Position numbers and translations under genes: made by a program
Part shown: positions 1 through 64,000 of the stretch, piece after piece
How positions within the stretch are numbered: position 1 is the first letter of the stretch
Layout of the letters: every line of letters begins with the position of its first letter
Assembly: GCF_900176375.1 (NCBI RefSeq)
Contig: NZ_FWYF01000001.1
Location: 1,684,449-1,748,448, forward strand
From: Reichenbachiella faecimaris
GTDB lineage: Bacteria > Bacteroidota > Bacteroidia > Cytophagales > Cyclobacteriaceae
Reading direction: 5' to 3'
Length of the DNA: 64,000 nt
The notes under the pieces: generated by a model
Seen by the model: only the letters and a program-made list of their open reading frames with translations
Told to the model about the DNA's origin: nothing
Databases searched by the model: none

Positions 1-1140
1 GAAATTACCAACGCAGATGCGATTCACCCGGGATTTGGTTTTCTTTCGGAAAATGCAGAATTCTCCCAAATTTGTGCTGAATACAACATCAAATTCATTG
101 GTGCCAGCGCAGATATGATCAACAAAATGGGAGACAAGGCCAGTGCCAAGGACACCATGAAAAAAGCAGGAGTGCCCACCATCCCAGGATCAGAGGGACT
201 GCTTAGTTCTGTAGAAGAGGGTAAAAAAATCGCGAAAAAGATCAAGTACCCTGTGATCCTAAAAGCTACTGCTGGTGGCGGCGGACGAGGCATGAGAATC
301 GTGAAAGAAGAAGGTGGATTCCAAAAAGCATGGGACGATGCCCGTCAGGAGTCTAAAGCTGCTTTCGGAAACGATGGTATGTACCTTGAAAAATACATTG
401 AAGATCCACGCCACGTCGAGATTCAGATCGTAGGAGACAGCAGAGGAAAAGCTTGTCACCTTTCTGAAAGAGATTGCTCTATCCAAAGAAGACACCAGAA
501 ACTTACTGAGGAGACTCCTTGCCCAGCTAAGGTCATGAATGACAAGCTTCGTAAGAAAATGGGTGAGGCAGCTATCAAAGGCGCTGAGGCTATCAAATAC
601 GAAGGCGCTGGCACTGTTGAGTTCTTGCTTGACAAACATGGTGATTTCTATTTCATGGAAATGAATACTCGTATCCAGGTAGAACATCCTATCACTGAGG
701 AAGTAACTGATTTTGATTTGATCAAAGAACAAATCAAAGTAGCTGCTGGTATCAAAATTTCTGGCAAAAACTACTTCCCGCAATTACATGCTATTGAATG
801 TAGAATCAATGCTGAAGATCCTGCGAAAGACTTTCGCCCTTCGCCAGGCAAAATCACGCATCTTCACATGCCAGGTGGCCATGGCGTGCGTGTAGATAGC
901 CATGTGTATGCAGGCTATACCATTCCTCCAAACTATGATTCGATGATCGCCAAACTGATCGTTTCTGCGCAGACTCGCGAAGAAGCTGTAGTAAGGATGA
1001 AAAGAGCATTGAGCGAATTTGTGATTGAAGGAGTGAAAACTACGATCCCATTCCACATCAAATTGATGGATGACGAAATTTACAAGTCAGGTCAGTTCAC
1101 TACTTCCTTTATGGAAACTTTCGACTTGACTGATTTGTAA
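1..1140 (+). CDS. accC: acetyl-CoA carboxylase biotin carboxylase subunit (5' truncated)
   Basis: Biotin carboxylase carboxylates biotin on the carrier protein using ATP and bicarbonate, the first half-reaction of acetyl-CoA carboxylase in fatty acid synthesis. The frame is open from base 1, so the gene starts before the window; 379 of about 450 residues are visible. The fragment opens with the conserved [15 protein letters not shown] region. It then shows the ATP-grasp glycine-rich loop [23 protein letters not shown], the [12 protein letters not shown] segment and the active-site stretch [20 protein letters not shown]-terminal biotin-carboxylase domain follows ([12 protein letters not shown]). 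A strong terminator lies 30 bases after the stop. A propionyl- or other acyl-CoA carboxylase subunit is possible, but the length and single-domain ending fit AccC best. Confidence 0.93.
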
Positions 1141-1170
1141 TTATTTAATTCGAGATACAATATTTATTTT

Positions 1171-1207
1171 AGTAACCACGCTATTACCATGGCGTGGTTA
1201 CTTTTTT
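1171..1207 (+). terminator. Rho-independent terminator after accC
   Basis: A perfect 11-bp stem (AGTAACCACGC at 1171-1181, GCGTGGTTACT at 1191-1201) with a nine-base loop is followed by six T. It ends only three bases before the ATG of the next gene, which leaves no room for a normal promoter and leader downstream of it. Confidence 0.9.
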
Positions 1208-1210
1208 AAT

Positions 1211-1885
1211 ATGAAATATAGAATTTTCCTAGTTGCCCTACTATTCATGACTTTTGCTTCAGAGAGCTGGTCGCAAGATTCACTTGCTATAAAAAAGAAG
1301 GAAATTCATTTAGGTGTGGGCCCTGCCTACTACTCAGGAGATTTAGGAAACGCACATTCTAGTGGTTCTTTGCTGTTCAATTTTGGAATCAAGTTAAATA
1401 AGAACAAAAAATTGAATGGCAACATCAAAATTTCTTTAGGCTCTGTTACTGGTCAGGAGTTGGATTACAGCACAACAGACAACAGTGGCATCAGAGCCAC
1501 TCCCAATACTTTTTTTGAAAGCAGTTTTTTTGGGCTGAACTACGAAGCACATTATAATTTCATCCATAAGGAAAAAATCAAGGTGTACCTCTCGCAAGGG
1601 ATTGGCTTGTTCCGTTTTAATCCAAAAGATGAGTCAGGGAATTCATTGATAGATCAACCGGACACCAGACCTCTAGGTGAAAGCTACCGCAATTTGATCA
1701 TTCAGTTGCCTACACAAGTTGGAGCCAAATACTATCTACCCAATGATTTTGCTCTGGGTATCCAATTAGGATTTATCAACCCTATCACAGACCATATAGA
1801 CAACTTAGGCATCTGGGGCAACAAAAACGGAAATGACAATATTCTTTCTATTCAATTCGAAATTCACGCTCCAGTCAGTTTCTAA
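1211..1885 (+). CDS. secreted outer-membrane beta-barrel-like protein, unknown function
   Basis: This 224-residue protein has a clear Sec signal peptide (about residues 1-21, ending SESWSQ). Its body is rich in alternating aromatic and polar beta strands and glycine turns (LGVGPAYYSGDLG, FFGLNYEAHYNF, IQLGFINPITDHIDN), as in small outer-membrane barrels. I do not recognise a named family. In many Bacteroidota such proteins are called outer membrane beta-barrel or porin-family proteins. The start codon lies immediately after the accC terminator, so expression needs a promoter inside or upstream of that hairpin, or read-through. The final segment ending APVSF resembles a closing barrel strand with terminal Phe. 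Confidence 0.75.
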   Translation: MKYRIFLVALLFMTFASESWSQDSLAIKKKEIHLGVGPAYYSGDLGNAHSSGSLLFNFGIKLNKNKKLNGNIKISLGSVTGQELDYSTTDNSGIRATPNTFFESSFFGLNYEAHYNFIHKEKIKVYLSQGIGLFRFNPKDESGNSLIDQPDTRPLGESYRNLIIQLPTQVGAKYYLPNDFALGIQLGFINPITDHIDNLGIWGNKNGNDNILSIQFEIHAPVSF

Positions 1886-2140
1886 AAATATCAGAAGGCT
1901 ACCTATTGATTTCAATTATTTGCAGCATTTGCTTACAACCCCTAATTTGAATATATTCACCATGCCGTATTTTGAGATTGATCAGTAAGATTGATCGTGC
2001 TGTTCTATTTGCATATAACAATTACAGACAACCCTTTTAATGTTGTCCGACAGATATGCCTTTTCAAGAAGCATTTTGAATGTACTGATCCATTTGTTCA
2101 ATTAAGAACGACTAAAAGTTCATTATAAAGACCTCAAAAG

Positions 2141-3196
2141 ATGCAAATTCCAAATTTCTTGAAATTGGCTTGGAAACTAATTAATTCCAATGTCATAATA
2201 ACAATTATTGGAGGAGTTATTGCGGGAAGCGGAATAACCATCTATGTAGCCTTTGATTATTTCAAAGGCCTTTATCATCACTTGAGAGCTCTCTCCTATA
2301 GTTTCGATGCTATCCAGATAATAACGATACTTCTGGTCTTTCTTGTGCTAATAATTGCAACCTTATTGCTCATAAGAACAAAAAAAGAATATTTTGTAAA
2401 TAAGATACTTCAGCTACGTCAACAGATTAACGAGCAGAAGAAGATTGCAGCTTCAGAAAAATTTGATGCTATAAAGGATCACAAATTCCTAGAGTATATA
2501 CTAACTAAGTCAATTCAAGATTTTTCCAAAAATGACAAAATTGAATTAAGTCCTGAGCATATCAATAAATTTCAAAAATATTTTATGGTAGCTCCGTTTA
2601 GTAAGGATTTTTTAATTCGAATAAAAGATCACGACTATTTGGTTCTATATGCAATGACAACTATTAAAATCAGTGACGTAAAAGGGACAAAATCTAACCT
2701 AGACAGAAAGTTATACTTAGTTAACTTAGGGCGCTCCGAAGAGCGTTTTATTCATGGCTGGGATTTTTCAAAAGGAAACATTATTGAATCAATTCATACT
2801 GAAGGATCACCCAACAGAATTTCTGAACTTAATAACCATGAATGTTTTAAACTACCAATGCAACGGGACATTGAAAAATTTAAAATAGAAAATACAGACA
2901 TTGAATTATCGCTGAAGGATTGTTTTATCAATGAAACTGAATATTGGGAACCTAACAATGAGAAATATCCCATAATCTGGGAAAGAATAAAAATAATATT
3001 CAAAAAGAAGCCTTCTAAAATTTGGTATGAAAAGACAGAGGGGGATACAAAATTAGCAATTACTCAAGATGATCTCGTCGAATTGGACAGTGGTGAAAAT
3101 CATGGAGAATTTAAACTTGATGTGCTTTTAAACTATCAGCATTATGAACTAAGCCCAAATATGCCAAAGTGCTATAGCATAAAGTGGATTCCTTAG
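2141..3196 (+). CDS. AT-rich orphan membrane protein, unknown function
   Basis: This 351-residue protein has two N-terminal membrane segments (about residues 15-38 and 58-82), then a short charged helix and a soluble domain of about 250 residues. No signal peptide or catalytic motif is recognisable. Codon use is AT-rich compared with accC upstream (many AAA, ATA, TTT codons), and the gene sits alone between non-coding stretches, which suggests an accessory gene acquired horizontally. The 255-base upstream gap holds a tandem AGATTGATC pair (1975-1983 and 1988-1996) and the inverted pair GACAAC/GTTGTC (2027-2047). The topology, a two-helix anchor with a cytoplasmic sensor-like domain, resembles membrane effector proteins, but I cannot assign a role. 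Confidence 0.7.
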   Translation: MQIPNFLKLAWKLINSNVIITIIGGVIAGSGITIYVAFDYFKGLYHHLRALSYSFDAIQIITILLVFLVLIIATLLLIRTKKEYFVNKILQLRQQINEQKKIAASEKFDAIKDHKFLEYILTKSIQDFSKNDKIELSPEHINKFQKYFMVAPFSKDFLIRIKDHDYLVLYAMTTIKISDVKGTKSNLDRKLYLVNLGRSEERFIHGWDFSKGNIIESIHTEGSPNRISELNNHECFKLPMQRDIEKFKIENTDIELSLKDCFINETEYWEPNNEKYPIIWERIKIIFKKKPSKIWYEKTEGDTKLAITQDDLVELDSGENHGEFKLDVLLNYQHYELSPNMPKCYSIKWIP

Positions 3197-3401
3197 GGTG
3201 ACTAGAAGGAATAAAAAAATTAGTGATGTCCGCCGCCGTTATACATTATGAATTCCATATTGTTAAAATATTCTAATTAACAACGCAATATTACCTATTT
3301 ATTGCTAAATAAATTTTAAAAACAGAAGTATTTTATTGACATATTCCAATGTTTTCTCCATAAATAAGTAACGCCATTTCAGGACGAGGCAACCCCAGTT
3401 C

Positions 3402-3432
3402 AAAAAAAGCAGCTTAACATAAGCTGCTTTTC
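3402..3432 (-). terminator. terminator after the 3.4-6.1 kb operon
   Basis: An 11-bp perfect stem, AAAAGCAGCTT (3405-3415) with AAGCTGCTTTT (3421-3431), is flanked by A and T runs that make it usable in both directions. On the minus strand it follows the stop at 3453 by about 20 bases. Confidence 0.8.
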
Positions 3433-3452
3433 TTCCATAAATTCTTGACTGC

Positions 3453-4265
3453 TTACCTTCCCATGCTTTGCATGTTGATTTGCTGCTGCTTGTAGCCAGC
3501 TGGTATATTAAACTGATCGGCTGAAATAGACTTTTTAGCCAACGACTCCACAATATTTTCATTGACTGCTTCCCCTTCTTTGTAAGCAATAGTTTTTACA
3601 GGAATACCGTCCTTTAATATCGGGCTATTCTCGTCGAAATTAAGTTGAGAAAACGAACCACCTGTGGGCAATAGGGCCACTACCTCTTGGAGGTTGTCTT
3701 TAAAATAGTTCATCATTTGCTTCATTATGGCAAATTGACTCTCATTTACGCCTAAGGTGTTATAGGCGGCAATATTCATTTGAAGTACCTTGTTTCCATC
3801 ATTCATGCCGTCATAACCAACGGTTTTCCAAGAGCCAATTTTATCATTCTTGCCATTCGTTTTGTACGTCATCATATCGCCACTGGACGGGTTTAGAATC
3901 TGATCGAATTTTGACTTTTGCTCGGCTGGCATGTTTGCCGCAAATTGCTGCATCATTTTAGCCATCATTTTGATTTGCTCCTTGAGCTGTAGCAAGGTGG
4001 GCTTATCAAATTGATAATACTCCTTTTTCTTATTGTCAATGAACGTAAATACCTCAGTACTTCCGTCGAAAATAATAGAGCTATTATCTGATCCAGAATT
4101 CTTAACCAACATTTTATTGGCAGTCAAGTAAATTTCGGAAACAGCCACACTTCCGTTCTCCAACGTTTTTGTTTTAGATAAAATAAAAACCCCATCCTCT
4201 GCCCATACAGACAGGCTCAAACAAATTAATAATCCTACTAGAGTAAGTCTTTTTAATGCAATCAT
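3453..4265 (-). CDS. secreted protein, DUF4412-like
   Basis: This 270-residue protein has a Sec signal peptide (about residues 1-22, ending LSVWAED). The mature part begins with a lipoprotein-carrier-like beta region (KMLVKNSGSDNSSIIFDGS, FTFIDNKKKEYYQFD), followed by a Met/Gln-rich helix (MMAKMMQQFAANMP) and further strands. The pattern resembles DUF4412-type periplasmic proteins, which share features with LolA-like folds; this is a family-level guess. It is the last gene of a tight minus-strand run: the lipoprotein gene ends 2 bases before its start, and a terminator follows. Confidence 0.7.
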   Translation of the reverse strand: MIALKRLTLVGLLICLSLSVWAEDGVFILSKTKTLENGSVAVSEIYLTANKMLVKNSGSDNSSIIFDGSTEVFTFIDNKKKEYYQFDKPTLLQLKEQIKMMAKMMQQFAANMPAEQKSKFDQILNPSSGDMMTYKTNGKNDKIGSWKTVGYDGMNDGNKVLQMNIAAYNTLGVNESQFAIMKQMMNYFKDNLQEVVALLPTGGSFSQLNFDENSPILKDGIPVKTIAYKEGEAVNENIVESLAKKSISADQFNIPAGYKQQQINMQSMGR

Positions 4266-4267
4266 TT

Positions 4268-5077
4268 TTATAAATTTTTAGTCATTGTAGTCACTGGTTC
4301 AAACGAAGTAAAAGCCTTCTCAGGCACTTCGCTCAATACTTTTATATCTGTCAGCTGTCCTTTGCCTCGTCCTCCAGACAACATGATGTTTTCATATTTC
4401 TTATAATCCTCCCAAGGAGTAATAAAGCTTGGATTCGGCTGCTCCGAATTTTCAAAAAATGCCCACTGGGTTACTAAATTACTTTCGGTATCTACCCATA
4501 CATTGTAGATGTTATTCGGTGTGTCTCCTACATTTTCAAAAGCCAACTGAAGCACGAAAGACTCTTGGCCAGTTTCTGTGGTATCATTGCCAAGATAGTA
4601 CAGTGATACGCCAGCGTCTTTTAACTTATATGGCATCACCAACCAGTAGGAGTCATTGATCCAAATGCTTTTAGCTTTCTTCAAATAGCCTGCCAAAGAA
4701 TCAGATTCAGTTATTTCTTGTCCATCTACAGATGCCTTTCCATTCATACTATTGATATTTACCAACAGTTTTTCTTCCCTATCCAAATAATCAATCCTAA
4801 CATCACCCGTATATTTATCCCACAACAATCGCCTTTTACCAAAAAAAGTCCACGTGATATATCGTGTCTCATCCCAGGCCTTTCTTCCTCCCATAGCTGT
4901 CATTACCTTATCGGCAATAATGACAGCTTCTGGGTCAGATGCTTCATAGTTAAACCCATCTGCCGGTAAGTTCACATCATGATCTTGTTCTAATATTACC
5001 TCTTCTACTGACTCACTTTTTTTTGCACCGCAGCCAGCCAACAAAGCCATAACTAATACTATAATCAGGTTTTTCAT
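4268..5077 (-). CDS. lipoprotein, unknown function
   Basis: This 269-residue protein has a classical lipobox (ALLAGC, with Cys at residue 16), so it is probably lipid-anchored in the periplasm or outer membrane. The mature domain contains AVIIADKVMTAMGGRKAWDE and TRYITWTFFGKRRLLWDK, a pattern seen in Bacteroidota periplasmic proteins with a LolA/LppX-like open beta barrel. No catalytic site is evident. It lies 4 bases downstream of the kinase-fold gene and 2 bases upstream of the secreted DUF4412-like gene, so the three are almost certainly co-transcribed. Together with its neighbour it may bind a lipid or cell-surface ligand; that is inference. Confidence 0.72.
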   Translation of the reverse strand: MKNLIIVLVMALLAGCGAKKSESVEEVILEQDHDVNLPADGFNYEASDPEAVIIADKVMTAMGGRKAWDETRYITWTFFGKRRLLWDKYTGDVRIDYLDREEKLLVNINSMNGKASVDGQEITESDSLAGYLKKAKSIWINDSYWLVMPYKLKDAGVSLYYLGNDTTETGQESFVLQLAFENVGDTPNNIYNVWVDTESNLVTQWAFFENSEQPNPSFITPWEDYKKYENIMLSGGRGKGQLTDIKVLSEVPEKAFTSFEPVTTMTKNL

Positions 5078-5081
5078 ATAT

Positions 5082-6122
5082 TTAAAAATTATACATTTCT
5101 GTTTTTTTGAATACCATCCAAAGACTCATCTTCACTATTTCACCCATATTCCTGCATTTCATAAATTTAGGTTCGTGATAAAATTCTGATAAATCTTTTT
5201 TTAGCGTCGCCACATTTTTAGGAAAGGAAATTGTATCATCAATCATGGCACGCATGAGATCAACCACTCGATATCTAGCTACTCGCAGGCGGTTTGCAAT
5301 CAACGATCGCTCCTCTTTTTGATATTGACGTACAGTCTCTGGAGTCATGTGCTTAAGCCCCATATTGATAAGTGCATTGTTTTGCTTAAAGTATTGTGGT
5401 AAATATATGTTCTTCCTTCCTTCATAAGACTGCTGATCAAAATCAATAGCCTTGAGACGATACGAGATTTGTTCAAAATCGGGTATGATATTGACCACAA
5501 AATTGCTCGAATGCATATCACCTAATAACCTCACAAAACATCGTTCATTGAATTTCACAAATTCTTTCGCCAATCTGATTTCATTCAAATTTTTATCCTT
5601 GAGGTATTCTTTGATGAATTGATCTCCGGGAATTCCTGCAATATGTTCTTCAATCAATGTATTTTTATGTACAACATAGTTGATACGATTGGGAGATAAC
5701 AAATGCTCCAACTCTAACCCGTAGATTCTGGATGCGTCCGCATTTTTGATATAGAAGTAATCAAAATTATCATTGATTCTATTGACAATACGAACCCTAA
5801 ACGGTTTGGTATTCCCGTATTGGCAAATATCTACTCGCTCTACCATGAGATGATCCATCACGCTCACATCACCATCTGCTTTGATTTCAGAATATATCTG
5901 TTTCAAATCATGGTGAATCATGGCCATATCTGACTGAGGATAAAACACGGTTTCCCAAAGCGTATCTACTCCTTGATTGTCATAAAGTGGAATGGAATTA
6001 TCATAACGCAGCAATGACTCGTACTCAATGGGCACGGCAATCGTTCGCTTGTACTTATGCAAGTACGTTCTTAGCTTTTGGCTAATGGTAAACGGAATCT
6101 TTTTCTTACTAATGATCGCCAT
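5082..6122 (-). CDS. putative atypical kinase-fold protein
   Basis: This 346-residue cytoplasmic protein has no signal peptide. I read a kinase-like (APH/choline-kinase type) fold: a strand with Lys126 (YFYIKNAD), acidic Glu137/Glu139 in the next helix, a hinge-like LIEEHIAGIPGDQF (156-169), a catalytic-loop-like GDMHSSN (201-207; compare GDxHxxN of APH enzymes), and the metal-binding-like IDFD (226-229). These are the key positions of the superfamily in the right order. The substrate is unknown. The gene heads a run with a lipoprotein and a secreted protein (spacing 4 and 2 bases) and sits 70 bases downstream of the NtrB-like kinase gene on the same strand. It could be a small-molecule kinase or an inactive relative. 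Confidence 0.68.
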   Translation of the reverse strand: MAIISKKKIPFTISQKLRTYLHKYKRTIAVPIEYESLLRYDNSIPLYDNQGVDTLWETVFYPQSDMAMIHHDLKQIYSEIKADGDVSVMDHLMVERVDICQYGNTKPFRVRIVNRINDNFDYFYIKNADASRIYGLELEHLLSPNRINYVVHKNTLIEEHIAGIPGDQFIKEYLKDKNLNEIRLAKEFVKFNERCFVRLLGDMHSSNFVVNIIPDFEQISYRLKAIDFDQQSYEGRKNIYLPQYFKQNNALINMGLKHMTPETVRQYQKEERSLIANRLRVARYRVVDLMRAMIDDTISFPKNVATLKKDLSEFYHEPKFMKCRNMGEIVKMSLWMVFKKTEMYNF

Positions 6123-6191
6123 GACGAAGTATTCTAACCACTAATATAATTAGGGTATATGCTTCCCTGACGTATAAGATTGAAAATTATT

Positions 6192-7571
6192 CTATCGTGG
6201 AAAAGTAAGCGTAAACTCTGTACCCTCATTGACTATAGAATGAACGGATATGTTGCCATTATGCTTTCGCATGATTTGCTTGGACAAGCTCAGTCCAATA
6301 CCCGATCCCGACTTTTTGGTAGTAAAAAATGGGATAAAAACCTTCTTCAAGGCTTCTTCATCAATACCAGTTCCATTATCCTTGATTTTGACCGTCACTC
6401 GCTCATCGTTTTCTACAGCAGCACATATAGAGATTTCTTTGGTTTTCTCTAATTCTTCGTTTTCCCCCATCGCCTGAATAGCATTTTTTAGCAGGTTGAT
6501 GAGTACCTGTTCTACCTGCTCCTTATCAACACGTATCATCAATTGATCAGGATTGATATCCAAGTTCACGTTTATGTCATTTTGCTCTAAATCAAACCTC
6601 AAAAGATTTAAAATAGGTCTTACCAAATCACAAATGAGCACATCTTCCAACTGTGGTATGGGTATCCTTGTCAAGTTTCTGAAGTCACTGACAAACTTAA
6701 TCAGACCATCACTGCGCTTGTGAATGGTATGCAATGCCATATGAAAGTCAGTTAAATCTTCTTTGGATATATTTTCAATTTTAAAGTCTTCCGCATTGAT
6801 CTGAGACTCAAGTTCTGTTTCTATTGTGGCTGCCAATGAAGAAATAGGTGTCACAGAATTCATAATCTCATGAGTCAAAACACGTATCAGATTTTGCCAG
6901 GCATCCATCTCCTTCTCTTCCAATTCGCTTTTGATATTCTGAATTGAGATCAACTTAAACTCTTCATCCCTTCGCATGAGTTCAATGGCATAGATGGCTA
7001 GTTGCACTTCTTCTCCCTTCTTCTCTATCTTCATCAGATCTCGTCCGCCAGTTTTCAATTCCATCAAACTATTTACCAGTTCTTCACTTACGCTTTTGAG
7101 TTGCTTTACATTTTTAATTAAATCAACACCAAGTAATGATTTGGCTGTGGAATTAATGATTTGAATTTCTCCACTTTTATCGAATGTGATGATTCCGATT
7201 CCGACATGTTGAACTATAGTTCGTAGGTAGTTGTGCTGAGCCTCCTTTTCAGCCCTTATTTCTCTAAATTTCTTAATGACGTTATTAAACTGTTCATACA
7301 ATCCGTCCATAGAAGTGCCTGTCTTCTTAGTGGTATAAGTATGTGTGAAATCGTCGTATTTGATCGAATTTAGAAAGCCCGCCAATTCCTTATTGGTCTT
7401 ATCCAAATACTTGATCAGCACATAGATTTCGTATGCCAAAAGGCAAGAAACCAGTACTTTAGTCAGTGTGTAAGAATCGGTATAAAAAAGATCAACCAGA
7501 AGAATGCACGTGCAGAAAATCAATAGTACACGAACAATGAGATTGACCTTAAAATTGTTGCTATAAGCCAT
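6192..7571 (-). CDS. NtrB-like PAS sensor histidine kinase
   Basis: This 459-residue protein has two N-terminal membrane helices (about residues 8-28 and 34-54), a HAMP-like linker, and a PAS domain (about 115-215, with GIGIITFDKSGEIQIINS). The HisKA phospho-acceptor box LTHEIMNSVTPISSL follows, then an HATPase_c domain with the N box LINLLKNAIQAM, G1 DNGTGID, an F box FFTTK and G2 GSGIGLSLSK. The NtrB-type H box suits pairing with a sigma-54 activator. The gene overlaps that activator's 3' end by 11 bases, so the two form a cognate system. The periplasmic loop is very short, which suggests sensing in the membrane or through the PAS domain. Confidence 0.93.
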   Translation of the reverse strand: MAYSNNFKVNLIVRVLLIFCTCILLVDLFYTDSYTLTKVLVSCLLAYEIYVLIKYLDKTNKELAGFLNSIKYDDFTHTYTTKKTGTSMDGLYEQFNNVIKKFREIRAEKEAQHNYLRTIVQHVGIGIITFDKSGEIQIINSTAKSLLGVDLIKNVKQLKSVSEELVNSLMELKTGGRDLMKIEKKGEEVQLAIYAIELMRRDEEFKLISIQNIKSELEEKEMDAWQNLIRVLTHEIMNSVTPISSLAATIETELESQINAEDFKIENISKEDLTDFHMALHTIHKRSDGLIKFVSDFRNLTRIPIPQLEDVLICDLVRPILNLLRFDLEQNDINVNLDINPDQLMIRVDKEQVEQVLINLLKNAIQAMGENEELEKTKEISICAAVENDERVTVKIKDNGTGIDEEALKKVFIPFFTTKKSGSGIGLSLSKQIMRKHNGNISVHSIVNEGTEFTLTFPR

Positions 7572-8940
7572 GCTTTTCCAATCGACGATAAAGTGACGCT
7601 CTGGTCAAACCTAGCTCTTTGGCTGCTTTCGAAATATTCCCATCGTGTCTATCAATAGCCTTTTTGATCACATTTCGTTCGACTTCATCCAAATTAAAAG
7701 TGTTCTCCTGATCATTTGACTGTCCTTCAGGTTTGTGATTCAAAAAGAAGAAATCGTCTGGAGTCAACGATGATTCGTCGCTCATAATTACTGCCCGCTC
7801 TATTGCATGCTGCAGCTCTCTGATGTTGCCTGGCCAATGATACTTTTGCAATTTCTTCAAGGCGGCTGCCCCTATTTTCTTGCCGCTTTTTCGATACTTA
7901 GAGCTATAGGTTTTTACGAAATGTTCTGCGAGCAAGGGTATGTCATCCAAGCGCTCCCTCAAGGAAGGCAAGTGAATTTCAACTGTATTGATTCGATAGA
8001 GCAAATCCTGTCTAAAAGTACTGTCCTCTACCATATCATATATGGGCATGTTGGTTGCGCAAACCAATCTGATATCAATATTCACGGGCTTGTTTGCTCC
8101 TATCCTTGTGACTTGTCTATTTTGGATGACAGTAAGCAGTTTTGATTGCAGAGGCATGCTCAAATTACCAATCTCATCAAGGAAAAGTGTCCCCTTGTTG
8201 GCTACCTCAAAGCGACCAGTTCTATCTTCTTTGGCATCTGTAAATGAGCCTTTTTTATGACCAAACAGTTCACTTTCAAAAAGTGTCTCAGTAATAGCTC
8301 CCATGTCTACACCTACAAACACATTGTCCTTTCTGTGTGACTGCGTATGAATAGCACGCGAGATCAGCTCCTTTCCCGTTCCGTTTTCTCCTAGAATCAG
8401 GACATTGGCGTCTGTTTGAGCCACTTTTTCAATGATTTTGAAAACATCTTTGATGGCCTGACTTTCACCAATAATTTCTTTAAAAGGTTGGTTTATTTCT
8501 TCTTCCAGTTGTTTTTTAGCTGACTTTAGTTGATCTACTTCTTTATAGGATTTTTTGAGCTTAACCGCCGTATTCAAAGTGGCTAACAATTTTTCATTTT
8601 GCCATGGCTTCAAAACAAAATCTGTGGCGCCTTCTTTCAAAGCGCGAACAGCCATTTCTACATCGCCAAAGGCAGTGATCAAAATTACCACGGCCTTGGG
8701 GTCACGTTCAAGTATCTGTTCTAACCAATAGAACCCCTCTTTTCCACTAGTGATATCTTTACTGAAATTCATATCCAGCAAAATCACATCATAGGTATCA
8801 TTATTCATCAAGAAAGGTATCTTCTTGGGGTTCTTTTCAATGATGACGTTTTTGGCATGTTTCTTCAGCAGCATTTTTGCCGCAAATAGCACATCCTCAT
8901 CGTCGTCTATTATTAGTATGTTTCCTAGTTCTTTTTCCAC
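7561..8940 (-). CDS. sigma-54-dependent response regulator (NtrC family)
   Basis: It has a receiver domain (ILIIDDDED, phospho-Asp in VILLDMNF, Lys in VLKPWQ), an AAA+ domain with Walker A GENGTGKE and a sigma-54 contact loop reading GSFTDA, and a Fis-type HTH at the C-terminus (NISKAAKELGLTRASLYRRLEKHGL region). I chose the GTG at 8940, where the protein begins VEKELGNILIIDDD as typical receivers do. An in-frame ATG at 9021 would add 27 non-conserved residues. It overlaps the kinase gene downstream by 11 bases. The GAFTGA loop is a variant: the essential Thr is kept, while positions 2 and 5 differ. Confidence 0.93.
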   Translation of the reverse strand: MEKELGNILIIDDDEDVLFAAKMLLKKHAKNVIIEKNPKKIPFLMNNDTYDVILLDMNFSKDITSGKEGFYWLEQILERDPKAVVILITAFGDVEMAVRALKEGATDFVLKPWQNEKLLATLNTAVKLKKSYKEVDQLKSAKKQLEEEINQPFKEIIGESQAIKDVFKIIEKVAQTDANVLILGENGTGKELISRAIHTQSHRKDNVFVGVDMGAITETLFESELFGHKKGSFTDAKEDRTGRFEVANKGTLFLDEIGNLSMPLQSKLLTVIQNRQVTRIGANKPVNIDIRLVCATNMPIYDMVEDSTFRQDLLYRINTVEIHLPSLRERLDDIPLLAEHFVKTYSSKYRKSGKKIGAAALKKLQKYHWPGNIRELQHAIERAVIMSDESSLTPDDFFFLNHKPEGQSNDQENTFNLDEVERNVIKKAIDRHDGNISKAAKELGLTRASLYRRLEKHGL

Positions 8941-9155
8941 GGTTTTTTTCTTTAATGAATTCTTGTAACTCAGAATATGTGCCAAACATTGAAATATAAG
9001 CCAACTTCTCTCAGAGCACATTTTAATTTATTGTGAGCTAAAAAAGCGCTCCATATTGAATAAAAAACTGTATCAATATCGGACACAATATAGTCAAAAA
9101 AATGAAGGGGATGAAAGTGATGTTCAGTACTGCGCGTACTAATGTGGAAAGAAAT

Positions 9156-9557
9156 TTAGAGGTTGATCTTTTTGGTAAGATTCTCTTTGCCTGATTTTAC
9201 TTTAATTACAAAAATCTTGGATTTAATCTCATCAAATTGATACTCCAATTCTGAGTCTTTGGCTTGTTTAACGCTCTCTTTCAAAATTAAATTACCAATG
9301 ACATCATAGATTTTGATGTCTAAATAGTCAGAAGGCTGATTGATGAATTTTACTTTGAACGAGTGATCCCCAACCGCAGACAACTCATAGTCCAAGGGCT
9401 TGGCTACTAGCTTACTGTTATAATTAAGAGTGCTTTCTTCAGGACGGGCAAAATTTAACGCAGTCTTCTCTTCAATAGCCTTTACTGTGCCTTGTCCAAT
9501 AAGCAAAGTACAGCTAATTAAAAGTAAGGAAATAAAGAGAAGTAAAGGTTTTTTCAT
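9156..9557 (-). CDS. short secreted protein with T9SS-type C-terminal domain
   Basis: This 133-residue protein has a signal peptide (about residues 1-21, ending LIGQG). Its last 75 residues look like a type A sorting domain of the type IX secretion system: a beta sandwich with the hallmark IKIYDVIGNLILKE, a later KIFVIKVKSGKE strand and a basic terminal KKINL. There is almost no cargo between the signal and the sorting domain (about 35 residues). It may be a small exported structural protein, or the domain may have lost its cargo. It is monocistronic, lying between the sigma-54 regulator and gcvP. Confidence 0.7.
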   Translation of the reverse strand: MKKPLLLFISLLLISCTLLIGQGTVKAIEEKTALNFARPEESTLNYNSKLVAKPLDYELSAVGDHSFKVKFINQPSDYLDIKIYDVIGNLILKESVKQAKDSELEYQFDEIKSKIFVIKVKSGKENLTKKINL

Positions 9558-9646
9558 TGATTGAGTTTAATTGAAATCAAGCCAAAACCTTGCCAAGCTA
9601 GGCTCTGACTTGATCTACTAATGATATATTTTAAAAGTCAGTTGCC

Positions 9647-12547
9647 TTAAGCTTCTACTACTTCTTCAAATTCTTCTACTGGAATACAACTACAGAACAG
9701 GTGCCTATCACCATAGGCGTTGTCTACCCTACCTACTGATGGCCAGAATTTGTTGTTTCTAAGGTAATCCAATGGATATGCAGCTTCTGCTCTTGAATAA
9801 CCATGGTTCCATTCATCAGACAAAACAGCGTCTGCGGTGTGCGGAGCATTTTTCAATACATTGTCATTGGCATCCATTTTACCGTTTTCCACAGCTTCAA
9901 TCTCTTCTCTGATATGTAATAAGGCATCACAAAATCTATCCAACTCTTCCTTTGTTTCGCTTTCTGTTGGTTCAATCATTAAAGTACCTGCCACAGGGAA
10001 TGACACAGTTGGTGCATGAAACCCATAATCCATCAAGCGCTTAGCTATATCCTCCACTTCAATTCCGAATGATTTAAACGCTCTACAATCCACAATCATC
10101 TCGTGAGCACATCTACCATTTATCCCAGTATAGAGGATAGGAAATTTCGTTTCTAACCTTGCCTTAATATAATTGGCGTTAAGAATAGCCATTTTAGTGG
10201 CATTCAACAGCCCATCAGGGCCCATCATGGCGACATAGCCATAAGAAATTGGCAACACCCCAGCACTGCCAAACGGCGCTGCTGAGATAGAACTAATAGC
10301 TTTTCCATTATCAATATCTACCAAAGGGCTTCCTGGAAGATAAGGAGCCAAATGTTCGGCTACACCAATTGGGCCAATGCCAGGCCCTCCACCACCGTGA
10401 GGTATAGCAAATGTCTTGTGCAAGTTCAAATGGCAAACATCTGCACCAATATGACCAGGACTTGTCAACCCAACCTGCGCATTCATGTTAGCTCCATCCA
10501 TGTATACCTGTCCACCATTCTGGTGAATAATTTCACAGATTTCAATCACACTTTCTTCGAATACCCCATGGGTGGAAGGATAAGTGATCATTAATGAAGA
10601 AAGTGAATCCTTATACTGTTCTGCTTTTGTCCTCAGGTCAGTCACATCAATGTTTCCTCTCTCGTCACATTTTACCAATACTACTTGGTTACCAGCCATG
10701 ACGGCACTTGCAGGGTTAGTCCCATGCGCAGAAGTTGGGATCAAGGTGATGTTTCTATGTCCTTCGCCTTTATCAGCTTGGTATGCTTTGATTACTAGTA
10801 GCCCGGCATACTCTCCTTGTGCCCCTGAGTTAGGCTGTAAAGAAGTGGTATAGAAGCCTGTAATTTCTGACAACCATTCTGTTAAGTTTGAAATCAACTC
10901 TCTGTAACCTTCTGTTTGATTCACTGGAGCAAAGGGATGCATTTGCGCAAATTCTGGCCAGGTGATAGGAATCATTTCGGAAGTAGCATTCAGTTTCATA
11001 GTACATGATCCTAGCGAGATCATGGAGTGAGCCAAGGACAAATCTTTGTTTTCTAGTCTCTTCAAATATCTAAGCATTTCATGCTCTGATTGATACTTCT
11101 GATAGACTGGGTGCTCCATGAACCCAGAAGTACGATCAAAATCTCCATTGAACTTGATCTCTACATGATTCGCTGCTTCTATCACTGTTGGTTCAGCAAT
11201 ATCACTCGAACCAAATTTTCCAAATACCGAAACCACTTCTACCAGTTCTGCAACTGTATGTGTCTCATCAAAGGCTACACCAATTGAACCTTTGTTATAA
11301 TAATTGAAATTAATACCTCTTGATTCCGCCTCAGTTCTAATTTTTTCTTTTAGAGAATCATCAGCTTTTATTTTCAAGGTATCAAAATAAGTTTGGTTCT
11401 CCTGCTCAAAACCCATTTCACTTAAATACTTGCTTGCTAATTGAGCTAAGCCATGTATCCTTGATGCGATTCTCTTCAGTCCATTTGGGCCGTGATAGAC
11501 CGCGTAAGCTCCAGCGATTACACCTAATAAAACCTGGGCTGTACAAATGTTTGAAGTCGCCTTCTCTCTTCGTATATGTTGTTCTCTGGTTTGCAAAGCC
11601 ATTCTATAGGCTTTGTTGCCATGGCTATCCTGAGATACGCCTATGATTCTTCCTGGAATCTGTCTTTTATATTCTTCTCTTGTAGCGAAGAACCCAGCAT
11701 GAGGCCCTCCAAAGCCCATTGGTACCCCAAATCTTTGAGTAGTTCCCACGACTACATCAGCTCCCATTTCACCTGGAGGTGTAAGCAGCACCAAACTCAT
11801 CAAATCAGTAGCTGTGGTAATGAAAACTTGATTTTCTTGAGCCATTGAAAATAGCTCTCTATAATCCTCAACGCTCCCCTCTGCATTCGGATACTGCACG
11901 ATCAATCCAAAGTATTCTGGAGCTGAGATATCAATATTTTCATACTTATCAATAACCAATTCAATACCTATTGGCAAGGCTCTGGTTTTGAGGACGTCTA
12001 ATGTTTGAGGGAAAACTCTTTCATCTACAAAATATTTGTTAGCCGTTTTCTTATCCTTTTTTCTCAAGGCAAACTGCATGGACATGGCTTCCGCAGCAGC
12101 TGTAGCCTCATCTAGTAAAGAAGCATTTGCTATTTCCATTCCAGTTAGGTCTGAAACCATTGTTTGGAAGTTCACCAAAGCCTCTAATCTACCTTGAGCA
12201 ATTTCAGCCTGATAAGGCGTATAGGCAGTATACCATCCTGGATTTTCAAGAATGTTTCTTTGGATGACAGCAGGGGTTACACAGTTGTAATAGCCCAATC
12301 CTATAAATGATTTGAACACCTTGTTTTTAGATGCCATTTCTTTGACAGCACGCACGTAGCTAAATTCATCTAGTGCTTCTGGAATGTTGAGTGCTGCTCT
12401 GTTTCGAATATTTTCTGGAACAGTTTGGTCAATTAATTCATCCACAGAATTAACACCCACAGTGTCCAACATCTGTGAAATATCATCATTGGATGGCCCA
12501 TTGTGTCTATGCTGAAAATGGGTACGTTCGTTAAGATTTGCTATCAT
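9647..12547 (-). CDS. gcvP: glycine dehydrogenase (decarboxylating), P-protein
   Basis: The PLP-dependent P-protein of the glycine cleavage system decarboxylates glycine and passes the aminomethyl group to the lipoyl arm of GcvH. At 966 residues it is the fused (alpha plus beta) single-chain form. The N-terminal half begins with FQHRHNGPSNDDISQML and contains FIGLGYYN and YTPYQAEIAQGRLE. The PLP-binding lysine is in LHKTFAIPHGGGGPG of the C-terminal half, and the end carries RVDNAYGDRHLFCSCIP. No gcvT or gcvH is next to it. A consensus Bacteroidota promoter sits 30 bases upstream of the ATG. I see no glycine riboswitch in the leader. Confidence 0.98.
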   Translation of the reverse strand: MIANLNERTHFQHRHNGPSNDDISQMLDTVGVNSVDELIDQTVPENIRNRAALNIPEALDEFSYVRAVKEMASKNKVFKSFIGLGYYNCVTPAVIQRNILENPGWYTAYTPYQAEIAQGRLEALVNFQTMVSDLTGMEIANASLLDEATAAAEAMSMQFALRKKDKKTANKYFVDERVFPQTLDVLKTRALPIGIELVIDKYENIDISAPEYFGLIVQYPNAEGSVEDYRELFSMAQENQVFITTATDLMSLVLLTPPGEMGADVVVGTTQRFGVPMGFGGPHAGFFATREEYKRQIPGRIIGVSQDSHGNKAYRMALQTREQHIRREKATSNICTAQVLLGVIAGAYAVYHGPNGLKRIASRIHGLAQLASKYLSEMGFEQENQTYFDTLKIKADDSLKEKIRTEAESRGINFNYYNKGSIGVAFDETHTVAELVEVVSVFGKFGSSDIAEPTVIEAANHVEIKFNGDFDRTSGFMEHPVYQKYQSEHEMLRYLKRLENKDLSLAHSMISLGSCTMKLNATSEMIPITWPEFAQMHPFAPVNQTEGYRELISNLTEWLSEITGFYTTSLQPNSGAQGEYAGLLVIKAYQADKGEGHRNITLIPTSAHGTNPASAVMAGNQVVLVKCDERGNIDVTDLRTKAEQYKDSLSSLMITYPSTHGVFEESVIEICEIIHQNGGQVYMDGANMNAQVGLTSPGHIGADVCHLNLHKTFAIPHGGGGPGIGPIGVAEHLAPYLPGSPLVDIDNGKAISSISAAPFGSAGVLPISYGYVAMMGPDGLLNATKMAILNANYIKARLETKFPILYTGINGRCAHEMIVDCRAFKSFGIEVEDIAKRLMDYGFHAPTVSFPVAGTLMIEPTESETKEELDRFCDALLHIREEIEAVENGKMDANDNVLKNAPHTADAVLSDEWNHGYSRAEAAYPLDYLRNNKFWPSVGRVDNAYGDRHLFCSCIPVEEFEEVVEA

Positions 12548-12576
12548 TTTGGATTCGGAGTTTACAGCTATTCAAA

Positions 12577-12609
12577 CAAATATATTTTCCCTTTGAAAAT
12601 TTGCGCAAA
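12577..12609 (-). promoter_or_regulatory. gcvP promoter, Bacteroidota consensus
   Basis: On the minus strand the sequence reads TTTG (12609-12606), 21 bases, then TATATTTG (12584-12577), an exact match to the Bacteroidota housekeeping promoter TTTG-N19-21-TAnnTTTG. Transcription should start about 6-7 bases after the -7 box, giving a leader of roughly 23 bases before the gcvP ATG. Confidence 0.8.
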
Positions 12610-12721
12610 TCTAATCTGAATTAGTCAAAAAAAGACGAACTAATTCTCTTAAAATGATACTTTATTGGCTTGTGATTTTGTGAGAAATTGAAGCTGAAAT
12701 TGAAGGGGAGAGGAATCGATA

Positions 12722-12760
12722 CTTGTGGGATTAGGTACCGATGTACCTATTCCCCACAAG
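12722..12760. repeat. large imperfect hairpin
   Basis: The arms CTTGTGGGATTAGGTAC (12722-12738) and GTACCTATTCCCCACAAG (12743-12760) pair over almost their full length around a CGAT loop, with one extra base and one internal mismatch. There is no U tract on either side, so it is not a standard terminator. It lies about 150 bases downstream of the helicase stop on the minus strand, upstream of the gcvP promoter. Confidence 0.75.
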
Positions 12761-12912
12761 ATCTTTTCAACCAGCTATGGAAAGAAAGACTTTTTAATCC
12801 ATCTTTCTGTAGCAATAATAAACTCTTTCTTTATCCTGTTAAATTAAATTCTATGAATCAAAATATTTTTTCGACGAATAGATCAATTTCTTAGACGAAT
12901 GAAAATGGATTG

Positions 12913-14193
12913 CTACCTTCTCCTTTTGGATTTTTTTGACTTTATGTCCTTTTTGTCGTGAAACGCCCCTTTATAAGTTGGGTCTAATTTCTTCTTGCGA
13001 TAGTCAATTTCTCTCAACTGCTCTTGTTGCTCTATAAATGGTGTCTTTTCTATTTCTACCTCAGAAGGCACAGACTCCATAACAATTTTTTTATCAATCA
13101 ATTTTTCAATTTGCTTAATATGATGCTCTTCTGCATGATTAGCAAATGTGATAGCAATTCCCGTATGCTCTGCCCTACCCGTTCGGCCAATTCTATGAAC
13201 ATAGTCTTCATAAATCAAAGGCACATCAAAATTGATCACATGAGATACCATACTGACATCCAAACCACGAGCAGCTACATCAGTAGCCACTAGAATCTTT
13301 ATTTCCCCATTTTTGAATGAGTCAATAGAGTTCAGACGGGTATTTTGTGCCTTGTTGCCATGAATGACCCGAACAGACTTAGTAATTTTTCTATCTATAA
13401 ACTTGAAGATATTATCTGCATTGGCCTTAGTCTTCACAAAGATGATTACTCTATTCAATTCTTCCTTGGCAAGTAAGTAATCTAACATATTGATCTTACT
13501 CTTGAAGTTTGGAATCAGATAAAGAAACTGGGTAATGGTATCCACAGTTGAAGACTGTGGCGTGACTTCCACCTTTTCGGGGAATTCTAAAAACTCAGCA
13601 GAAAGGTTTTCCACTATCTCAGACATTGTCGCAGAAAAGAGTAAATTTTGTCTTTTTACTGGAATGATTTCCAGAATCTGTCTAATCTGAGGCATGAATC
13701 CCATGTCCATCATTTTATCCGCCTCATCTATGGCAAGTGTCTTGATCTGCTTCGTCCCAAACACTCCTTTTCTATAGAGATCCATAAAACGACCTGGTGT
13801 AGCCACCAAAATATCTATTCCTTCAGCCAGTTTCTCTTCTTGCGCCTTCATCCCCGTCCCTCCATAAACTGCAGTAAACCGCAAGTCAAGATAGGTGGCA
13901 TACTTTTGAATATTCTCATTGATTTGAATGGCCAACTCCCTGGTGGGCGCCAATATCAAAGCTCTGGGATCTTGGCCTTGGGCATATTTCAGCTTCATTA
14001 GGAGTGGCAATACAAAAGCAGCCGTTTTTCCAGTACCCGTTTGTGCAATACCCATCACATCGTGTCCAGACAGCACCAACGGGATGGCTTTCTTTTGAAT
14101 AGGTGTAGGCGAAGTATATCCAGCCTCTACTATGGCATTGAGCACTTGCTTGTTGAGCTTGAAATCTGAGAAATTTTTGATGTTATTCGCCAT
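12913..14193 (-). CDS. DEAD-box RNA helicase, RhlE-like
   Basis: This ATP-dependent RNA helicase (426 residues from the ATG at 14193; the longer frame would use TTG) contains the full motif set. These are a Q motif (SPTPIQKKAIP), motif I AQTGTGKTAAF, Ia PTRELAIQ, II DEADKMMDMGF, III SAT, and the C-terminal helicase motifs VATDVAARGLD and YVHRIGRTGRAEH. A basic tail (KKSKRRR) follows. The short, lysine-rich C-terminus without an RRM-like DbpA domain fits the RhlE group, which acts in ribosome assembly and cold adaptation. It is divergent from dihydroorotase. Confidence 0.95.
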   Translation of the reverse strand: MANNIKNFSDFKLNKQVLNAIVEAGYTSPTPIQKKAIPLVLSGHDVMGIAQTGTGKTAAFVLPLLMKLKYAQGQDPRALILAPTRELAIQINENIQKYATYLDLRFTAVYGGTGMKAQEEKLAEGIDILVATPGRFMDLYRKGVFGTKQIKTLAIDEADKMMDMGFMPQIRQILEIIPVKRQNLLFSATMSEIVENLSAEFLEFPEKVEVTPQSSTVDTITQFLYLIPNFKSKINMLDYLLAKEELNRVIIFVKTKANADNIFKFIDRKITKSVRVIHGNKAQNTRLNSIDSFKNGEIKILVATDVAARGLDVSMVSHVINFDVPLIYEDYVHRIGRTGRAEHTGIAITFANHAEEHHIKQIEKLIDKKIVMESVPSEVEIEKTPFIEQQEQLREIDYRKKKLDPTYKGAFHDKKDIKSKKSKRRR

Positions 14194-14306
14194 GGATTGC
14201 AATTAGAAGCCTAAGCCAATTAATTTTGTGCTGCAATTTATCAAGTTTCCTTCGATTCTTGGTGCCAATTGCGCAAATCAGACTTTCATCTAATAAAATC
14301 AGAAGA

Positions 14307-15647
14307 ATGGCCAAATACACACTTATCAAAAATGCAACAATCGTAAACGAGGGCACTTTGCTTGCTCACGATGTATTGATCAAAGATAGGCGAATTGAAA
14401 AAATAGGTTTTGGCCTTTCCCATGAGAGTGCTGAGGTAATTGACGCGGATGGTAAATTTCTGCTTCCAGGTGTTATAGACGACCAGGTTCACTTCAGAGA
14501 ACCTGGCTTAACCCACAAGGCTGAAATTTATACAGAAAGCCGTGCGGCAGTGGCTGGTGGTATTACCTCCTTTATGGAAATGCCAAATACCGTACCCAAT
14601 ACATTGACTCAAGAATTACTGCAAGACAAATATGATATTGCTTCAAAATCATCCTTAGCCAACTATTCGTTTTTCATGGGAGCTTCTAATGATAATATAG
14701 AAGAAGTCATGAAAACCAGTAGACAAAACGTCTGCGGCATCAAAGTTTTCATGGGATCCTCTACGGGTAATATGTTGGTTGATAATGAAAAAACTTTGAC
14801 CGAATTGTTTTCCCGAGCTGAATTGATTGTAGCAGCACATTGTGAAGATGAAACCACTATTCGTAGAAATACCGAGCTATTCAAGGAAAAATATGATGGA
14901 AACATTCCATTTACTGCTCACCCATTAATTAGAAGTGAAGAAGCGTGCTACCTTTCTTCTTCCAAGGCGGTGGCATTGGCCAAAGCCAACAACACCAAGT
15001 TTCATGTGCTCCATATCTCTTCAGGAAAAGAAACAGGGCTATTTGACAACTCTGTGCCTCTAAAAGATAAATTGATCACTTCAGAAGCCTGTATCCACCA
15101 TATGTGGTTCTCAGATGAAGATTATTTAACAAAAGGTGGATTGATCAAATGGAATCCAGCAGTTAAAACAGCATTCGACCGTGACACCATATTTCAAGCA
15201 ATGTTAGACGATAAAATAGATGTAATTGCTACTGACCATGCACCCCACACCATAGAAGAGAAAGATAATGACTATCTCAACTGTCCGTCTGGTGGGCCTC
15301 TCGTTCAGCATGCTCTACCTGCCATGCTCGAACATCATTTAAACGGCAAAATTTCTATGGAGAGAATAGTAGAAAAAATGTGTCACAATCCTGCCATCCT
15401 ATTTGAAGTAAAAGAGAGAGGATACATACGAGAAGGCTATTATGCAGATTTGGTAATAGTGGACACAGCAGACCAATGGTTGGTTCAAAAAGAAAATGTA
15501 TTATCAAAATGTGGCTGGAGTCCTTTTGAAGGACAGTCTTTCAGAAGCCAAATCACTCATACTTTTGTGTCTGGACATTTGGCCTACGCCAATGGCAAAT
15601 TCAATGAAGGAGTGAATGGCGAACGTTTAATGTTCGACAGAAAATAA
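14307..15647 (+). CDS. pyrC: dihydroorotase
   Basis: The zinc amidohydrolase of pyrimidine synthesis cyclises carbamoyl-aspartate to dihydroorotate. I chose the ATG at 14307 (MAKYTLIKN), giving 446 residues; the in-frame extension to 14226 is not protein-like. Class I motifs are present: metal ligands in DDQVHFREPG, VAAHCEDE and VLHISSG, and the C-terminal metal and substrate site VIATDHAPHT. The closing FEGQSFRSQITHTFVSG strand is typical of the amidohydrolase beta sandwich. A hydantoinase or allantoinase is less likely given the DHFREPG-type region and the length. Confidence 0.92.
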   Translation: MAKYTLIKNATIVNEGTLLAHDVLIKDRRIEKIGFGLSHESAEVIDADGKFLLPGVIDDQVHFREPGLTHKAEIYTESRAAVAGGITSFMEMPNTVPNTLTQELLQDKYDIASKSSLANYSFFMGASNDNIEEVMKTSRQNVCGIKVFMGSSTGNMLVDNEKTLTELFSRAELIVAAHCEDETTIRRNTELFKEKYDGNIPFTAHPLIRSEEACYLSSSKAVALAKANNTKFHVLHISSGKETGLFDNSVPLKDKLITSEACIHHMWFSDEDYLTKGGLIKWNPAVKTAFDRDTIFQAMLDDKIDVIATDHAPHTIEEKDNDYLNCPSGGPLVQHALPAMLEHHLNGKISMERIVEKMCHNPAILFEVKERGYIREGYYADLVIVDTADQWLVQKENVLSKCGWSPFEGQSFRSQITHTFVSGHLAYANGKFNEGVNGERLMFDRK

Positions 15648-15660
15648 ATGCTGAATTAAT

Positions 15661-15693
15661 TTTGGATTTTAAGAACACAAATTTCTAAATTTG
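15661..15693 (+). promoter_or_regulatory. promoter of tRNA-His
   Basis: TTTG (15661-15664), 21 bases, then TAAATTTG (15686-15693) is a perfect Bacteroidota promoter with the same spacing as the gcvP promoter. The predicted start is near 15700, about 36 bases before the tRNA. Confidence 0.8.
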
Positions 15694-15735
15694 CACTCCT
15701 TTTTAAGGGGTCAACCAAAAGGGTTGATGAAACAT

Positions 15736-15810
15736 GGTGATTGTAGTTCAGTTGGTTAGAACGCCTGGTTGTGGTCCAGGAGGTCGCCGGTTCGAGTCCG
15801 GTCTTTCACC
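15736..15810 (+). tRNA. tRNA-His (anticodon GTG)
   Basis: The cloverleaf is complete. It has the D arm GTTC/GAAC, anticodon stem CCTGG/CCAGG around loop TTGTGGT (anticodon GTG), variable loop AGGTC, and T arm GCCGG-TTCGAGT-CCGGT. The extra G at 15736 (position -1) facing C at 15810 (position 73) is the tRNA-His identity element. By my alignment the acceptor stem carries two adjacent T-T oppositions (15741/15805 and 15742/15804). CCA is not fully encoded. A promoter precedes it and a terminator follows at once. Confidence 0.95.
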
Positions 15811-15815
15811 CATTC

Positions 15816-15844
15816 AAAGCCTTGCAGCAATGCAGGGCTTTTTT
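15816..15844 (+). terminator. terminator of tRNA-His
   Basis: AAAGCCTTGCA (15816-15826), loop GCAA, then TGCAGGGCTTT (15831-15841) forms an 11-bp stem with one G-T pair, followed by further T residues. It starts six bases after the tRNA 3' end. Confidence 0.88.
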
Positions 15845-15870
15845 GGTTTATGAGGCTCTGAATAACTCAG

Positions 15871-15999
15871 AAGGTCGCCGAACTAGGCATCCCCGTTCCA
15901 GCGGAATTTTTCACTCAGACCATGCTTCTCTGAAATGCAAAGTTTTTTATAGGTGTTCTTGTGTGTTATAATCCCAAAGTCGCTGAATCAGGTATTCCT
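15871..15999. repeat. two diverged copies of a short repeat downstream of tRNA-His
   Basis: The 24-base cores at 15871-15894 and 15976-15999 match at 17 of 24 positions, and all seven differences are transitions. Each copy is followed after about 40 bases by a similar CTGAAATGC / CTCAAATGC end (near 15930 and 16042). No credible protein spans the region. This looks like a decayed small repeat unit, possibly a remnant inserted next to the tRNA. Confidence 0.4.
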
Positions 16000-16054
16000 A
16001 TTGACTCCGCCCTTCACTGGAATCAAGCCACATTGTTCCTCAAATGCTGTTTTC

Positions 16055-17020
16055 TCATTTCTGATATTTATTGCGATAAGCAATAGGTGTAAGTCCTGTA
16101 ATTTTTTTAAACACGGTTCTAAATGCTTTGGTATCGGTATATCCTACCTCAAACATCACTTCCGTAATGTTTTTTCGAGTGGCTTCAAAGGCTCGTTTGG
16201 CCGCTTCTATTTTCACACGTTGGATATACTCCACTACAGTATTGTTTGTAGTACTTTTGAATCGCCGCTCGAAACTCCTTCGACTGACCGCAACAAAATC
16301 AGCCAAAACATCCACAGTGATCTTTTCTTTATACCTCTCCTCTATATACAGTTGAGCTTTTTTTATCTCCTCGTCATTGTGGTCTTTCTGGCCTTCAAAC
16401 ATCATGAAAGATGATTGACTCTCACGATCAATGTCAATGGCGAAATACTTGGAAGCCATAATCGCTGTGTCTCTATCCGTGTACTTTTCCAACAGCAGGA
16501 GTAGAAGATTCCAATATGAGTTGGCCCCTCCACTAGAGTAGATACGGCCCTCTTCGGTAATGATGCTACCATCTGTGACTTCCACATCTGGAAAGGTTTC
16601 GCGAAACTCACCATAGTAGGCCCAATGTGTGGAGCATTTTTTGCCCTTCAGTAAACCCGTACTGGCCAGTAGAAAGGCACCCACACAAAGTGAAGCTACC
16701 TCAGCACCTTTGTTGTAGTGACTGACCAACCAAGGGATGGTGGATTCATTCTTGCCCACTGCGGATTTCATGTCTCCAAACAACGCGGGAACAATGATCA
16801 AATCCGTATGTTCTACTTCATTCAACAGTTTATCCGTAGTGACAGTAAAAAAGCCATCATGCACTTTTACTTGTCTCTGATGCCCCACCAGCTGTACGTC
16901 AAAAAGAGGCTCACTCCCACTCGCTTGTAGAAACTGGTTGGCTGCCGAAAACATATATCTGGGATTGGACACAGCCTCTGCTACTGCAGATTCAGGCACC
17001 AAAATGGAAATATTTTTCAT
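16055..17020 (-). CDS. GlxA-family AraC-type transcriptional regulator
   Basis: This 321-residue regulator has an N-terminal DJ-1/PfpI-like domain (about residues 1-190, with the nucleophile-elbow-like VASLCVGAFLLASTGLL and GGANSYWNLLLLLLEKY). A C-terminal AraC HTH pair follows (about 215-321; VAVSRRSFERRFKSTT, ITEVMFEVGYTDTKAFRTVFKKITGLTPIAYRNKY). GlxA-type regulators act as activators responding to small metabolites. It is divergent from the DUF4287/VOC cluster and is the obvious candidate to control it. The intergenic region carries CCCTAAAGGG-type symmetry near 17057. Confidence 0.9.
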   Translation of the reverse strand: MKNISILVPESAVAEAVSNPRYMFSAANQFLQASGSEPLFDVQLVGHQRQVKVHDGFFTVTTDKLLNEVEHTDLIIVPALFGDMKSAVGKNESTIPWLVSHYNKGAEVASLCVGAFLLASTGLLKGKKCSTHWAYYGEFRETFPDVEVTDGSIITEEGRIYSSGGANSYWNLLLLLLEKYTDRDTAIMASKYFAIDIDRESQSSFMMFEGQKDHNDEEIKKAQLYIEERYKEKITVDVLADFVAVSRRSFERRFKSTTNNTVVEYIQRVKIEAAKRAFEATRKNITEVMFEVGYTDTKAFRTVFKKITGLTPIAYRNKYQK

Positions 17021-17135
17021 GTAACGAAGGTAAAACGAATTAATGACGGGATCAACCCCCTAAAGGGTCGTTAATACACCCTAATAATAATCTTGTTCTC
17101 TGCGAGATTTGTCTTCACAAACAAACGACTAAATC

Positions 17136-17354
17136 ATGTCATTTCAATCCTATCTCAATAACATAGAAACCAAAATAGGGAAAAACCCTGAAGCATTTAT
17201 GCAGCTTGCTGAAAGCAAAGGCTTCCTAGAAAACAGGGAAATCAAGCCGGACGTAAAGGCAACCCAAATCACCGACTGGCTGAAACAAGATTTTGACCTT
17301 GGGCATGGGCACTCCATGGCTATCTATGCCTGGCTCAAAGGAAAAAGACGTTAA
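17136..17354 (+). CDS. DUF4287 domain-containing small protein
   Basis: This 72-residue soluble protein matches the DUF4287 pattern as I recall it: MSFQSYLNNIETKIGKNPE, an acidic middle and a C-terminal GHGHSMAIYAWLKGKR. These small proteins often occur alone or fused to DUF5655 and sit next to AHSA1 and VOC genes. The biochemical role is unknown. It is first in a plus-strand run of six small genes and is only 15 bases upstream of the first VOC gene. Confidence 0.8.
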   Translation: MSFQSYLNNIETKIGKNPEAFMQLAESKGFLENREIKPDVKATQITDWLKQDFDLGHGHSMAIYAWLKGKRR

Positions 17355-17369
17355 TTAATTATACCTGCC

Positions 17370-17780
17370 GTGAATAAAATCACTACATATCTCAATTTTA
17401 ATGGCAACTGCAAAGAAGCCATGCATTATTATCAGCGCTGCTTTGGTGGTGATTTGAGGCTGCAAACCATTGGCGAATCCCCTTACGGCGAGGCTTTTCC
17501 TAAAGAGATCAGAGGGCACATTCTGGAAGCTACATTAGCTATGAATGCATCTATACTGAAGGGATCCGACCTTGTAGATGACTATTTGACTCCTGGAAAT
17601 ACCATAACGATTTTGCTAGAGTGTGAAAATGAAAGGGAACTGAATGAGTATTATAAAAGATTGTCAGCAGACGGGGTAAGCGAGCAGCCAATTACTACGA
17701 ATCATTACGGCGGTTCATTCGTAATGGTCAATGATCGTTTTGGATTTAATTGGCAACTCAGAAGCAAGCAATCGCTTTAG
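17370..17780 (+). CDS. VOC family protein, PhnB-like
   Basis: This 136-residue protein starts at GTG. It has the two-fold VOC fold of PhnB/DemA-like proteins: TTYLNFNGNCKEAMHYYQRCFGG at the start and YGGSFVMVNDRFGFNWQL at the end. These are glyoxalase/bleomycin-resistance relatives whose substrates are mostly unknown. It is probably co-transcribed with the DUF4287 gene. Two further VOC genes of the same subtype lie 0.5-1 kb downstream, suggesting local duplication and divergence. Confidence 0.85.
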   Translation: MNKITTYLNFNGNCKEAMHYYQRCFGGDLRLQTIGESPYGEAFPKEIRGHILEATLAMNASILKGSDLVDDYLTPGNTITILLECENERELNEYYKRLSADGVSEQPITTNHYGGSFVMVNDRFGFNWQLRSKQSL

Positions 17781-17835
17781 ATGAGGAATAGAAGAAAAAG
17801 TAGCAAATTTTATTAAAACTAAAACATTCACAATT

Positions 17836-18252
17836 ATGAAAACGACTAAAATAAACATCGAAACATTCGTGTCGTCAGCTGGCAAAAAAGTTTGGGACTG
17901 CTGGACCAAACCTGAGCACATTACCCAATGGAATTTTGCTAGTGACGACTGGCGCTGCCCAAGTGCTCAAAACGACCTGAGCGTTGGTGGGAAGTACAGT
18001 GCCCGAATGGAAGCCAAAGACGGAAGTTTTGGATTTGACTTTGAGGCTACTTATGACGAGGTCATAGACCAAAAGAAGATCGCTTATACCATGTCTGATG
18101 GCAGACAAGCCATTACGACCTTTGAAAGTACTGCTGGAGTCACTAAGATCCATACCGTGTTTGACGCAGAGAGCGAAAACCCTATAGACATGCAAAGAGA
18201 CGGCTGGCAAGCCATACTGAACAACTTCAAAAAGTACGTGGAGGGGTATTGA
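17836..18252 (+). CDS. SRPBCC / AHSA1-type protein
   Basis: This 138-residue START-like (Bet v1 fold) protein has the AHSA1/YndB pattern: KVWDCWTKPEHITQWNFASDDWRCPSA near the start, GFDFEATYDEV in the middle, and a terminal helix DMQRDGWQAILNNFKKYVE. The fold binds hydrophobic ligands. The CalC/YndB-like subgroup is commonly found beside VOC proteins. It belongs to the same plus-strand cluster, 55 bases after the first VOC gene. Confidence 0.85.
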   Translation: MKTTKINIETFVSSAGKKVWDCWTKPEHITQWNFASDDWRCPSAQNDLSVGGKYSARMEAKDGSFGFDFEATYDEVIDQKKIAYTMSDGRQAITTFESTAGVTKIHTVFDAESENPIDMQRDGWQAILNNFKKYVEGY

Positions 18253-18279
18253 TATTCCAATGATTCAAAATTTATACTG

Positions 18280-18768
18280 ATGAGCGTACTAAAAAATCAA
18301 AAAATCACTCCATTCTTATGGTTTGACAAAAACTCAGAAGAAGCCATTCACCTGTACACCTCCATTTTTCCCAATTCGGAAATCAAACAATTAAAAAAAT
18401 GGCCAGCAAATGGACCATATCCAGCTGAAACCATCCAAATGGCCACTTTTCTATTAGATGGTGTGCAGTTTCACGCCTTTGATGCGGGACCGCAGTTCAA
18501 ATTTAATGAGGCCATTTCACTGTTCGTAACTTGTCGCGACCAGCAGGAAGTAGACCACTATTGGGAGCGACTGACGGCAGATGGTGGTAGAGAATCCATG
18601 TGTGGATGGCTTAAAGACAAATTTGGGATTTCCTGGCAGATCGTTCCCGAGTTTTTAATAGAAAAACTATCCAAAGGTGATCCTACAAAAGTGAATCACA
18701 TGACGCAGGCACTTTATCAGATGAAAAAACTGATCGTTGCAGATCTGGAAAAGGCCTACAACAATTAA
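18280..18768 (+). CDS. VOC family protein, 3-demethylubiquinone-methyltransferase-like (PhnB)
   Basis: This 162-residue protein begins KITPFLWFDKNSEEAIHLYTSIFPNS and contains WERLTADGG and CGWLKDKFGISWQIVP. These are signatures of the PhnB-like VOC subgroup, historically misnamed 3-demethylubiquinone-9 3-methyltransferase. No methyltransferase motif is present. It follows the AHSA1 gene by 27 bases. Confidence 0.88.
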   Translation: MSVLKNQKITPFLWFDKNSEEAIHLYTSIFPNSEIKQLKKWPANGPYPAETIQMATFLLDGVQFHAFDAGPQFKFNEAISLFVTCRDQQEVDHYWERLTADGGRESMCGWLKDKFGISWQIVPEFLIEKLSKGDPTKVNHMTQALYQMKKLIVADLEKAYNN

Positions 18769-18808
18769 TTTCAATAGAAACATTAAAAACAATTATAATT
18801 TCAAAATT

Positions 18809-19249
18809 ATGTCAACAGTTAGCACGTATTTAAACTTCGAACGAAACACAGAAGAAGCGTTCAATTTTTACAAGTCCGTATTTGGCGGAGAATTTTTTGG
18901 TGATGGTATAATGCGCATGGGAGATGTACCATCGCAAGATGGCATGCCGCCATTGGCAGATGAGGATAAAAATCTTGTTATGCACGTGGAGTTGAAAATT
19001 CTTGGCGGCCATTCCCTAATGGGCACAGACGCACCTAAGAGCATGGGATTTGATCTGAACAAAGGAAACAACGTGCATATCAATCTTCAACCAGACACCC
19101 GTAAGGAAACCAAACAATTGTTTGATTCACTATCTAAAGACGGTCAGGTCACTATGGAACTAACGGATATGTTCTGGGGAGATTATTTTGGCAGTTGTAT
19201 AGATCAGTTTGGTATAAATTGGATGTTTAACTGTAGTGAAAAGGCATAA
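18809..19249 (+). CDS. VOC family protein
   Basis: This 146-residue VOC protein starts at the ATG at 18809 (MSTVSTYLNFERNTEEAF); the longer reading into the upstream gene is not conserved-looking. The C-terminal strand DYFGSCIDQFGINWMFNC parallels its two neighbours. The YLNFERNTEEAFNFYKSVFGGEF region is typical. It is the third VOC paralogue in 1.9 kb. Confidence 0.87.
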   Translation: MSTVSTYLNFERNTEEAFNFYKSVFGGEFFGDGIMRMGDVPSQDGMPPLADEDKNLVMHVELKILGGHSLMGTDAPKSMGFDLNKGNNVHINLQPDTRKETKQLFDSLSKDGQVTMELTDMFWGDYFGSCIDQFGINWMFNCSEKA

Positions 19250-19250
19250 A

Positions 19251-19508
19251 ATGCAATCAAGAGCAAAAACTACTGTGATGCTGAGTCAAAATGTTTCAGT
19301 AGAAGTATTTGCTACAAACCTCACTAATATATCAGAAGCAGCTTGCCTTAAAGACACGCTGCTTCAACATTATCCTGAATGGAACATCCATTTCGACCTT
19401 GACGATTGCGACCACATACTCAGAATAGAAGGAGCTGATATCGATAGTGGAGAAGTCATCAGACTTTCGAAGCACAAGGGTTATCAGGTTTCAGCACTAC
19501 CTGACTGA
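19251..19508 (+). CDS. small ferredoxin-like-fold protein (HMA-like, no metal motif)
   Basis: This 85-residue protein starts at the ATG one base after the preceding stop; an in-frame GTG at 19236 would overlap the VOC gene. The predicted beta-alpha-beta-beta-alpha-beta order (VEVFATNL, helix, WNIHFDLDDCDHILRIEG, helix, YQVSAL) resembles HMA-like small proteins of Bacteroidota. It lacks the CxxC metal ligands. Function is unknown. It is the last gene of the cluster and converges on cytidine deaminase. Confidence 0.7.
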   Translation: MQSRAKTTVMLSQNVSVEVFATNLTNISEAACLKDTLLQHYPEWNIHFDLDDCDHILRIEGADIDSGEVIRLSKHKGYQVSALPD

Positions 19509-19523
19509 AGCTGTTTGCAAACC

Positions 19524-20012
19524 TCACGCTCCCTTCAAACTCTTTGAATCAAATCCAAAAGGCAACAAGTCTCCCACTGTGGTTTTTAGAATTTCATTAT
19601 TGGGACGAACAAAAAGGAGCTGAATAGGCTCGTCTTGTTTACTTTCATATTCCATCATGGCCTGTCGGCAGTTGCCACAAGAAGAAGCCATCACAAAATC
19701 ACGTGCATCTTTAGGTTTGGCAGCTATAGCTATCATTTTCACTTGCTCACTTGGGTAATTCGCCCCTGCACTAAAGATAGCTACGCGTTCTGCACAGAGA
19801 CCAGATGGATAAGCCGCATTTTCCTGATTACTTCCTTTGACTACCTCACCATTGTTCAACAAAACGGCCGCTCCCACATGAAAATTTGAGTAAGGTGCGT
19901 ATGCATTCTCAACGGCAGAAATTGCATGATCAACCAAACTCTTTTCAACGGTACTCAACTCCGAAATATCGAATAATTCTGCTTCTACCTGCTGGGTTAT
20001 TTTTTTTGCCAT
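19524..20012 (-). CDS. cdd: cytidine deaminase
   Basis: The zinc hydrolase of pyrimidine salvage converts cytidine to uridine. It has 162 residues, with the catalytic NQENAAYPSGLCAERVAIFSAG (Glu general base in CAE) and the second zinc motif SSCGNCRQAM. The N-terminal extension of about 25 residues (VEAELFDISELSTVEKSL) is usual for Bacteroidota Cdd. Length indicates the tetrameric one-zinc-per-subunit class. Confidence 0.95.
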   Translation of the reverse strand: MAKKITQQVEAELFDISELSTVEKSLVDHAISAVENAYAPYSNFHVGAAVLLNNGEVVKGSNQENAAYPSGLCAERVAIFSAGANYPSEQVKMIAIAAKPKDARDFVMASSCGNCRQAMMEYESKQDEPIQLLFVRPNNEILKTTVGDLLPFGFDSKSLKGA

Positions 20013-20181
20013 GGTTGGAAATCTAGGTTTAAATGCACTAAAGCATGATGGACAATTTAATACTTATTTTTTTAACTAAATGTTTTGTTAGTCGCCTTGA
20101 AAATGGAATAATTTGCTTCTTTTTTGAGCCAATCGGGCATCAAAAAAACAGCATGAATACCCAAAACATAATACACTTATA

Positions 20182-21516
20182 ATGAAAAAAGTACTTGTAC
20201 TTGGCGCGGGAAGGTCTTCCTCGACATTGATAGAATTTTTGCTAGATCACGCAGAAGCCAATGACTGGAAAGTGGTCGTAGGAGATTTGGATGAGGCGCT
20301 CGCCAAGGAAAAAATAAATGGTAACACAAGAGGCGAAGCCATGGCTTTCGACATCTTCAATGAGGCCCACCAGCAAAAACTGACTGACGGATTTGATCTG
20401 GTCATCTCTATGATGCCAGCCTCTTTCCATATACACGTAGCCAAAATCTGTGCTGCCCATGGCATCAATATGCTCACGGCTTCTTATGTGACTGATGAGA
20501 TCAAAGGACTCCATGATGAATTTGAGAAAAACAATGCTGGCTTGATCATGGAAATGGGGCTGGATCCTGGCATAGATCACATGTCTGCCATGAAAGTGCT
20601 GGATAGAATCAGGGATGCTGGGCATGTGCTCCGAGCTTTTGAAACTTTTACTGGCGGACTATTGGCGCCAAGTACTGATGACAATCCTTGGAAATACAAG
20701 TTCACCTGGAACCCAAGAAATGTGGTGCTAGCTGGTCAAGGCTATACCAAATTCATTCAGGAGGGGCGATTCAAATATATACCTTACCAAAAGCTATTCA
20801 GAAGAACTGAGGTCATTCATATTCCTGAATACGGGTACTTTGAAGGATATGCGAATAGAGATTCTTTGAAATATCTTGATGCATATAAACTTCAGGGCAT
20901 CAAAACGCTTTACAGAGGAACTTTACGGCAGGTGGGCTACTGCAAAGCCTGGGATGTATTTGTGCAGTTGGGCGCAACAGACGATACCTATCAGCTGCAC
21001 GACGTGGATAAAATGACTCATAGACAATTTATCAATTCATTTTTATCTTTCAACCCAGACGATTCTATTGAATTGAAGCTTGCTCATTATCTAAACCTCG
21101 ATTTGGAGTCTGATGAAATGTACAAGCTCAAGTGGCTGGGTCTATTCGAGGATGAACTAGTGGGACTGGACAAAGGAACTCCAGCACAAATACTAGAACA
21201 CATTCTGAAAAAGAAATGGACCATGAACCCTGACGAGAAGGACATGATCGTGATGTGGCATAAATTCGAATATTATAAGGGAGAAGAGTTGAAACAAATT
21301 CAATCCTATATGGCGATTGAGGGCGAAAATTCTGTTCATACGGCCATGTCAAAGACTGTAGGTTTGCCACTAGCTGTTTCTGCTCAACTCATTCTACAAG
21401 GAAAAATGAGTCCAAAGGGTGTCCACATTCCTACAGATAAGGACATTTACGAGCCTGTTTTGAGCGAATTAGAATCTCATGGTATAACATTTAAAGAGTG
21501 TGAGATTGCCAATTAA
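20182..21516 (+). CDS. saccharopine dehydrogenase family protein (LYS9-type)
   Basis: This 444-residue NAD(P)-dependent enzyme has a Rossmann start, MKKVLVLGAGRSSSTLIEFLL, and the saccharopine-dehydrogenase signature IMEMGLDPGIDHMSAMKVLD. TFTGGLLAPSTDDNPWKYKFTW and a C-terminal closing Rossmann element follow. It resembles the L-glutamate-forming (LYS9-type) enzyme that makes 2-aminoadipate semialdehyde from saccharopine in lysine catabolism. The partner lysine-ketoglutarate reductase is not in the window. The DUF1338 gene at 30.9 kb could act further down the same route. Confidence 0.9.
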   Translation: MKKVLVLGAGRSSSTLIEFLLDHAEANDWKVVVGDLDEALAKEKINGNTRGEAMAFDIFNEAHQQKLTDGFDLVISMMPASFHIHVAKICAAHGINMLTASYVTDEIKGLHDEFEKNNAGLIMEMGLDPGIDHMSAMKVLDRIRDAGHVLRAFETFTGGLLAPSTDDNPWKYKFTWNPRNVVLAGQGYTKFIQEGRFKYIPYQKLFRRTEVIHIPEYGYFEGYANRDSLKYLDAYKLQGIKTLYRGTLRQVGYCKAWDVFVQLGATDDTYQLHDVDKMTHRQFINSFLSFNPDDSIELKLAHYLNLDLESDEMYKLKWLGLFEDELVGLDKGTPAQILEHILKKKWTMNPDEKDMIVMWHKFEYYKGEELKQIQSYMAIEGENSVHTAMSKTVGLPLAVSAQLILQGKMSPKGVHIPTDKDIYEPVLSELESHGITFKECEIAN

Positions 21517-21521
21517 TTCTA

Positions 21522-21577
21522 GATTTAAGATTCAAAATTCAATCACCAATACAGTGGCTCATATTGAATCTTAAATC
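21522..21577. repeat. inverted repeat upstream of yebC
   Basis: Perfect 14-base arms, GATTTAAGATTCAA (21522-21535) and TTGAATCTTAAATC (21564-21577), are separated by 28 bases. They lie just after the saccharopine dehydrogenase stop and abut the yebC promoter. This may be a terminator-like stem-loop or an operator; no U tract follows. Confidence 0.7.
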
Positions 21578-21593
21578 CTGATTCCTATATTTG
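21564..21593 (+). promoter_or_regulatory. probable yebC promoter
   Basis: TTG (21564-21566), 19 bases, then TATATTTG (21586-21593) fits the Bacteroidota -33/-7 pattern. The ATG of yebC is 20 bases downstream. The -33 element overlaps the right arm of the inverted repeat. Confidence 0.55.
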
Positions 21594-21613
21594 TAACCAT
21601 AAAAAAATTAGAA

Positions 21614-22327
21614 ATGGGAAGAGCATTTGAATTTAGAAAAGCACGTAAAATGAAACGCTGGGGGGCGATGTCAAGGACATTTACTCGCATTGGAAAGGAT
21701 ATAGTAATAGCAGTGAAAGCTGGTGGCCCTGATCCAAATACCAACTCGCGTTTGCGTGCCGTGATGCAAAATGCCAAGGCAGCCAATATGCCAAAGGACA
21801 ACATCGAGCGAGCGATCAAACGCGCATCTGACAAGGCCCAAGGCGATTTTAAAGAAACGCTTTTTGAAGGCTATGCTCCTCATGGTATTGCTGTCCTTGT
21901 TGAGACAGCTACGGACAACAACAACAGAACTGTGGCCAATGTCAGAAGCTATTTCACAAAGTGTGATGGCAATTTAGGCACTTCAGGCTCTGTAGAATTC
22001 ATGTTTGAGCACCAATGCAACTTTCGACTGAACAAAGAAACATTTGACCTAGATGCAGAAGAACTTGAACTTGAGCTCATAGATTTTGGCGCAGAAGAAG
22101 TATTTGATGACGAAGACGGCATGATGGTCTATGGCGGATTCGCAGACTTTGGATCACTTCAGAAGTACTTTGAGGAAAATAATATCGAAATATTATCCTC
22201 CGGTTTTGAAAGAATTCCAACAACGACAAAAGAATTATCTGAAGCTGAGCAGGAGGATGTAAACAAATTACTAGAAAAATTAGAAGAGGATGACGACGTG
22301 CAAAACGTCTTCCATACCATGGCTTAA
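21614..22327 (+). CDS. yebC: YebC/PmpR family regulator
   Basis: This 237-residue TACO1/YebC family protein has GRAFEFRKARKMKRWGAMSRTFTRIGKDI at the start, then DPNTNSRLRAVMQNAKAANMPKDNIERAI, YEGYAPHG-type and NNRTVANVR motifs. Family members bind DNA as regulators, and recent work links YebC to translation of difficult peptide stretches. Here the first residues read MGRAFEFRKARK rather than the common MAGHSKW, which is the usual Bacteroidota form. It converges on the PAS kinase gene with one base between stops. Confidence 0.95.
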   Translation: MGRAFEFRKARKMKRWGAMSRTFTRIGKDIVIAVKAGGPDPNTNSRLRAVMQNAKAANMPKDNIERAIKRASDKAQGDFKETLFEGYAPHGIAVLVETATDNNNRTVANVRSYFTKCDGNLGTSGSVEFMFEHQCNFRLNKETFDLDAEELELELIDFGAEEVFDDEDGMMVYGGFADFGSLQKYFEENNIEILSSGFERIPTTTKELSEAEQEDVNKLLEKLEEDDDVQNVFHTMA

Positions 22328-22328
22328 A

Positions 22329-23765
22329 TCATGGCCCAGTGGGGAGGGTGAATTCAAAAATGGAACCTTTACCCTCTTCACTTTTTATATTCAATTGGCC
22401 TTTATTTAGCTTTACAAACTCCTTGGTGAGCACCAGCCCTAGTCCTGTACCCTTTTCATGCTTGGTTCCCAAAGTAGATTTTATTGAGTTCTTTTGGAGT
22501 AATGATTCGATTTGCTCCTTTGACATTCCAATACCAGTATCTTTAATCTGAACGGTTATTAATTCGTCATTAGGAATGGCATCAAAACAAATAGCACCAC
22601 CTTCACTGGTGTATTTAATGGCATTGTTAAAAAGATTAGCAATCACACTACTAAACGTAGATTTATCAGCGACCACAAATAGGTCTTCCTTGATGTCAAC
22701 TTTTACTTTCAACCTTTTCAAATTTGCATTGATCAGATAGGCTTCCATAGCGGAATGAACCAGACCCTTAAGCTGATGTCTCTCAGGTTTGAGCTCTATG
22801 ATTCCTTGCTGGGAAAGCGCCCAGTTGAGTAAATTATCCAATAATCGATAAACACCAGCCGAAGAATTAGCCAACAGGTTCAATGCATTTTGATGAATTT
22901 CGATATCTCCTTTTTGCTTTTTTAAGAGCTTAGTCAACTGGTAGATATTTGAAATAGGGCCGCGAAGATCATGAGCAATGACCGAAAAGAGCTTATCTCT
23001 GGATGACAGTGCATTTTTCAAATCCACTTCTGAGGTCTTTATGGCAGTAATGTCTCTGGTAAAGCAAGCGACCCCAACAATTTCACCCTCTACGAGTACT
23101 GGGTTATATGAAATAGAGATGTGTACTGGTGGCTCTTCAAAATCATGCGTTTCTACTATTTCAAACTTCTCCCCTGCCAATGAACGATCATATCTATCTT
23201 TCCAAATTGTGCGATGAGGTTCTGGTAAGTAATCAATGATAACCTCTCCCAAATGAAGATCACAGCGAAACACCCGATCAAATTCACGTTTAAAAACCGA
23301 ATTCATAGTCACCAAAGCATATTTGTCACTGACTGACCATATACTGTCCGTGGTATTTTCTATCTGAGCATGTAGATTGGCTTCACTCTGTTCGAGCCTG
23401 AGTTCTGCTCTCTTGCCAACAGAAATATCCTTGGATGAGCAAGCTACGCTGATTACGTTTCCATTCTCACGGATGGGATTAAAACTGACCTCTACATACT
23501 CAGGGACGCCTTCTATTTCGAAATGATCAACAATCGTAAACTGTTTGCCAGCAAGTGCCCGTTGATATCTTTCTTTCCAAACTGAAAATAGTGGTTCTGG
23601 CACATCATCAAGAACATACGACCCTATGGTCAATCTCCGACCAAAGGCCTTGAGATAATCCTCGCTCATGTTCGAGTTCACACAAGTGCAGATCAATTCT
23701 GTATCGTAAGACCAGAGCCGATCATTGGTGTGCTCTAGCTGTGCGATTAAGTCTTTTTGCTTCAT
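22329..23765 (-). CDS. PAS-PAS sensor histidine kinase
   Basis: This 478-residue soluble kinase has no membrane segment. Two tandem PAS domains (about residues 5-120 and 130-245) share the repeated layout NDRLWSYD...CTCVNS / DSIWSVSDKYALVTMNS and each ends in a PAC-like segment. HisKA follows with FSVIAHDLRGPISNIYQL, then HATPase_c with the N box NLFNNAIKYTSEG, DTGIGMS and GTGLGLVLTKEFV. The two PAS units look like an internal duplication. No response regulator is adjacent, so the partner is elsewhere. Confidence 0.92.
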   Translation of the reverse strand: MKQKDLIAQLEHTNDRLWSYDTELICTCVNSNMSEDYLKAFGRRLTIGSYVLDDVPEPLFSVWKERYQRALAGKQFTIVDHFEIEGVPEYVEVSFNPIRENGNVISVACSSKDISVGKRAELRLEQSEANLHAQIENTTDSIWSVSDKYALVTMNSVFKREFDRVFRCDLHLGEVIIDYLPEPHRTIWKDRYDRSLAGEKFEIVETHDFEEPPVHISISYNPVLVEGEIVGVACFTRDITAIKTSEVDLKNALSSRDKLFSVIAHDLRGPISNIYQLTKLLKKQKGDIEIHQNALNLLANSSAGVYRLLDNLLNWALSQQGIIELKPERHQLKGLVHSAMEAYLINANLKRLKVKVDIKEDLFVVADKSTFSSVIANLFNNAIKYTSEGGAICFDAIPNDELITVQIKDTGIGMSKEQIESLLQKNSIKSTLGTKHEKGTGLGLVLTKEFVKLNKGQLNIKSEEGKGSIFEFTLPTGP

Positions 23766-23874
23766 TGACTTTCTATTCTATATAGAATATAGTCATTTTT
23801 GCAAATAATCAACTAGTATGCGCCATAAGAGCACAAAAATTGGTCAACTAACGATAGATTAGTCAACCAATTGA

Positions 23875-24333
23875 TCAGGCGAACTGGCCTATTTTGTATG
23901 CTCCCGCTTTCGTTTTGAAGGCCTTCATGAATCGATTCCATCCATTTATTCTGACAATGGCCAATGTCCAAGCTGCTATTTGATCTGGATCAAAATACTT
24001 TCTCATTGAGGCATAAATATCCTCTCCTATATCATTATTGGAAAGTAAGGTGACTGCCTCCGCAAACTGAAGTACTACACACTCCACTTCAGAGAATAAT
24101 TCAGTTTCTTTCCAGGCAGATACCATACTGAGCCTAACAGTTGACTCGCCTGATTCCACGGCTTCCTTGAAATGCATATCTAAACAAAAAGCACAGCTAT
24201 TGATTTGAGACACCCTATATTCTACAAGCATTTGCAATTGCTTATCCAGTCCTGAATGGTCTAGATATTCTCCCATCTGATACAAGCCATTGTACAGACC
24301 TTCTGGAATGTTTTGAAAGCTAATTCGTTCCAT
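23875..24333 (-). CDS. carboxymuconolactone decarboxylase / AhpD-like protein
   Basis: This 152-residue all-helical protein has the AhpD-type redox motif SQINSCAFCLDMHFKEAV (CxxC plus His), typical of alkylhydroperoxidase-like members that reduce peroxides through the cysteine pair. It is monocistronic. A symmetric AGTGAT-N10-ATCACT site lies 16-37 bases upstream, next to the Crp-family gene, so regulation by that protein is plausible. Confidence 0.88.
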   Translation of the reverse strand: MERISFQNIPEGLYNGLYQMGEYLDHSGLDKQLQMLVEYRVSQINSCAFCLDMHFKEAVESGESTVRLSMVSAWKETELFSEVECVVLQFAEAVTLLSNNDIGEDIYASMRKYFDPDQIAAWTLAIVRINGWNRFMKAFKTKAGAYKIGQFA

Positions 24334-24348
24334 TTTTAATTGATTTAA

Positions 24349-24370
24349 AGTGATTAATTATTTGATCACT
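24349..24370. promoter_or_regulatory. Crp/Fnr-like palindrome upstream of the AhpD gene
   Basis: AGTGAT (24349-24354), ten bases, then ATCACT (24365-24370) is a perfect six-base inverted repeat with Crp-family spacing (GTGAT/ATCAC half sites). It sits between the Crp-family gene and the AhpD start codon. Confidence 0.5.
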
Positions 24371-24410
24371 CAAATCTCCGAGAGTATATGGGAAATTTTC
24401 TTAATGTAGA

Positions 24411-24992
24411 TTAAGAACCATTTTCAATTTTTCTTTTTCTGATTTTGCTTAGAAATTCGGGTGTGAATCCGAGATAAGACGCGAGCATATATTGGGGTAC
24501 ACGTTGAACAAAATCAGGATTGCTTCTATTGAAATGGTCATATATTTCTTCCCCAGACATATTGAACATATACTGGATACGTCTCTGATCTGCTATATGT
24601 CTTTTTTCCAGAATCACACGAAAGTAGGTATTGAGTCCGGCTGAAGTAGCAACTACATGATCAAAATCTGATCTACTCAAGCGCAGCACCTCACACTGCT
24701 CCAATGCCTGAATATTCAGATGAGAAATATCTTCATTTACAAAACTGTCGTAGTCGGTCATCCACCAATCCTCAATTCCAAAATTGACAATCTGCTCTCC
24801 CCCTTTATTATTCATAAAGTAGGAACGCATACATCCAGAAAGGATGAAATACTTGAAATGACACCTATGCCCCGCAGTCAATAGATGATCCTTTTTGTCA
24901 TACACTTTTTTGGATGTGACACTTTCTATCAGTTTCAAGTCCGAATCAGAAACCTGACTGAATTTTTTGATGTGTTCAAAAAGTTTTTGCAT
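24411..24992 (-). CDS. Crp/Fnr family transcriptional regulator
   Basis: This 193-residue protein starts at the ATG at 24992, two bases after the upstream stop; a start at 25034 would overlap the PP-loop gene. The cyclic-nucleotide-binding-like beta barrel (LIESVTSKKVYDKKDHLLTAGHRCHFKYFILSG is split over strands) is followed by a dimer helix and a C-terminal HTH (YMLASYLGFTPEFLSKIRKRK). It lacks the Fnr cysteines and resembles the common Bacteroidota Crp-like sensors. Translationally coupled to the PP-loop enzyme gene. Confidence 0.92.
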   Translation of the reverse strand: MQKLFEHIKKFSQVSDSDLKLIESVTSKKVYDKKDHLLTAGHRCHFKYFILSGCMRSYFMNNKGGEQIVNFGIEDWWMTDYDSFVNEDISHLNIQALEQCEVLRLSRSDFDHVVATSAGLNTYFRVILEKRHIADQRRIQYMFNMSGEEIYDHFNRSNPDFVQRVPQYMLASYLGFTPEFLSKIRKRKIENGS

Positions 24993-24994
24993 TA

Positions 24995-25624
24995 CTATCC
25001 GATAATTTGGGCCATTTCCAGGCACGTAGTACAACTACCACAGGATTTGGAAACCTCATGCTCATAGTTAGGCCTTCTGCACCACCATGTCGATTGACTG
25101 ACTTCTTCTGGAAGAAAATTCCATATTTCTTTTTTGGTGTAATCCACAACAGGAAAAATGTATTCAGCAGGCCTATGGTTTTCAAGACTCAGCGAAGATT
25201 TAAAAATGGCTTGTGCTCTCTGCATTCTCAACTTAAAATTCTCCCCCCCACTTTCCACATCAGTTTTTGTTCTGCCCATGGCCACGTATTGTACATCTGG
25301 TCGTGCTGCACAAATCTGAGAAGCCGTAAATGCACAAACATCCATATCCATAGGAAACCTCATAGATTGAAGTGGTGCAAATCCTCTGGTATCAAATATA
25401 CTTTGAGTGAAAAGGAATTGAGATTTGCCTTGTCGCTTATAATAGTTAAGGATTTTTTTTACTGCATCCAATTCTGCCAATGCTCGATTCTCCCTATTCC
25501 ATATATGAATATGATGCACAATGAGTGAAAAGGATTGATATTTCTCATTGGTCTGAAGTTCATGCAGTACGCCAGCAGAATCTACTCCTCCCGAAAACAT
25601 GCATAAAATAGTAGGTTTGGACAC
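24995..25624 (-). CDS. PP-loop ATPase, QueC-like
   Basis: This 209-residue N-type ATP pyrophosphatase starts at GTG. The PP-loop motif FSGGVDSAG is at residues 10-18. The C-terminus holds a zinc-like cysteine cluster, STWWC...KSCGSCTTCLEM, equivalent to the C-x(n)-CGxCxxC of QueC, which makes 7-cyano-7-deazaguanine. Divergence elsewhere (GRTKTDVESGGENFKLRMQRA) and the absence of queD, queE or queF nearby argue for a QueC-like paralogue rather than queuosine synthesis. It sits two bases upstream of the Crp-family gene. Confidence 0.8.
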   Translation of the reverse strand: MSKPTILCMFSGGVDSAGVLHELQTNEKYQSFSLIVHHIHIWNRENRALAELDAVKKILNYYKRQGKSQFLFTQSIFDTRGFAPLQSMRFPMDMDVCAFTASQICAARPDVQYVAMGRTKTDVESGGENFKLRMQRAQAIFKSSLSLENHRPAEYIFPVVDYTKKEIWNFLPEEVSQSTWWCRRPNYEHEVSKSCGSCTTCLEMAQIIG

Positions 25625-25675
25625 AAGGAATTTGTTTCGTTTTTATCCCAACCAATTTAACAATTTTAGCTTTGA

Positions 25676-25996
25676 TTATACAAACAGCACATCTTTTACC
25701 ACAGGCTTACCAAATTCCTTTTCCAGGAGTTCTAGCACTTTGTATCGAGACTGATTGAGTTCATGCTTGAGTGGTGCCGAATTGAGGGTAACGATCAAAA
25801 TATTGTTTCTTACTTCCAGCTTAGATGTGCGATTGGCTATGGCCTTTCCCATGATCTTGTTCCAGGTAGCCAATAAGGTGGTCTGGTCAAATTTTTTGCT
25901 CAGATTATAAGATTTAAGCATAGCATCAATCACATCCTTGACTGTGGCTGTGTTTTGATTCCTAATACTGGCAGCATGCGGCTTCCTTTTGGCCAT
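25676..25996 (-). CDS. DUF721 family protein (DciA-like)
   Basis: This 106-residue protein starts at the ATG at 25996. The DUF721 pattern is visible: TVKDVIDAMLKSYNLSKKFDQTTLLATWNKIMGKAIANRTSKLEVRNN is spread over the N-terminal half, with VTLNSAPLKHELNQSRYKVLELL after it. DciA-related DUF721 proteins help load the replicative helicase DnaB in bacteria without DnaC. The short Bacteroidota form keeps only the KH-like core. It follows the MtfA-like gene with a two-base gap. Confidence 0.88.
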   Translation of the reverse strand: MAKRKPHAASIRNQNTATVKDVIDAMLKSYNLSKKFDQTTLLATWNKIMGKAIANRTSKLEVRNNILIVTLNSAPLKHELNQSRYKVLELLEKEFGKPVVKDVLFV

Positions 25997-25998
25997 AC

Positions 25999-26835
25999 TC
26001 AAACGGGGTTTATCGGATCCTGCTTCAAAAGTAGCACTAAGATGGCATAGAGATTGGGCATTAAGCTTTTAAATTTTTTCGGCCGTTCGAAAAAGTTCTC
26101 CACGGCCACTGAAAAGAATTCATCAGGGTTAGTGGCGGCATAGTCTCTAAACATCGTGCTATTACCATTTGCAATATTCGCCATTTCTTGGTCTGCCAAA
26201 AACTGCCAGTGCTGAAGCACTTCTTCGTCCAAAAAATTAAACTCAGCGTTCGTTATTAGATTTTCTAATCTCAAGGCATGGGCCATTTCATGCAGGCCTA
26301 AATTTCTTCCATCTTTGGAATTAAAATAACCTGCTACAAAAGCCTTCCAGGAAAGTACGATAGCCCTTAACCTGGGGTTGACTTCTCCCTTATGATAGGT
26401 TTGGTTAATCGTAGAGTAGTAATTATCTGGATAAACCAAAATTCGTTTGAAGTGGCTGAGAAATACTTTTGGATAACCAAAGGTGAGTTGCACAGCACAG
26501 GCAGATATCAAGACTTTCATTTCCTCAGTCACTTTTGGTATTTGTCTGGGAATAAACTCTTTGACATGAATGAAATACTGAACTTTTTGTTCAAATCTTT
26601 TACGCCTATTGGGCGTCAATTGCTTGTAAAAAGGAAAATGTTTTCTGAGAATTTCTTTTCGTTCTGACGAAAGCGGCCTTGGAAATCCAGGCACTTGAAA
26701 GCCCATATTGACTCGACCCGTCATACCTGCCAAAATAATCACCACTACACTCAATATCGCCAGAACGATGACATCCATGAAGTCGTTTGCAGGAGGAGTG
26801 GTCTGTAGAATAATGGCTAAATGGGTCTGAGTCAT
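25999..26835 (-). CDS. zinc-dependent peptidase, MtfA-like (M90)
   Basis: This 278-residue protein has one N-terminal membrane segment (about residues 20-40) before the M90 domain. The zinc motif is GLHEMAHALRLEN, and DYAATNPDEFFSVAVENFFERP supplies the third ligand region. E. coli MtfA titrates the Mlc repressor and has aminopeptidase activity. Membrane anchoring and the lack of an Mlc partner here suggest a different role. It is co-transcribed with DUF721 and closely follows the hydrolase gene. Confidence 0.9.
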   Translation of the reverse strand: MTQTHLAIILQTTPPANDFMDVIVLAILSVVVIILAGMTGRVNMGFQVPGFPRPLSSERKEILRKHFPFYKQLTPNRRKRFEQKVQYFIHVKEFIPRQIPKVTEEMKVLISACAVQLTFGYPKVFLSHFKRILVYPDNYYSTINQTYHKGEVNPRLRAIVLSWKAFVAGYFNSKDGRNLGLHEMAHALRLENLITNAEFNFLDEEVLQHWQFLADQEMANIANGNSTMFRDYAATNPDEFFSVAVENFFERPKKFKSLMPNLYAILVLLLKQDPINPV

Positions 26836-26847
26836 TCGGTAAATATA

Positions 26848-27495
26848 TCAATTCGCTTCTGACAAAATCCCCTCTACAATGACTGATATTTCTGAGGCAT
26901 TCTCCACTATAGCAAAATGCCCAGCTCCTTCCAAATCTATCCCTTTAATACCTTTAGGTGCTGGCAGCAACAAATCTTTTGTCGCATGAATTCTAATCAG
27001 GTTTTCAGGCAACCGTTCATTACGCCATGAGAGTACTTTGTCAATGCATAATTTGGTGAAAGCTCGATCTGTTTTTTTGGCAATGGCCGTGACCATTTTC
27101 TTGCCTTGTTCAGATTTAATTCCAAAATACCAAATGAGCCATTTTGGATTAGAGCCAAAAAGAAAACTTGGAATGATTCGATTCAACCTGGTCTTAGCTA
27201 TCCATCTGATCCAAAGTGGCAATTCGCTCGTTCGAGCCAATGAGGTAACTAGGATAGTTTTTTGAGGTTGGATGTATTTGTTCATTTCTACGGCCAGCAT
27301 ACCTCCAAACGAAACCCCAAGCAATACGAATGGTTCGGAATCATCCACCTGATCACAAAGTCGCCGAGCATAAGCAGTCATACTTTCCCATTGAAAAGAA
27401 GGTATCCACTCTACATACACTTTCGGGTTATTTATTTTTAGTAGCTCGAATACACTGGTATCCGCCCCCAGCCCGCTCAAACAATAGACTTTCAT
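26848..27495 (-). CDS. alpha/beta hydrolase
   Basis: This 215-residue small hydrolase has the nucleophile elbow LLGVSFGGMLA (Ser in GVSFGG), the acidic residue in IHATKDLLLP and the catalytic His in EGAGHFAIVEN. The start MKVYCLSGLGADTSVF lacks a signal peptide. Substrate is unknown; the family includes esterases and thioesterases. Its first four bases overlap the end of the flotillin-like gene, so the two are translationally coupled. Confidence 0.88.
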   Translation of the reverse strand: MKVYCLSGLGADTSVFELLKINNPKVYVEWIPSFQWESMTAYARRLCDQVDDSEPFVLLGVSFGGMLAVEMNKYIQPQKTILVTSLARTSELPLWIRWIAKTRLNRIIPSFLFGSNPKWLIWYFGIKSEQGKKMVTAIAKKTDRAFTKLCIDKVLSWRNERLPENLIRIHATKDLLLPAPKGIKGIDLEGAGHFAIVENASEISVIVEGILSEAN

Positions 27496-28160
27496 CCTTT
27501 AGTAATACGGATTTGTTGATCTATGATCTGACCGTGGCACAGGCCTTTCCAAAATTTTTCATTCAGATATTCTGCTTTGATAAAATTGGCCAAAGCCTCA
27601 AAGTCTGCCAAATCGCCTGAGAGTAAAGCCAGTGTTACTTTTTCCTCAATCGTCTTTTTGAAGGCATTCAAATCTGGCGTGATCCACCCTGAACTATCAC
27701 CAGCAATCTTAAACTTGCAGTAGTAATAAGCAGTCAACCCGCTCTCTTCTATTTCTGGAATGATCAACTCATAGGCTCTATTCAAATTTTGGATCAAATC
27801 ATTCATGTCCTTATCGGCCAAATCATACAATACCAAGGACTTAAATGACAAATCGACCCCAGCGGCCTGCACCTGCCTCCAATGATCTAAAAGTGCCCGC
27901 GTATCTCCATCTGCCATGTGATGATGTACAATATCTTGTATAGCAACAGTCGGGTCTGTTTTTTTGAATTCCACACAAGAATCCAAAAATTCATCTTCTA
28001 GCTCGAAGAATTTAGTAAGCGCTCTTGCTTCTAATAGGGAAACTGACAAACCCCGACTCTTGGCCTTGCGCCAGGCAACACCTATCGACCATAAATGGGC
28101 CAACAAAAGAGCTAATCCAAACAAGCCTGCAGCTACTAAAACCAAGAACAAAATATCCAT
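27492..28160 (-). CDS. short flotillin-like (FloA-related) membrane protein
   Basis: This 222-residue protein starts at the ATG at 28160 and has one N-terminal membrane helix (DILFLVLVAAGLFGLALLL). The part after the helix recalls FloA (UPF0365). HHHMADGDTRALLDHWRQ corresponds to FloA's HYLAGGNV region, and AAGVDLSFKSLVLYDLADKD to the ANI-L-F--A-AIDLAGRD segment. The end FWKGLCHGQIIDQQIRI parallels the KGLDAGTAFEILSIDIAD strand. It is over 100 residues shorter than FloA and lacks its long Ala/Glu-rich tail. The comparison is from memory, so this is a remote-homology proposal. It overlaps the hydrolase gene by 4 bases. Confidence 0.6.
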   Translation of the reverse strand: MDILFLVLVAAGLFGLALLLAHLWSIGVAWRKAKSRGLSVSLLEARALTKFFELEDEFLDSCVEFKKTDPTVAIQDIVHHHMADGDTRALLDHWRQVQAAGVDLSFKSLVLYDLADKDMNDLIQNLNRAYELIIPEIEESGLTAYYYCKFKIAGDSSGWITPDLNAFKKTIEEKVTLALLSGDLADFEALANFIKAEYLNEKFWKGLCHGQIIDQQIRITKG

Positions 28161-28218
28161 GGAGAAAAGATAAGGAAGAATGACGGGGTGGCAAAGGAAA
28201 CATTTCTTTACCTCCTTC

Positions 28219-28242
28219 AAAAAAGGCTCGCAAATGCGAGCC
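28219..28242 (-). terminator. terminator of glycyl-tRNA synthetase gene
   Basis: The perfect 8-bp stem GGCTCGCA/TGCGAGCC (28225-28232, 28235-28242) with an AA loop is followed on the minus strand by six T. It lies 25 bases after the glyS stop. Confidence 0.9.
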
Positions 28243-28266
28243 CTTCAATTTCCTAATCAGGAATGC

Positions 28267-29814
28267 TTATAAGGTCTTTAGCAACTGCTTCAGATCTACT
28301 GCCTTTTCGATTTCAGCAACCACTTCATCCACAGACACTCTACGCTGCTCCATGGTGTCGCGCTCACGAATAGTCACCATACCATCTTCTAAGGTCTGAT
28401 GATCTACTGTGATACAGTAGGGCGTACCAATCGCATCTTGCCTTCTATACCTTCTGCCAATGGCATCTTTCACATCCATTTGGACATTGACTGAATACTT
28501 CAGTTCATCCATGATTTCACGTGCCTTTTCTGGTAGGCCATCTTTGTTGATCAATGGCAATACAGCTGCCTTCACAGGAGCTAAAACAGGAGGAATCTTC
28601 AAGACAATTCTGCTACTGCCATCTTCTAATGTTTCTTCTGTGTACGCACTAGACAAAATAGCCAAGAACATACGATCCAGTCCAATAGAAGTCTCCACCA
28701 CATACGGTACATAAGACTTCTCTTCTTCGGAATCAAAGAACTGTAATTTTTTACCACTGTACTCTTCGTGTGCTTTCAGATCGAAATCTGTTCTTGAATG
28801 AATGCCTTCCAGCTCTTTAAATCCCATGGGGAAATTGAACTCAATGTCGCAGGCTGCGTTGGCATAATGGGCCAGATTCAAATGATCGTGGAATCGGTAA
28901 TTTTCTTCGCCCAACCCTAGTGACTTGTGCCACTTAATTCTCTTTTCTTTCCAGTTTTCGTACCATTCCATTTCGGTACCTGGCTTGATGAAAAACTGCA
29001 TTTCCATCTGCTCGAATTCTCGCATGCGGAAAATGAACTGACGCGCTATAATTTCATTCCTAAAAGCCTTACCAGTCTGAGCGATACCAAAAGGCAACTT
29101 CATTCGACCAGTTTTCTGCACGTTGAGATAGTTCACGAAAATCCCTTGTGCCGTCTCTGGTCTCAAATAAATTTTACTGGCTCCTTCCGTGACCGCTCCA
29201 AGTTCAGTAGAGAACATCAGATTGAATTGTTTGACTTCAGTCCAATTTTTTGATCCGCTCACTGGATCGGCAATCCCTAACTCCTCAATCAATAATTTTA
29301 AATCCTCAAAGTTTTCTTCTTCAATATCTTTTTTGAACCGGGCATTGATGTTGTCAATTTTCTTCTGATTGTCCAATACACGTCCATTGGTAGATAGGAA
29401 CTCTTCTTTGTTGAATGCATCACCAAATCGTTTTTCAGCTTTGGCTACTTCTTTGTCTATTTTGGCTTCGATCTTCGCCACAAAATCCTCAATCAGAACA
29501 TCTGCTCTATATCTTTTCTTAGAGTCCTTGTTGTCGATCATAGGATCATTGAAAGCATCAACATGACCAGAGGCTTTCCAGGTGGTTGGGTGCATGAAAA
29601 TCGACGCATCTATACCCACAATATTTTCATTCATTTGCACCATGGCCTTCCACCAGTAGTCTCGAATGTTTTTCTTCAATTCTGCTCCATATTGGCCATA
29701 GTCATAAGTGGCACTAAGGCCATCGTATATTTCACTAGAAGGGAATACATAGCCATACTCTTTGGAGTGCGCTATGATCTTTTTCAATAGATTCTGATCG
29801 TCATTTTTTGCCAT
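28267..29814 (-). CDS. glyS: glycyl-tRNA synthetase (single-chain, dimeric type)
   Basis: This class II synthetase charges tRNA-Gly. The 515-residue eukaryote/archaea-like alpha2 form is standard in Bacteroidota. The start LKKIIAHSKEYGYVFPSSEIYDGLSATYDYG is diagnostic. Motif 2 region GIAQTGKAFRNEI, RPETAQGIFVNY and motif 3 area TSIGLDRMFLA are present. The anticodon-binding domain ends with TIRERDTMEQRRV. It is flanked by a clean terminator. Confidence 0.98.
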   Translation of the reverse strand: MAKNDDQNLLKKIIAHSKEYGYVFPSSEIYDGLSATYDYGQYGAELKKNIRDYWWKAMVQMNENIVGIDASIFMHPTTWKASGHVDAFNDPMIDNKDSKKRYRADVLIEDFVAKIEAKIDKEVAKAEKRFGDAFNKEEFLSTNGRVLDNQKKIDNINARFKKDIEEENFEDLKLLIEELGIADPVSGSKNWTEVKQFNLMFSTELGAVTEGASKIYLRPETAQGIFVNYLNVQKTGRMKLPFGIAQTGKAFRNEIIARQFIFRMREFEQMEMQFFIKPGTEMEWYENWKEKRIKWHKSLGLGEENYRFHDHLNLAHYANAACDIEFNFPMGFKELEGIHSRTDFDLKAHEEYSGKKLQFFDSEEEKSYVPYVVETSIGLDRMFLAILSSAYTEETLEDGSSRIVLKIPPVLAPVKAAVLPLINKDGLPEKAREIMDELKYSVNVQMDVKDAIGRRYRRQDAIGTPYCITVDHQTLEDGMVTIRERDTMEQRRVSVDEVVAEIEKAVDLKQLLKTL

Positions 29815-29917
29815 AGCCGCAAAGATATACGAATCAGTGATTTGGGAAAGTTATGGAAGGTGCAAAGTTTGTAGTTTCTCATTGGTCACAAGACCAACGA
29901 AGGCGAAAGAAGTTTGT

Positions 29918-29950
29918 AACCCCCCCAAAGTTCTAAACTTTGGGAGGGTT
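29918..29950. repeat. dispersed palindrome, copy 1
   Basis: AACCCCCCCAAAGTT (29918-29932), loop CTA, then AACTTTGGGAGGGTT (29936-29950) forms a 15-base stem with one mismatch. The core CCAAAGTTCTAAACTTTGG is shared with copies at 30493 and 60317. It starts ten bases past the DoxX stop on the minus strand. Confidence 0.85.
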
Positions 29951-29959
29951 CAGGTATTT

Positions 29960-30421
29960 TTAAACCCCGGCCAATTCAGCCTTGCGCCTGGCATCTCTAC
30001 GACGGAGTTCGTCTACTGAAAATCGACCGCCACCAAATAGAAAATAGACGATCAGTCCAACCAGCACCAATGCCGACATTTCCAGTTCCATCAGACTATC
30101 CATGGTGAGGAAGTGAGTTGCATTGAAAACAACTGCACCAAACAGTACAGGAATATTCAAAGCACACATGGCACGGGTATAGGCACCCAACGCAATCATC
30201 AGCCCTCCTGCAGCATGCATCAAATAGATATAGTGAGCAGCAATCACTGCCATATACACCATACCCATGGATTGGACATTATCGGCAAGGACTTGAAAAT
30301 TGGCCGTAAATATGAGGCCTTTGATGAAAAGAAAAATTCCGAGTACGACTCTAAGTAGGTCTAACCAGACTGGCGCGAATCGTGCATCCATCCATTGGTC
30401 AATTTTAGTGATGAGATTCAT
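29960..30421 (-). CDS. DoxX family membrane protein
   Basis: This 153-residue protein starts at the ATG at 30421 and has four membrane helices: LLRVVLGIFLFIKGLIF, MVYMAVIAAHYIYLMHAAGGLMIALGAY split over two, and LVLVGLIVYFLFGGG. A charged C-terminal tail (DELRRRDARRK) follows. DoxX-type proteins are small quinone- or redox-associated membrane proteins of uncertain function. The gene is bracketed by two copies of the dispersed palindrome. Confidence 0.85.
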   Translation of the reverse strand: MNLITKIDQWMDARFAPVWLDLLRVVLGIFLFIKGLIFTANFQVLADNVQSMGMVYMAVIAAHYIYLMHAAGGLMIALGAYTRAMCALNIPVLFGAVVFNATHFLTMDSLMELEMSALVLVGLIVYFLFGGGRFSVDELRRRDARRKAELAGV

Positions 30422-30492
30422 AATAATACGATTTTTGGGAGTATATAAGTTACTCAAAATCAATGAGAAAGGCAAGAAAATACATTGATAGG

Positions 30493-30525
30493 AACTTTTC
30501 CAAAGTTCTAAGCTTTGGAAAAGTT
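30493..30525. repeat. dispersed palindrome, copy 2
   Basis: AACTTTTCCAAAG (30493-30505), loop TTCTAAG, then CTTTGGAAAAGTT (30513-30525) forms a perfect 13-base stem. It lies upstream of the DoxX start on the minus strand. Confidence 0.88.
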
Positions 30526-30604
30526 AAATGTCTTGACATTCAGCAACTCGCATGAGATTACCCGAATTCTCCTCCGTTGAATCGGGTAATAACGTGTACA
30601 AAAC

Positions 30605-30642
30605 AAAAAAGCCAGCTCTCGCCGAAGCGCCTGAGCTGACTT
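30605..30642 (-). terminator. probable minus-strand terminator
   Basis: On the minus strand GTCAGCTCAGG, a CTTCGG tetraloop region and GAGAGCTGGC form an imperfect stem followed by TTTTTTG. It is the first terminator-like structure after DUF1338. Confidence 0.6.
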
Positions 30643-30850
30643 ATCATTTTGGGTTAAATTTTTAACCTGATTTATGCATTAGAAAATCTATTCCGAGCCT
30701 AACTCACTTTAAATCAGTCGTTTTACTATGTTTTTTAATTTAACCATAGCGCTGCTATGCTCAAATCAATAAAACTTCCTGCTTTTTTGTGATTTAGGCT
30801 CTCATTACGAAGTTCTAATACTTAATTCAGGTTGATTTAGGAGTCTCGGC

Positions 30851-31651
30851 TTATGAAGCCGCATTTGTACTTTCAAATATTTTGTCGGCAGACTTAGCAA
30901 TGAAGCCATTAAATAAAATGCCATTGGCGTCTTCATATCTTCTGGCAAACTCATAATAACAAGATGGCACTTCAAATGACCCTTCAGCAAATTCAATTGC
31001 TTTCTTGTCTGCCAAGATACTTGACTGCTCTAACAAAGCCTCTGGAGAACCTTTGATCTCGCCTCCAGATACGTTCATTGGGAAACCGTTGTTTTTTAAG
31101 AAATTGTTCATTTCTTCTAGTGATTCAATGGCTGTCAACTGATTCACATTGATGGTGAAATGATTGGCACAGAAGCCGTACACATACATCCAAGCTGCAT
31201 ATTCTGACTCTTCTCTCAGTTTCAAATAAGTCTCATGAGAAATCGTACCCCAGGGTCTGCCTGCATAAATTGTGGAGTTAGATTCAATCAATCCCATTGG
31301 GATTTCATTGATTTTTTTCAGTACAATGTACTGCAACTCTTGAGAAAATTCTTCCAACAACAACTCACTGATAAATATCTTAGGCGCTTTGGCATCTGGA
31401 TGTTCGTAGTGTTTAGCTCTCAATTTCTTTGCTTCAAAGACGTAATCGTCTTTTTCTACATAGCCACAAGCCAAAAAAGGCTTGGCCAGTTGTTCTACAT
31501 TAATGCTTGGGTGGTTGAATGTACGGAATGCGATGTGATCATTGCTGATCTTCTCGCCCTTCGCTTCTAGTAACTCGTGAATTTTACCTGCTGAAGGTGT
31601 TGTTTTAACATATTCCTTCCAAAAAATGTCGATGATTTCTTCGTACTGCAT
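30851..31651 (-). CDS. DUF1338 family protein (2-oxoadipate dioxygenase/decarboxylase-like)
   Basis: This 266-residue protein starts YEEIIDIFWKEYVKTTPSAGKIHELLEAKGEKI and contains NDHIAFRTF, NHFTINVN and CYYEFARRY. This fits DUF1338, the VOC-like iron(II) family that includes HglS, which converts 2-oxoadipate to 2-hydroxyglutarate in D-lysine breakdown. Candidate metal ligands are the His of NDHIAFRTF and a later Glu/His pair. It is divergent from an Lrp-type regulator, consistent with control by an amino acid. This short form is about 60% of HglS length, so the substrate may differ. Confidence 0.85.
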   Translation of the reverse strand: MQYEEIIDIFWKEYVKTTPSAGKIHELLEAKGEKISNDHIAFRTFNHPSINVEQLAKPFLACGYVEKDDYVFEAKKLRAKHYEHPDAKAPKIFISELLLEEFSQELQYIVLKKINEIPMGLIESNSTIYAGRPWGTISHETYLKLREESEYAAWMYVYGFCANHFTINVNQLTAIESLEEMNNFLKNNGFPMNVSGGEIKGSPEALLEQSSILADKKAIEFAEGSFEVPSCYYEFARRYEDANGILFNGFIAKSADKIFESTNAAS

Positions 31652-31803
31652 AGCTTAAATATTTGAATGCAAAATGAAGTCATATTTAATTAATTCAATT
31701 AATTAATGAGTCAATTATTTAATTAATAGTAATTTTTATGTCATTTTTACCCATACAACTTTAAAATAATTCAATTTGACACTATTCACTATGCATTATC
31801 TCT
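31652..31803. promoter_or_regulatory. divergent promoter region with AT-rich repeats
   Basis: The space between DUF1338 and the Lrp gene contains phased copies of TTAATTAATT-type sequence (31687-31730: TTAATTAATTCAATTAATTA and a second run). Symmetric AT-rich half sites of this kind are typical of Lrp-family operators. Autoregulation plus control of DUF1338 is inferred. Confidence 0.45.
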
Positions 31804-32262
31804 ATGATTGGTCAATTTGACGAAACAGACAAAAAAATCTTGAGACGCTTGGGCGAAAATGCCAGAGTACCATTTTCAACTTTAGCTAATGAACTGGGTA
31901 TTTCCAACACTATGGTCCATCAGCGTGTGAACAAACTGCGCCAGTCTGGAGTGATCAAAAATGCTACTTATGTCTTCGAACCCAAAGTACTGGGCTACAC
32001 TACTGAGGCCATGACGCGCATACAAGTGACGAATGCCAAGTATGTGAATAGCCTCATTGCTGCACTCAAGGAAATCCCTGAGATTGTAGAGTGCTCCAAC
32101 ATTACTGGCAAATATGCTCTGATTATTAAGATTTTTGCGAAGGACAATAGCCATCTGAGAGATGTGCTTTACAGCCGAATACATCCACTGGCTGGTGTGG
32201 AAGGCACAGATACGACGATTTCATTTGAGACGGCCTTTCAGAAGAATATTGCGATTGAGTAG
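31804..32262 (+). CDS. Lrp/AsnC family transcriptional regulator
   Basis: This 152-residue regulator has an N-terminal HTH (LRRLGENARVPFSTLANELGISNTMVHQRVNKL spread over residues 12-45) and a C-terminal RAM ligand domain (TRIQVTNAKYVNSLIAAL, VECSNITGKYALIIKI). Lrp-type proteins form octamers and sense amino acids. The adjoining DUF1338 gene suggests lysine or a 2-oxo acid intermediate as the signal; this is inference. Confidence 0.94.
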   Translation: MIGQFDETDKKILRRLGENARVPFSTLANELGISNTMVHQRVNKLRQSGVIKNATYVFEPKVLGYTTEAMTRIQVTNAKYVNSLIAALKEIPEIVECSNITGKYALIIKIFAKDNSHLRDVLYSRIHPLAGVEGTDTTISFETAFQKNIAIE

Positions 32263-32291
32263 ACTTCGAAAACCTAAGCCTGACAATTGAA

Positions 32292-34913
32292 TCACTCAAA
32301 ATTGAACATCTCATCCAAGAAAGCCGCCACACCAATGCGTATGCCCCAATCCTCGTATTCGCCATCTTGAAAAGCTGCCACGCCTTCGAGTCTGAAGAGT
32401 CTAAAGATGTTGTCTATGCTATAGCCCAGTTCCGTATAATTCTGAGCGGAGTCCGTACCCAGATAATTGGCAAATATGCTTTCTTTCACTCCTCTTTTTC
32501 TAGCAAACTTGAATCTGGAAAAGAAGAACTTTCTAAACTGATAGTGGGTGAGTAAGTTGACATAAGCACCATTCGTACTGAAGTTGTAATAGGGCAGCAG
32601 ACGGAAGCTCTTCACTACATCTATGTCTTGGATGGGCGTTCTGTTACCCATGAAGTGCTTGTAATCCAGGAATGTAATACTATCTTTAGCTAAAAATCCT
32701 CCTCCACCTACTCTAAAGCTCAAACGGCCTCTGATGCCTATATCCAGCGCATGGGTAACATCTACAGCTAACTTGTGATAAGAAATCTGGGCGTCTCCCA
32801 CAGGAATCGCACTATTATAAGCTACTGTCAGTTCAGGAGAAGAGTGATTGATAGACTGTCTTTCATTGTTTTTGATGTAGTACTTCTGCCACGGTTTCAT
32901 GGTCAGATTCACTCCAGTCAAAAATGCTTGATGTTCAAGAAATGCCGTAGGGCCGAGTTCCACGTTGGCTGGTGCATTGGAGGTGTAGTCTTTATCCCCT
33001 TGATTGAACCATGTATGACTTGTCTGGTTTTCCAATGGCAAACGATTGGCATATTCAGCTGATAAACCAATTCTATACTTATCGGATATTTTGTGTGAAT
33101 ACTTTAGTCTGACAAATTCCTTTTGATAGATCTTCATGTAGTTGCTTTCCAACATCAAAGTAGTCAGTGAGTTGATGATCGGATAAATCGGCACATTGGG
33201 ATTGATTTGATAAACATATCTTCCGCCTTCAACAGCCAGGTTTTGCTCATCAAACTTGTACGTGGCCTTGAGCTTACTCTGCAATTGATTGATAGAAAAA
33301 CCATATCGTATATGTGGGGCTATTTCCAACCAGGTTTTATTTTCAAATGTCTTTGTGTAGGCCAATTCATAAAAGAAGTTGTAGCCTTCAACTGTATTAA
33401 AATTCAGGCTTACCAATGATGATTTGATTTCCAAATGCGTCTTATCTCCAATTTTATAGGTGTTTCCCAATAACAAATCGTAGATTTTAAACCCTTCCTT
33501 GCCTTGCTTGGTTTTGATGGTATCCCCTTCAGCTTCCTTTTTATTGACTACGGCCATACTATCCATTTTGTGGTACCCTTTCACTTCGTATTCTGATAGA
33601 GGAATAGGACGGACGGCCTGCCAAAAACTAGAATCCTTTTTGTAAGCCAAGGAGTCGACAGTCACATTGGTGACATAGGAAATATTAGGAACTGTATCTC
33701 GTTCTATTTCCATTTTTTCGTATTCACGCATCAATTTTTTCAAATCCTTTCTGGTCATTTCTTTTCCTGATTGCATCTTCTCCAGAACTTCACTATTCAC
33801 ATTCTTGTTTTGCGTTTCCAGTTTTTTGGCCAATTCCTTCTCAACCTTTTCATCTACCACCACCAATTCAATATCCAAATCTTTATTAAGCTCAATTTTA
33901 TAATTTTTGGCTGTTGCCAAATAATTGTATTCAAACTCAAATCCGAAAAAAGTTCCTTCTATGTCGAACTGATGACTGATCGGCAACCAAGCTTTGTCTT
34001 CAATAGGATTGTAAATCTGATGGATCAAGAACTGAATACCCAGATAGCTGGTGCTCAGATTTAAACTGTGAATGCTCCAATAATCTTCTACGATCGAGAT
34101 CTCGCCTTCAAATACATCATCTCCCTTGGATCGCGGAATCACACGGATTTTACTATAGTCGTACGCTTGATCTCGATATGTTCCCAAGTACTCAAATTTG
34201 TAATAACCAAAAGCTTTTGGCGATAATGGAGAAATCGCATTGGCCAATTTAGGCTCATAAAAACTGCCCTTGAGGTACTCCATAGGGCTCGTATTGTTAT
34301 CGTCCCCATTGCTTCGAATAGACAACACCTCTTCCTCATAGGTATTGGGTCTGGTGAATTTCACCCTAGAGATAGACTCAGTGACAAAAGCTGTGGTGGA
34401 ATCCACTCCTTCCTTTGCCATTTGCTTACGCAAAAAGAAAGGAGAATCAATCAAGCGTCCAGATCCCTTGATATATACTTCAGCTTGATAACTGTCCAGC
34501 TGATTTTGATGAAACTTAGCTTTTGCAATGGCCTTACGCATAATGGTATAAGCAGGATCTTCTTTGCCAGCTATGATTTCTACATCGCGCAGTACAATGG
34601 TCTGAGGCTCAAGTTTCACATGTACTTCAGAGAACCCTCCTACTACTTCCACAAATTTGACCACTGATTTGTAGCCCATATATTGGAAAACCAAATCGTA
34701 TTTACCTGCTGGTAAAGGGTACTCAAAATAGCCTTCTGCATTTGAAGTACTGCCCGTTTCAATATTTCGCACATAGATGGTGGCATAGGGCAAAGGTTCA
34801 CCATCTGAAGATTTGATAGTGCCTTTGATGCCTTGTGAAAAAGAATTGAAGACAGATACAAGGAGAAGAGTACAGAAAAAAGAAAATTTTCTGAAAGCAA
34901 AGAATGAGAGCAT
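32292..34913 (-). CDS. DUF5686 / carboxypeptidase-like regulatory domain outer-membrane protein
   Basis: This 873-residue exported protein has a signal peptide (about residues 1-26, ending FNSFSQG) and a CarboxypepD_reg-like beta sandwich (GTIKSSDGEPLPYATIYVRNIETG, YDLVFQYMGYKSVV). The DUF5686 region follows, with YTIMRKAIAKAKFHQNQLDSYQAEVYIKG, and a large C-terminal barrel-like section with many alternating strands. It resembles TonB-dependent-receptor-related Bacteroidota proteins but has no plug domain. The coiled segment EKELAKKLETQNKN (about 370-400) interrupts the strands. Function is unknown; an outer-membrane location is likely. Confidence 0.9.
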   Translation of the reverse strand: MLSFFAFRKFSFFCTLLLVSVFNSFSQGIKGTIKSSDGEPLPYATIYVRNIETGSTSNAEGYFEYPLPAGKYDLVFQYMGYKSVVKFVEVVGGFSEVHVKLEPQTIVLRDVEIIAGKEDPAYTIMRKAIAKAKFHQNQLDSYQAEVYIKGSGRLIDSPFFLRKQMAKEGVDSTTAFVTESISRVKFTRPNTYEEEVLSIRSNGDDNNTSPMEYLKGSFYEPKLANAISPLSPKAFGYYKFEYLGTYRDQAYDYSKIRVIPRSKGDDVFEGEISIVEDYWSIHSLNLSTSYLGIQFLIHQIYNPIEDKAWLPISHQFDIEGTFFGFEFEYNYLATAKNYKIELNKDLDIELVVVDEKVEKELAKKLETQNKNVNSEVLEKMQSGKEMTRKDLKKLMREYEKMEIERDTVPNISYVTNVTVDSLAYKKDSSFWQAVRPIPLSEYEVKGYHKMDSMAVVNKKEAEGDTIKTKQGKEGFKIYDLLLGNTYKIGDKTHLEIKSSLVSLNFNTVEGYNFFYELAYTKTFENKTWLEIAPHIRYGFSINQLQSKLKATYKFDEQNLAVEGGRYVYQINPNVPIYPIINSLTTLMLESNYMKIYQKEFVRLKYSHKISDKYRIGLSAEYANRLPLENQTSHTWFNQGDKDYTSNAPANVELGPTAFLEHQAFLTGVNLTMKPWQKYYIKNNERQSINHSSPELTVAYNSAIPVGDAQISYHKLAVDVTHALDIGIRGRLSFRVGGGGFLAKDSITFLDYKHFMGNRTPIQDIDVVKSFRLLPYYNFSTNGAYVNLLTHYQFRKFFFSRFKFARKRGVKESIFANYLGTDSAQNYTELGYSIDNIFRLFRLEGVAAFQDGEYEDWGIRIGVAAFLDEMFNFE

Positions 34914-34995
34914 GTTTGATTTTTGGTTTGAGTCTAAGTATTAGTCTCTTCTATGATGCGAAAGTTACACTGTAGGTTGCTTTGGTTTGTAAAAA

Positions 34996-36216
34996 TTATC
35001 CAAACACACTGGAATACTTGCGAAGCGTGCGCAAGGCAAATCCAATACTCATGAATGTAAAAACCGCTCCCATCAAATAAGGTGCCCCAGGAAAATAGAT
35101 GCCCAAGGAATCATTTGTAAAACGGGCAAACAAATCTGTCATCAAAGGTGGCCCCACAATAGCTGTCAAACTAATCATGCTGGTAATGGCACCCTGCAAT
35201 TCTCCCTGCTGATCAGCTGGAATCTGACCAGTCATGATGCTCTGTAATGATGGGCCTGCAAATCCACTCAAAGCATAAGGAATCATAAATAGAAACATCA
35301 TCCATCCTTCAGTGGCAAAAGCAAACAAAACAAACCCTATGAAATACAGAGTGAGCCCAAGATAAACCCCATTTCTATCCCCTATTCTGGGAATAACCAC
35401 TCTAACCAAACCTCCCTGAACAATGGCAACCATTAGCCCAACAAAGCCAAGAGAATAACCAACCATTTTCACGTCCCAACCGAATTTTTCCATCGTATAA
35501 TAAGCCCAAGTACTCTGGGTGGCATGGGAAGCCAAATACACAAAAAACATAGCGACCATTAAGCTGATGGTCACTGGAAATTTTTTTAACTGGATCAATG
35601 ACCCTACTGGATTGGCTCGCTTCCAACTAAATTTTCTTCTTTTGTCTGGAGCTAGAGATTCTGGCAAAATAAAATAGCCGTAGAGCCAATTGAGCAAAGT
35701 CAACACGGCAGCGGCAATAAAGGGCACCCTAGAGCCATATACACCAAGTAGGCCTCCAATCACTGGGCCAATGATAAACCCTAGTCCAAAGGCCGCCCCA
35801 ATCATCCCAAAATTTTTGGCTCGATCTTCTGGCTTACTGATATCAGCTATATACGCTGAGGCCGTAGTCATGCTAGCGCCCGTGACTCCTGCCAAAATAC
35901 GCCCTACAAACAGCCACCCTATAGTTGGTGCCCAGGCTAGCAGCAGATAATCAATCCCAAAACCAAACAGTGAAGCCAACAAAACTGGCCTACGACCAAA
36001 CTGATCACCCAATCCGCCCATGATAGGAGAAAAGAAAAACTGCATGAAGGCATAGGAAAACATCAGCCATCCTCCATATAAAGCAGCTTCAGCCAGAGAG
36101 CCATTGATCAACTCTTTGATAAGGTCGGGAATGACTGGAATTATTATTCCTAATCCGATAACATCCACAAGAAGTGTAATGAATATAAAGGTAAGTGAAG
36201 CTTTCGATTGGTTCAT
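34996..36216 (-). CDS. MFS transporter, TCR/Tet-like
   Basis: This 406-residue transporter has twelve predicted membrane helices. It shows the MFS motif [17 protein letters not shown] after helix 2, the drug-exporter motif C-like [19 protein letters not shown] in helix 5, and [13 protein letters not shown] in the second half. It is most similar to TetA-type drug/proton antiporters, but the substrate cannot be read from sequence. No TetR regulator is adjacent. It stands alone between DUF5686 and DinB. Confidence 0.92.
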
Positions 36217-36389
36217 TTTGGCTTGTTTAGATCGAAGATACGAGATAAATCCAGTATAGTTATAACTGCCAAAAGATCACATTCAAAATTGGAATGAGGA
36301 CGCAGTTGTGATTAACTTAATAAATATTTTTTGGCTTTGTCCTAAATAAATGAAACCAATCGTCATAATACTAAACAATTCTAAAAACT

Positions 36390-37004
36390 ATGAAAAATTT
36401 TAAAACCTTGTTACTTATTCAAGCATTGATCTTGTTTGGCTTACAAACATACGCTCAGCAGAAGCTCACTAAGGAAGAAAAAAACACAGCTATTAATCAC
36501 CTGAAACAATCTCAAAGTGAACTATTGATAGCAGTAAAAGACCTATCCGAAGGCCAGCTCAACTATAAACCAAGTGAAGATGCCTGGTCTATAGCGGAAA
36601 CCATGGAGCACATTGCTATTTCTGAAAAAAACATTTTTGGCATTGTGGAAATGACTTTGAAAACTGATCCTGATCCATCTAAAAGAAGTGAGGTGATGAT
36701 GGCTGACGAACAGCTATTGGCCATGATTACGAGTCGCGACCAAAAAGTGAAAACTCGTCCTGAATTTGAACCCACCAACAGTTTTGGGTCATTCCAAGGC
36801 TCATTGGACGCCTTCAATATGCAGAGGAAATCGAATATTGCTTTTGTAAAAAAGACAAAAGAAGATTTGAGGAACAGGTACTTTGACTTTCCTTTTGGCA
36901 AAGTAGATGCGTATCAAGTGGTTCTATTTATGAGCGGACATACTCAGCGTCACATGAAACAAATAGTGGAGATCATCAAAAGTGAAGAATTCCCAAAGGC
37001 ATAA
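36390..37004 (+). CDS. secreted DinB family protein
   Basis: This 204-residue protein has a Sec signal peptide (about residues 1-22, ending LQTYAQQ) ahead of a DinB-like four-helix bundle (LKQSQSELLIAVKDLSEGQLNYKPSEDAWSIAETMEHIAISEKN is spread over helices 1-2; a late GHTQRHMKQIVEII). The His triad typical of DinB metal sites (HI in helix 2, then HTQRH in the last helix) is kept. Export of a DinB fold to the periplasm is fairly common in Bacteroidota. Role unknown. Confidence 0.88.
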   Translation: MKNFKTLLLIQALILFGLQTYAQQKLTKEEKNTAINHLKQSQSELLIAVKDLSEGQLNYKPSEDAWSIAETMEHIAISEKNIFGIVEMTLKTDPDPSKRSEVMMADEQLLAMITSRDQKVKTRPEFEPTNSFGSFQGSLDAFNMQRKSNIAFVKKTKEDLRNRYFDFPFGKVDAYQVVLFMSGHTQRHMKQIVEIIKSEEFPKA

Positions 37005-37042
37005 GTTTTGAAGGCACTGTTTGTACCAGGCAGTGCCTTTTT

Positions 37043-37432
37043 CTATACAAGCCTTAGTACCTCATCCAGCTTTTCTTTGTTCAATGGCTTGGACAAAAAA
37101 CCTTTGACCAACTCATGGGCATTGGCTTTTTCTATATCATTTGGATTGATAGATGAAGTCAGCATCACCACAGGAATATCCTTGCTCACACCCATTTCTG
37201 AAAATTTATCCAAAAAATCCCAACCATCCATGACTGGCATATTGATATCAAGTAAGATTAATTCAGGTAGATTACCATTAGCTTCATTTTTCAATAAGTG
37301 ATCAACTGCTACCTGACCATTCTTGAATTCCACAGCCTCATCAAACGCAGGATGCTGTTGTAGAGCAAGTTTGATCACAAAAGACGAAATAGGATCGTCT
37401 TCCACTACATAAATTGACTTAACGCTCTTCAT
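37043..37432 (-). CDS. stand-alone response regulator receiver
   Basis: This 129-residue CheY-like receiver has an acidic pair in VVEDDPISS, phospho-Asp in ILLDINMP, the switch Thr in VMLTSS and Lys in FLSKPLN. There is no output domain. It overlaps the end of the GAF/PAS kinase gene by 14 bases, so it is that kinase's likely partner. Similar Cytophagales receivers with LLDINMPVMDGWDFL occur twice more in the window. Confidence 0.93.
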   Translation of the reverse strand: MKSVKSIYVVEDDPISSFVIKLALQQHPAFDEAVEFKNGQVAVDHLLKNEANGNLPELILLDINMPVMDGWDFLDKFSEMGVSKDIPVVMLTSSINPNDIEKANAHELVKGFLSKPLNKEKLDEVLRLV

Positions 37433-39722
37433 TAAAATAAACGGTAAAGGTGGTGCCTCTATTTACTTTACTATCCACTAAAATTTTTCCCTTCATTGTT
37501 TCTATCTGGTTTTTTGTAATATACAATCCAAACCCACGGGCGTCTTCATTCTGATGAAAAGTTTTATACATGCCAAATATCTTGTCTCCATGAGCATCCA
37601 TATCTATGCCCATGCCATTGTCTGATATTTCAATCTGAACCTTACCTTGTATAGCCTTTGCTTGAATTTTTATTTCTGACTTTACTTCACTTCTTCTGTA
37701 CTTGATGGCATTGCTCAGCAGATTCAATAAAATGCTATCTAAATAGGCTGGAATGATAGGAAGTACTAGGTCTTCTGGTATGTCCACAGCAATCTTGACC
37801 CCACTCTCCAGAATCTCATCATTCAATATTTGCAAGGTCTTTTCTACCTCTTCCATAAGATTGCGTTGCTCGATTGGCTTGTTCAAGTTTTGATTGACTG
37901 TGATGATCTCATTCAAATTCATGATGGTTTCCTCAAGCTGTCCCGTGCTGCTCTTTAGCATCTGAAACATTTTCTGCTTTTCTGCTTCATCCTTGGTCAT
38001 TTCCATAAATGAAACCAGAGAAGTTAGATTAGCACTATGCGAACGGATATTGTGTGAAACAATATGGGCAAAATTCTGCAAGCGCTTGTTTTGGTCACTT
38101 GTCATATTCAAGAGATTTTCCAGCTCCATTTGTTTTTGGTTTTTTGCTGTTACGTCTCTGAGTATACCCTGATGAAATATTACTTTTCCTTCACCGTCAT
38201 ATTGATAAAAGCCGTGATCTTCGACCCAAATTTCATCACCATTTTTCTTTTTCAATCTGTATTGATTGGAATGTTTGAAGCGGTCTTCTTCCTTGAAGTA
38301 CAAGTCTTTTTTGATATTTATAGAAAGCAGCTCTTCCTCGGAATCATATCCTAACATCGCCACTAGTGCCGGGCTGACTTCCACAAATCTACCTTCAGGT
38401 GTGCTCTTGTAAATCCCATCCAGCGAGTTTTCAAAAATCGTCCGATATCTCTTTTCGCTAGCGCGTAATACCTCTTCAGCCTTGATCCGTTCAGAAACAT
38501 CTCTCACTATGGCTTGAGTGTACTCCTCATTCTTAAAGTGGTATCTGGACAAAGTAACATCAGCTGTGAAGTAAGAACCGTCCTTTTTTGTGTGCACCCA
38601 TTGAAAATTGTCTTGATCCATGCGTCGATCTGAAGTCTTGCCATCTGGCTGAACCTGAGGAGATAATTCATGTGGAGCATAGCCTATCAAGCCCTCTCTA
38701 TCACGGCCAAAAATCTCGGTAGTTCGATCGTTGCACTCAATAATCAAATCATCTTTTAAAATAAAAATGGCGTCATTGGCTTTCGAGAATAGGGTTTGAT
38801 ACTTTTCTCTTTCATAGCCCAGTTCGCTCCTCACGGCCTCGGCCGTGGTGATGTCACGAGATATGCCAGAAAGATTAGTACAGCGTCCTCTGTGATCAAA
38901 TACTGGAGTTACCTTCGTCTCTACGATCACAATATTATTGCCAGTTCTAAATTTGATCTGATAGGTAATCGGTTTCTTCGTCTCAATAGCTTCTCGATAA
39001 TATGACTTGATGGTAGCAGAACGTTCAGCATCCCAAATATCATCAATGGTCTTACCTACCACATCTCCTCTTTTTTTGTTGGTCAATTCTAGAAATGCAC
39101 GATTGACAGAGACGCACCTGAAACTATCATTGGGTTCTACCTCCATCAAAAATATCAGGTCATTCGTGCTACTATAGATCAAATCAAAGCTCTTTTCTCT
39201 TGCCGCCAGATTTTCTAAATGACGGGCTTGCACTACTTTGATAGCCACCATGGAGGCGATGGTCGTCAAAATATTGAGATGAATGGGTTGGAAAAAATCC
39301 TTTTCAGGATGTTCAGAATCGATTATACCAATCAATTCATTTTCATGAATAATGGGAACTGTGATCTCTGAAAACCTCCACTGATCGTCAGTGATATAAT
39401 CTTCGCTTTGACTCGTGTCATTAGTGATTCTGGATTGCTTTTCCTGCGCGACTTTACCAACAATTCCCGTCCCCATTTTAATAAATGTGGCATTGGTATT
39501 TCTGGGTTCTTTGTCTTTGTAGGCCTGAGAAGCCACCTGAATAAGATGCTCTTTGTCTTCATCAAGCAAATAAATCGCACAATCATAAAAATCCAATTTG
39601 GAGACCACATTGTCAATGACGCTCCATAGCGTCTCCTTGATCGTGCTCTGATTGAGCAGACCTACAGCAAATTGATTAATGATATCCAGGTACCTTTCTT
39701 CCTGAATTTGCGTGCTAGACAT
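37419..39722 (-). CDS. GAF-PAS(3) hybrid-sensing histidine kinase
   Basis: This 767-residue soluble kinase has an N-terminal GAF domain (about residues 15-165), three PAS domains with PAC segments (about 175-300, 305-420 and 425-545) and a short coiled coil. A non-classical H box follows (NFAHIVSHNIRSHSANLTSLVSF), then HATPase_c with NLLSNAIKYRR, DNGMGID and GFGLYITKNQIE. The HNIRSHSANL box is the HWE-unlike Bacteroidota HisKA subtype often coupled to single receivers. It has no membrane anchor, so it senses an internal signal. Confidence 0.93.
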   Translation of the reverse strand: MSSTQIQEERYLDIINQFAVGLLNQSTIKETLWSVIDNVVSKLDFYDCAIYLLDEDKEHLIQVASQAYKDKEPRNTNATFIKMGTGIVGKVAQEKQSRITNDTSQSEDYITDDQWRFSEITVPIIHENELIGIIDSEHPEKDFFQPIHLNILTTIASMVAIKVVQARHLENLAAREKSFDLIYSSTNDLIFLMEVEPNDSFRCVSVNRAFLELTNKKRGDVVGKTIDDIWDAERSATIKSYYREAIETKKPITYQIKFRTGNNIVIVETKVTPVFDHRGRCTNLSGISRDITTAEAVRSELGYEREKYQTLFSKANDAIFILKDDLIIECNDRTTEIFGRDREGLIGYAPHELSPQVQPDGKTSDRRMDQDNFQWVHTKKDGSYFTADVTLSRYHFKNEEYTQAIVRDVSERIKAEEVLRASEKRYRTIFENSLDGIYKSTPEGRFVEVSPALVAMLGYDSEEELLSINIKKDLYFKEEDRFKHSNQYRLKKKNGDEIWVEDHGFYQYDGEGKVIFHQGILRDVTAKNQKQMELENLLNMTSDQNKRLQNFAHIVSHNIRSHSANLTSLVSFMEMTKDEAEKQKMFQMLKSSTGQLEETIMNLNEIITVNQNLNKPIEQRNLMEEVEKTLQILNDEILESGVKIAVDIPEDLVLPIIPAYLDSILLNLLSNAIKYRRSEVKSEIKIQAKAIQGKVQIEISDNGMGIDMDAHGDKIFGMYKTFHQNEDARGFGLYITKNQIETMKGKILVDSKVNRGTTFTVYFNEER

Positions 39723-40083
39723 GCTGGTGGACTTAACTTATTTTTCATTAAAGGAAGCGCAGTTTATCCATACAATGAATAAATAAGACAACCTTCTCTC
39801 TTTACTAAATTTAATAAAAATAATGGAGGAATCTGTTGGAGTAGGAAAGTAAGACCTGATTTCGTCTTATAAGCGAGTTTAGTGGGCTAATTTGGACTTG
39901 CTAAACAAAAAAGGTTGCGCTCCCGCGCAACCTTAACCACCTTAATAAATTACTTTAGAACCTTCGTTAAATACCTTTTATTCCCATAGCTGGTAACCAC
40001 GAACCCCATCATACAGTGACTTTACTTGCAGGTAATTGCTAACCACTGTATTTTTTTACCTTCTGCTGCTGGCTCCTTAGTAA
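39723..40083. other. intergenic region with one minus-strand terminator
   Basis: These 361 bases separate the large kinase from the SiaC-like unit. The terminator at 39907-39934 is the only clear element. A minus-strand run of about 24 codons after 40110 and a 20-codon ATG frame near 40010 are too short to call. Confidence 0.6.
39907..39934 (-). terminator. terminator of the SiaC-like unit
   Basis: A perfect 10-bp GC-rich stem, AAGGTTGCGC/GCGCAACCTT, with loop TCCC and six T on the minus strand. It is the first terminator after the SiaC-like and small membrane protein genes. Confidence 0.9.
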
Positions 40084-40194
40084 CTATATCATTACGCTCA
40101 GCATCGTGCATGCTAGCACGAACCCGAAGGTCAACAATGTACCTACTACTACTTGTCTTACTGCTCTTTCTGCTGATTTCAATTTCGGTTTCAT
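40084..40194 (-). CDS. tiny single-span membrane protein (putative)
   Basis: This 36-residue frame from the ATG near 40194 has a basic N-terminus (MKPKLKSAERAVRQ) and one membrane helix (VVVGTLLTFGFVLACTML). It begins about 30 bases after the SiaC-like stop on the same strand and is followed by that unit's terminator. The positive-inside layout and position favour a real small protein, but no homology is claimed. A TTG start further up (61 residues) would overlap the SiaC-like gene. Confidence 0.4.
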   Translation of the reverse strand: MKPKLKSAERAVRQVVVGTLLTFGFVLACTMLSVMI

Positions 40195-40225
40195 AACTTT
40201 CTTGTTTTCTGTCCTAATTAATGTT

Positions 40226-40657
40226 TTATGCCGCATTGAGCTGCGGTTCTTTTTCTGTTTCTTCTCCAAGAGAATTGATCACTGGTACGGATACGAAATT
40301 GAATTCATATCCAAAGAATGAGCTAAAATCTTCTCCCGCTTCCAACATATCCTCATCGTCATTCTCGTGATACCAGTTTACAATTACTCGTTTTCCTAAC
40401 TGATTGATATTATCCAATTTTCTTAGCAAGTTGAATATGCACTTTGATGAGCTAGTATTAAAATATTCAAACGCAAGGTTTACAGTTATATTACCTGCGT
40501 GGCTTTCTGCATATCTGTCCACGTTCAAAAGAAGCGAACCGTAAAAGTTCAATGGATTTTCAGGACTCGACTTCCCTCTTAAATCCAAAAGTTCCTTTTT
40601 AGGATTGAAATAAACTGATGGTGTTACTCTTGATGATCTGATGAAATATCCTTGCAT
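40226..40657 (-). CDS. SiaC-family regulatory phosphoprotein (DUF1987)
   Basis: This 143-residue protein follows the DUF1987/SiaC pattern: PENPLNFYGSLLLNVDRYAE, NLAFEYFNTSSSKCIFNLL, then GKRVIVNWYHENDDEDMLEAGEDF. In Pseudomonas aeruginosa, SiaC is phosphorylated by SiaB on a Thr in the equivalent LNTSS motif, dephosphorylated by the PPM phosphatase SiaA, and controls the diguanylate cyclase SiaD. Here the Thr is residue 68. No SiaB kinase or PP2C phosphatase is adjacent, which is unusual. A C-terminal extension of about 20 residues (SLGEETEKEPQLNAA) is added. Confidence 0.88.
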   Translation of the reverse strand: MQGYFIRSSRVTPSVYFNPKKELLDLRGKSSPENPLNFYGSLLLNVDRYAESHAGNITVNLAFEYFNTSSSKCIFNLLRKLDNINQLGKRVIVNWYHENDDEDMLEAGEDFSSFFGYEFNFVSVPVINSLGEETEKEPQLNAA

Positions 40658-41175
40658 AACTTTAAATTTTTTTAATCCAATTCAACTATTTCGTTGTGAA
40701 TAATAAAATTCTATGGTTCAAAGATGAGAACACCTGATCATTAATAAAATACAGGATATCCGTAATTAATTTTTTACGCAAAGAGGAAACAAAATGCGCC
40801 CTGAGAATCATCAAAAAAACAAAAGTGCTCTTACTGACTCTAAACGCACATTTCAAAAAAAAGAGAGCTTGTAATTTGTAGGCGAATTACCTAGAACGTA
40901 AGCAATTCCTTCAAAATAGGCCATTCAGACCGTCTTTTTACGTTCGCTTCGACCGCTGTATTGGGAAGAAAAAATCTCATCCTTTATGCATTTTTCATCA
41001 GAACTGGCAAATCCCAATTTCTCCTGTAGCTCAATGTCATGCTCGAAGAACAGAACGTTATGGACTTAAGGAATCTAATAGCCATACAGTCGAGATACAA
41101 AAAAAGTCCCGATGAAAAACCGGGACTCAAAACCAACCTCAACTACTTGAACTAAATAGTATTTTTAAATTTATA
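40658..41175. other. intergenic region, mostly unexplained
   Basis: These 518 bases contain the terminator of the flavin reductase/DoxX unit (41098-41128) and the upstream region of the SiaC-like gene. Between them I see no convincing gene, tRNA or repeat. The stretch is AT-rich with short A runs. A small RNA cannot be excluded. Confidence 0.55.
41098..41128 (-). terminator. terminator of the flavin reductase-DoxX operon
   Basis: AAGTCCCG (41104-41111) pairs with CGGGACT (41121-41127) around a nine-base loop. The A run 5' of it on the plus strand gives seven T on the minus strand. It lies about 50 bases after the DoxX stop. Confidence 0.85.
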
Positions 41176-41607
41176 TCAATCCCAATCTCCTTGGCCTCTT
41201 GATATACTATACTTTCCTGAGCCCAAGAAAGCTATAGCCACACCACCTACAAGATAAATAGCCAACAATTCTATCGCCCATACGCCATGATCGTTGACAC
41301 TGAATACATCCCCAGTATGAACCAGAAGCAACGCCACCAACATGGTGAATGACATCATGAGCCCAGCCAGCCTGGTCTTGTAACCAACTATGATCAGCAA
41401 TGGCGCTACAAACTCTCCTACAATCACACCATATCCTATAAAACTCGGAATGCCCATACCGTCTAACATTCCAGCAATGTGATTTGCTCCTCCCATGAGC
41501 TTACCCCATCCATGAAAGAGCATAGTAAAAGCCAAAATGAACCTGATTAGAAATTTGCCCAGATCCTCTGAGTTGGTACCGTTTAATAATTGTGCTACTT
41601 TTTTCAT
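41176..41607 (-). CDS. DoxX family protein
   Basis: This 143-residue protein has four membrane helices, with RFILAFTMLFHGWGKLMGG near the start and GYGVIVGEFVAPLLIIVGYKTRLAGLMM in the middle. That is the DoxX/YphA pattern. It is 23 bases downstream of the NAD(P)H-dependent oxidoreductase gene and shares its terminator. Pairing of DoxX with a flavin reductase under MarR control suggests a response to quinones or thiol-reactive electrophiles. Confidence 0.9.
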   Translation of the reverse strand: MKKVAQLLNGTNSEDLGKFLIRFILAFTMLFHGWGKLMGGANHIAGMLDGMGIPSFIGYGVIVGEFVAPLLIIVGYKTRLAGLMMSFTMLVALLLVHTGDVFSVNDHGVWAIELLAIYLVGGVAIAFLGSGKYSISRGQGDWD

Positions 41608-41630
41608 TCGTATTTATTTTCAATTGATGT

Positions 41631-42164
41631 TTATAATGTCTTTTCAAACTGAGCAGTTGCTTCTGTCAATTTTTTCCTCTCTTCGTCATTGGTGATCACG
41701 CCTTGTTCTTGATCAAACCTATCATAAAAGGCCCCAAGGCTATAGGTAGCTGCTACCTGGCCAGCAAAGTATTTCATTTTAATATTTAGGTCTTCCAAAC
41801 TACTGGCTGCTCCACGCTTACCACCAGAAGTACTCAAGAGCAATACTGGCTTACCTCCCAGGAACTTAGCCTCTACTCTTGACGCCCAGTCAATCGTGTT
41901 TTTCATAAAAGCAGTCAGACTCCCATTGTGTTCTGGTGACCCTATGATGTAAGCATCTGCCTCAGCTAGCTTGGCTACTAACTCCTGAATAGGTCTGGGA
42001 ATTCCTTCCTTTTCTATATCTGCACTATATATAGGTGCATCATAGTCTCTTAGATCTAAAAACTCAACTTCTGCTTGATCTATCAAAGAAGCAGCATACT
42101 TAACCAATTGTATATTTATAGAAGTAGAACTATTGCTTCCTGCAAATGCTATGATCTTTTTCAT
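41631..42164 (-). CDS. NADPH-dependent FMN reductase-like oxidoreductase
   Basis: This 177-residue flavodoxin-like protein has an FMN phosphate loop, IIAFAGSNSSTSINIQLV, and GSPEHNGSLTAFMKNTIDWASR, the signature of the azoreductase/ArsH-like FMN_red family. STSGGKRGA follows. Such enzymes reduce quinones, azo dyes or chromate with NADPH. It is first in a two-gene operon with DoxX. A TGTAATTACA palindrome upstream resembles the site at the marR promoter. Confidence 0.93.
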   Translation of the reverse strand: MKKIIAFAGSNSSTSINIQLVKYAASLIDQAEVEFLDLRDYDAPIYSADIEKEGIPRPIQELVAKLAEADAYIIGSPEHNGSLTAFMKNTIDWASRVEAKFLGGKPVLLLSTSGGKRGAASSLEDLNIKMKYFAGQVAATYSLGAFYDRFDQEQGVITNDEERKKLTEATAQFEKTL

Positions 42165-42187
42165 TTTATAATTGTTTTTACGTTTGT

Positions 42188-42197
42188 TGTAATTACA
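42188..42197. promoter_or_regulatory. MarR operator candidate at the flavin reductase promoter
   Basis: The perfect 10-base palindrome TGTAATTACA starts 24 bases upstream of the reductase ATG. It differs by one base from TGTAGTTACA inside the marR palindrome at 42691-42708. Confidence 0.5.
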
Positions 42198-42215
42198 TAT
42201 TTATGAGCAAAAAAA

Positions 42216-42665
42216 TTATCCCCTCATTTTGTCGAGAAGATGGCTCAGCTGCTCTGATTCCTCATGAGACAGTGCATTATTTTTTTGATTCAGCTCTTCC
42301 AATTTGGGATCCAAGTCAGACAACATGTTTAATCCAGCATCAGATATTTTTAAATTGATCATTCGTCGGTTATCTGGATTAACATCTCTGGTAACTAGTC
42401 CCATTGTTACCAACTTGTCCAAAAGCCTAGTCAAATCTCCACGTTTATTAATTAGTACTTCTTTGATCTCTCCTGGGCAAATAGTGAGTGGATATCTTCC
42501 TCTCAAAATCCTGAGGATATTGAAATGCTGCTCATTAATTCCTTTTGGTTTCAGCAATCCTTCTGATCTATCCCTCAGCCAATTCCCAGTATACAGAATA
42601 TTGACAATGGCTTTTTCCTTGGGATTTTTAAATGACGACTGCTTAATTTCTTCTTCGAATTTCAT
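42216..42665 (-). CDS. MarR family transcriptional regulator
   Basis: This 149-residue winged-helix regulator has a recognition region, ICPGEIKEVLINKRGDLTRLLDKLVTMGLVTRDVNPDNRRMINLKISDAG, with the MarR wing DxxNRR (given as a stretch from about residue 61 to 110 and read in pieces). Bacteroidota relatives regulate adjacent oxidoreductase and DoxX genes. Matching palindromes lie upstream of this gene and of the reductase gene 51 bases downstream. It is divergent from terC. Confidence 0.92.
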   Translation of the reverse strand: MKFEEEIKQSSFKNPKEKAIVNILYTGNWLRDRSEGLLKPKGINEQHFNILRILRGRYPLTICPGEIKEVLINKRGDLTRLLDKLVTMGLVTRDVNPDNRRMINLKISDAGLNMLSDLDPKLEELNQKNNALSHEESEQLSHLLDKMRG

Positions 42666-42690
42666 ACCTAGGTGATTAACGGAGTTACGT

Positions 42691-42708
42691 TATTTGTAGT
42701 TACAAATA
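42691..42708. promoter_or_regulatory. MarR autoregulatory operator candidate
   Basis: TATTTGTA-GT-TACAAATA is an 18-base inverted repeat with perfect 8-base arms, starting 26 bases upstream of the marR ATG and about 95 bases upstream of terC. Its length and symmetry are typical for MarR dimers. Confidence 0.65.
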
Positions 42709-42802
42709 TTAATCACTTTTTTCTTTTATTAAAATTTTCTTCCCCATTCGTGAATATTTAGATGAGATGATTAATATTGAATTCTATTCAACCCCTACTA
42801 CT

Positions 42803-43552
42803 ATGGATGCATTACTCAACGCTGAATCCCTTATTGCCCTATTGACTCTTACGTTTTTAGAAATAGTCTTAGGCGTAGACAACATCATATTTATTTCTAT
42901 TGTCTCCAATAAACTACCTCAAGAGCAGCAGGCAAAAGCACGAAACATTGGCTTGATGTGTGCTTTAGTCTTTCGAATAGGCCTATTATTTGGTATCACC
43001 TGGATCATTAGTTTTTCCGAACCTCTTTTTTCAGTTTTTGGTCATGCCTTTAGTGGAAGAGATTTGATTTTGGCTGGTGGCGGCTTATTCTTGATTGCAA
43101 AAAGCACCGTGGAGATCAATCATAAAATGGAAGTGATGGAACACCACGAATCAACCACTAAGACTACTGCCACCATTGGAAGTACTATTCTTCAAATCAT
43201 TATGCTAGATATCATTTTCTCCTTTGATTCCATATTGACAGCTGTAGGATTGACGAGTCAATTGACTATCATGATCATAGCCGTGATCATAGCTATGTTT
43301 ATTATGATGTCTTTCGCTGGGAGAATCAGTTCGTTTATTTCAAAACATCCCTCACTAGAAGTGCTAGCCCTTTCTTTTTTGATTTTGATTGGGTTTATGC
43401 TGACTGTAGAAGCCATGGGCCATCATGTGCCTAAAGGTTATATCTATTTTGCGGTATTCTTTTCTCTAATTGTAGAAGTGCTCAACATCAATATCAGAAA
43501 AGGAAAACAAAAGGTCCAACTCAATAAAAAAAGCAAAACAAAGATCGAGTAA
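42803..43552 (+). CDS. TerC family integral membrane protein
   Basis: This 249-residue protein starts at the ATG at 42803 (MDALLNAESL); an in-frame ATG at 42767 would add 12 residues. It shows the TerC signatures FLEIVLGVDNIIFISIVSNKLP and MLDIIFSFDSILTAVGLT, with acidic residues within membrane helices, and seven or so helices. TerC proteins export manganese or support metal loading of secreted proteins. It ends with a basic tail (RKGKQKVQLNKKSK). It shares its upstream region with marR. Confidence 0.94.
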   Translation: MDALLNAESLIALLTLTFLEIVLGVDNIIFISIVSNKLPQEQQAKARNIGLMCALVFRIGLLFGITWIISFSEPLFSVFGHAFSGRDLILAGGGLFLIAKSTVEINHKMEVMEHHESTTKTTATIGSTILQIIMLDIIFSFDSILTAVGLTSQLTIMIIAVIIAMFIMMSFAGRISSFISKHPSLEVLALSFLILIGFMLTVEAMGHHVPKGYIYFAVFFSLIVEVLNINIRKGKQKVQLNKKSKTKIE

Positions 43553-43798
43553 GGTCTATCAGATTACCAATTGCGTGCATTCCCGTCCGTATATGCACAA
43601 TGTAGCAAATGGGATTTTCATTCGGTCAAAGCTGGCTTATCAAATCCAGTGGATGCGATTAAAGATGAGTGACCAAATACATTACCTTGAAGGTGGAGTA
43701 GTGAAGTTTACCAAAGAAAAGTCAACTTGTGAAGCATTCAAAAATGAAAGCTATGAGCAGTTGGAAAGTAAAAATAAGGATACTTTAAAACCTCTGAT

Positions 43799-44500
43799 CT
43801 AATCCAGCTGATGCCCCTTGGCCGCCCAACTTCTTACTTTAGTTCTAAATAAATCATCTGCTTCAGGCGTCCAATTATAATTTTCTCTGATATAGTGCAT
43901 GGTATCCTTTTCCACTTGGGTGTAAGTATGTCCGTCAGAAATGGTTGCGAAAATCTTCTCTGCATCTGCTTTCGAAATTCGGCCGTCTCCTACACCAGCA
44001 ATGGCATCATCTGCTTCTACGAGCGTAGCTGCCTTGTACCTTTTACCATCAATCTGTTTGTAGTAAGAAATATTATGAGTTTGGAAATGGCCTGAAATTT
44101 CCTCCAATTCCCTCTCCTTCTCCCCTAGCTGCTCATCCTTGATTTCCAAGTCGTGTTTCAGGGTTTTAACAGTCGCTCTTAGCTCCTTGGTCTTTTTCTT
44201 TTGCTCTCGTATTTCCTTTCCCAAACTCTTCAACTCTGCCTCTAACTCGTCTGATTTTCCGTTCTCGCTTGAGGTTTCAACGGGTTCGCTCAACTTTGGC
44301 TTTATCTCTGACTTTTGGTTCTTTAATTTTTGCTCCAGCTCCCTTTCTTTTGATTTAAGACCTTCGTTCTCTCGTTCTAAAGATTCATTGTTCCTTGCTA
44401 TTAAGCCCGATTTGGACTTCCAATATTGATGTGTGAAAAAAATTCCTATAGCTAGCGCACCAAGTAGCATGCCCGCTATTTCTAAAATTGCCTGAGTCAT
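43799..44500 (-). CDS. membrane-anchored coiled-coil protein, unknown function
   Basis: This 233-residue protein has an N-terminal membrane helix (ILEIAGMLLGALAIGIFF) and a long charged coiled coil (about residues 35-140, heptads such as ESLERENEGLKSKERELEQKL). A C-terminal globular domain of about 80 residues follows, with GDGRISKADAEKIFATISDG, an EF-hand-like acidic loop, and YNWTPEADDLFRTKVRSWAAK. Its ATG overlaps the OmpA gene stop by 4 bases, so the two are one unit. A cell-envelope scaffold or ruler role is suggested by architecture only. Confidence 0.75.
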   Translation of the reverse strand: MTQAILEIAGMLLGALAIGIFFTHQYWKSKSGLIARNNESLERENEGLKSKERELEQKLKNQKSEIKPKLSEPVETSSENGKSDELEAELKSLGKEIREQKKKTKELRATVKTLKHDLEIKDEQLGEKERELEEISGHFQTHNISYYKQIDGKRYKAATLVEADDAIAGVGDGRISKADAEKIFATISDGHTYTQVEKDTMHYIRENYNWTPEADDLFRTKVRSWAAKGHQLD

Positions 44501-45030
44501 TGGTCTGTTGATTTTATGGTGATGGATACTTTCCTATCTTTTTGGCGTTGCTCTTCTGTTCCTGGTGTTGCCTCACTTTCCCCTTTCGAACTTATTTCAA
44601 ATTTCGAATTGCCTATATTTCTATCTTCCAAAAAAGTCTGAATTGCCTCTGCCCGTCTTAATCCAAGGTTCTGATTATAGACCTGTCTTCCTAAATCACA
44701 GGTATATCCGACAATAGAGATATCAACCTCCCTACCTTCAATTGCTGACTTAATTCTAGTCGTAACCTGTTCTACATAGGCAGGATCAAGAAGAGTGGTG
44801 GAGTTTTTATCAAAATAAATCCTATCCTCCACAAGGCTAATGGGCGGAAGTGTAGGTACCTCCACAACTGGTTCGGCCACTGGTGGCGTAGGGACTTCTG
44901 TCTTGATAGGGGTTTCCACTTCTGTTGTTGATTCTAGGCAGAGCCCTTTGATTTGGCAGACATAGTACCATGAGCTGAAAGTTGACCATAGTAAGAAAAC
45001 AATAGCTCCCAGAGTTAGGTTGATATTCAT
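44497..45030 (-). CDS. membrane-anchored OmpA-family protein
   Basis: This 177-residue protein has an N-terminal uncleaved-looking helix (LTLGAIVFLLWSTFSSWYYVC), a Pro/Val/Glu-rich linker (about residues 38-62) and a C-terminal OmpA domain. The peptidoglycan-binding pattern is IYFDKNSTTLLDP, SIVGYTCDLGRQVYNQNLGLRRAEAIQTFL, and KDRKVSI with the Arg contact. Unlike classical OmpA it has no barrel, and it probably tethers a cytoplasmic-membrane complex to the wall, as MotB-like anchors do. Coupled to the coiled-coil gene by a 4-base overlap. Confidence 0.88.
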   Translation of the reverse strand: MNINLTLGAIVFLLWSTFSSWYYVCQIKGLCLESTTEVETPIKTEVPTPPVAEPVVEVPTLPPISLVEDRIYFDKNSTTLLDPAYVEQVTTRIKSAIEGREVDISIVGYTCDLGRQVYNQNLGLRRAEAIQTFLEDRNIGNSKFEISSKGESEATPGTEEQRQKDRKVSITIKSTDQ

Positions 45031-45165
45031 AGTGACCTAAATATAATATTAAATTTCCTATTATATTTCTTTTAACCTATGAAGCATGCATTATCTCGAA
45101 CTTCACTTGGCTCAAAACCAACGGAACTCTAGATTGTAGTACCTTAAAAGCACAAAGTATTCGAT

Positions 45166-46050
45166 TTGAAAAAAAAGAAGGCTCATCACAAACTATTTGA
45201 ATTCATACGCTTCATTAATATGAAGTACAAGTTTTTTTTGTTTTCCAGCCTATTGATGGTTGGCATTCTGATCTTGTTTGAGTCTTTCCAGCAGTATTAT
45301 TATATCCTACAGTTTGACCTCGTACCATCAGGCCAGTTTTCAATACTTGAACTCACCATTGGCCATGCTTATCGCTGGGCGGTGTGGATGCTTACTTCCT
45401 TACTATATTTTGGAATTGTGATTTACACAGGTCAGTCGGATCGAATTTTCAATCTGACCAAGGTTTGGCCAGCCGTTAAGCACCTTGCTATCCTCATAGC
45501 TATTAATGTGATTCTCATTTCCATACTTCATTTAGTCTTTGCGAATCGATCACTGAATCTTGAAAATATCTGGGATAATTGCGTGTTTTTCTTTTTTCAA
45601 AAAGCACCCATCTATACGCTTTCTTATGGCGCCATGCTGGGATTGTTCCAGATGGTGAACACCAACCAAAATTTGGCCATTGAGATCCTGAATTTACAAA
45701 ACCAAGTCAGAACAGAAAGCCCGCAAGCCCTTTCCATCAAAATTGGGAATAAAAATAAAATTATTCCCTTGGTCGATATTGTCTGGATAGAAGCCTACGA
45801 CTATTGCGTTAAAATTCATACAACCAATCAACACACCTATGCCATGAGAAACTCACTCAAGGCTCTGGAGAAAAGATTGCAAGACCTCCAATTCTTACGT
45901 GTGCATCGCAGAGCGATTGTAAACATGGAGAAAGTCTCTGAAGTCACCTATAACTCCACTTCATTTCTTACCCTAGTGGATCAAACCAAAATTGACATTG
46001 CACAAAGCAGAATAGCTGACATCAAGTCCTATTTGCAATCAGCCAATTAG
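45166..46050 (+). CDS. LytTR-type transcriptional regulator with membrane domain
   Basis: This 294-residue protein has four N-terminal membrane helices (about residues 22-160) and a C-terminal LytTR DNA-binding domain (about 185-290, with KIIPLVDIVWIEAYDYCVKIHTTN, RNSLKALEKRL, FLRVHRRAIVNMEKVSEV). It is a one-component membrane-bound regulator without a receiver. The listed start is TTG at 45166; an ATG at 45220 would remove 18 basic residues and is equally possible. The following secreted-protein gene at 46134 is the nearest candidate target. Confidence 0.9.
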   Translation: MKKKKAHHKLFEFIRFINMKYKFFLFSSLLMVGILILFESFQQYYYILQFDLVPSGQFSILELTIGHAYRWAVWMLTSLLYFGIVIYTGQSDRIFNLTKVWPAVKHLAILIAINVILISILHLVFANRSLNLENIWDNCVFFFFQKAPIYTLSYGAMLGLFQMVNTNQNLAIEILNLQNQVRTESPQALSIKIGNKNKIIPLVDIVWIEAYDYCVKIHTTNQHTYAMRNSLKALEKRLQDLQFLRVHRRAIVNMEKVSEVTYNSTSFLTLVDQTKIDIAQSRIADIKSYLQSAN

Positions 46051-46133
46051 TTTACTGCAAAACTCCCCGCGCTCCCTGCATAGTACTAGGGGAAATCATT
46101 GTTACAGGGGATATTACCTCAAAAAATAATACT

Positions 46134-46700
46134 ATGAAAACTCAAATAACTTGTGTGCTTTTCGCACTTATTAGCTGCTCATGTTTCGGACAATACGACT
46201 ATGCTCCTAGCAAGAAATATCCGTTTGGCAGACCCAATCCAGATGCCCCAAAACAAATTATGGATTATGAGGCCATGATGGGTACTTGTCAATGTAAGTC
46301 CTTCAGAAAAGGTACAGATGGTGAATGGGGAGCACCTGTAGACATGACTTGGACTTTTCAATACATTATGAATGGCATGGGGGTGCAAGACTACACACTC
46401 AAACAAGATGGTGCCCACTCTGGAAGCATTCGCCAATATGATGCGGACAGCGCCAGATGGAATGTCCACTATTACAGCTCTCCTGCGCCTGGTGCCGCTC
46501 CTCTGTCCCACTGGACTGGCAATCTAGAAGAGGATAAAATAGTGCTCTATAGGCCACAGCAATCTCCTCAGGGATATGATGGATTTTCACGTCTTACTTT
46601 TTACAATTTCAGTGAAAAAGGGTACAGTTGGATAGGCGAATGGATAGACGTTGGAAATACTGTGGTTTTTCCTTTTTGGAAAATCGAATGTAAAAGGTGA
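46134..46700 (+). CDS. secreted DUF1579-like protein
   Basis: This 188-residue protein has a signal peptide (about residues 1-19, ending CSCFGQ). The mature part resembles the DUF1579/lipocalin-like pattern: an opening MDYEAMMGTCQCKSFRKG, FQYIMNGMGVQDYTL, SIRQYDADSARWNVHYYSS, and the closing WKIECKR. A Cys pair lies in GTCQCKS. Its place right after the LytTR regulator hints at regulation by it. No enzyme motif is visible. Confidence 0.72.
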   Translation: MKTQITCVLFALISCSCFGQYDYAPSKKYPFGRPNPDAPKQIMDYEAMMGTCQCKSFRKGTDGEWGAPVDMTWTFQYIMNGMGVQDYTLKQDGAHSGSIRQYDADSARWNVHYYSSPAPGAAPLSHWTGNLEEDKIVLYRPQQSPQGYDGFSRLTFYNFSEKGYSWIGEWIDVGNTVVFPFWKIECKR

Positions 46701-46716
46701 AAAAAATAAGCTGAAA

Positions 46717-46747
46717 GAGTGATTGATTCTAATGGAATCAATTACTC
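46717..46747. repeat. hairpin after the DUF1579-like gene
   Basis: GAGTGATTGATTC (46717-46729) and GAATCAATTACTC (46735-46747) form a 13-bp stem with one G-T pair and a five-base loop. No T run follows (CCTCAG), so it is at most a weak terminator. Confidence 0.7.
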
Positions 46748-46947
46748 CTCAGCCCATCATACTACAGGTGAAATTAAGCAGGTTGAACCAAGATCTCGTG
46801 CTTTTCAGATGGGCTCGCACATTTTGGTTCGCTTCATTATAATTAATTTTTCCCAACTGAATACATAGCAAAATAATTAATTGATGAATCGATTGCAAAT
46901 AACGTTTTTACTTATGAATTCATAACACCTCCCTAAAGGCATAAACC

Positions 46948-47901
46948 GTGTTTTTTAGTATATTGGGTGAGGCCAAATATTTCCTGTTTGATATGGCAGC
47001 ATTTAAGCCAGATTTTAATAATAAACACATCGCGCAATTAGGCTATGCCATGCTCTTTGGCATCAGTTCATATCTACTGGGCTTTGTACAATTCAAGGTT
47101 CCAGGCCTATCTGGTGTGGCTACGGATTTTAGAGAAATACCACTTCTGATTAGTCTTTTTTACCTCAAAAACCCTCTGTACCTCATTGTAGAATGTGTGT
47201 TTACCACAATGAACACGGCGCCAAATGGTTCGTATTTGGCGAATTTCCTCATGCACTTCATATCACTAATTGTTGGCTATTATTACTACAGCATTGTTTA
47301 CAGAAAAAATTACAATTACTACATTCAGGGGCTTCTATGGGTAATATTAACATTGATCTATTATGGTGTTTTTTTAGCTCCCGCCATTATCATTGTCAAC
47401 ATGGTGAGTGGGATCAGTCAAGAGCCCTCCTTTTGGGTCAATTATCTAGATGTCATGTTTACCGCCAGATTTGAGATGGTTAGCTCTTCATTTGTGACAA
47501 GTATTTTTCTAATCCAATTTCAGATCAGAAGATCACTCGAAAAGCATAAGAAAAATTTGGAATCTGACGTAAAAGAAAGAACTGCCGAACTCGCACATGC
47601 CAATGCAGAATTAAAAACTATGAATGACAATTTGGATCAGCTGGTAAAGAAAAGAACCCAAAAAGTGCATGAACAATATGATCAAATGCTCAAATACGCT
47701 AATCTCAATTCGCATGAGGTTCGAGCTCCACTTAGTCGTATGCAAGGGCTCATGTCCATTATCATAGAAGAACCGGATATGCAGAGCAAAATGGAATTGA
47801 TAGAAAAACTTAAAATTTCATCTGAAGAACTAGACGCCATCGTTATTCAAATGAATCAAATTCTTGAGTCAGAATTGATCAAGGGCAAGAAAAAAGTTTA
47901 A
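46948..47901 (+). CDS. membrane protein with HisKA dimerisation domain but no ATPase domain
   Basis: This 317-residue protein starts at GTG. An N-terminal membrane sensor with about five to six helices (residues 30-190, 5TMR-LYT-like) is followed by a coiled coil (195-245, [16 protein letters not shown]) and a HisKA helix pair. The phospho-acceptor box is [17 protein letters not shown] (His256). The protein stops about 60 residues later, with no N, G1 or G2 boxes, so the HATPase_c domain is absent. The stop codon is intact (KGKKKV end), and the downstream DNA belongs to another gene on the opposite strand. It may act as a phospho-acceptor or dimerise with a full kinase. Confidence 0.85.
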
Positions 47902-48482
47902 TTCCCTTCAATTTCTTTTACCAATTCTGCGTACCACTTCTCGCCATATTTTCTTATCAAAGGCTCTTTTAGAAATTTGTAAATGGGTACTTTCAGCTCA
48001 TCCCCCAAACTACAAGCTGGGTCGCAAATATCCCACTGATCATAATTCAACGCATCATAATGATCATATTTGGTAACTCTAATGGGATATAGATGACAAG
48101 AAATGGGTTTTTTCCATTTGGTCTTGCCGTCCAGATAAGCTTGCTCGATCGCGCACTTTAGGATATTCTTTTCATCGTAAATCGCAAAGGCACATTCTTC
48201 GCCACCAATTGTCGTAGTGGAATAATCACCCTCTTCGTCCAAAATGTAGCTTCCCTCTTTTTCAAGTACATCAAGTCCCTCTTTTGACATATAGGGTTTG
48301 ACTGCCTCCAGCACTTCTTCTAACAAGGGCAGTTCCTCCTTTTCCAAAGGTGCGCCCAAGTCTCCTTCCACACAGCATGCGCCGTGACATTTATTGAGAT
48401 CACATACAAAGTGTCTTTCTTTGATATCGTCTGAGAGTACTGCGTTGTCGAGAATGATCATAGTTTCTGATTTATGGAGCAA
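47898..48482 (-). CDS. DUF3109 family cysteine-cluster protein
   Basis: This 194-residue protein carries an YkgJ-like metal-cluster set of cysteines: [15 protein letters not shown] near residue 25, [31 protein letters not shown] and [14 protein letters not shown]3109 proteins are presumed zinc or iron-sulfur binders of unknown role. The gene converges on the HisKA-only gene with a 4-base overlap of stop codons (TTAA). Confidence 0.88.
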
Positions 48483-48566
48483 AGTTATAAGATCAAAAAG
48501 TATTAAGCGATAAGTAAACTGGAATTGAGAGGCATTAGAAGCACAACAAAAAAATTAAATTCGCAT

Positions 48567-49370
48567 ATGGCTTTTGAAATCATAGACCCCAACAAAAATC
48601 AAGTACCGATTTTAGTAAGCGTACCGCACTGCGGTACTGAAATTCCTGAATCGATTAGAGCTCAATACGATGAGAAAATGATCGCTTTCATTGACGATAC
48701 GGACTGGTTTGTAGATCAGCTTTACGATTTTGTGAGTGAGATGGGAATTAAAATGATCAAAGCCAAATACAGCCGCTGGGTCATAGATCTAAATAGAAAC
48801 GCAGAAAGCAAACCGCTCTACAATGACGGGCGAGTGATCACAGCACTTTGCCCCACTACCAACTTCAACGACAAGCATATTTATTTGAATGAGGGCCCTT
48901 CACAAGAAGAAATCAACCAAAGAATCAGCAGCTATTACTATCCATACTATGATCAGATTCGCCTAGAACTGACCAAACTACAGAAACAATTCAAACATGT
49001 ACTGTTTTTTGATGCACACTCAATCAGACAATTTGTCCCAGGCATAAGAGCTGAAAAATTTCCAGACCTGATCTTAGGTGATGCTGACGAAAAAGCGGCG
49101 GATGCCAAAATCATTAATACTGCTATGGAGGTATTATCAAATACTTCTTACTCCTTCAGTCATAATCATCCATTCAAAGGGGGCAATCTTACAAGGACTT
49201 TCGGCCAGCCCGAAAAAAATGTTCATGCCTTACAACTGGAAATGGCCAAGTTGGTTTATATGGATGATAGCGAAACCAAATATGAAGAAGTTCGAGCATC
49301 TTTGATTCGTAAAGACCTGAAGCAGCTGTTCGAAACACTCATTACCACACTAAACCAAATGAACCAATGA
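48567..49370 (+). CDS. hutG: N-formylglutamate amidohydrolase
   Basis: This 267-residue protein starts at the ATG at 48567. It hydrolyses N-formyl-L-glutamate to formate and glutamate in the last step of histidine degradation. Family motifs are VSVPHCGTEIPE, DWFVDQLYDF, SRWVIDLNR, FFDAHSIRQFVP and HNHPFKGGNLTRTFG, with His/Asp metal ligands in the zinc-carboxypeptidase-like fold. It overlaps hutF by 4 bases (ATGA), so the two are translated together and form the formimidoylglutamate to glutamate branch. Confidence 0.93.
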   Translation: MAFEIIDPNKNQVPILVSVPHCGTEIPESIRAQYDEKMIAFIDDTDWFVDQLYDFVSEMGIKMIKAKYSRWVIDLNRNAESKPLYNDGRVITALCPTTNFNDKHIYLNEGPSQEEINQRISSYYYPYYDQIRLELTKLQKQFKHVLFFDAHSIRQFVPGIRAEKFPDLILGDADEKAADAKIINTAMEVLSNTSYSFSHNHPFKGGNLTRTFGQPEKNVHALQLEMAKLVYMDDSETKYEEVRASLIRKDLKQLFETLITTLNQMNQ

Positions 49371-50746
49371 GCAAAGTGTTCAAATTTGAAGGGCTACTGA
49401 CCAATGAAGGTTGGATGTGTCCAGCCTTCGTTCAGGTAGACCACCTGGGAGTAATTGTCAACATATCCGATACTGAATTTGAAAAAGAGCGGATTGAAAC
49501 AGTAAATGGCTATGCGATACCTGGGTTTCAAAATGCACACTCACACTCCTTTCAATACGCCATGTCTGGCCTGGCAGAAATCCATCCTGACCCAACTTCA
49601 CAAGACGACTTTTGGAGCTGGCGAGAAACCATGTACAATATTGTACTGTCCATGAACCCAGATCAGTTTGAGCATATTGCTACCATGCTCTATGCGGAAA
49701 TGCTTTCTCATGGCTACACCCACGTAGCCGAGTTCCACTATGTGCATCACGACAAGGATGGAAAACCATATAGCAATCTTGCTGAAATGGGTGAACGCTT
49801 AGTCAGTGCTGCAAAAACCGCTGGAATAGGCATCACACTTGTACCCATATTTTATCAAAAAGGTGGGTTTGGAAAAGACCCTGTAGAAAAACAACGAAGA
49901 TTTATTTCCTCTACGGCTCAGGGTTATTTGAATTTATTATCAGAATCAAAGCAGGCTACAAATGCTTACACCAAGGCTAATATCGGTCTGGGCATTCACT
50001 CTTTACGTGCTGTGGATGAAGAATCTATTCGTGGTGCCTTAGCTGAGGCAAAAGAGTTGCCAGTCCATATTCACATTGCCGAACAACTCAAAGAAGTAGC
50101 TGACTGTCTTGACTTTTATAAACAAAGACCCGTAGAGTGGCTGCTGAATACATTTGACATCAACCAAAACTTTCATCTCGTGCATGCCACTCATTTGAAT
50201 GAAACAGAAGTAACTGGCATGGCTCAATCAGGCGCTCACGTGGTGCTCTGTCCCTCCACAGAAGGCAATTTAGGTGATGGCATTTTCCCTTTGCAATCAT
50301 TTCAAAACCAGGGTGGTAAATGGTCGATTGGTACGGATAGCCACATTGGGCTGAATCCATTGGAAGAGTTGAGAATCCTAGATTACGGTCAGCGGCTAAC
50401 CACTAATCGCAGAAATCAATTCGTTTCTGTAACCAATGGGGATACAGGACTATTTGGTGTTGATATGGCTTTGAACGCGGGCAGAAAAGCCATGGGCAAC
50501 TCATGTGAGAATTACTTTGAGGTAGGCCAACCATTTGATGCTGTGGTAGTTGATGCTGATACACCTTTGATCGCCACTTGCAGAGCCGAACATATACTAT
50601 CCACTCTGGTTTACAGCGGAGATCGCTCAAGCTTCAAAGGAACGATTGTAAATGGTGAATGGAAAGTAAAGGACGGTCGCCACCTGCAAAAGGATCAGAT
50701 AGTTACCCATTTCAAAAAATCTCTTGGAGAGTTGAAAATTCGCTAG
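49367..50746 (+). CDS. hutF: formimidoylglutamate deiminase
   Basis: This 459-residue amidohydrolase converts N-formimidoylglutamate to N-formylglutamate, the substrate of the preceding gene's enzyme. Metal ligands and HutF signatures are visible: GFQNAHSHSFQYAMSGLAE, VAEFHYVHHD, VHIHIAEQLKEV, HLVHATHLNETE and IGTDSHIGLNPLEELR. hutH, hutU and hutI are not in the window, so the rest of the pathway lies elsewhere. The stop codon overlaps that of a convergent receiver gene by 4 bases. Confidence 0.94.
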   Translation: MSKVFKFEGLLTNEGWMCPAFVQVDHLGVIVNISDTEFEKERIETVNGYAIPGFQNAHSHSFQYAMSGLAEIHPDPTSQDDFWSWRETMYNIVLSMNPDQFEHIATMLYAEMLSHGYTHVAEFHYVHHDKDGKPYSNLAEMGERLVSAAKTAGIGITLVPIFYQKGGFGKDPVEKQRRFISSTAQGYLNLLSESKQATNAYTKANIGLGIHSLRAVDEESIRGALAEAKELPVHIHIAEQLKEVADCLDFYKQRPVEWLLNTFDINQNFHLVHATHLNETEVTGMAQSGAHVVLCPSTEGNLGDGIFPLQSFQNQGGKWSIGTDSHIGLNPLEELRILDYGQRLTTNRRNQFVSVTNGDTGLFGVDMALNAGRKAMGNSCENYFEVGQPFDAVVVDADTPLIATCRAEHILSTLVYSGDRSSFKGTIVNGEWKVKDGRHLQKDQIVTHFKKSLGELKIR

Positions 50747-51150
50747 TTCAGATAAGCGTCTATTTCTTTCAAAATATCAGATGTCAAAGGCTTGGTAAAG
50801 AGCTTTTGTACCTCTCTATATTGATCTGCCAATTCAGCATCCTGATAATATTGTGAAGACGTAAGTACAAAAAGCTTGATTTTTTCACTTTCTATAGCTG
50901 TCATCATCTTTCGATATTCACGGATAAAATCCCAACCGCTGATGGTCGGCATATTGATATCCAACAATATAACATCTGGTAAATCCTCTGGATTGTTCTT
51001 GACCAAATCCTCTAAATGAGTGAGCCCTTTGGTAGAGCTCGTCAAAGATTCTACCAACATCTCAGGGTTATAATCTTTGATCACTTTGGTACAAATCAGA
51101 TTGTTTATTTCGTCATCATCAATTATTAAAACCTTAATTTGTCTCGTCAT
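50743..51150 (-). CDS. stand-alone response regulator receiver
   Basis: This 135-residue CheY-like receiver has LIIDDDEINN, phospho-Asp in VILLDINMPTISGWDFI, switch Ser/Thr in FVLTSSQ and Lys in FTKPLTS. There is no output domain and no kinase alongside. It converges on hutF. The LLDINMP-x-x-x-GWDF motif is nearly identical to that of the receiver at 37 kb, suggesting paralogues. Confidence 0.93.
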   Translation of the reverse strand: MTRQIKVLIIDDDEINNLICTKVIKDYNPEMLVESLTSSTKGLTHLEDLVKNNPEDLPDVILLDINMPTISGWDFIREYRKMMTAIESEKIKLFVLTSSQYYQDAELADQYREVQKLFTKPLTSDILKEIDAYLN

Positions 51151-51310
51151 TATACTTATTAGAGGTGGTGGATAATCAGATCGTCAATTTAATTTAAAAT
51201 TCTGAGAATATGGAAAGAATTAAAACAACAGCCTCCTTTCCTTTTAAAAATTTAATACGAACTTAAGCCAACTTAAATCCGTTTTCAAACCAAACAAAAA
51301 TCTTGAACTT

Positions 51311-51826
51311 ATGAAAAAGAACTTAACAATTATTGCCGCTAGTTTTTTCATGGCCTGTCTTCTAACCGGCACAAGCCTATATGCTCAGCAAAAAGCCAGC
51401 CCTCCTAAAGTATCCAAAGCTTCTGTAAATGGAAATGACATAACCATAAACTACAGCAGCCCATCCAAAAAAGGGAGAGTCATTTTTGGTGGCCTGGAAC
51501 CCATGGGTAAAGTATGGAGAACTGGAGCCAACGAAGCCACAACCATTGAATTATCGAAAGATGCCAAAATTGGAAGTTTAGATATGAAAGCAGGAAAATA
51601 TGCGCTATTCACAATACCCAACGAAACAGAATGGATCATCATTATCAACTCAGAACCCAAACAATGGGGCGCTTTCAAATATGACAAAAGCAAAGATGTA
51701 GGTCGATTCAATGTGCCTGTGATAAACTTGGACGAAGTGGTAGAGCGCTTCGCCATTGAGGTTAATGAAGCGGGTACAGTTTCTATCGCCTGGGATCAAA
51801 CCAAAGTGGAATTCATGATTAAGTAG
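51311..51826 (+). CDS. DUF2911 secreted protein
   Basis: This 171-residue protein has a signal peptide (about residues 1-25, ending TSLYAQQ) and a DUF2911 body. NGNDITINYSSPSKKGRVIFGGL, PMGKVWRTGANEATTIELSKD and AGKYALFTIPNETEWIIIINSE show the usual beta-rich layout with a conserved W-R-TGANE segment. The function of DUF2911 is unknown. It is monocistronic with its own terminator. Confidence 0.92.
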   Translation: MKKNLTIIAASFFMACLLTGTSLYAQQKASPPKVSKASVNGNDITINYSSPSKKGRVIFGGLEPMGKVWRTGANEATTIELSKDAKIGSLDMKAGKYALFTIPNETEWIIIINSEPKQWGAFKYDKSKDVGRFNVPVINLDEVVERFAIEVNEAGTVSIAWDQTKVEFMIK

Positions 51827-51842
51827 AAAAAATACCTCTAGA

Positions 51843-51878
51843 AAAGGGCTCTTATTTGATTATAAGAGCCCTTTTTTT
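51843..51878 (+). terminator. terminator after DUF2911
   Basis: AAAGGGCTCTTAT (51843-51855) pairs with ATAAGAGCCCTTT (51862-51874) over 13 perfect bases around a six-base loop, running into TTTT. Confidence 0.93.
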
Positions 51879-51905
51879 ATTTAATTTTTATTAACCGAAA
51901 CATTA

Positions 51906-51959
51906 ATCGTAATTTTACGATATATGGTTAAATCAAAATTTTAATCGTAATTTTACAAT
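51906..51959 (+). promoter_or_regulatory. ArsR-type operator pair upstream of DUF6428
   Basis: ATCGTAATTTTACGAT (51906-51921) is a perfect 7-base-arm palindrome. A near copy, ATCGTAATTTTACAAT (51944-51959), starts 38 bases further on and ends 4 bases before the ATG. The TCGTAA/TTACGA half sites recall SmtB/ArsR-family operators; that family link is from memory. The spacing would allow two dimers to cover the promoter. Confidence 0.6.
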
Positions 51960-51963
51960 TAAT

Positions 51964-52404
51964 ATGAAAACATCAGAATTATTAAATATCCTAAGAGAAA
52001 ATCCTGAATTGGGATTGGAATTCGAAATCGAAAGCGGCAAGTTCATAAAGCCCACTTTTCACATTACGGAAGTGAAAAATGCTACCATAGAATCAGTGGA
52101 CTGTGGAGGAAACCCAGACAGCTACAAACAAACTATCATTCAGCTCATGGTCAATCCGCTTGAAAAAATGAGAAAACCATGGACATCAAAAAAGGCACTG
52201 GACATTTTTGATAAAGTAGAACTACTCAAACCTATGGATGCAGAGGCAGAAGTATTCTTCGAATATGGTGATCTGGAAATGAGAACGTCCAACTTCAGCG
52301 TAGAAGATGTACTTTTTGCTGATGGAAATATCCGCTTGGAGTTATTTGCCAAACCTACAGTTTGCAAACCTAGTTTGAATCCAAATGCAAAACAGTGCTG
52401 CTAA
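51964..52404 (+). CDS. DUF6428 family protein
   Basis: This 146-residue protein starts KTSELLNILRENPELGLEFEIESG and contains TESVDCGG-like IESVDCGGNPDSYKQTIIQL, and ends in a Cys pair (KQCC). In Bacteroidota DUF6428 genes commonly follow an arsR-type regulator in arsenic or metal-stress loci. Here the regulator is missing but the operator-like repeats remain. The last bases overlap the possible early start of the GNAT gene, so the two are co-transcribed. Function is unknown. Confidence 0.85.
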   Translation: MKTSELLNILRENPELGLEFEIESGKFIKPTFHITEVKNATIESVDCGGNPDSYKQTIIQLMVNPLEKMRKPWTSKKALDIFDKVELLKPMDAEAEVFFEYGDLEMRTSNFSVEDVLFADGNIRLELFAKPTVCKPSLNPNAKQCC

Positions 52405-52429
52405 TAGCACCATTGGCTCATCGAGGGTT

Positions 52430-52918
52430 ATGACCATTATTCCCATGCTACCGAAACACTGGCCTGAGGTCGAACGCATCTATCAAGATGGTATAGACAC
52501 TAATCAGGCCACTTTCGAAACCCAAACACCCAGCTGGAAAGCATGGGATGCAGGTCATTTACTCACCCCTCGATTAGTTGCCAAAGCAAATGACGATTTT
52601 ATTTTAGGCTGGGCAGCTTTATCTCCCATCTCAAAACGCGAGGTCTATAGAGGAGTAGCCGAAGTGAGCATTTATATTGATGTGAAAAATCTTGGCCAGG
52701 GAATTGGTAAAAAATTACTCACATCATTAATCTCTCAATCTGAAGCTGCTGGTATTTGGATGCTTCAGGCAGTCACATTTCCTGAAAATGAAGCTAGTGT
52801 TCGTTTGCACGAAAAATTGGGCTTTAGACTGGTGGGCCAAAGAGAAAGAATTGCTCAGCAACATGGCGTTTGGCGTGACACGGTCATACTGGAAAGGCGA
52901 TCAGACAAAATCAATTAA
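52430..52918 (+). CDS. GNAT N-acetyltransferase, phosphinothricin-acetyltransferase-like
   Basis: This 162-residue protein starts at the ATG at 52430 (MTIIPMLPKHWPEVERIYQDGI); an ATG at 52385 would overlap DUF6428 by 20 bases. The GNAT acetyl-CoA site is visible in EVSIYIDVKNLGQGIGKKLLTSLI, and the Pat-like pattern in IDTNQATFETQTPSW and ENEASVRLHEKLGFRLVGQRE. Relatives acetylate phosphinothricin, methionine sulfoximine or arsenic derivatives (ArsN). The link with DUF6428 suggests the last. Its stop overlaps rarA's stop by 4 bases. Confidence 0.9.
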   Translation: MTIIPMLPKHWPEVERIYQDGIDTNQATFETQTPSWKAWDAGHLLTPRLVAKANDDFILGWAALSPISKREVYRGVAEVSIYIDVKNLGQGIGKKLLTSLISQSEAAGIWMLQAVTFPENEASVRLHEKLGFRLVGQRERIAQQHGVWRDTVILERRSDKIN

Positions 52919-54171
52919 TACCCATACTTATCCTTCCACTGTGCTTTGAGCTTCTTGCGCATTTCTTCTTCACGTGGGTTTCTACCTGGTTCGAATAATG
53001 TCCGTCCTTTCACTTCCTCTGGCATAAACTCAAAGTCCACAAAATTGCCAACATGGTCGTGGGCATATTTGTAGCCTTCCCCATAGCCTATCTCTTTCAT
53101 GAGTTTGGTAGGTGCATTGCGAATGCCTAGTGGAATGGACAAATCACCCGTTTCGCGCACCAGATGCTGGGCTTTATTGATCGCCATGTAGGCCGCATTG
53201 CTTTTGGCCGAACAGGCCAGATACGTCACACACTGGCTGAGAATAATTCTTGACTCTGGATAGCCTATCACATTCACGGCCTGAAAAGCATTATTGGCAA
53301 TCACCAAAGCAGTAGGATTCGCATTGCCAATATCTTCTGAAGCCAGTATCAGCAGTCTTCTGGCAATAAATTTCACATCCTCTCCTCCTTCTATCATTCG
53401 TGCGAGATAGTAGACAGCTGCATTCGGATCGCTCCCTCTGATGGACTTGATAAAAGCTGAAATAATGTCGTAGTGCATCTCTCCACTTTTGTCGTAGATG
53501 GCTGCTTTCTTTTGTGCAATTTCCGTGACTACTTCATTCGTAATTACTGCCTGCTTATCCAAGGAATCGACCACCAGCTCTAGTAGATTGAGGAGTTTTC
53601 GTCCATCTCCTCCAGAGAGTCTCATGAGCGCTTGATCCTCTTTGATTTCCACTTTCTTGTCTTTGAATACTTTTGGGTGATTCAGTGCTTTATTGATCAA
53701 CTCAGTTAAATTTTCTTTGGCAAGTGCGTTGAGTGTATAGACCTGACATCTGGAAAGCAAAGCGGCATTGACTTCAAAGCTGGGATTTTCAGTAGTTGCT
53801 CCAATCAAAGATACTTGTCCCTTTTCTACAGCACCCAACAGGGCATCTTGCTGTCCTTTATTAAAACGATGAATCTCATCAATAAACAGAATGGCTTTTG
53901 ATCCCAATCTAGATTTTTGAATGACTTCTCTGATATCTTTCACTCCAGCACTAATCGCGCTTAGTGTGAAAAACGGCATTTTAGCAGAATTGGCAATGAT
54001 ATTAGCGATAGTTGTTTTGCCCACACCTGGTGGTCCCCACAAGATCATAGAGGGTACAGCACCTGAGTTGATCGCGCGCTTCAGAATATTTTTCAAGTGA
54101 TCTTGACCTACCAGCTCGTCCAATGTCTGAGGTCTCAATCTCTCCGCTAAGGGCATAGGGTTGTCTAGCAT
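52915..54171 (-). CDS. rarA: replication-associated recombination protein A
   Basis: This 418-residue AAA+ ATPase of the clamp-loader group acts at stalled replication forks. [20 protein letters not shown] opens the protein. Walker A is [13 protein letters not shown], Walker [15 protein letters not shown], sensor 1 [12 protein letters not shown], and the C-terminal MgsA domain is complete ([42 protein letters not shown]). Full length, nothing odd. Confidence 0.97.
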
Positions 54172-54229
54172 AAGATACGCTACGATAAAAATTATTAAAC
54201 GAATGGAAAATTAATGAAAATCAGAAGGA

Positions 54230-54973
54230 TTATTGTCCATCTTCTTCCGCCTCAGGAGTTTCCTCTAGTGTCTCCTGAGGTTCCTCAGGAATAGCTTCTT
54301 CTATAACGGTTTCTTCCGCCCCTGATTCTTGCTCTACAGTCTCAGGCTCAGCCTGCTTGTCATCTTTGTTCTTTTTGAATAAACCTCCAAGCCCCTTCTT
54401 TTTTACCTGTGTGGTATCCGATTCCTGACTTTGCTCTTCTTCTAATTTCTCAGCTGACGGGGGTGGACGGTTGTCTATGAACAACTCACCGTAATATTTA
54501 TTGTAATAGACCTGCTCTTGATTGTGTGCAGCCGTTTCCTCATATCGGTATTTGTATCTTGGGCCTACTGGTTCTGGTTCTGCCTCTACTTTTGCTAGCA
54601 GTGGAGCTACTGACAAAGAATCCATCCCTAATGTATCTGTATCCACAAAATCTTCCGCTAAAAATTCTCCCTGATCTATAATCAACTCTGTAGTATCTTC
54701 TGGAACTGGTGCCAACACATTTTTCTTAGGTGCTGTCATCAGCTCATAATTCTTTCGAAACAAACTTGTTTTCTTGTTTACACCATACTTGGTTCGTCTG
54801 GATGCCAGAGCCAATTTAGGTGTGCTGTCATTCGCAAAATAGGAGTATTTAGCAAAGCGCAGGGAATCGTCCAGAATATAAGTACTCTGAAAGGCAGGGC
54901 ATACCACGTTGTCTTTACAAGCGTAAAAAACAAGGCACAACACAAACAATATAGGAAAACTAGTTCTCCTCAC
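54230..54973 (-). CDS. lipoprotein with acidic C-terminal tail
   Basis: This 247-residue protein has a lipobox near LVFYAC (Cys at about residue 19) and ACKDNVVCPAFQSTYILDD right after it, a pattern seen in conserved Cytophagales lipoproteins. The last 60 residues are very rich in Glu (EPETVEQESGAEETVIEE and so on) and low complexity. Function is unknown; the tail may contact cationic surfaces. Single gene downstream of the esterase gene. Confidence 0.78.
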   Translation of the reverse strand: MRRTSFPILFVLCLVFYACKDNVVCPAFQSTYILDDSLRFAKYSYFANDSTPKLALASRRTKYGVNKKTSLFRKNYELMTAPKKNVLAPVPEDTTELIIDQGEFLAEDFVDTDTLGMDSLSVAPLLAKVEAEPEPVGPRYKYRYEETAAHNQEQVYYNKYYGELFIDNRPPPSAEKLEEEQSQESDTTQVKKKGLGGLFKKNKDDKQAEPETVEQESGAEETVIEEAIPEEPQETLEETPEAEEDGQ

Positions 54974-55126
54974 AAATTTTATTCAATTAGGGATTAGGTG
55001 GATACAATCACTAACCCTCAAAAATGGATAATATTTCCTGATTTATACAATTAATCTCTTCAATTCTTAAAAGACAATCTGGCCTTCAAATCAAATATCA
55101 ACATATAATCTTCGAATAGTTCAAGT

Positions 55127-55732
55127 TTACTCCTTGAGCATGGATTTCACTATGGGATAAGCTGCATCTACCCATTCTTTATACATTTTTCCTGATGGGT
55201 GTAGACCATCTTCAGCTACCAGAGCGGGCTCACTGGCGGCACGTCTACTCCCAGGTGTGATGTTTACAAAGGCCACTTCATATTGGTCGCAGATAGCCTC
55301 GGCTATCCTGTTGTACTCATCCACCTCTCTAGCAATTTTAGCAGGTTCTTTAGAAGCTGCAAATGGTGTAACCCCATAATCAGGAATAGACAAGACAAAG
55401 GTTCGCTTGGACTTGCCTTTTGCAAAAGCGATGGCTTGCTGAAGTAAAGACTCAAATTCTTTTTTGTATTGATCTATTGGATAACCGCGATATTGGTTGT
55501 TCACTCCTATCAGGAGAGAAACCAAGTCATAATCTTTGGATGGTTTTTCTTTATCAATGGCAGCTTGTAGCTCGTCAGTAGTCCAGCCTGTAGTAGCTAT
55601 GATTTTGGGCATTTCTACTTTGATACCGTCACCTACTAATCGGCCTTGCAGGATATGTGGCCATCTTTCGTCTGGCGCTACGGCTTCTCCGATCGTATAG
55701 GAGTCGCCAAGTGCTAAGTATTTGTATGTCAT
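55127..55732 (-). CDS. SGNH/GDSL hydrolase
   Basis: This 201-residue hydrolase has the block I motif ALGDSYTIGEAV (catalytic Ser), block III GVNNQYRG (Asn) and block V DGLHPSGKMY (Asp, His). There is no signal peptide, so it is a cytoplasmic esterase or thioesterase-type enzyme. A 10-bp hairpin sits directly upstream of its ATG, between it and the nuclease-like gene. Confidence 0.93.
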   Translation of the reverse strand: MTYKYLALGDSYTIGEAVAPDERWPHILQGRLVGDGIKVEMPKIIATTGWTTDELQAAIDKEKPSKDYDLVSLLIGVNNQYRGYPIDQYKKEFESLLQQAIAFAKGKSKRTFVLSIPDYGVTPFAASKEPAKIAREVDEYNRIAEAICDQYEVAFVNITPGSRRAASEPALVAEDGLHPSGKMYKEWVDAAYPIVKSMLKE

Positions 55733-55757
55733 TTTTAGGGAATTGTTTTCCCTAAAA
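55733..55757. repeat. hairpin in the leader of the SGNH gene
   Basis: TTTTAGGGAA (55733-55742) and TTCCCTAAAA (55748-55757) form a perfect 10-bp stem with a five-base loop, immediately in front of the SGNH ATG and 41 bases after the nuclease-like stop. It could be a terminator for the latter or block ribosome entry for the former. Confidence 0.7.
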
Positions 55758-55797
55758 TTAGGCTTTTAGGAATAACGAACCAACTCAAGAACAACAG

Positions 55798-57129
55798 CTA
55801 ATCAATAGACTCAAGTTTGGGAGCATTTCTATTCCAATTGATCATATGCTGAACAATTCCTGCATAATATTCAATTATCATTCTTTCAATTCGCTCAACA
55901 AATTTTTTAACACTAGCGAAGTTTGCCCCGAAGCTGCTAATTAAAACAATATGGAATGCTTGAATCTCTTTACCTATACTTAAATCGGCAAGGGTATCTA
56001 ATTCCGAAAGTTTTATTTTAATATGAGATTTACCAAACTTAATATCTGCCTCAACCCATATGTCACTTTCAATTTTATTGAAAATCGATTCGCTTTGCTT
56101 TTTACAGTTCTGTAATTGTTTAGAAATCCATGTGATCCTAGCTTTTGTACCTTTATCCAATGGAGGAATTACTTTAACTGACATTGAGACTGACCTGCGC
56201 TCAAAGTCTGAAAAAACCTTAATATCAGATACTGAATTTTTTACACTTAAAATTCCGCTTATATAATTGTGTTTAACAAGCTGAGCAATATCCTTCTTTA
56301 GACTATCTTTATTTTTAGAAGTTGACTTCACAAGAACCCCTAAACTACGGCTCAAGTACAATGCCATATCCTTCTCCTCCTCATACCAGCTTAATACAGC
56401 ATCTTCAATGTATATATCTGAATTTTTTAATGGTTTTTGGGCACTTACATTCTCAGCCAATTCTTTCCACCCTGGCTTCATACTTGTATATCCGCTTACT
56501 CCAGAAACAGGATTCTCCATATAATGCAGAACCTCCTTCATAACCTCTTCCTGATCTTCATTGGTAATATTTTCTTCATTGTCAAACAACAAAAGTTGTC
56601 CAATTGTCATAAGGTAAGTCCAAGAAAAGTGATACATCGAAATGCTTTTGGGTAGTCTGACAGCAACAGGAGACAAGCTAGAATCTGCGACGAACTCATT
56701 CGAAACCGTAACAAGTTTATCAACTCTGAGCTTTTTTGCTAGTTCAATATATTTTTCAATCTGATTCTTATCTATCCCATTATTCTTATTTTTCATTTCT
56801 AAGAACACTGCACCCTTTATCACATCTTTGACAACAGTAATTATCATTCCATCTATCCTAGAATTTTTGTCAATTTCAGGAATACTGACTTCAGTAAAAA
56901 AATATGTCTTACCACTTCGACTGAATTTAATTTCCTTAAAAAGAGTATCTCTAAATTCTTTAACAATTCGTACAGACGACAAAAAAATAGAAGTGAGAGC
57001 CATTTCGTCTCCCGTTTTGTGGGTTGGGATTAGGCGAGCAGGATGAACTTGAATTTGGCCAGAATTAACAAACAAGTCAAATTCACTCTTTTTGAGTCCA
57101 ACCAGTTTAGTAAATTTCCTTTTGATCAT
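55798..57129 (-). CDS. putative PD-(D/E)XK nuclease-like protein
   Basis: This 443-residue protein starts at the ATG at 57129; a TTG at 57216 is in frame but adds an unlikely 29 residues. The N-terminal 130 residues carry a PD-(D/E)XK-like set: Glu42 in KTGDEMALTSIFLSS, Asp93 in SRIDGMII, Glu111-x-Lys113 in VFLEMKNKNN, and Gln123 in NQIEKYIELA, in the order expected for restriction-type nucleases. An alpha-beta region (LVTVSNEF, YHFSWTYLMTIGQLLLF) and a Lys-rich C-terminal half with no recognised domain follow. It is AT-rich compared with its neighbours, with hairpins on both sides and no methylase partner. A stand-alone defence or DNA-repair nuclease is the best guess. Confidence 0.68.
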   Translation of the reverse strand: MIKRKFTKLVGLKKSEFDLFVNSGQIQVHPARLIPTHKTGDEMALTSIFLSSVRIVKEFRDTLFKEIKFSRSGKTYFFTEVSIPEIDKNSRIDGMIITVVKDVIKGAVFLEMKNKNNGIDKNQIEKYIELAKKLRVDKLVTVSNEFVADSSLSPVAVRLPKSISMYHFSWTYLMTIGQLLLFDNEENITNEDQEEVMKEVLHYMENPVSGVSGYTSMKPGWKELAENVSAQKPLKNSDIYIEDAVLSWYEEEKDMALYLSRSLGVLVKSTSKNKDSLKKDIAQLVKHNYISGILSVKNSVSDIKVFSDFERRSVSMSVKVIPPLDKGTKARITWISKQLQNCKKQSESIFNKIESDIWVEADIKFGKSHIKIKLSELDTLADLSIGKEIQAFHIVLISSFGANFASVKKFVERIERMIIEYYAGIVQHMINWNRNAPKLESID

Positions 57130-57240
57130 ATTCTTATACTTTTCAGTTTGAAAAAATTCAAGAATTGGCCAAAGTGTAATTATGAAATATTTTGCGACAG
57201 GAACATTTCGAGCCAATTTAAAATCTCAAAATGCTTACAC

Positions 57241-57293
57241 AATTAAACCAAAAAAGGGATCAAATACAATTTGCTCCCTTTTTTGGTTTAATT
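57241..57293. terminator. very long perfect hairpin, probable bidirectional terminator
   Basis: AATTAAACCAAAAAAGGGA (57241-57259) and TCCCTTTTTTGGTTTAATT (57275-57293) are perfectly complementary over 19 bases. After one mismatch five more pairs (CAAAT/ATTTG) close a three-base loop. It lies 14 bases after the receiver gene stop on the minus strand and 112 bases upstream of the nuclease-like ATG. Confidence 0.85.
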
Positions 57294-57306
57294 ATTTTAA
57301 GGTTAA

Positions 57307-57675
57307 TCAAGCCACCCTACTTACAGCTGCTTCTATAGCTGCTTCTACTTCTGCGGCATTTAGCGGTTTGTGAAAGACTTTGCTGATCAAGCTGTCTTCG
57401 ACTGCCTGCTGGATCTTGGGCTCTCCATCCATAGAGGTGAGGATAAAGCATTCTATATTGTTGTATTTGGCTCTGGCTTCTTGTATAAAATCAACACCAT
57501 CCATACCTGGCATGCGCATGTCGCTTATGATTACGATAAAGTCGTCTTTGATTTGAGTTAGCTTCTTAAGTGCTTCCTGACCAGAATCGGCCATCATGAT
57601 GGAATACTTGGGGTCAAAAATCTTTTCGAATATGATGCGAGGAATAGACTCGTCATCCACATATAGTACTGTCAT
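57307..57675 (-). CDS. stand-alone response regulator receiver
   Basis: This 122-residue receiver has VLYVDDESIP, phospho-Asp in VIISDMRMPGMDGVDFI, switch Thr in FILTSMD and Lys in FHKPLNAAEVE. It is closer to HD-GYP/RpfG-type receivers than to the two LLDINMP receivers elsewhere in the window. No output domain and no kinase adjacent. It lies upstream of the long hairpin on the minus strand. Confidence 0.92.
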   Translation of the reverse strand: MTVLYVDDESIPRIIFEKIFDPKYSIMMADSGQEALKKLTQIKDDFIVIISDMRMPGMDGVDFIQEARAKYNNIECFILTSMDGEPKIQQAVEDSLISKVFHKPLNAAEVEAAIEAAVSRVA

Positions 57676-57785
57676 GGTCTTTTCTCTAACTGGTTGAACT
57701 CTAATTTAATCAATAATTTTTGTTGATCAGAAATTTTGGCACTCTCGATTCGATAATTCATTACTCTGTCTTATGAATTATTCCT

Positions 57786-58154
57786 TTAGTCCAAACCCTT
57801 GAGGGTTTTCCACTCTTCTTTGAGCTTCTTTGGTAAACTCTCCACAATCAATTCATAGGAATGTTCTATCAATTCATAAATCAATTCATCAGGCAATGTG
57901 CCATCCATATAGACAGAATTCCAGTGCTGCTTGTTCATGTGATAACCTGGCTGAATAGCCGGAAATTGAGCGCGTAATTCTTGCGCCCGCTCAGGGTCAC
58001 ATTTGAGATTGATAAATTCAAAAGTATTGATAGAACACAAGGCGAACATCTTGTCCATGACCTTAAATACCAAGGTATCTGGCCCGAAAGGACAACTTTC
58101 TGTTACGCCAGGTTTTGAAATGCAATATTCACGGTAGGTTTCAACATTGATCAT
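57786..58154 (-). CDS. MmcQ/YjbR family protein
   Basis: This 122-residue single-domain protein has the MmcQ/YjbR pattern: YREYCISKPGVTESCPFGPDTLVFKVMDKMFAL, NLKCDPERAQELRAQF, YHMNKQHWNSVYMDG. The CyaY-like fold is often annotated as DNA-binding, but the role is unproven. Its ATG shares a base with the stop of the 66-residue gene upstream (TAATG), so it is part of the ispG operon. Confidence 0.93.
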   Translation of the reverse strand: MINVETYREYCISKPGVTESCPFGPDTLVFKVMDKMFALCSINTFEFINLKCDPERAQELRAQFPAIQPGYHMNKQHWNSVYMDGTLPDELIYELIEHSYELIVESLPKKLKEEWKTLKGLD

Positions 58155-58354
58155 TATTGTAATAGCGTTTTCTTGATGATGAAATAAATCATACCCAAGA
58201 GAAACGCAATAATGGCAAATTTGTTGATGCCATGCATCATTCGCAGATTGAGATCTTTTTTCTGATTAGGGTCTTCTTTTCTAAAGAAATAACCAAATAC
58301 TTCTCCTAAAGAGAAAAATTCCTTCAAACCACTTTTTTCTTTCTTTTCATCCAT
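58154..58354 (-). CDS. DUF6728-like small membrane protein
   Basis: This 66-residue protein has a charged N-terminal half (MDEKKEKSGLKEFFSLGEVFGYFFRKED) and one C-terminal membrane helix (KFAIIAFLLGMIYFII). It matches small DUF6728-type proteins found next to ispG in Cytophagales, as I recall them. It overlaps ispG's TGA by one base and the next gene's ATG by one base, so the three are tightly coupled. Confidence 0.78.
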   Translation of the reverse strand: MDEKKEKSGLKEFFSLGEVFGYFFRKEDPNQKKDLNLRMMHGINKFAIIAFLLGMIYFIIKKTLLQ

Positions 58355-60294
58355 CAGTTTAGGGTTACTTCTATGGCCTCAGGTTCTACCCAGCTGCCGT
58401 CGTCTTTTATTATCTGAATTAATTCATCTACCGCATAATCAGAATGTACCGCGCGCTTGACCACTTCCTGCCCTCTGTACAGGGTAATTTTGTCTTTTCC
58501 TGACCCCACATATCCATAATCTGCATCAGCCATCTCACCTGGGCCGTTTACAATACAACCCATAATACCGATTTTCACACCTTTGAGGTGATCTGTTCGT
58601 TTTCTGATCATGGCGGTAGTTTCTTGTAAGTCGAACAAGGTTCTGCCACAAGATGGACATGAGATATACTCTGTTTTAGTCATACGGGTTCTGGCGGCCT
58701 GAAGGATACCAAATGCCGTTTCATTTTCCACCTTTTTACTGCCATTGCCAGCAAGCATGACTCCATCGCCCAATCCATCGATCAGTAAGCCACCAATATC
58801 CGTGGCTGAAGCCAATTGAAAATCTTCTTTGTCAGCAATCTCTTGATGCCAATTAATGACAACAGGTGAATTCACTTCTTTGATAATCAATTCAAAAATG
58901 AACCTGCGAAGCGAAGCCATGGCATGTAGGTTGTTGGTATGTAGCAAGATGATGGCATGTTCATGACCTTGCAGTTGGTTTATTTTGCTGAGCTCGTCTG
59001 CTTCCAGCTTCACGAAAGCGATTTGATTTTTCTCCAGATTGACCAAATCATCCATGACTACCAAAGGGTATTTTTTGTCCTGATCAGACAAATCTTTCCA
59101 GACGGCATAATCAATAATCTCTTGCAATCCATTGGGCAACATAAACTCAACTGGACGGCTGCCAGAATAGACATAATCAGCACCCGTGTCATTCATTCGC
59201 CATTTGTCAGGCTCTGGCAAATAGAAATGACCTATTTCTTTAAGGTCTTTGACTTCAATGTTCGCCTTCTGGCTAAAATCAGCAATGACTCTGGGCACAT
59301 TGTGATCACCAATGTTCAATACCTCCTTTGTAATTCTTCTTTCATATACGAAAGGGTCCACAGGGCTATTATCCAAAGGTGCAATATTTGCATGCCCTAT
59401 TCTATCTGCATATCGATCTACCAGGGCTTGTGCTACTGGTGCTTCGAATTCCGGTTCTTCTGTCAAAGACACCCGAACGGTATCTCCCAACCCATCTTCC
59501 AATAATGCGCCTATGCCAACAGCTGATTTGATTCGTCCGTCTTCACCGTCTCCAGCTTCAGTCACTCCTAAGTGCAGTGGATATGGTCTTAAACCCTCTT
59601 CATCTAGCTTATGTACCAGTAGTCTATAAGCCTGTACCATCACTCTGGTGTTGCTGGCTTTCATGGAAATAACTATATCATAGAACTCAAGATCTTCACA
59701 GATTCTGAGAAATTCCAATGCTGACTCTACCATTCCTAATGGTGTGTCTCCAAACCTTCCCATGATACGATCAGACAATGAACCATGGTTGGTGCCAATT
59801 CGCATGGCTGTGCCATGCGCTTTGCAAAGCTTAACCAAAGGCTCAAATTTCTCTCTGATTCTTTTGAGTTCTAACTCATAGGTTTCGTCCGTATAGGCTA
59901 GTTCTTCAAATTTCTTTTTGTCTGCGTAGTTGCCTGGATTCACACGAACCTTCTCTACGATTTTGGCCGCTAGCTCAGCTGCGTTTGGTGTGAAGTGAAT
60001 ATCGGCTACTAATGGAACCTGATAACCTTTGGCTCTTAGGCCTTTTCTGATCTCTTCAAGATTTTGAGCTTCCTTGATGCTGGGAGCAGTGATTCTTACA
60101 TACTCGCAACCTGATTCTATCATTCGGATAGACTGCTCAATGGAGCCTTCTGTATCCATGGTATCTATTGTAGTCATGGATTGCACACGGATAGGATTGG
60201 CTGCGCCCAATGGTACTCCTCCAATATTTACTTCGATCGTTTTCCTTCTCTTGTACTCGGTCAGAGAAGAACAGTATTTATGTGAATCAGACAT
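58354..60294 (-). CDS. ispG: 4-hydroxy-3-methylbut-2-enyl diphosphate synthase (long form)
   Basis: The iron-sulfur enzyme of the MEP isoprenoid pathway converts MEcPP to HMBPP. At 646 residues it is the long form with an inserted domain of about 250 residues between the TIM barrel and the 4Fe-4S domain, as in Bacteroidota, Chlamydiae and plants. MEP-enzyme motifs: RVQSMTTIDTMDTE near the start, PLVADIHF, RVNPGNYADKKKF, and the cluster domain with CPSCGRTLFDLQ and GCIVNGPGEMADADYGYVG. It leads the operon with DUF6728-like and MmcQ genes. Confidence 0.97.
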   Translation of the reverse strand: MSDSHKYCSSLTEYKRRKTIEVNIGGVPLGAANPIRVQSMTTIDTMDTEGSIEQSIRMIESGCEYVRITAPSIKEAQNLEEIRKGLRAKGYQVPLVADIHFTPNAAELAAKIVEKVRVNPGNYADKKKFEELAYTDETYELELKRIREKFEPLVKLCKAHGTAMRIGTNHGSLSDRIMGRFGDTPLGMVESALEFLRICEDLEFYDIVISMKASNTRVMVQAYRLLVHKLDEEGLRPYPLHLGVTEAGDGEDGRIKSAVGIGALLEDGLGDTVRVSLTEEPEFEAPVAQALVDRYADRIGHANIAPLDNSPVDPFVYERRITKEVLNIGDHNVPRVIADFSQKANIEVKDLKEIGHFYLPEPDKWRMNDTGADYVYSGSRPVEFMLPNGLQEIIDYAVWKDLSDQDKKYPLVVMDDLVNLEKNQIAFVKLEADELSKINQLQGHEHAIILLHTNNLHAMASLRRFIFELIIKEVNSPVVINWHQEIADKEDFQLASATDIGGLLIDGLGDGVMLAGNGSKKVENETAFGILQAARTRMTKTEYISCPSCGRTLFDLQETTAMIRKRTDHLKGVKIGIMGCIVNGPGEMADADYGYVGSGKDKITLYRGQEVVKRAVHSDYAVDELIQIIKDDGSWVEPEAIEVTLN

Positions 60295-60316
60295 GTTGCA
60301 AAAATAGTGATGTCAG

Positions 60317-60346
60317 CTTTTCCAAAGTTCGAAACCTTTGGAAAAG
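60317..60346. repeat. dispersed palindrome, copy 3
   Basis: CTTTTCCAAAG (60317-60327), loop TTCGAAAC, then CTTTGGAAAAG (60336-60346): perfect 11-base arms with the same CCAAAGTTC core as the copies at 29.9 and 30.5 kb. It begins one base after the SDR stop on the minus strand. Confidence 0.88.
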
Positions 60347-60347
60347 A

Positions 60348-61043
60348 TTAGATATCACCCAGTTGTGGGCGGATTATAATCTCTTCAATTACTGAATTTC
60401 TGGAAAGTTGATAAGCTGACCAAATGGCGTCAGCCACATCTGAAGACTTAATGAATCGTTCTTCAGGCAAGTCTACGCCTTCCCAGCTAGCGGTAAGTGT
60501 AGCACCAGGATGCACAGCAGTCACACGAATGCCATGTGGTTTCAGTTCTTCTCTCAGGCCAAGAGACATGCCGTGCATGGCAAATTTCGAAATGCTGTAA
60601 GAACCACCATTTGGATAAGCCTTTAACCCAGCCACTGAGCAAATATTGAATATGTCACCACTCTTGTTTTCTATCATACCAGATACTAATCCACGCGACA
60701 AATGATAGGCGCTGTATAAATTGGTATTGATCATCAATTCCAAAACACCATCATCTTCATTATGAATTTCTCCAGGAATAAAAGTGCCCGTATTATTCAC
60801 TAATACATCAACCTTACTCACTGATGAGTTGATGAATCCAATGAACGTTTTCACTTCATCTACTTTTGATGAATCCGCTTTCATGGCAAATACCTTAGCC
60901 TGATTCACGGAACTAACCAATTCATCCAAATCTTTTTGATTTCGAGCACAGGTCACCACATCGAATCCTTCAGATGCAAATTTTTCAATGATGGCACGGC
61001 CAATACCCTTCGTACCACCCGATACCACAATGGTCTTATTCAT
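60348..61043 (-). CDS. SDR family oxidoreductase
   Basis: This 231-residue short-chain dehydrogenase has the NAD(P) site VVSGGTKGIGRAIIEKF, catalytic Ser in ICSVAGLKAYPNGGSYSISKFAMHG with Tyr and Lys in YSISK, and VLVNNTG. It resembles 3-ketoacyl-ACP reductase-type or general SDRs. Substrate unknown. It is upstream of ispG on the same strand, separated only by the palindrome. Confidence 0.92.
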   Translation of the reverse strand: MNKTIVVSGGTKGIGRAIIEKFASEGFDVVTCARNQKDLDELVSSVNQAKVFAMKADSSKVDEVKTFIGFINSSVSKVDVLVNNTGTFIPGEIHNEDDGVLELMINTNLYSAYHLSRGLVSGMIENKSGDIFNICSVAGLKAYPNGGSYSISKFAMHGMSLGLREELKPHGIRVTAVHPGATLTASWEGVDLPEERFIKSSDVADAIWSAYQLSRNSVIEEIIIRPQLGDI

Positions 61044-61163
61044 AGCATTTCAAATTATGTCAAAGGCAAATTAAAGGTTTACAAAAATAATTGTAGGTAA
61101 AGTGATTTTAAATTCTGAGAGGTAGTCTAAAATTGTTATTTTGGTGGCGAAATTTAAAATTGA

Positions 61164-61892
61164 ATGGCTAGCCTAGGACGCTTTATACTATTTATCGGAT
61201 CCATGTTTGTGAGGAGGGAGAGTTTCCTGACTTATGTACGCCTTACTATAGATGAATGTATGAAGATCGGTATCAACTCGATATTCATTGTGTCCATTGT
61301 TTCTATTTTTATTGGTGCTGTTACAACCTTACAAACGGCCTATAATCTGGTCAGCCCATTTATTCCACCGTACGTGATATCGTTAGTCGTAAGAGATATG
61401 ACTATTTTGGAACTCGCACCTACAGTTATGGCAATAGTCTACGCCGGAAAGGTGGGGTCTAATATAGCCAGTGAACTTGGCACCATGCGCATATCAGAAC
61501 AAATAGACGCCTTGGAGGTCATGGGAATCAACTCTGCCTCTTATCTGGTTCTTCCAAAAATAATAGCTTCATTTTTCACCTATCCCATGCTGGTGGTGCT
61601 TTCAGCATTTCTATCTATCCTTGGGGGATATCTGGCAGGCACGATGACTGGCACACTGACGGGATATGAGTACACTTATGGTATTCGGTCAGAGTTTTCT
61701 GAATTCAGCGTCACTTTTGCCTTGATCAAGTCATTCACTTTTGCGCTGGTGGTGGCAGCCATTTCTGCTTACAAAGGGTATTTCACTAATGGTGGAGCTC
61801 TCGAAGTTGGGCAGGCCAGTACTGCCGCCGTGACCAATAGCTGTATTGGGATTCTTACTGCTGACTTTTTGCTCACTAAACTCTTGCTCTAA
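61164..61892 (+). CDS. MlaE-family ABC transporter permease
   Basis: This 242-residue permease has five to six helices. Family signatures are TTLQTAYNL, PTVMAIVYAGKVGSNIASELGTMRISEQIDALEVMGINS and the closing TAAVTNSCIGILTADFLLTKLLL. MlaE-type permeases work with an MCE lipid-binding protein and an MlaF ATPase to move phospholipids between membranes. The ATPase gene follows one base after its stop. The MCE component is not in the window. Confidence 0.95.
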   Translation: MASLGRFILFIGSMFVRRESFLTYVRLTIDECMKIGINSIFIVSIVSIFIGAVTTLQTAYNLVSPFIPPYVISLVVRDMTILELAPTVMAIVYAGKVGSNIASELGTMRISEQIDALEVMGINSASYLVLPKIIASFFTYPMLVVLSAFLSILGGYLAGTMTGTLTGYEYTYGIRSEFSEFSVTFALIKSFTFALVVAAISAYKGYFTNGGALEVGQASTAAVTNSCIGILTADFLLTKLLL

Positions 61893-61893
61893 G

Positions 61894-62649
61894 ATGATAG
61901 AAGCTCAAAATATCAGTAAGTCGTTTGACGGCAAGGAAATCATAAAAGACATCAGCATTACGTTTGATCAGGGCAAGACGAATCTGATCATTGGGGCAAG
62001 TGGGACTGGCAAGAGTGTCTTATTAAAAAATATTGTTGGCCTCATTCAGCCAGATAAGGGACAGGTTCTTTTTGACGGCAGAGATTTTACGAATGCTGGC
62101 AAGAACATGAAAACTGAAATAAGAAGAGAAATAGGCATGCTCTTTCAGGGTGGCGCACTTTTCGATTCCATGACAGTAGAACAAAATGTCATGTTTCCCC
62201 TCAATGTGCTAACAACCATGGGCAAGGAAGAAAAATTGGATCGAGTCAATCATTGCCTTGACAGAGTACAATTGACTAACGTGAATGAAAAAATGCCTTC
62301 AGAAATCAGTGGAGGTATGAAAAAGCGTGTAGGCATAGCTCGTGCGATAGTGAATCATTCCAAATATTTGTTTTGTGATGAGCCCAACTCTGGACTGGAT
62401 CCGCAAACATCAATTACTATTGACAATCTGATCAAAGAAATCACAGAGGAACTAAACATCACCACTGTGGTAGTAACCCACGATATGAATTCTGTCATGG
62501 AGATAGGTGATAAAGTGAGCTTCATCTATCAAGGCCAAAAACTGTGGGAAGGCAACAATGAGTCAATTTTTGATTGTGAAGTCAAAGAACTTCAAGACTT
62601 TATTTTTGCCAATAACCTAATGCGAAATGTAAAGCGTATGAGGGGTTGA
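61894..62649 (+). CDS. ABC transporter ATP-binding protein, MlaF-like
   Basis: This 251-residue ATPase starts at the ATG at 61894. Walker A is IGASGTGKSVLLKNIVG, the signature motif is ISGGMKKRVGIARAI (the MlaF-type SGGMKKR form), Walker B LFCDEPNSGLDPQT and the switch His VVTHDMNSVM. It pairs with the MlaE-like permease upstream. The MCE-domain protein expected in this system should be downstream or elsewhere, but the next gene here is on the other strand. Confidence 0.94.
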   Translation: MIEAQNISKSFDGKEIIKDISITFDQGKTNLIIGASGTGKSVLLKNIVGLIQPDKGQVLFDGRDFTNAGKNMKTEIRREIGMLFQGGALFDSMTVEQNVMFPLNVLTTMGKEEKLDRVNHCLDRVQLTNVNEKMPSEISGGMKKRVGIARAIVNHSKYLFCDEPNSGLDPQTSITIDNLIKEITEELNITTVVVTHDMNSVMEIGDKVSFIYQGQKLWEGNNESIFDCEVKELQDFIFANNLMRNVKRMRG

Positions 62650-62769
62650 TCAGGTGTTTACCCAAAGCAGCAATAGGAATGAAGAGTAGCTAATCACTGC
62701 GGCAATAAGTTTAAACATCTTCCAGTAAAATTCGTCCCCTTTTTTAACGAGATAACTAAGTAACATCAT
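62650..62769 (-). CDS. small hydrophobic ORF (putative)
   Basis: This 39-residue frame from the ATG at 62769 has a basic start (LVKKGDEFYWKMFKL) and one membrane helix (IAAVISYSSFLLLLWV). It converges on the MlaF-like gene, whose stop abuts its own. No homologue is claimed, and the only support is the helix and a clean frame. The remainder of the 62650-62899 gap is AT-rich without other features. Confidence 0.3.
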   Translation of the reverse strand: MMLLSYLVKKGDEFYWKMFKLIAAVISYSSFLLLLWVNT

Positions 62770-62899
62770 AACAGGATTGGATTTGTTTTCTATTCGAAGT
62801 ACTATAATTAACTCACCAGATAAAAATTAATTATACCAAGTGCTTCATAATTTCGACAGACATAGTTGTTTCAGCGGTCAACGTGAATTGGAGAATTGA

Positions 62900-64000
62900 C
62901 TAAAACAAGGCAGTTACCTGCATTCTTCCCATGTGAATGACAGGCCGATCTACTGATTTTCTACCCTCATAACCCAGATTCATTTGTAAGCCTGAAATGA
63001 GTTTCTGACTGTAATTGAATTGCCACGAATAATTAGTACCTGGCTGTAGTGCCTCCAAGAGTTCGTAGGACGCAGCATTGGTCAAATCACCCTCGAAAGC
63101 AATATCTGCAATTCTGAAATTGGCGTTCAATGCATTCTTCACACCATTAGACCAGCGGGATTCAAAAACCATCTCATGGATTTTAGAATTTTCACCTCCA
63201 TCAGCCACTTGCACATTGCTTTTAGTCGCCAATCGATACGCACTACTAAACCTGATGTTATTAGCTGGCTGCCATATCAGACCAGGCAATAACTCCTTGG
63301 CCAGTATTAAATAGTTTCTGTTCTCCTGAAATTGAGAGGCGTTTTCCTTTTCGGAACGTTTGTATCCGCCAGTAACTGTAAGTTCCTGGCTCAGATGAAA
63401 TCGTAGGTTGAAGCTATATTCGCGATTGGCTCTGGATTCGATACCTCTTGAGATCAATTGTTTGGAATGGTTGACTAAGTAACCCACATCTCCACCAAAT
63501 CCACGTCCTGATCTGTTGTAAAAAAATACTGTTCTAAGGGCGTCACGCACAAAAATCATATCAGCATTGGCAATATCCAGCTCGAAAGGATTGAATCTCA
63601 AGTTGAAATCATCATTTGTATTTTTCTTATTGATATTGACACTTGATCGATTGGATATTTTGCTTAAAACCTCAGTCAACCCTCCATTATTTTTCCATTT
63701 TTTGGGCATTTGTGAATTCACTGAGAAGATAAAAACCGTATGGAACGCATTCACAAAGTCCGTGGTGGGTACAAATACGCGAATGTAAGTTCGTTCGTCA
63801 AAATTGATGGCCTCGAAAAATTCCGTCAAATCCTGTACGCCATCCCCATTCAAATCACGCCAGGTGTGTGTCCCCTCACCTGCAGCCACTTCGATATAAA
63901 TAAATTCCCTTAAAATCTCCCTGCTACTGGAAGTAGCGTAAGACAAATCCGTGCGTATATGCCCATCCCATAATCCACCTTGCCAATTGAGTCTGCCCAG
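62900..64000 (-). CDS. C-terminal part of a large outer-membrane beta-barrel protein
   Basis: The frame is open to the window end (367 residues visible), so the gene starts beyond base 64000. The fragment is rich in alternating beta strands typical of outer-membrane barrels (YSFNLRFHLSQELTVTGGYKR, NYSWQFNYSQKLISGLQMNLGYEGR) and ends in MQVTALF with a terminal Phe. A calcium-binding-like DLNGDGVQDLTEF lies near the start. It resembles unnamed long Cytophagales surface proteins. The visible part has no plug or TonB motif. Confidence 0.75.
   Translation of the reverse strand: MGRLNWQGGLWDGHIRTDLSYATSSSREILREFIYIEVAAGEGTHTWRDLNGDGVQDLTEFFEAINFDERTYIRVFVPTTDFVNAFHTVFIFSVNSQMPKKWKNNGGLTEVLSKISNRSSVNINKKNTNDDFNLRFNPFELDIANADMIFVRDALRTVFFYNRSGRGFGGDVGYLVNHSKQLISRGIESRANREYSFNLRFHLSQELTVTGGYKRSEKENASQFQENRNYLILAKELLPGLIWQPANNIRFSSAYRLATKSNVQVADGGENSKIHEMVFESRWSNGVKNALNANFRIADIAFEGDLTNAASYELLEALQPGTNYSWQFNYSQKLISGLQMNLGYEGRKSVDRPVIHMGRMQVTALF

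Follow-up and report, generated by a model that had tools for sequence, protein, structure and literature searches.

The question raised by this locus is what a solitary, AT-rich gene is doing between a GDSL hydrolase gene and a response-regulator gene of Reichenbachiella faecimaris, and whether the hairpins on either side of it mark a self-contained insertion. The window analysed here is a stretch of 64,000 nucleotides of contig NZ_FWYF01000001.1.

The gene, its hairpins and its slot

The open reading frame at 55798–57129 (minus strand) is a real gene, encoding 443 amino acids from an ATG at 57129, as its homologues and its AlphaFold model bear out. ORF analysis also offers an upstream TTG start giving 472 residues; this is unlikely because, among the genome-contig loci, 11 of 12 full-length relatives have ATG at the position of the window ATG and the remaining one (L016) has TTG there. 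Its GC content is 34.0% and its GC3 30.2%, whereas the 65 non-overlapping window ORFs that start with ATG and reach 100 amino acids average 40.7% (sd 2.8) and 40.6% (sd 4.1), respectively. Both values of the gene are the second lowest of the set, which agrees with the AT-rich gene of 443 residues described in an earlier, sequence-only reading. The lowest GC of the 65 (32.0%) belongs to a 351 amino acid ORF at 2141–3196 (plus strand) with apparent membrane segments at its start, which is another candidate for foreign origin.

The sequence-only reading had also reported a perfect 19-bp hairpin on one side of the gene and a 10-bp hairpin on the other, and had taken them as the boundaries of an insertion. 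Both hairpins are present, but their surroundings contradict that role. The congener with flanking genes closest to those of the window (90% and 69% identity), G005, lacks the nuclease gene; in blastn, the window aligned to it at 52631–55760 (80%) and again from 57314. The left hairpin (55733–55757, loop of 5), which abuts the start codon (ATG) of the GDSL hydrolase, is inside this aligned block and therefore belongs to the conserved upstream region of the neighbour, although only its outer six pairs are still perfect in G005. The right inverted repeat (57241–57293) has 25-nt arms with one mismatch (96% complementary) that hold the 19-bp stem. It lies between the nuclease gene and the response-regulator gene (57307–57675, minus strand), beginning 13 nt behind the stop codon of the latter, of which, judged by position alone, it is probably the terminator. 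A terminator scan of 50–64 kb listed neither hairpin and found 11 sites versus 10.3 expected; the right repeat was passed over because the scan requires a T-run behind the stem. The promoter scan of the same region gave 31 sites versus 34.9 expected. The window contains nine perfect stems with a length of 10 bp or more and a loop of 3–12, versus 0–3 in ten order-1 Markov simulations, a count that includes the left hairpin and not the right one, the perfect part of which has a longer loop. Strong hairpins are thus a general trait of the window, and the two flanking the gene are real but ordinary and delimit no mobile unit. An insertion framed by hairpins was rejected on these grounds.

The stretch without a blastn match to G005 is 55761–57313. 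Since the corresponding place in G005 holds other DNA, with ORFs of 109 and 339 amino acids on the opposite strand (L037 3304–4691; no PADLOC match for the larger), we regard it as a variable slot rather than a clean insertion with visible ends. Another congener, G002, retains the GDSL side, and no response-regulator match there passed E 1e-20. Of the proposed insertion, what is supported is that the gene is sporadic and that the closest congener lacks it at this position; conservation in all relatives with normal composition was not what the close genomes showed. Comparison of the sites suggests a gene that is often gained or lost.

A predicted nuclease core and a chaperone-like lobe

Based upon model secondary structure, structure matches and invariant residues, the nuclease domain covers about residues 11–180 (56590–57099, minus strand). 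Its elements are a helix (42–55) with Glu42, three strands (74–82; 92–100 with Asp93; 103–112 with Glu111), then Lys113, a helix (121–134) with Gln123, and a strand (138–142). The acidic residues and the E-x-K motif are thus ordered on the core and the glutamine is on the next helix, as in PD-(D/E)XK nucleases. These five residues, already named in nuclease order from the letters of the sequence, are at the positions given and are invariant in 13 of 13 rows of an alignment of the query with 12 homologues from two phyla (21–67% identity to the query). Only 26 columns of this 443 amino acid protein are invariant across all rows and all five are among them, which is therefore far from chance. The whole-protein AlphaFold model (pLDDT 84.8; ten-residue means of 82–95 over residues 41–140, 59 for 31–40 and 78 for 141–150) shows the expected nuclease core, so that a fold lacking one was not encountered.

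In a structure search, Can2, Card1, Cdn1, EcoT38I, AspBHI and McrC matched within residues 11–209, the nuclease domains of Can2 and Card1 being the nearest structures to the modelled core. By sequence, the PDB returned one chance-level line (E 0.41) and a profile search of it none up to E 5; BFVD gave nothing at E ≤0.001, and its first rows (E 0.003–0.03) include restriction-endonuclease-named proteins. Taken together, the alignment and the model make the nuclease reading of the N-terminal half very likely right. In Can2, Card1 and Cdn1, which are CRISPR ancillary nucleases, a CARF sensor precedes the nuclease, whereas the window protein has only some 10–30 residues before it and carries its extra domain, of another fold, at the C-terminus. 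Pfam revealed no CARF domain, and a CARF nuclease was rejected since the nuclease region begins near residue 11, which leaves no room for one.

The PD-(D/E)XK fold is also used for RNA cleavage, and the homologue in genome G769 follows, at a distance of about 47 nt, a gene that contains five S1 RNA-binding stretches. We nevertheless consider an RNA-processing enzyme or toxin-type RNase improbable: the nearest fold matches are mostly DNA-cutting enzymes, and the loci that were read by eye contained no recurrent antitoxin-like partner.

The remaining half is predicted to form a second domain (55801–56487, minus strand), the model of which is nearest to DUF1054, YbjN and type III secretion chaperones, with moderate Z scores. 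The DUF1054 proteins (Bacillus subtilis Q45498, 2a8e; 3mqz) are chains of 205–210 residues with 8–12% identity and no nuclease domain. YbjN, AmyR, DR1245 and the class I type III secretion chaperones have a similar fold to the modelled half, but a profile search of the PDB up to E 5 yielded no sequence match; unlike them, the window protein has its chaperone-like lobe fused to a nuclease. The claim that this half is undescribed was sustained, in that the protein goes unnamed in Pfam, NCBIfam, PADLOC and PHROGs: the sole Pfam line, at E 0.18, is below the Pfam cut-off, and PADLOC returned no family at E up to 1.

According to PMC3575483, DR1245 of Deinococcus is a YbjN/type III secretion chaperone-like protein that binds the ssDNA-binding protein DdrB, and the fold order given there agrees with our C-terminal model. 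Perhaps, then, the window protein is a DNA-repair or end-processing nuclease of the stress response, its YbjN-like lobe docking on a single-strand-binding or repair protein and the TerD fusions described below reflecting Ter-type stress signalling. The DR1245 mutant, however, is as radioresistant as the wild type in the same paper. A RarA-type ATPase gene 1.6 kb away in the window and the apparently housekeeping neighbourhoods of most Bacteroidota copies would suit such a role, but the gene is rare and scattered, unlike core repair genes, and no repair-gene neighbour recurs by eye. We regard this explanation as possible, if doubtful; even if the protein were only a repair nuclease, it would still be an unannotated one.

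Actinobacterial relatives with a TerD domain

A tblastn search of plasmids with the window protein gave 10 records, all from Rhodococcus or Streptomyces and all annotated as TerD family protein, covering 88–96% of the protein at 22–26% identity; a Rhodococcus query added one further, unannotated record. In two of these homologues, Pfam found TerD at residues 6–171 and 2–172, respectively, and nothing else at E 0.01, while PADLOC returned no family for either at E up to 0.01. The actinobacterial proteins differ from the window protein in an extra N-terminal TerD domain. This domain was absent from the window protein and its own genome, and from six Bacteroidota genomes that carry the solo form, one of which is only 70% complete; the control for this search was positive in 2 of 14 genomes. 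What we describe is a rare two-domain nuclease family with a TerD-fused branch, nameless in the four libraries searched. It spans two phyla with both halves kept, and the libraries name only the TerD part of the actinobacterial cousins.

TerD is counted among the nucleotide-binding domains of conflict systems in PMC7159879. Among the matches listed for TerD, YbjN/T3SS chaperone and single-gene defence topics, no paper on the window protein was found by title. The 2012 Ter paper of Anantharaman, Iyer and Aravind may include such a TerD-nuclease fusion.

CBASS genes are near the fusion gene in three of five Rhodococcus plasmids, two of which are near-identical, and thus near two independent Rhodococcus forms. 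On R. qingshengii pLP337, a CBASS cyclase, E1-E2, JAB and NucC (PADLOC) are located within about 6.5 kb upstream of the fusion. In ZPP and WAY2, near-identical in this region, the same four genes start about 1 kb downstream (tblastn); the sp. 008 and JS3073 stretches gave no such tblastn matches. A RES-family gene is nearby in sp. 008, ZPP and WAY2. The six Streptomyces contexts, read from annotation, have no CBASS annotated; that of S. glaucescens has a DUF3883 gene and a helicase-domain gene 6–8 kb away. In sp. 008 and R. qingshengii a common gene pair, one member of which is weakly BnzB-like, is found just upstream of the fusion gene (L049 4697–7035 and L021 4692–7030), with which it possibly makes up a three-gene unit.

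Distribution, neighbours and the question of defence

The gene is present in 2 of 59 genomes of relatives and in none of the seven other congeners. It was found in 4 of 395 genomes across the class at E 0.001 and in 4 of 395 across the phylum at E 0.01, the latter including one short fragment and one borderline match (E 0.009); the genome of the window is part of every count, and the class and phylum sets have genomes in common. A genome-contig search gave 17 loci, all with Bacteroidota-type titles (47–68% identity), 12 open over the full length, four interrupted and one (L012, apparently the same contig as G021 C228) starting at a contig edge. The interruptions are frame changes in L013, L017 and L019 and a stop with early end in L020, and the G082 copy is also interrupted; since most loci come from metagenome assemblies, some breaks may be errors. 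Intact copies are under purifying selection, with dN 0.07–0.13 versus dS 1.6–2.9 (near saturation) in four Bacteroidota pairs and dN 0.056 versus dS 0.52 in one Rhodococcus pair; dS was saturated in the three further pairs tried. The GC content of the gene was below that of its flanks in 15 of 19 other loci, comprising 15 of 17 from Bacteroidota and neither of two from Actinobacteria (L005, L009, L012 and L020 are not in this comparison, and L004 and L063 are one genome). The gene tree left the window row unresolved among the Bacteroidota and did not group it with the same-family copy L012, a placement that fits exchange without proving it.

In G021, from another genus of the same family, pieces of the gene are at the ends of two contigs (residues 1–109 and from about 57 on, the second with one stop near its edge) and represent one copy or two. 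The gene start is 41 nt behind an SDR gene, a match to which lies some 3.2 kb from the gene in the window; the neighbours of the SDR gene in G021 we take to be MlaE- and MlaF-type genes. Other Bacteroidota copies have differing neighbours as far as read; the exception is L008 and L013, which have a large downstream gene, presumably purL-type, in common. The lone gene at unrelated sites, its low GC, the same slot without it in G005 and the interrupted copies would be expected of a selfish mobile element consisting of one gene, like the free-standing homing endonucleases. We think this quite unlikely, since the place kept beside the same downstream gene in L008 and L013 fits vertical descent, the window shows no direct repeats on the two sides of the gene, and the fusion to TerD and the conservation of both domains suit a cellular effector.

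In the scanned part of the window, the neighbours of the gene are of the housekeeping kind. The statement that no methylase or helicase is nearby was compared with Pfam results for 12 neighbouring ORFs at 48.5–61.0 kb (the two direct neighbours and 10 more, a set without the ORFs at 47898 and 51311 or any beyond 61.1 kb): none is a methylase, and the only DNA-related product was a RarA/MgsA-type AAA+ ATPase (52915–54171) that also matches the RuvB_N model. A type II restriction-modification system was rejected for want of a cognate methyltransferase among these ORFs. A phage origin was likewise rejected: tblastn with the window protein and a Streptomyces form gave no match in 50,697 phage records, and two pattern scans of IMG/VR, which reach mainly close relatives, found no relative.

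The best explanation, to which we assign a probability of about 0.45, is that the gene encodes a nuclease of the PD-(D/E)XK type, standing alone and dependent on metal, with nucleic acid, probably DNA, as its substrate. Cleavage would set in once the YbjN/type III chaperone-like lobe at the C-terminus bound a partner protein that is produced or becomes accessible under stress or infection. The TerD domain of the actinobacterial forms would add a second sensor, and the cell would keep the gene, optional and exchanged horizontally, as an effector against DNA that is invading or damaged. The analysis establishes the gene itself, its invariant catalytic-type residues, the predicted core, purifying selection, scatter, the TerD fusion and the CBASS genes near some of the Rhodococcus plasmid copies; cleavage activity, a DNA substrate, the lobe as switch or adaptor, horizontal exchange and the role against invaders we infer, the last with a probability somewhat under one half. 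If the lobe is a protein-binding switch, the family represents a nuclease under the control of a chaperone-like domain, and its TerD-fused members make it possible to test what TerD domains sense.

An anti-phage role of the window protein is plausible on circumstantial evidence. The scatter, the purifying selection beside broken copies, the TerD fusion, CBASS near the two independent Rhodococcus forms and the defence-type neighbours listed below argue for it; the housekeeping neighbours in the scanned part of the window, the similar look of most of the 21 Bacteroidota loci read, and the lack of a phage relative in the searches above argue against it. Rather unlikely, in our estimate, is the more specific proposal of an undescribed single-gene immune effector, in which a nuclease held by its chaperone-like lobe would be released by a phage or ssDNA-associated protein, with the TerD sensor working alongside CBASS in Actinobacteria. 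If true, it would link the Ter stress proteins, which are poorly understood, with anti-phage nucleases.

PADLOC analysis of 150 neighbour ORFs gave 108 families. Among selected neighbour proteins that were then scanned, the defence-type ones include DNA methylases in L017, YhcG in L009 and GmrSD_N in L061. In G434, which has another intact nuclease copy on contig C28, an AbiD/Abi_2 gene (C6, L063, 6679–7545, minus strand) is 13 nt downstream of the second homologue and a PDC-S05 gene (5073–6065, minus strand) lies further on. Near the interrupted homologue of L017, two ORFs that matched nothing in Pfam or PADLOC at the thresholds applied are convergent with two DNA methylase genes, and this stretch (11894–16828) may be an unlisted restriction-modification locus.
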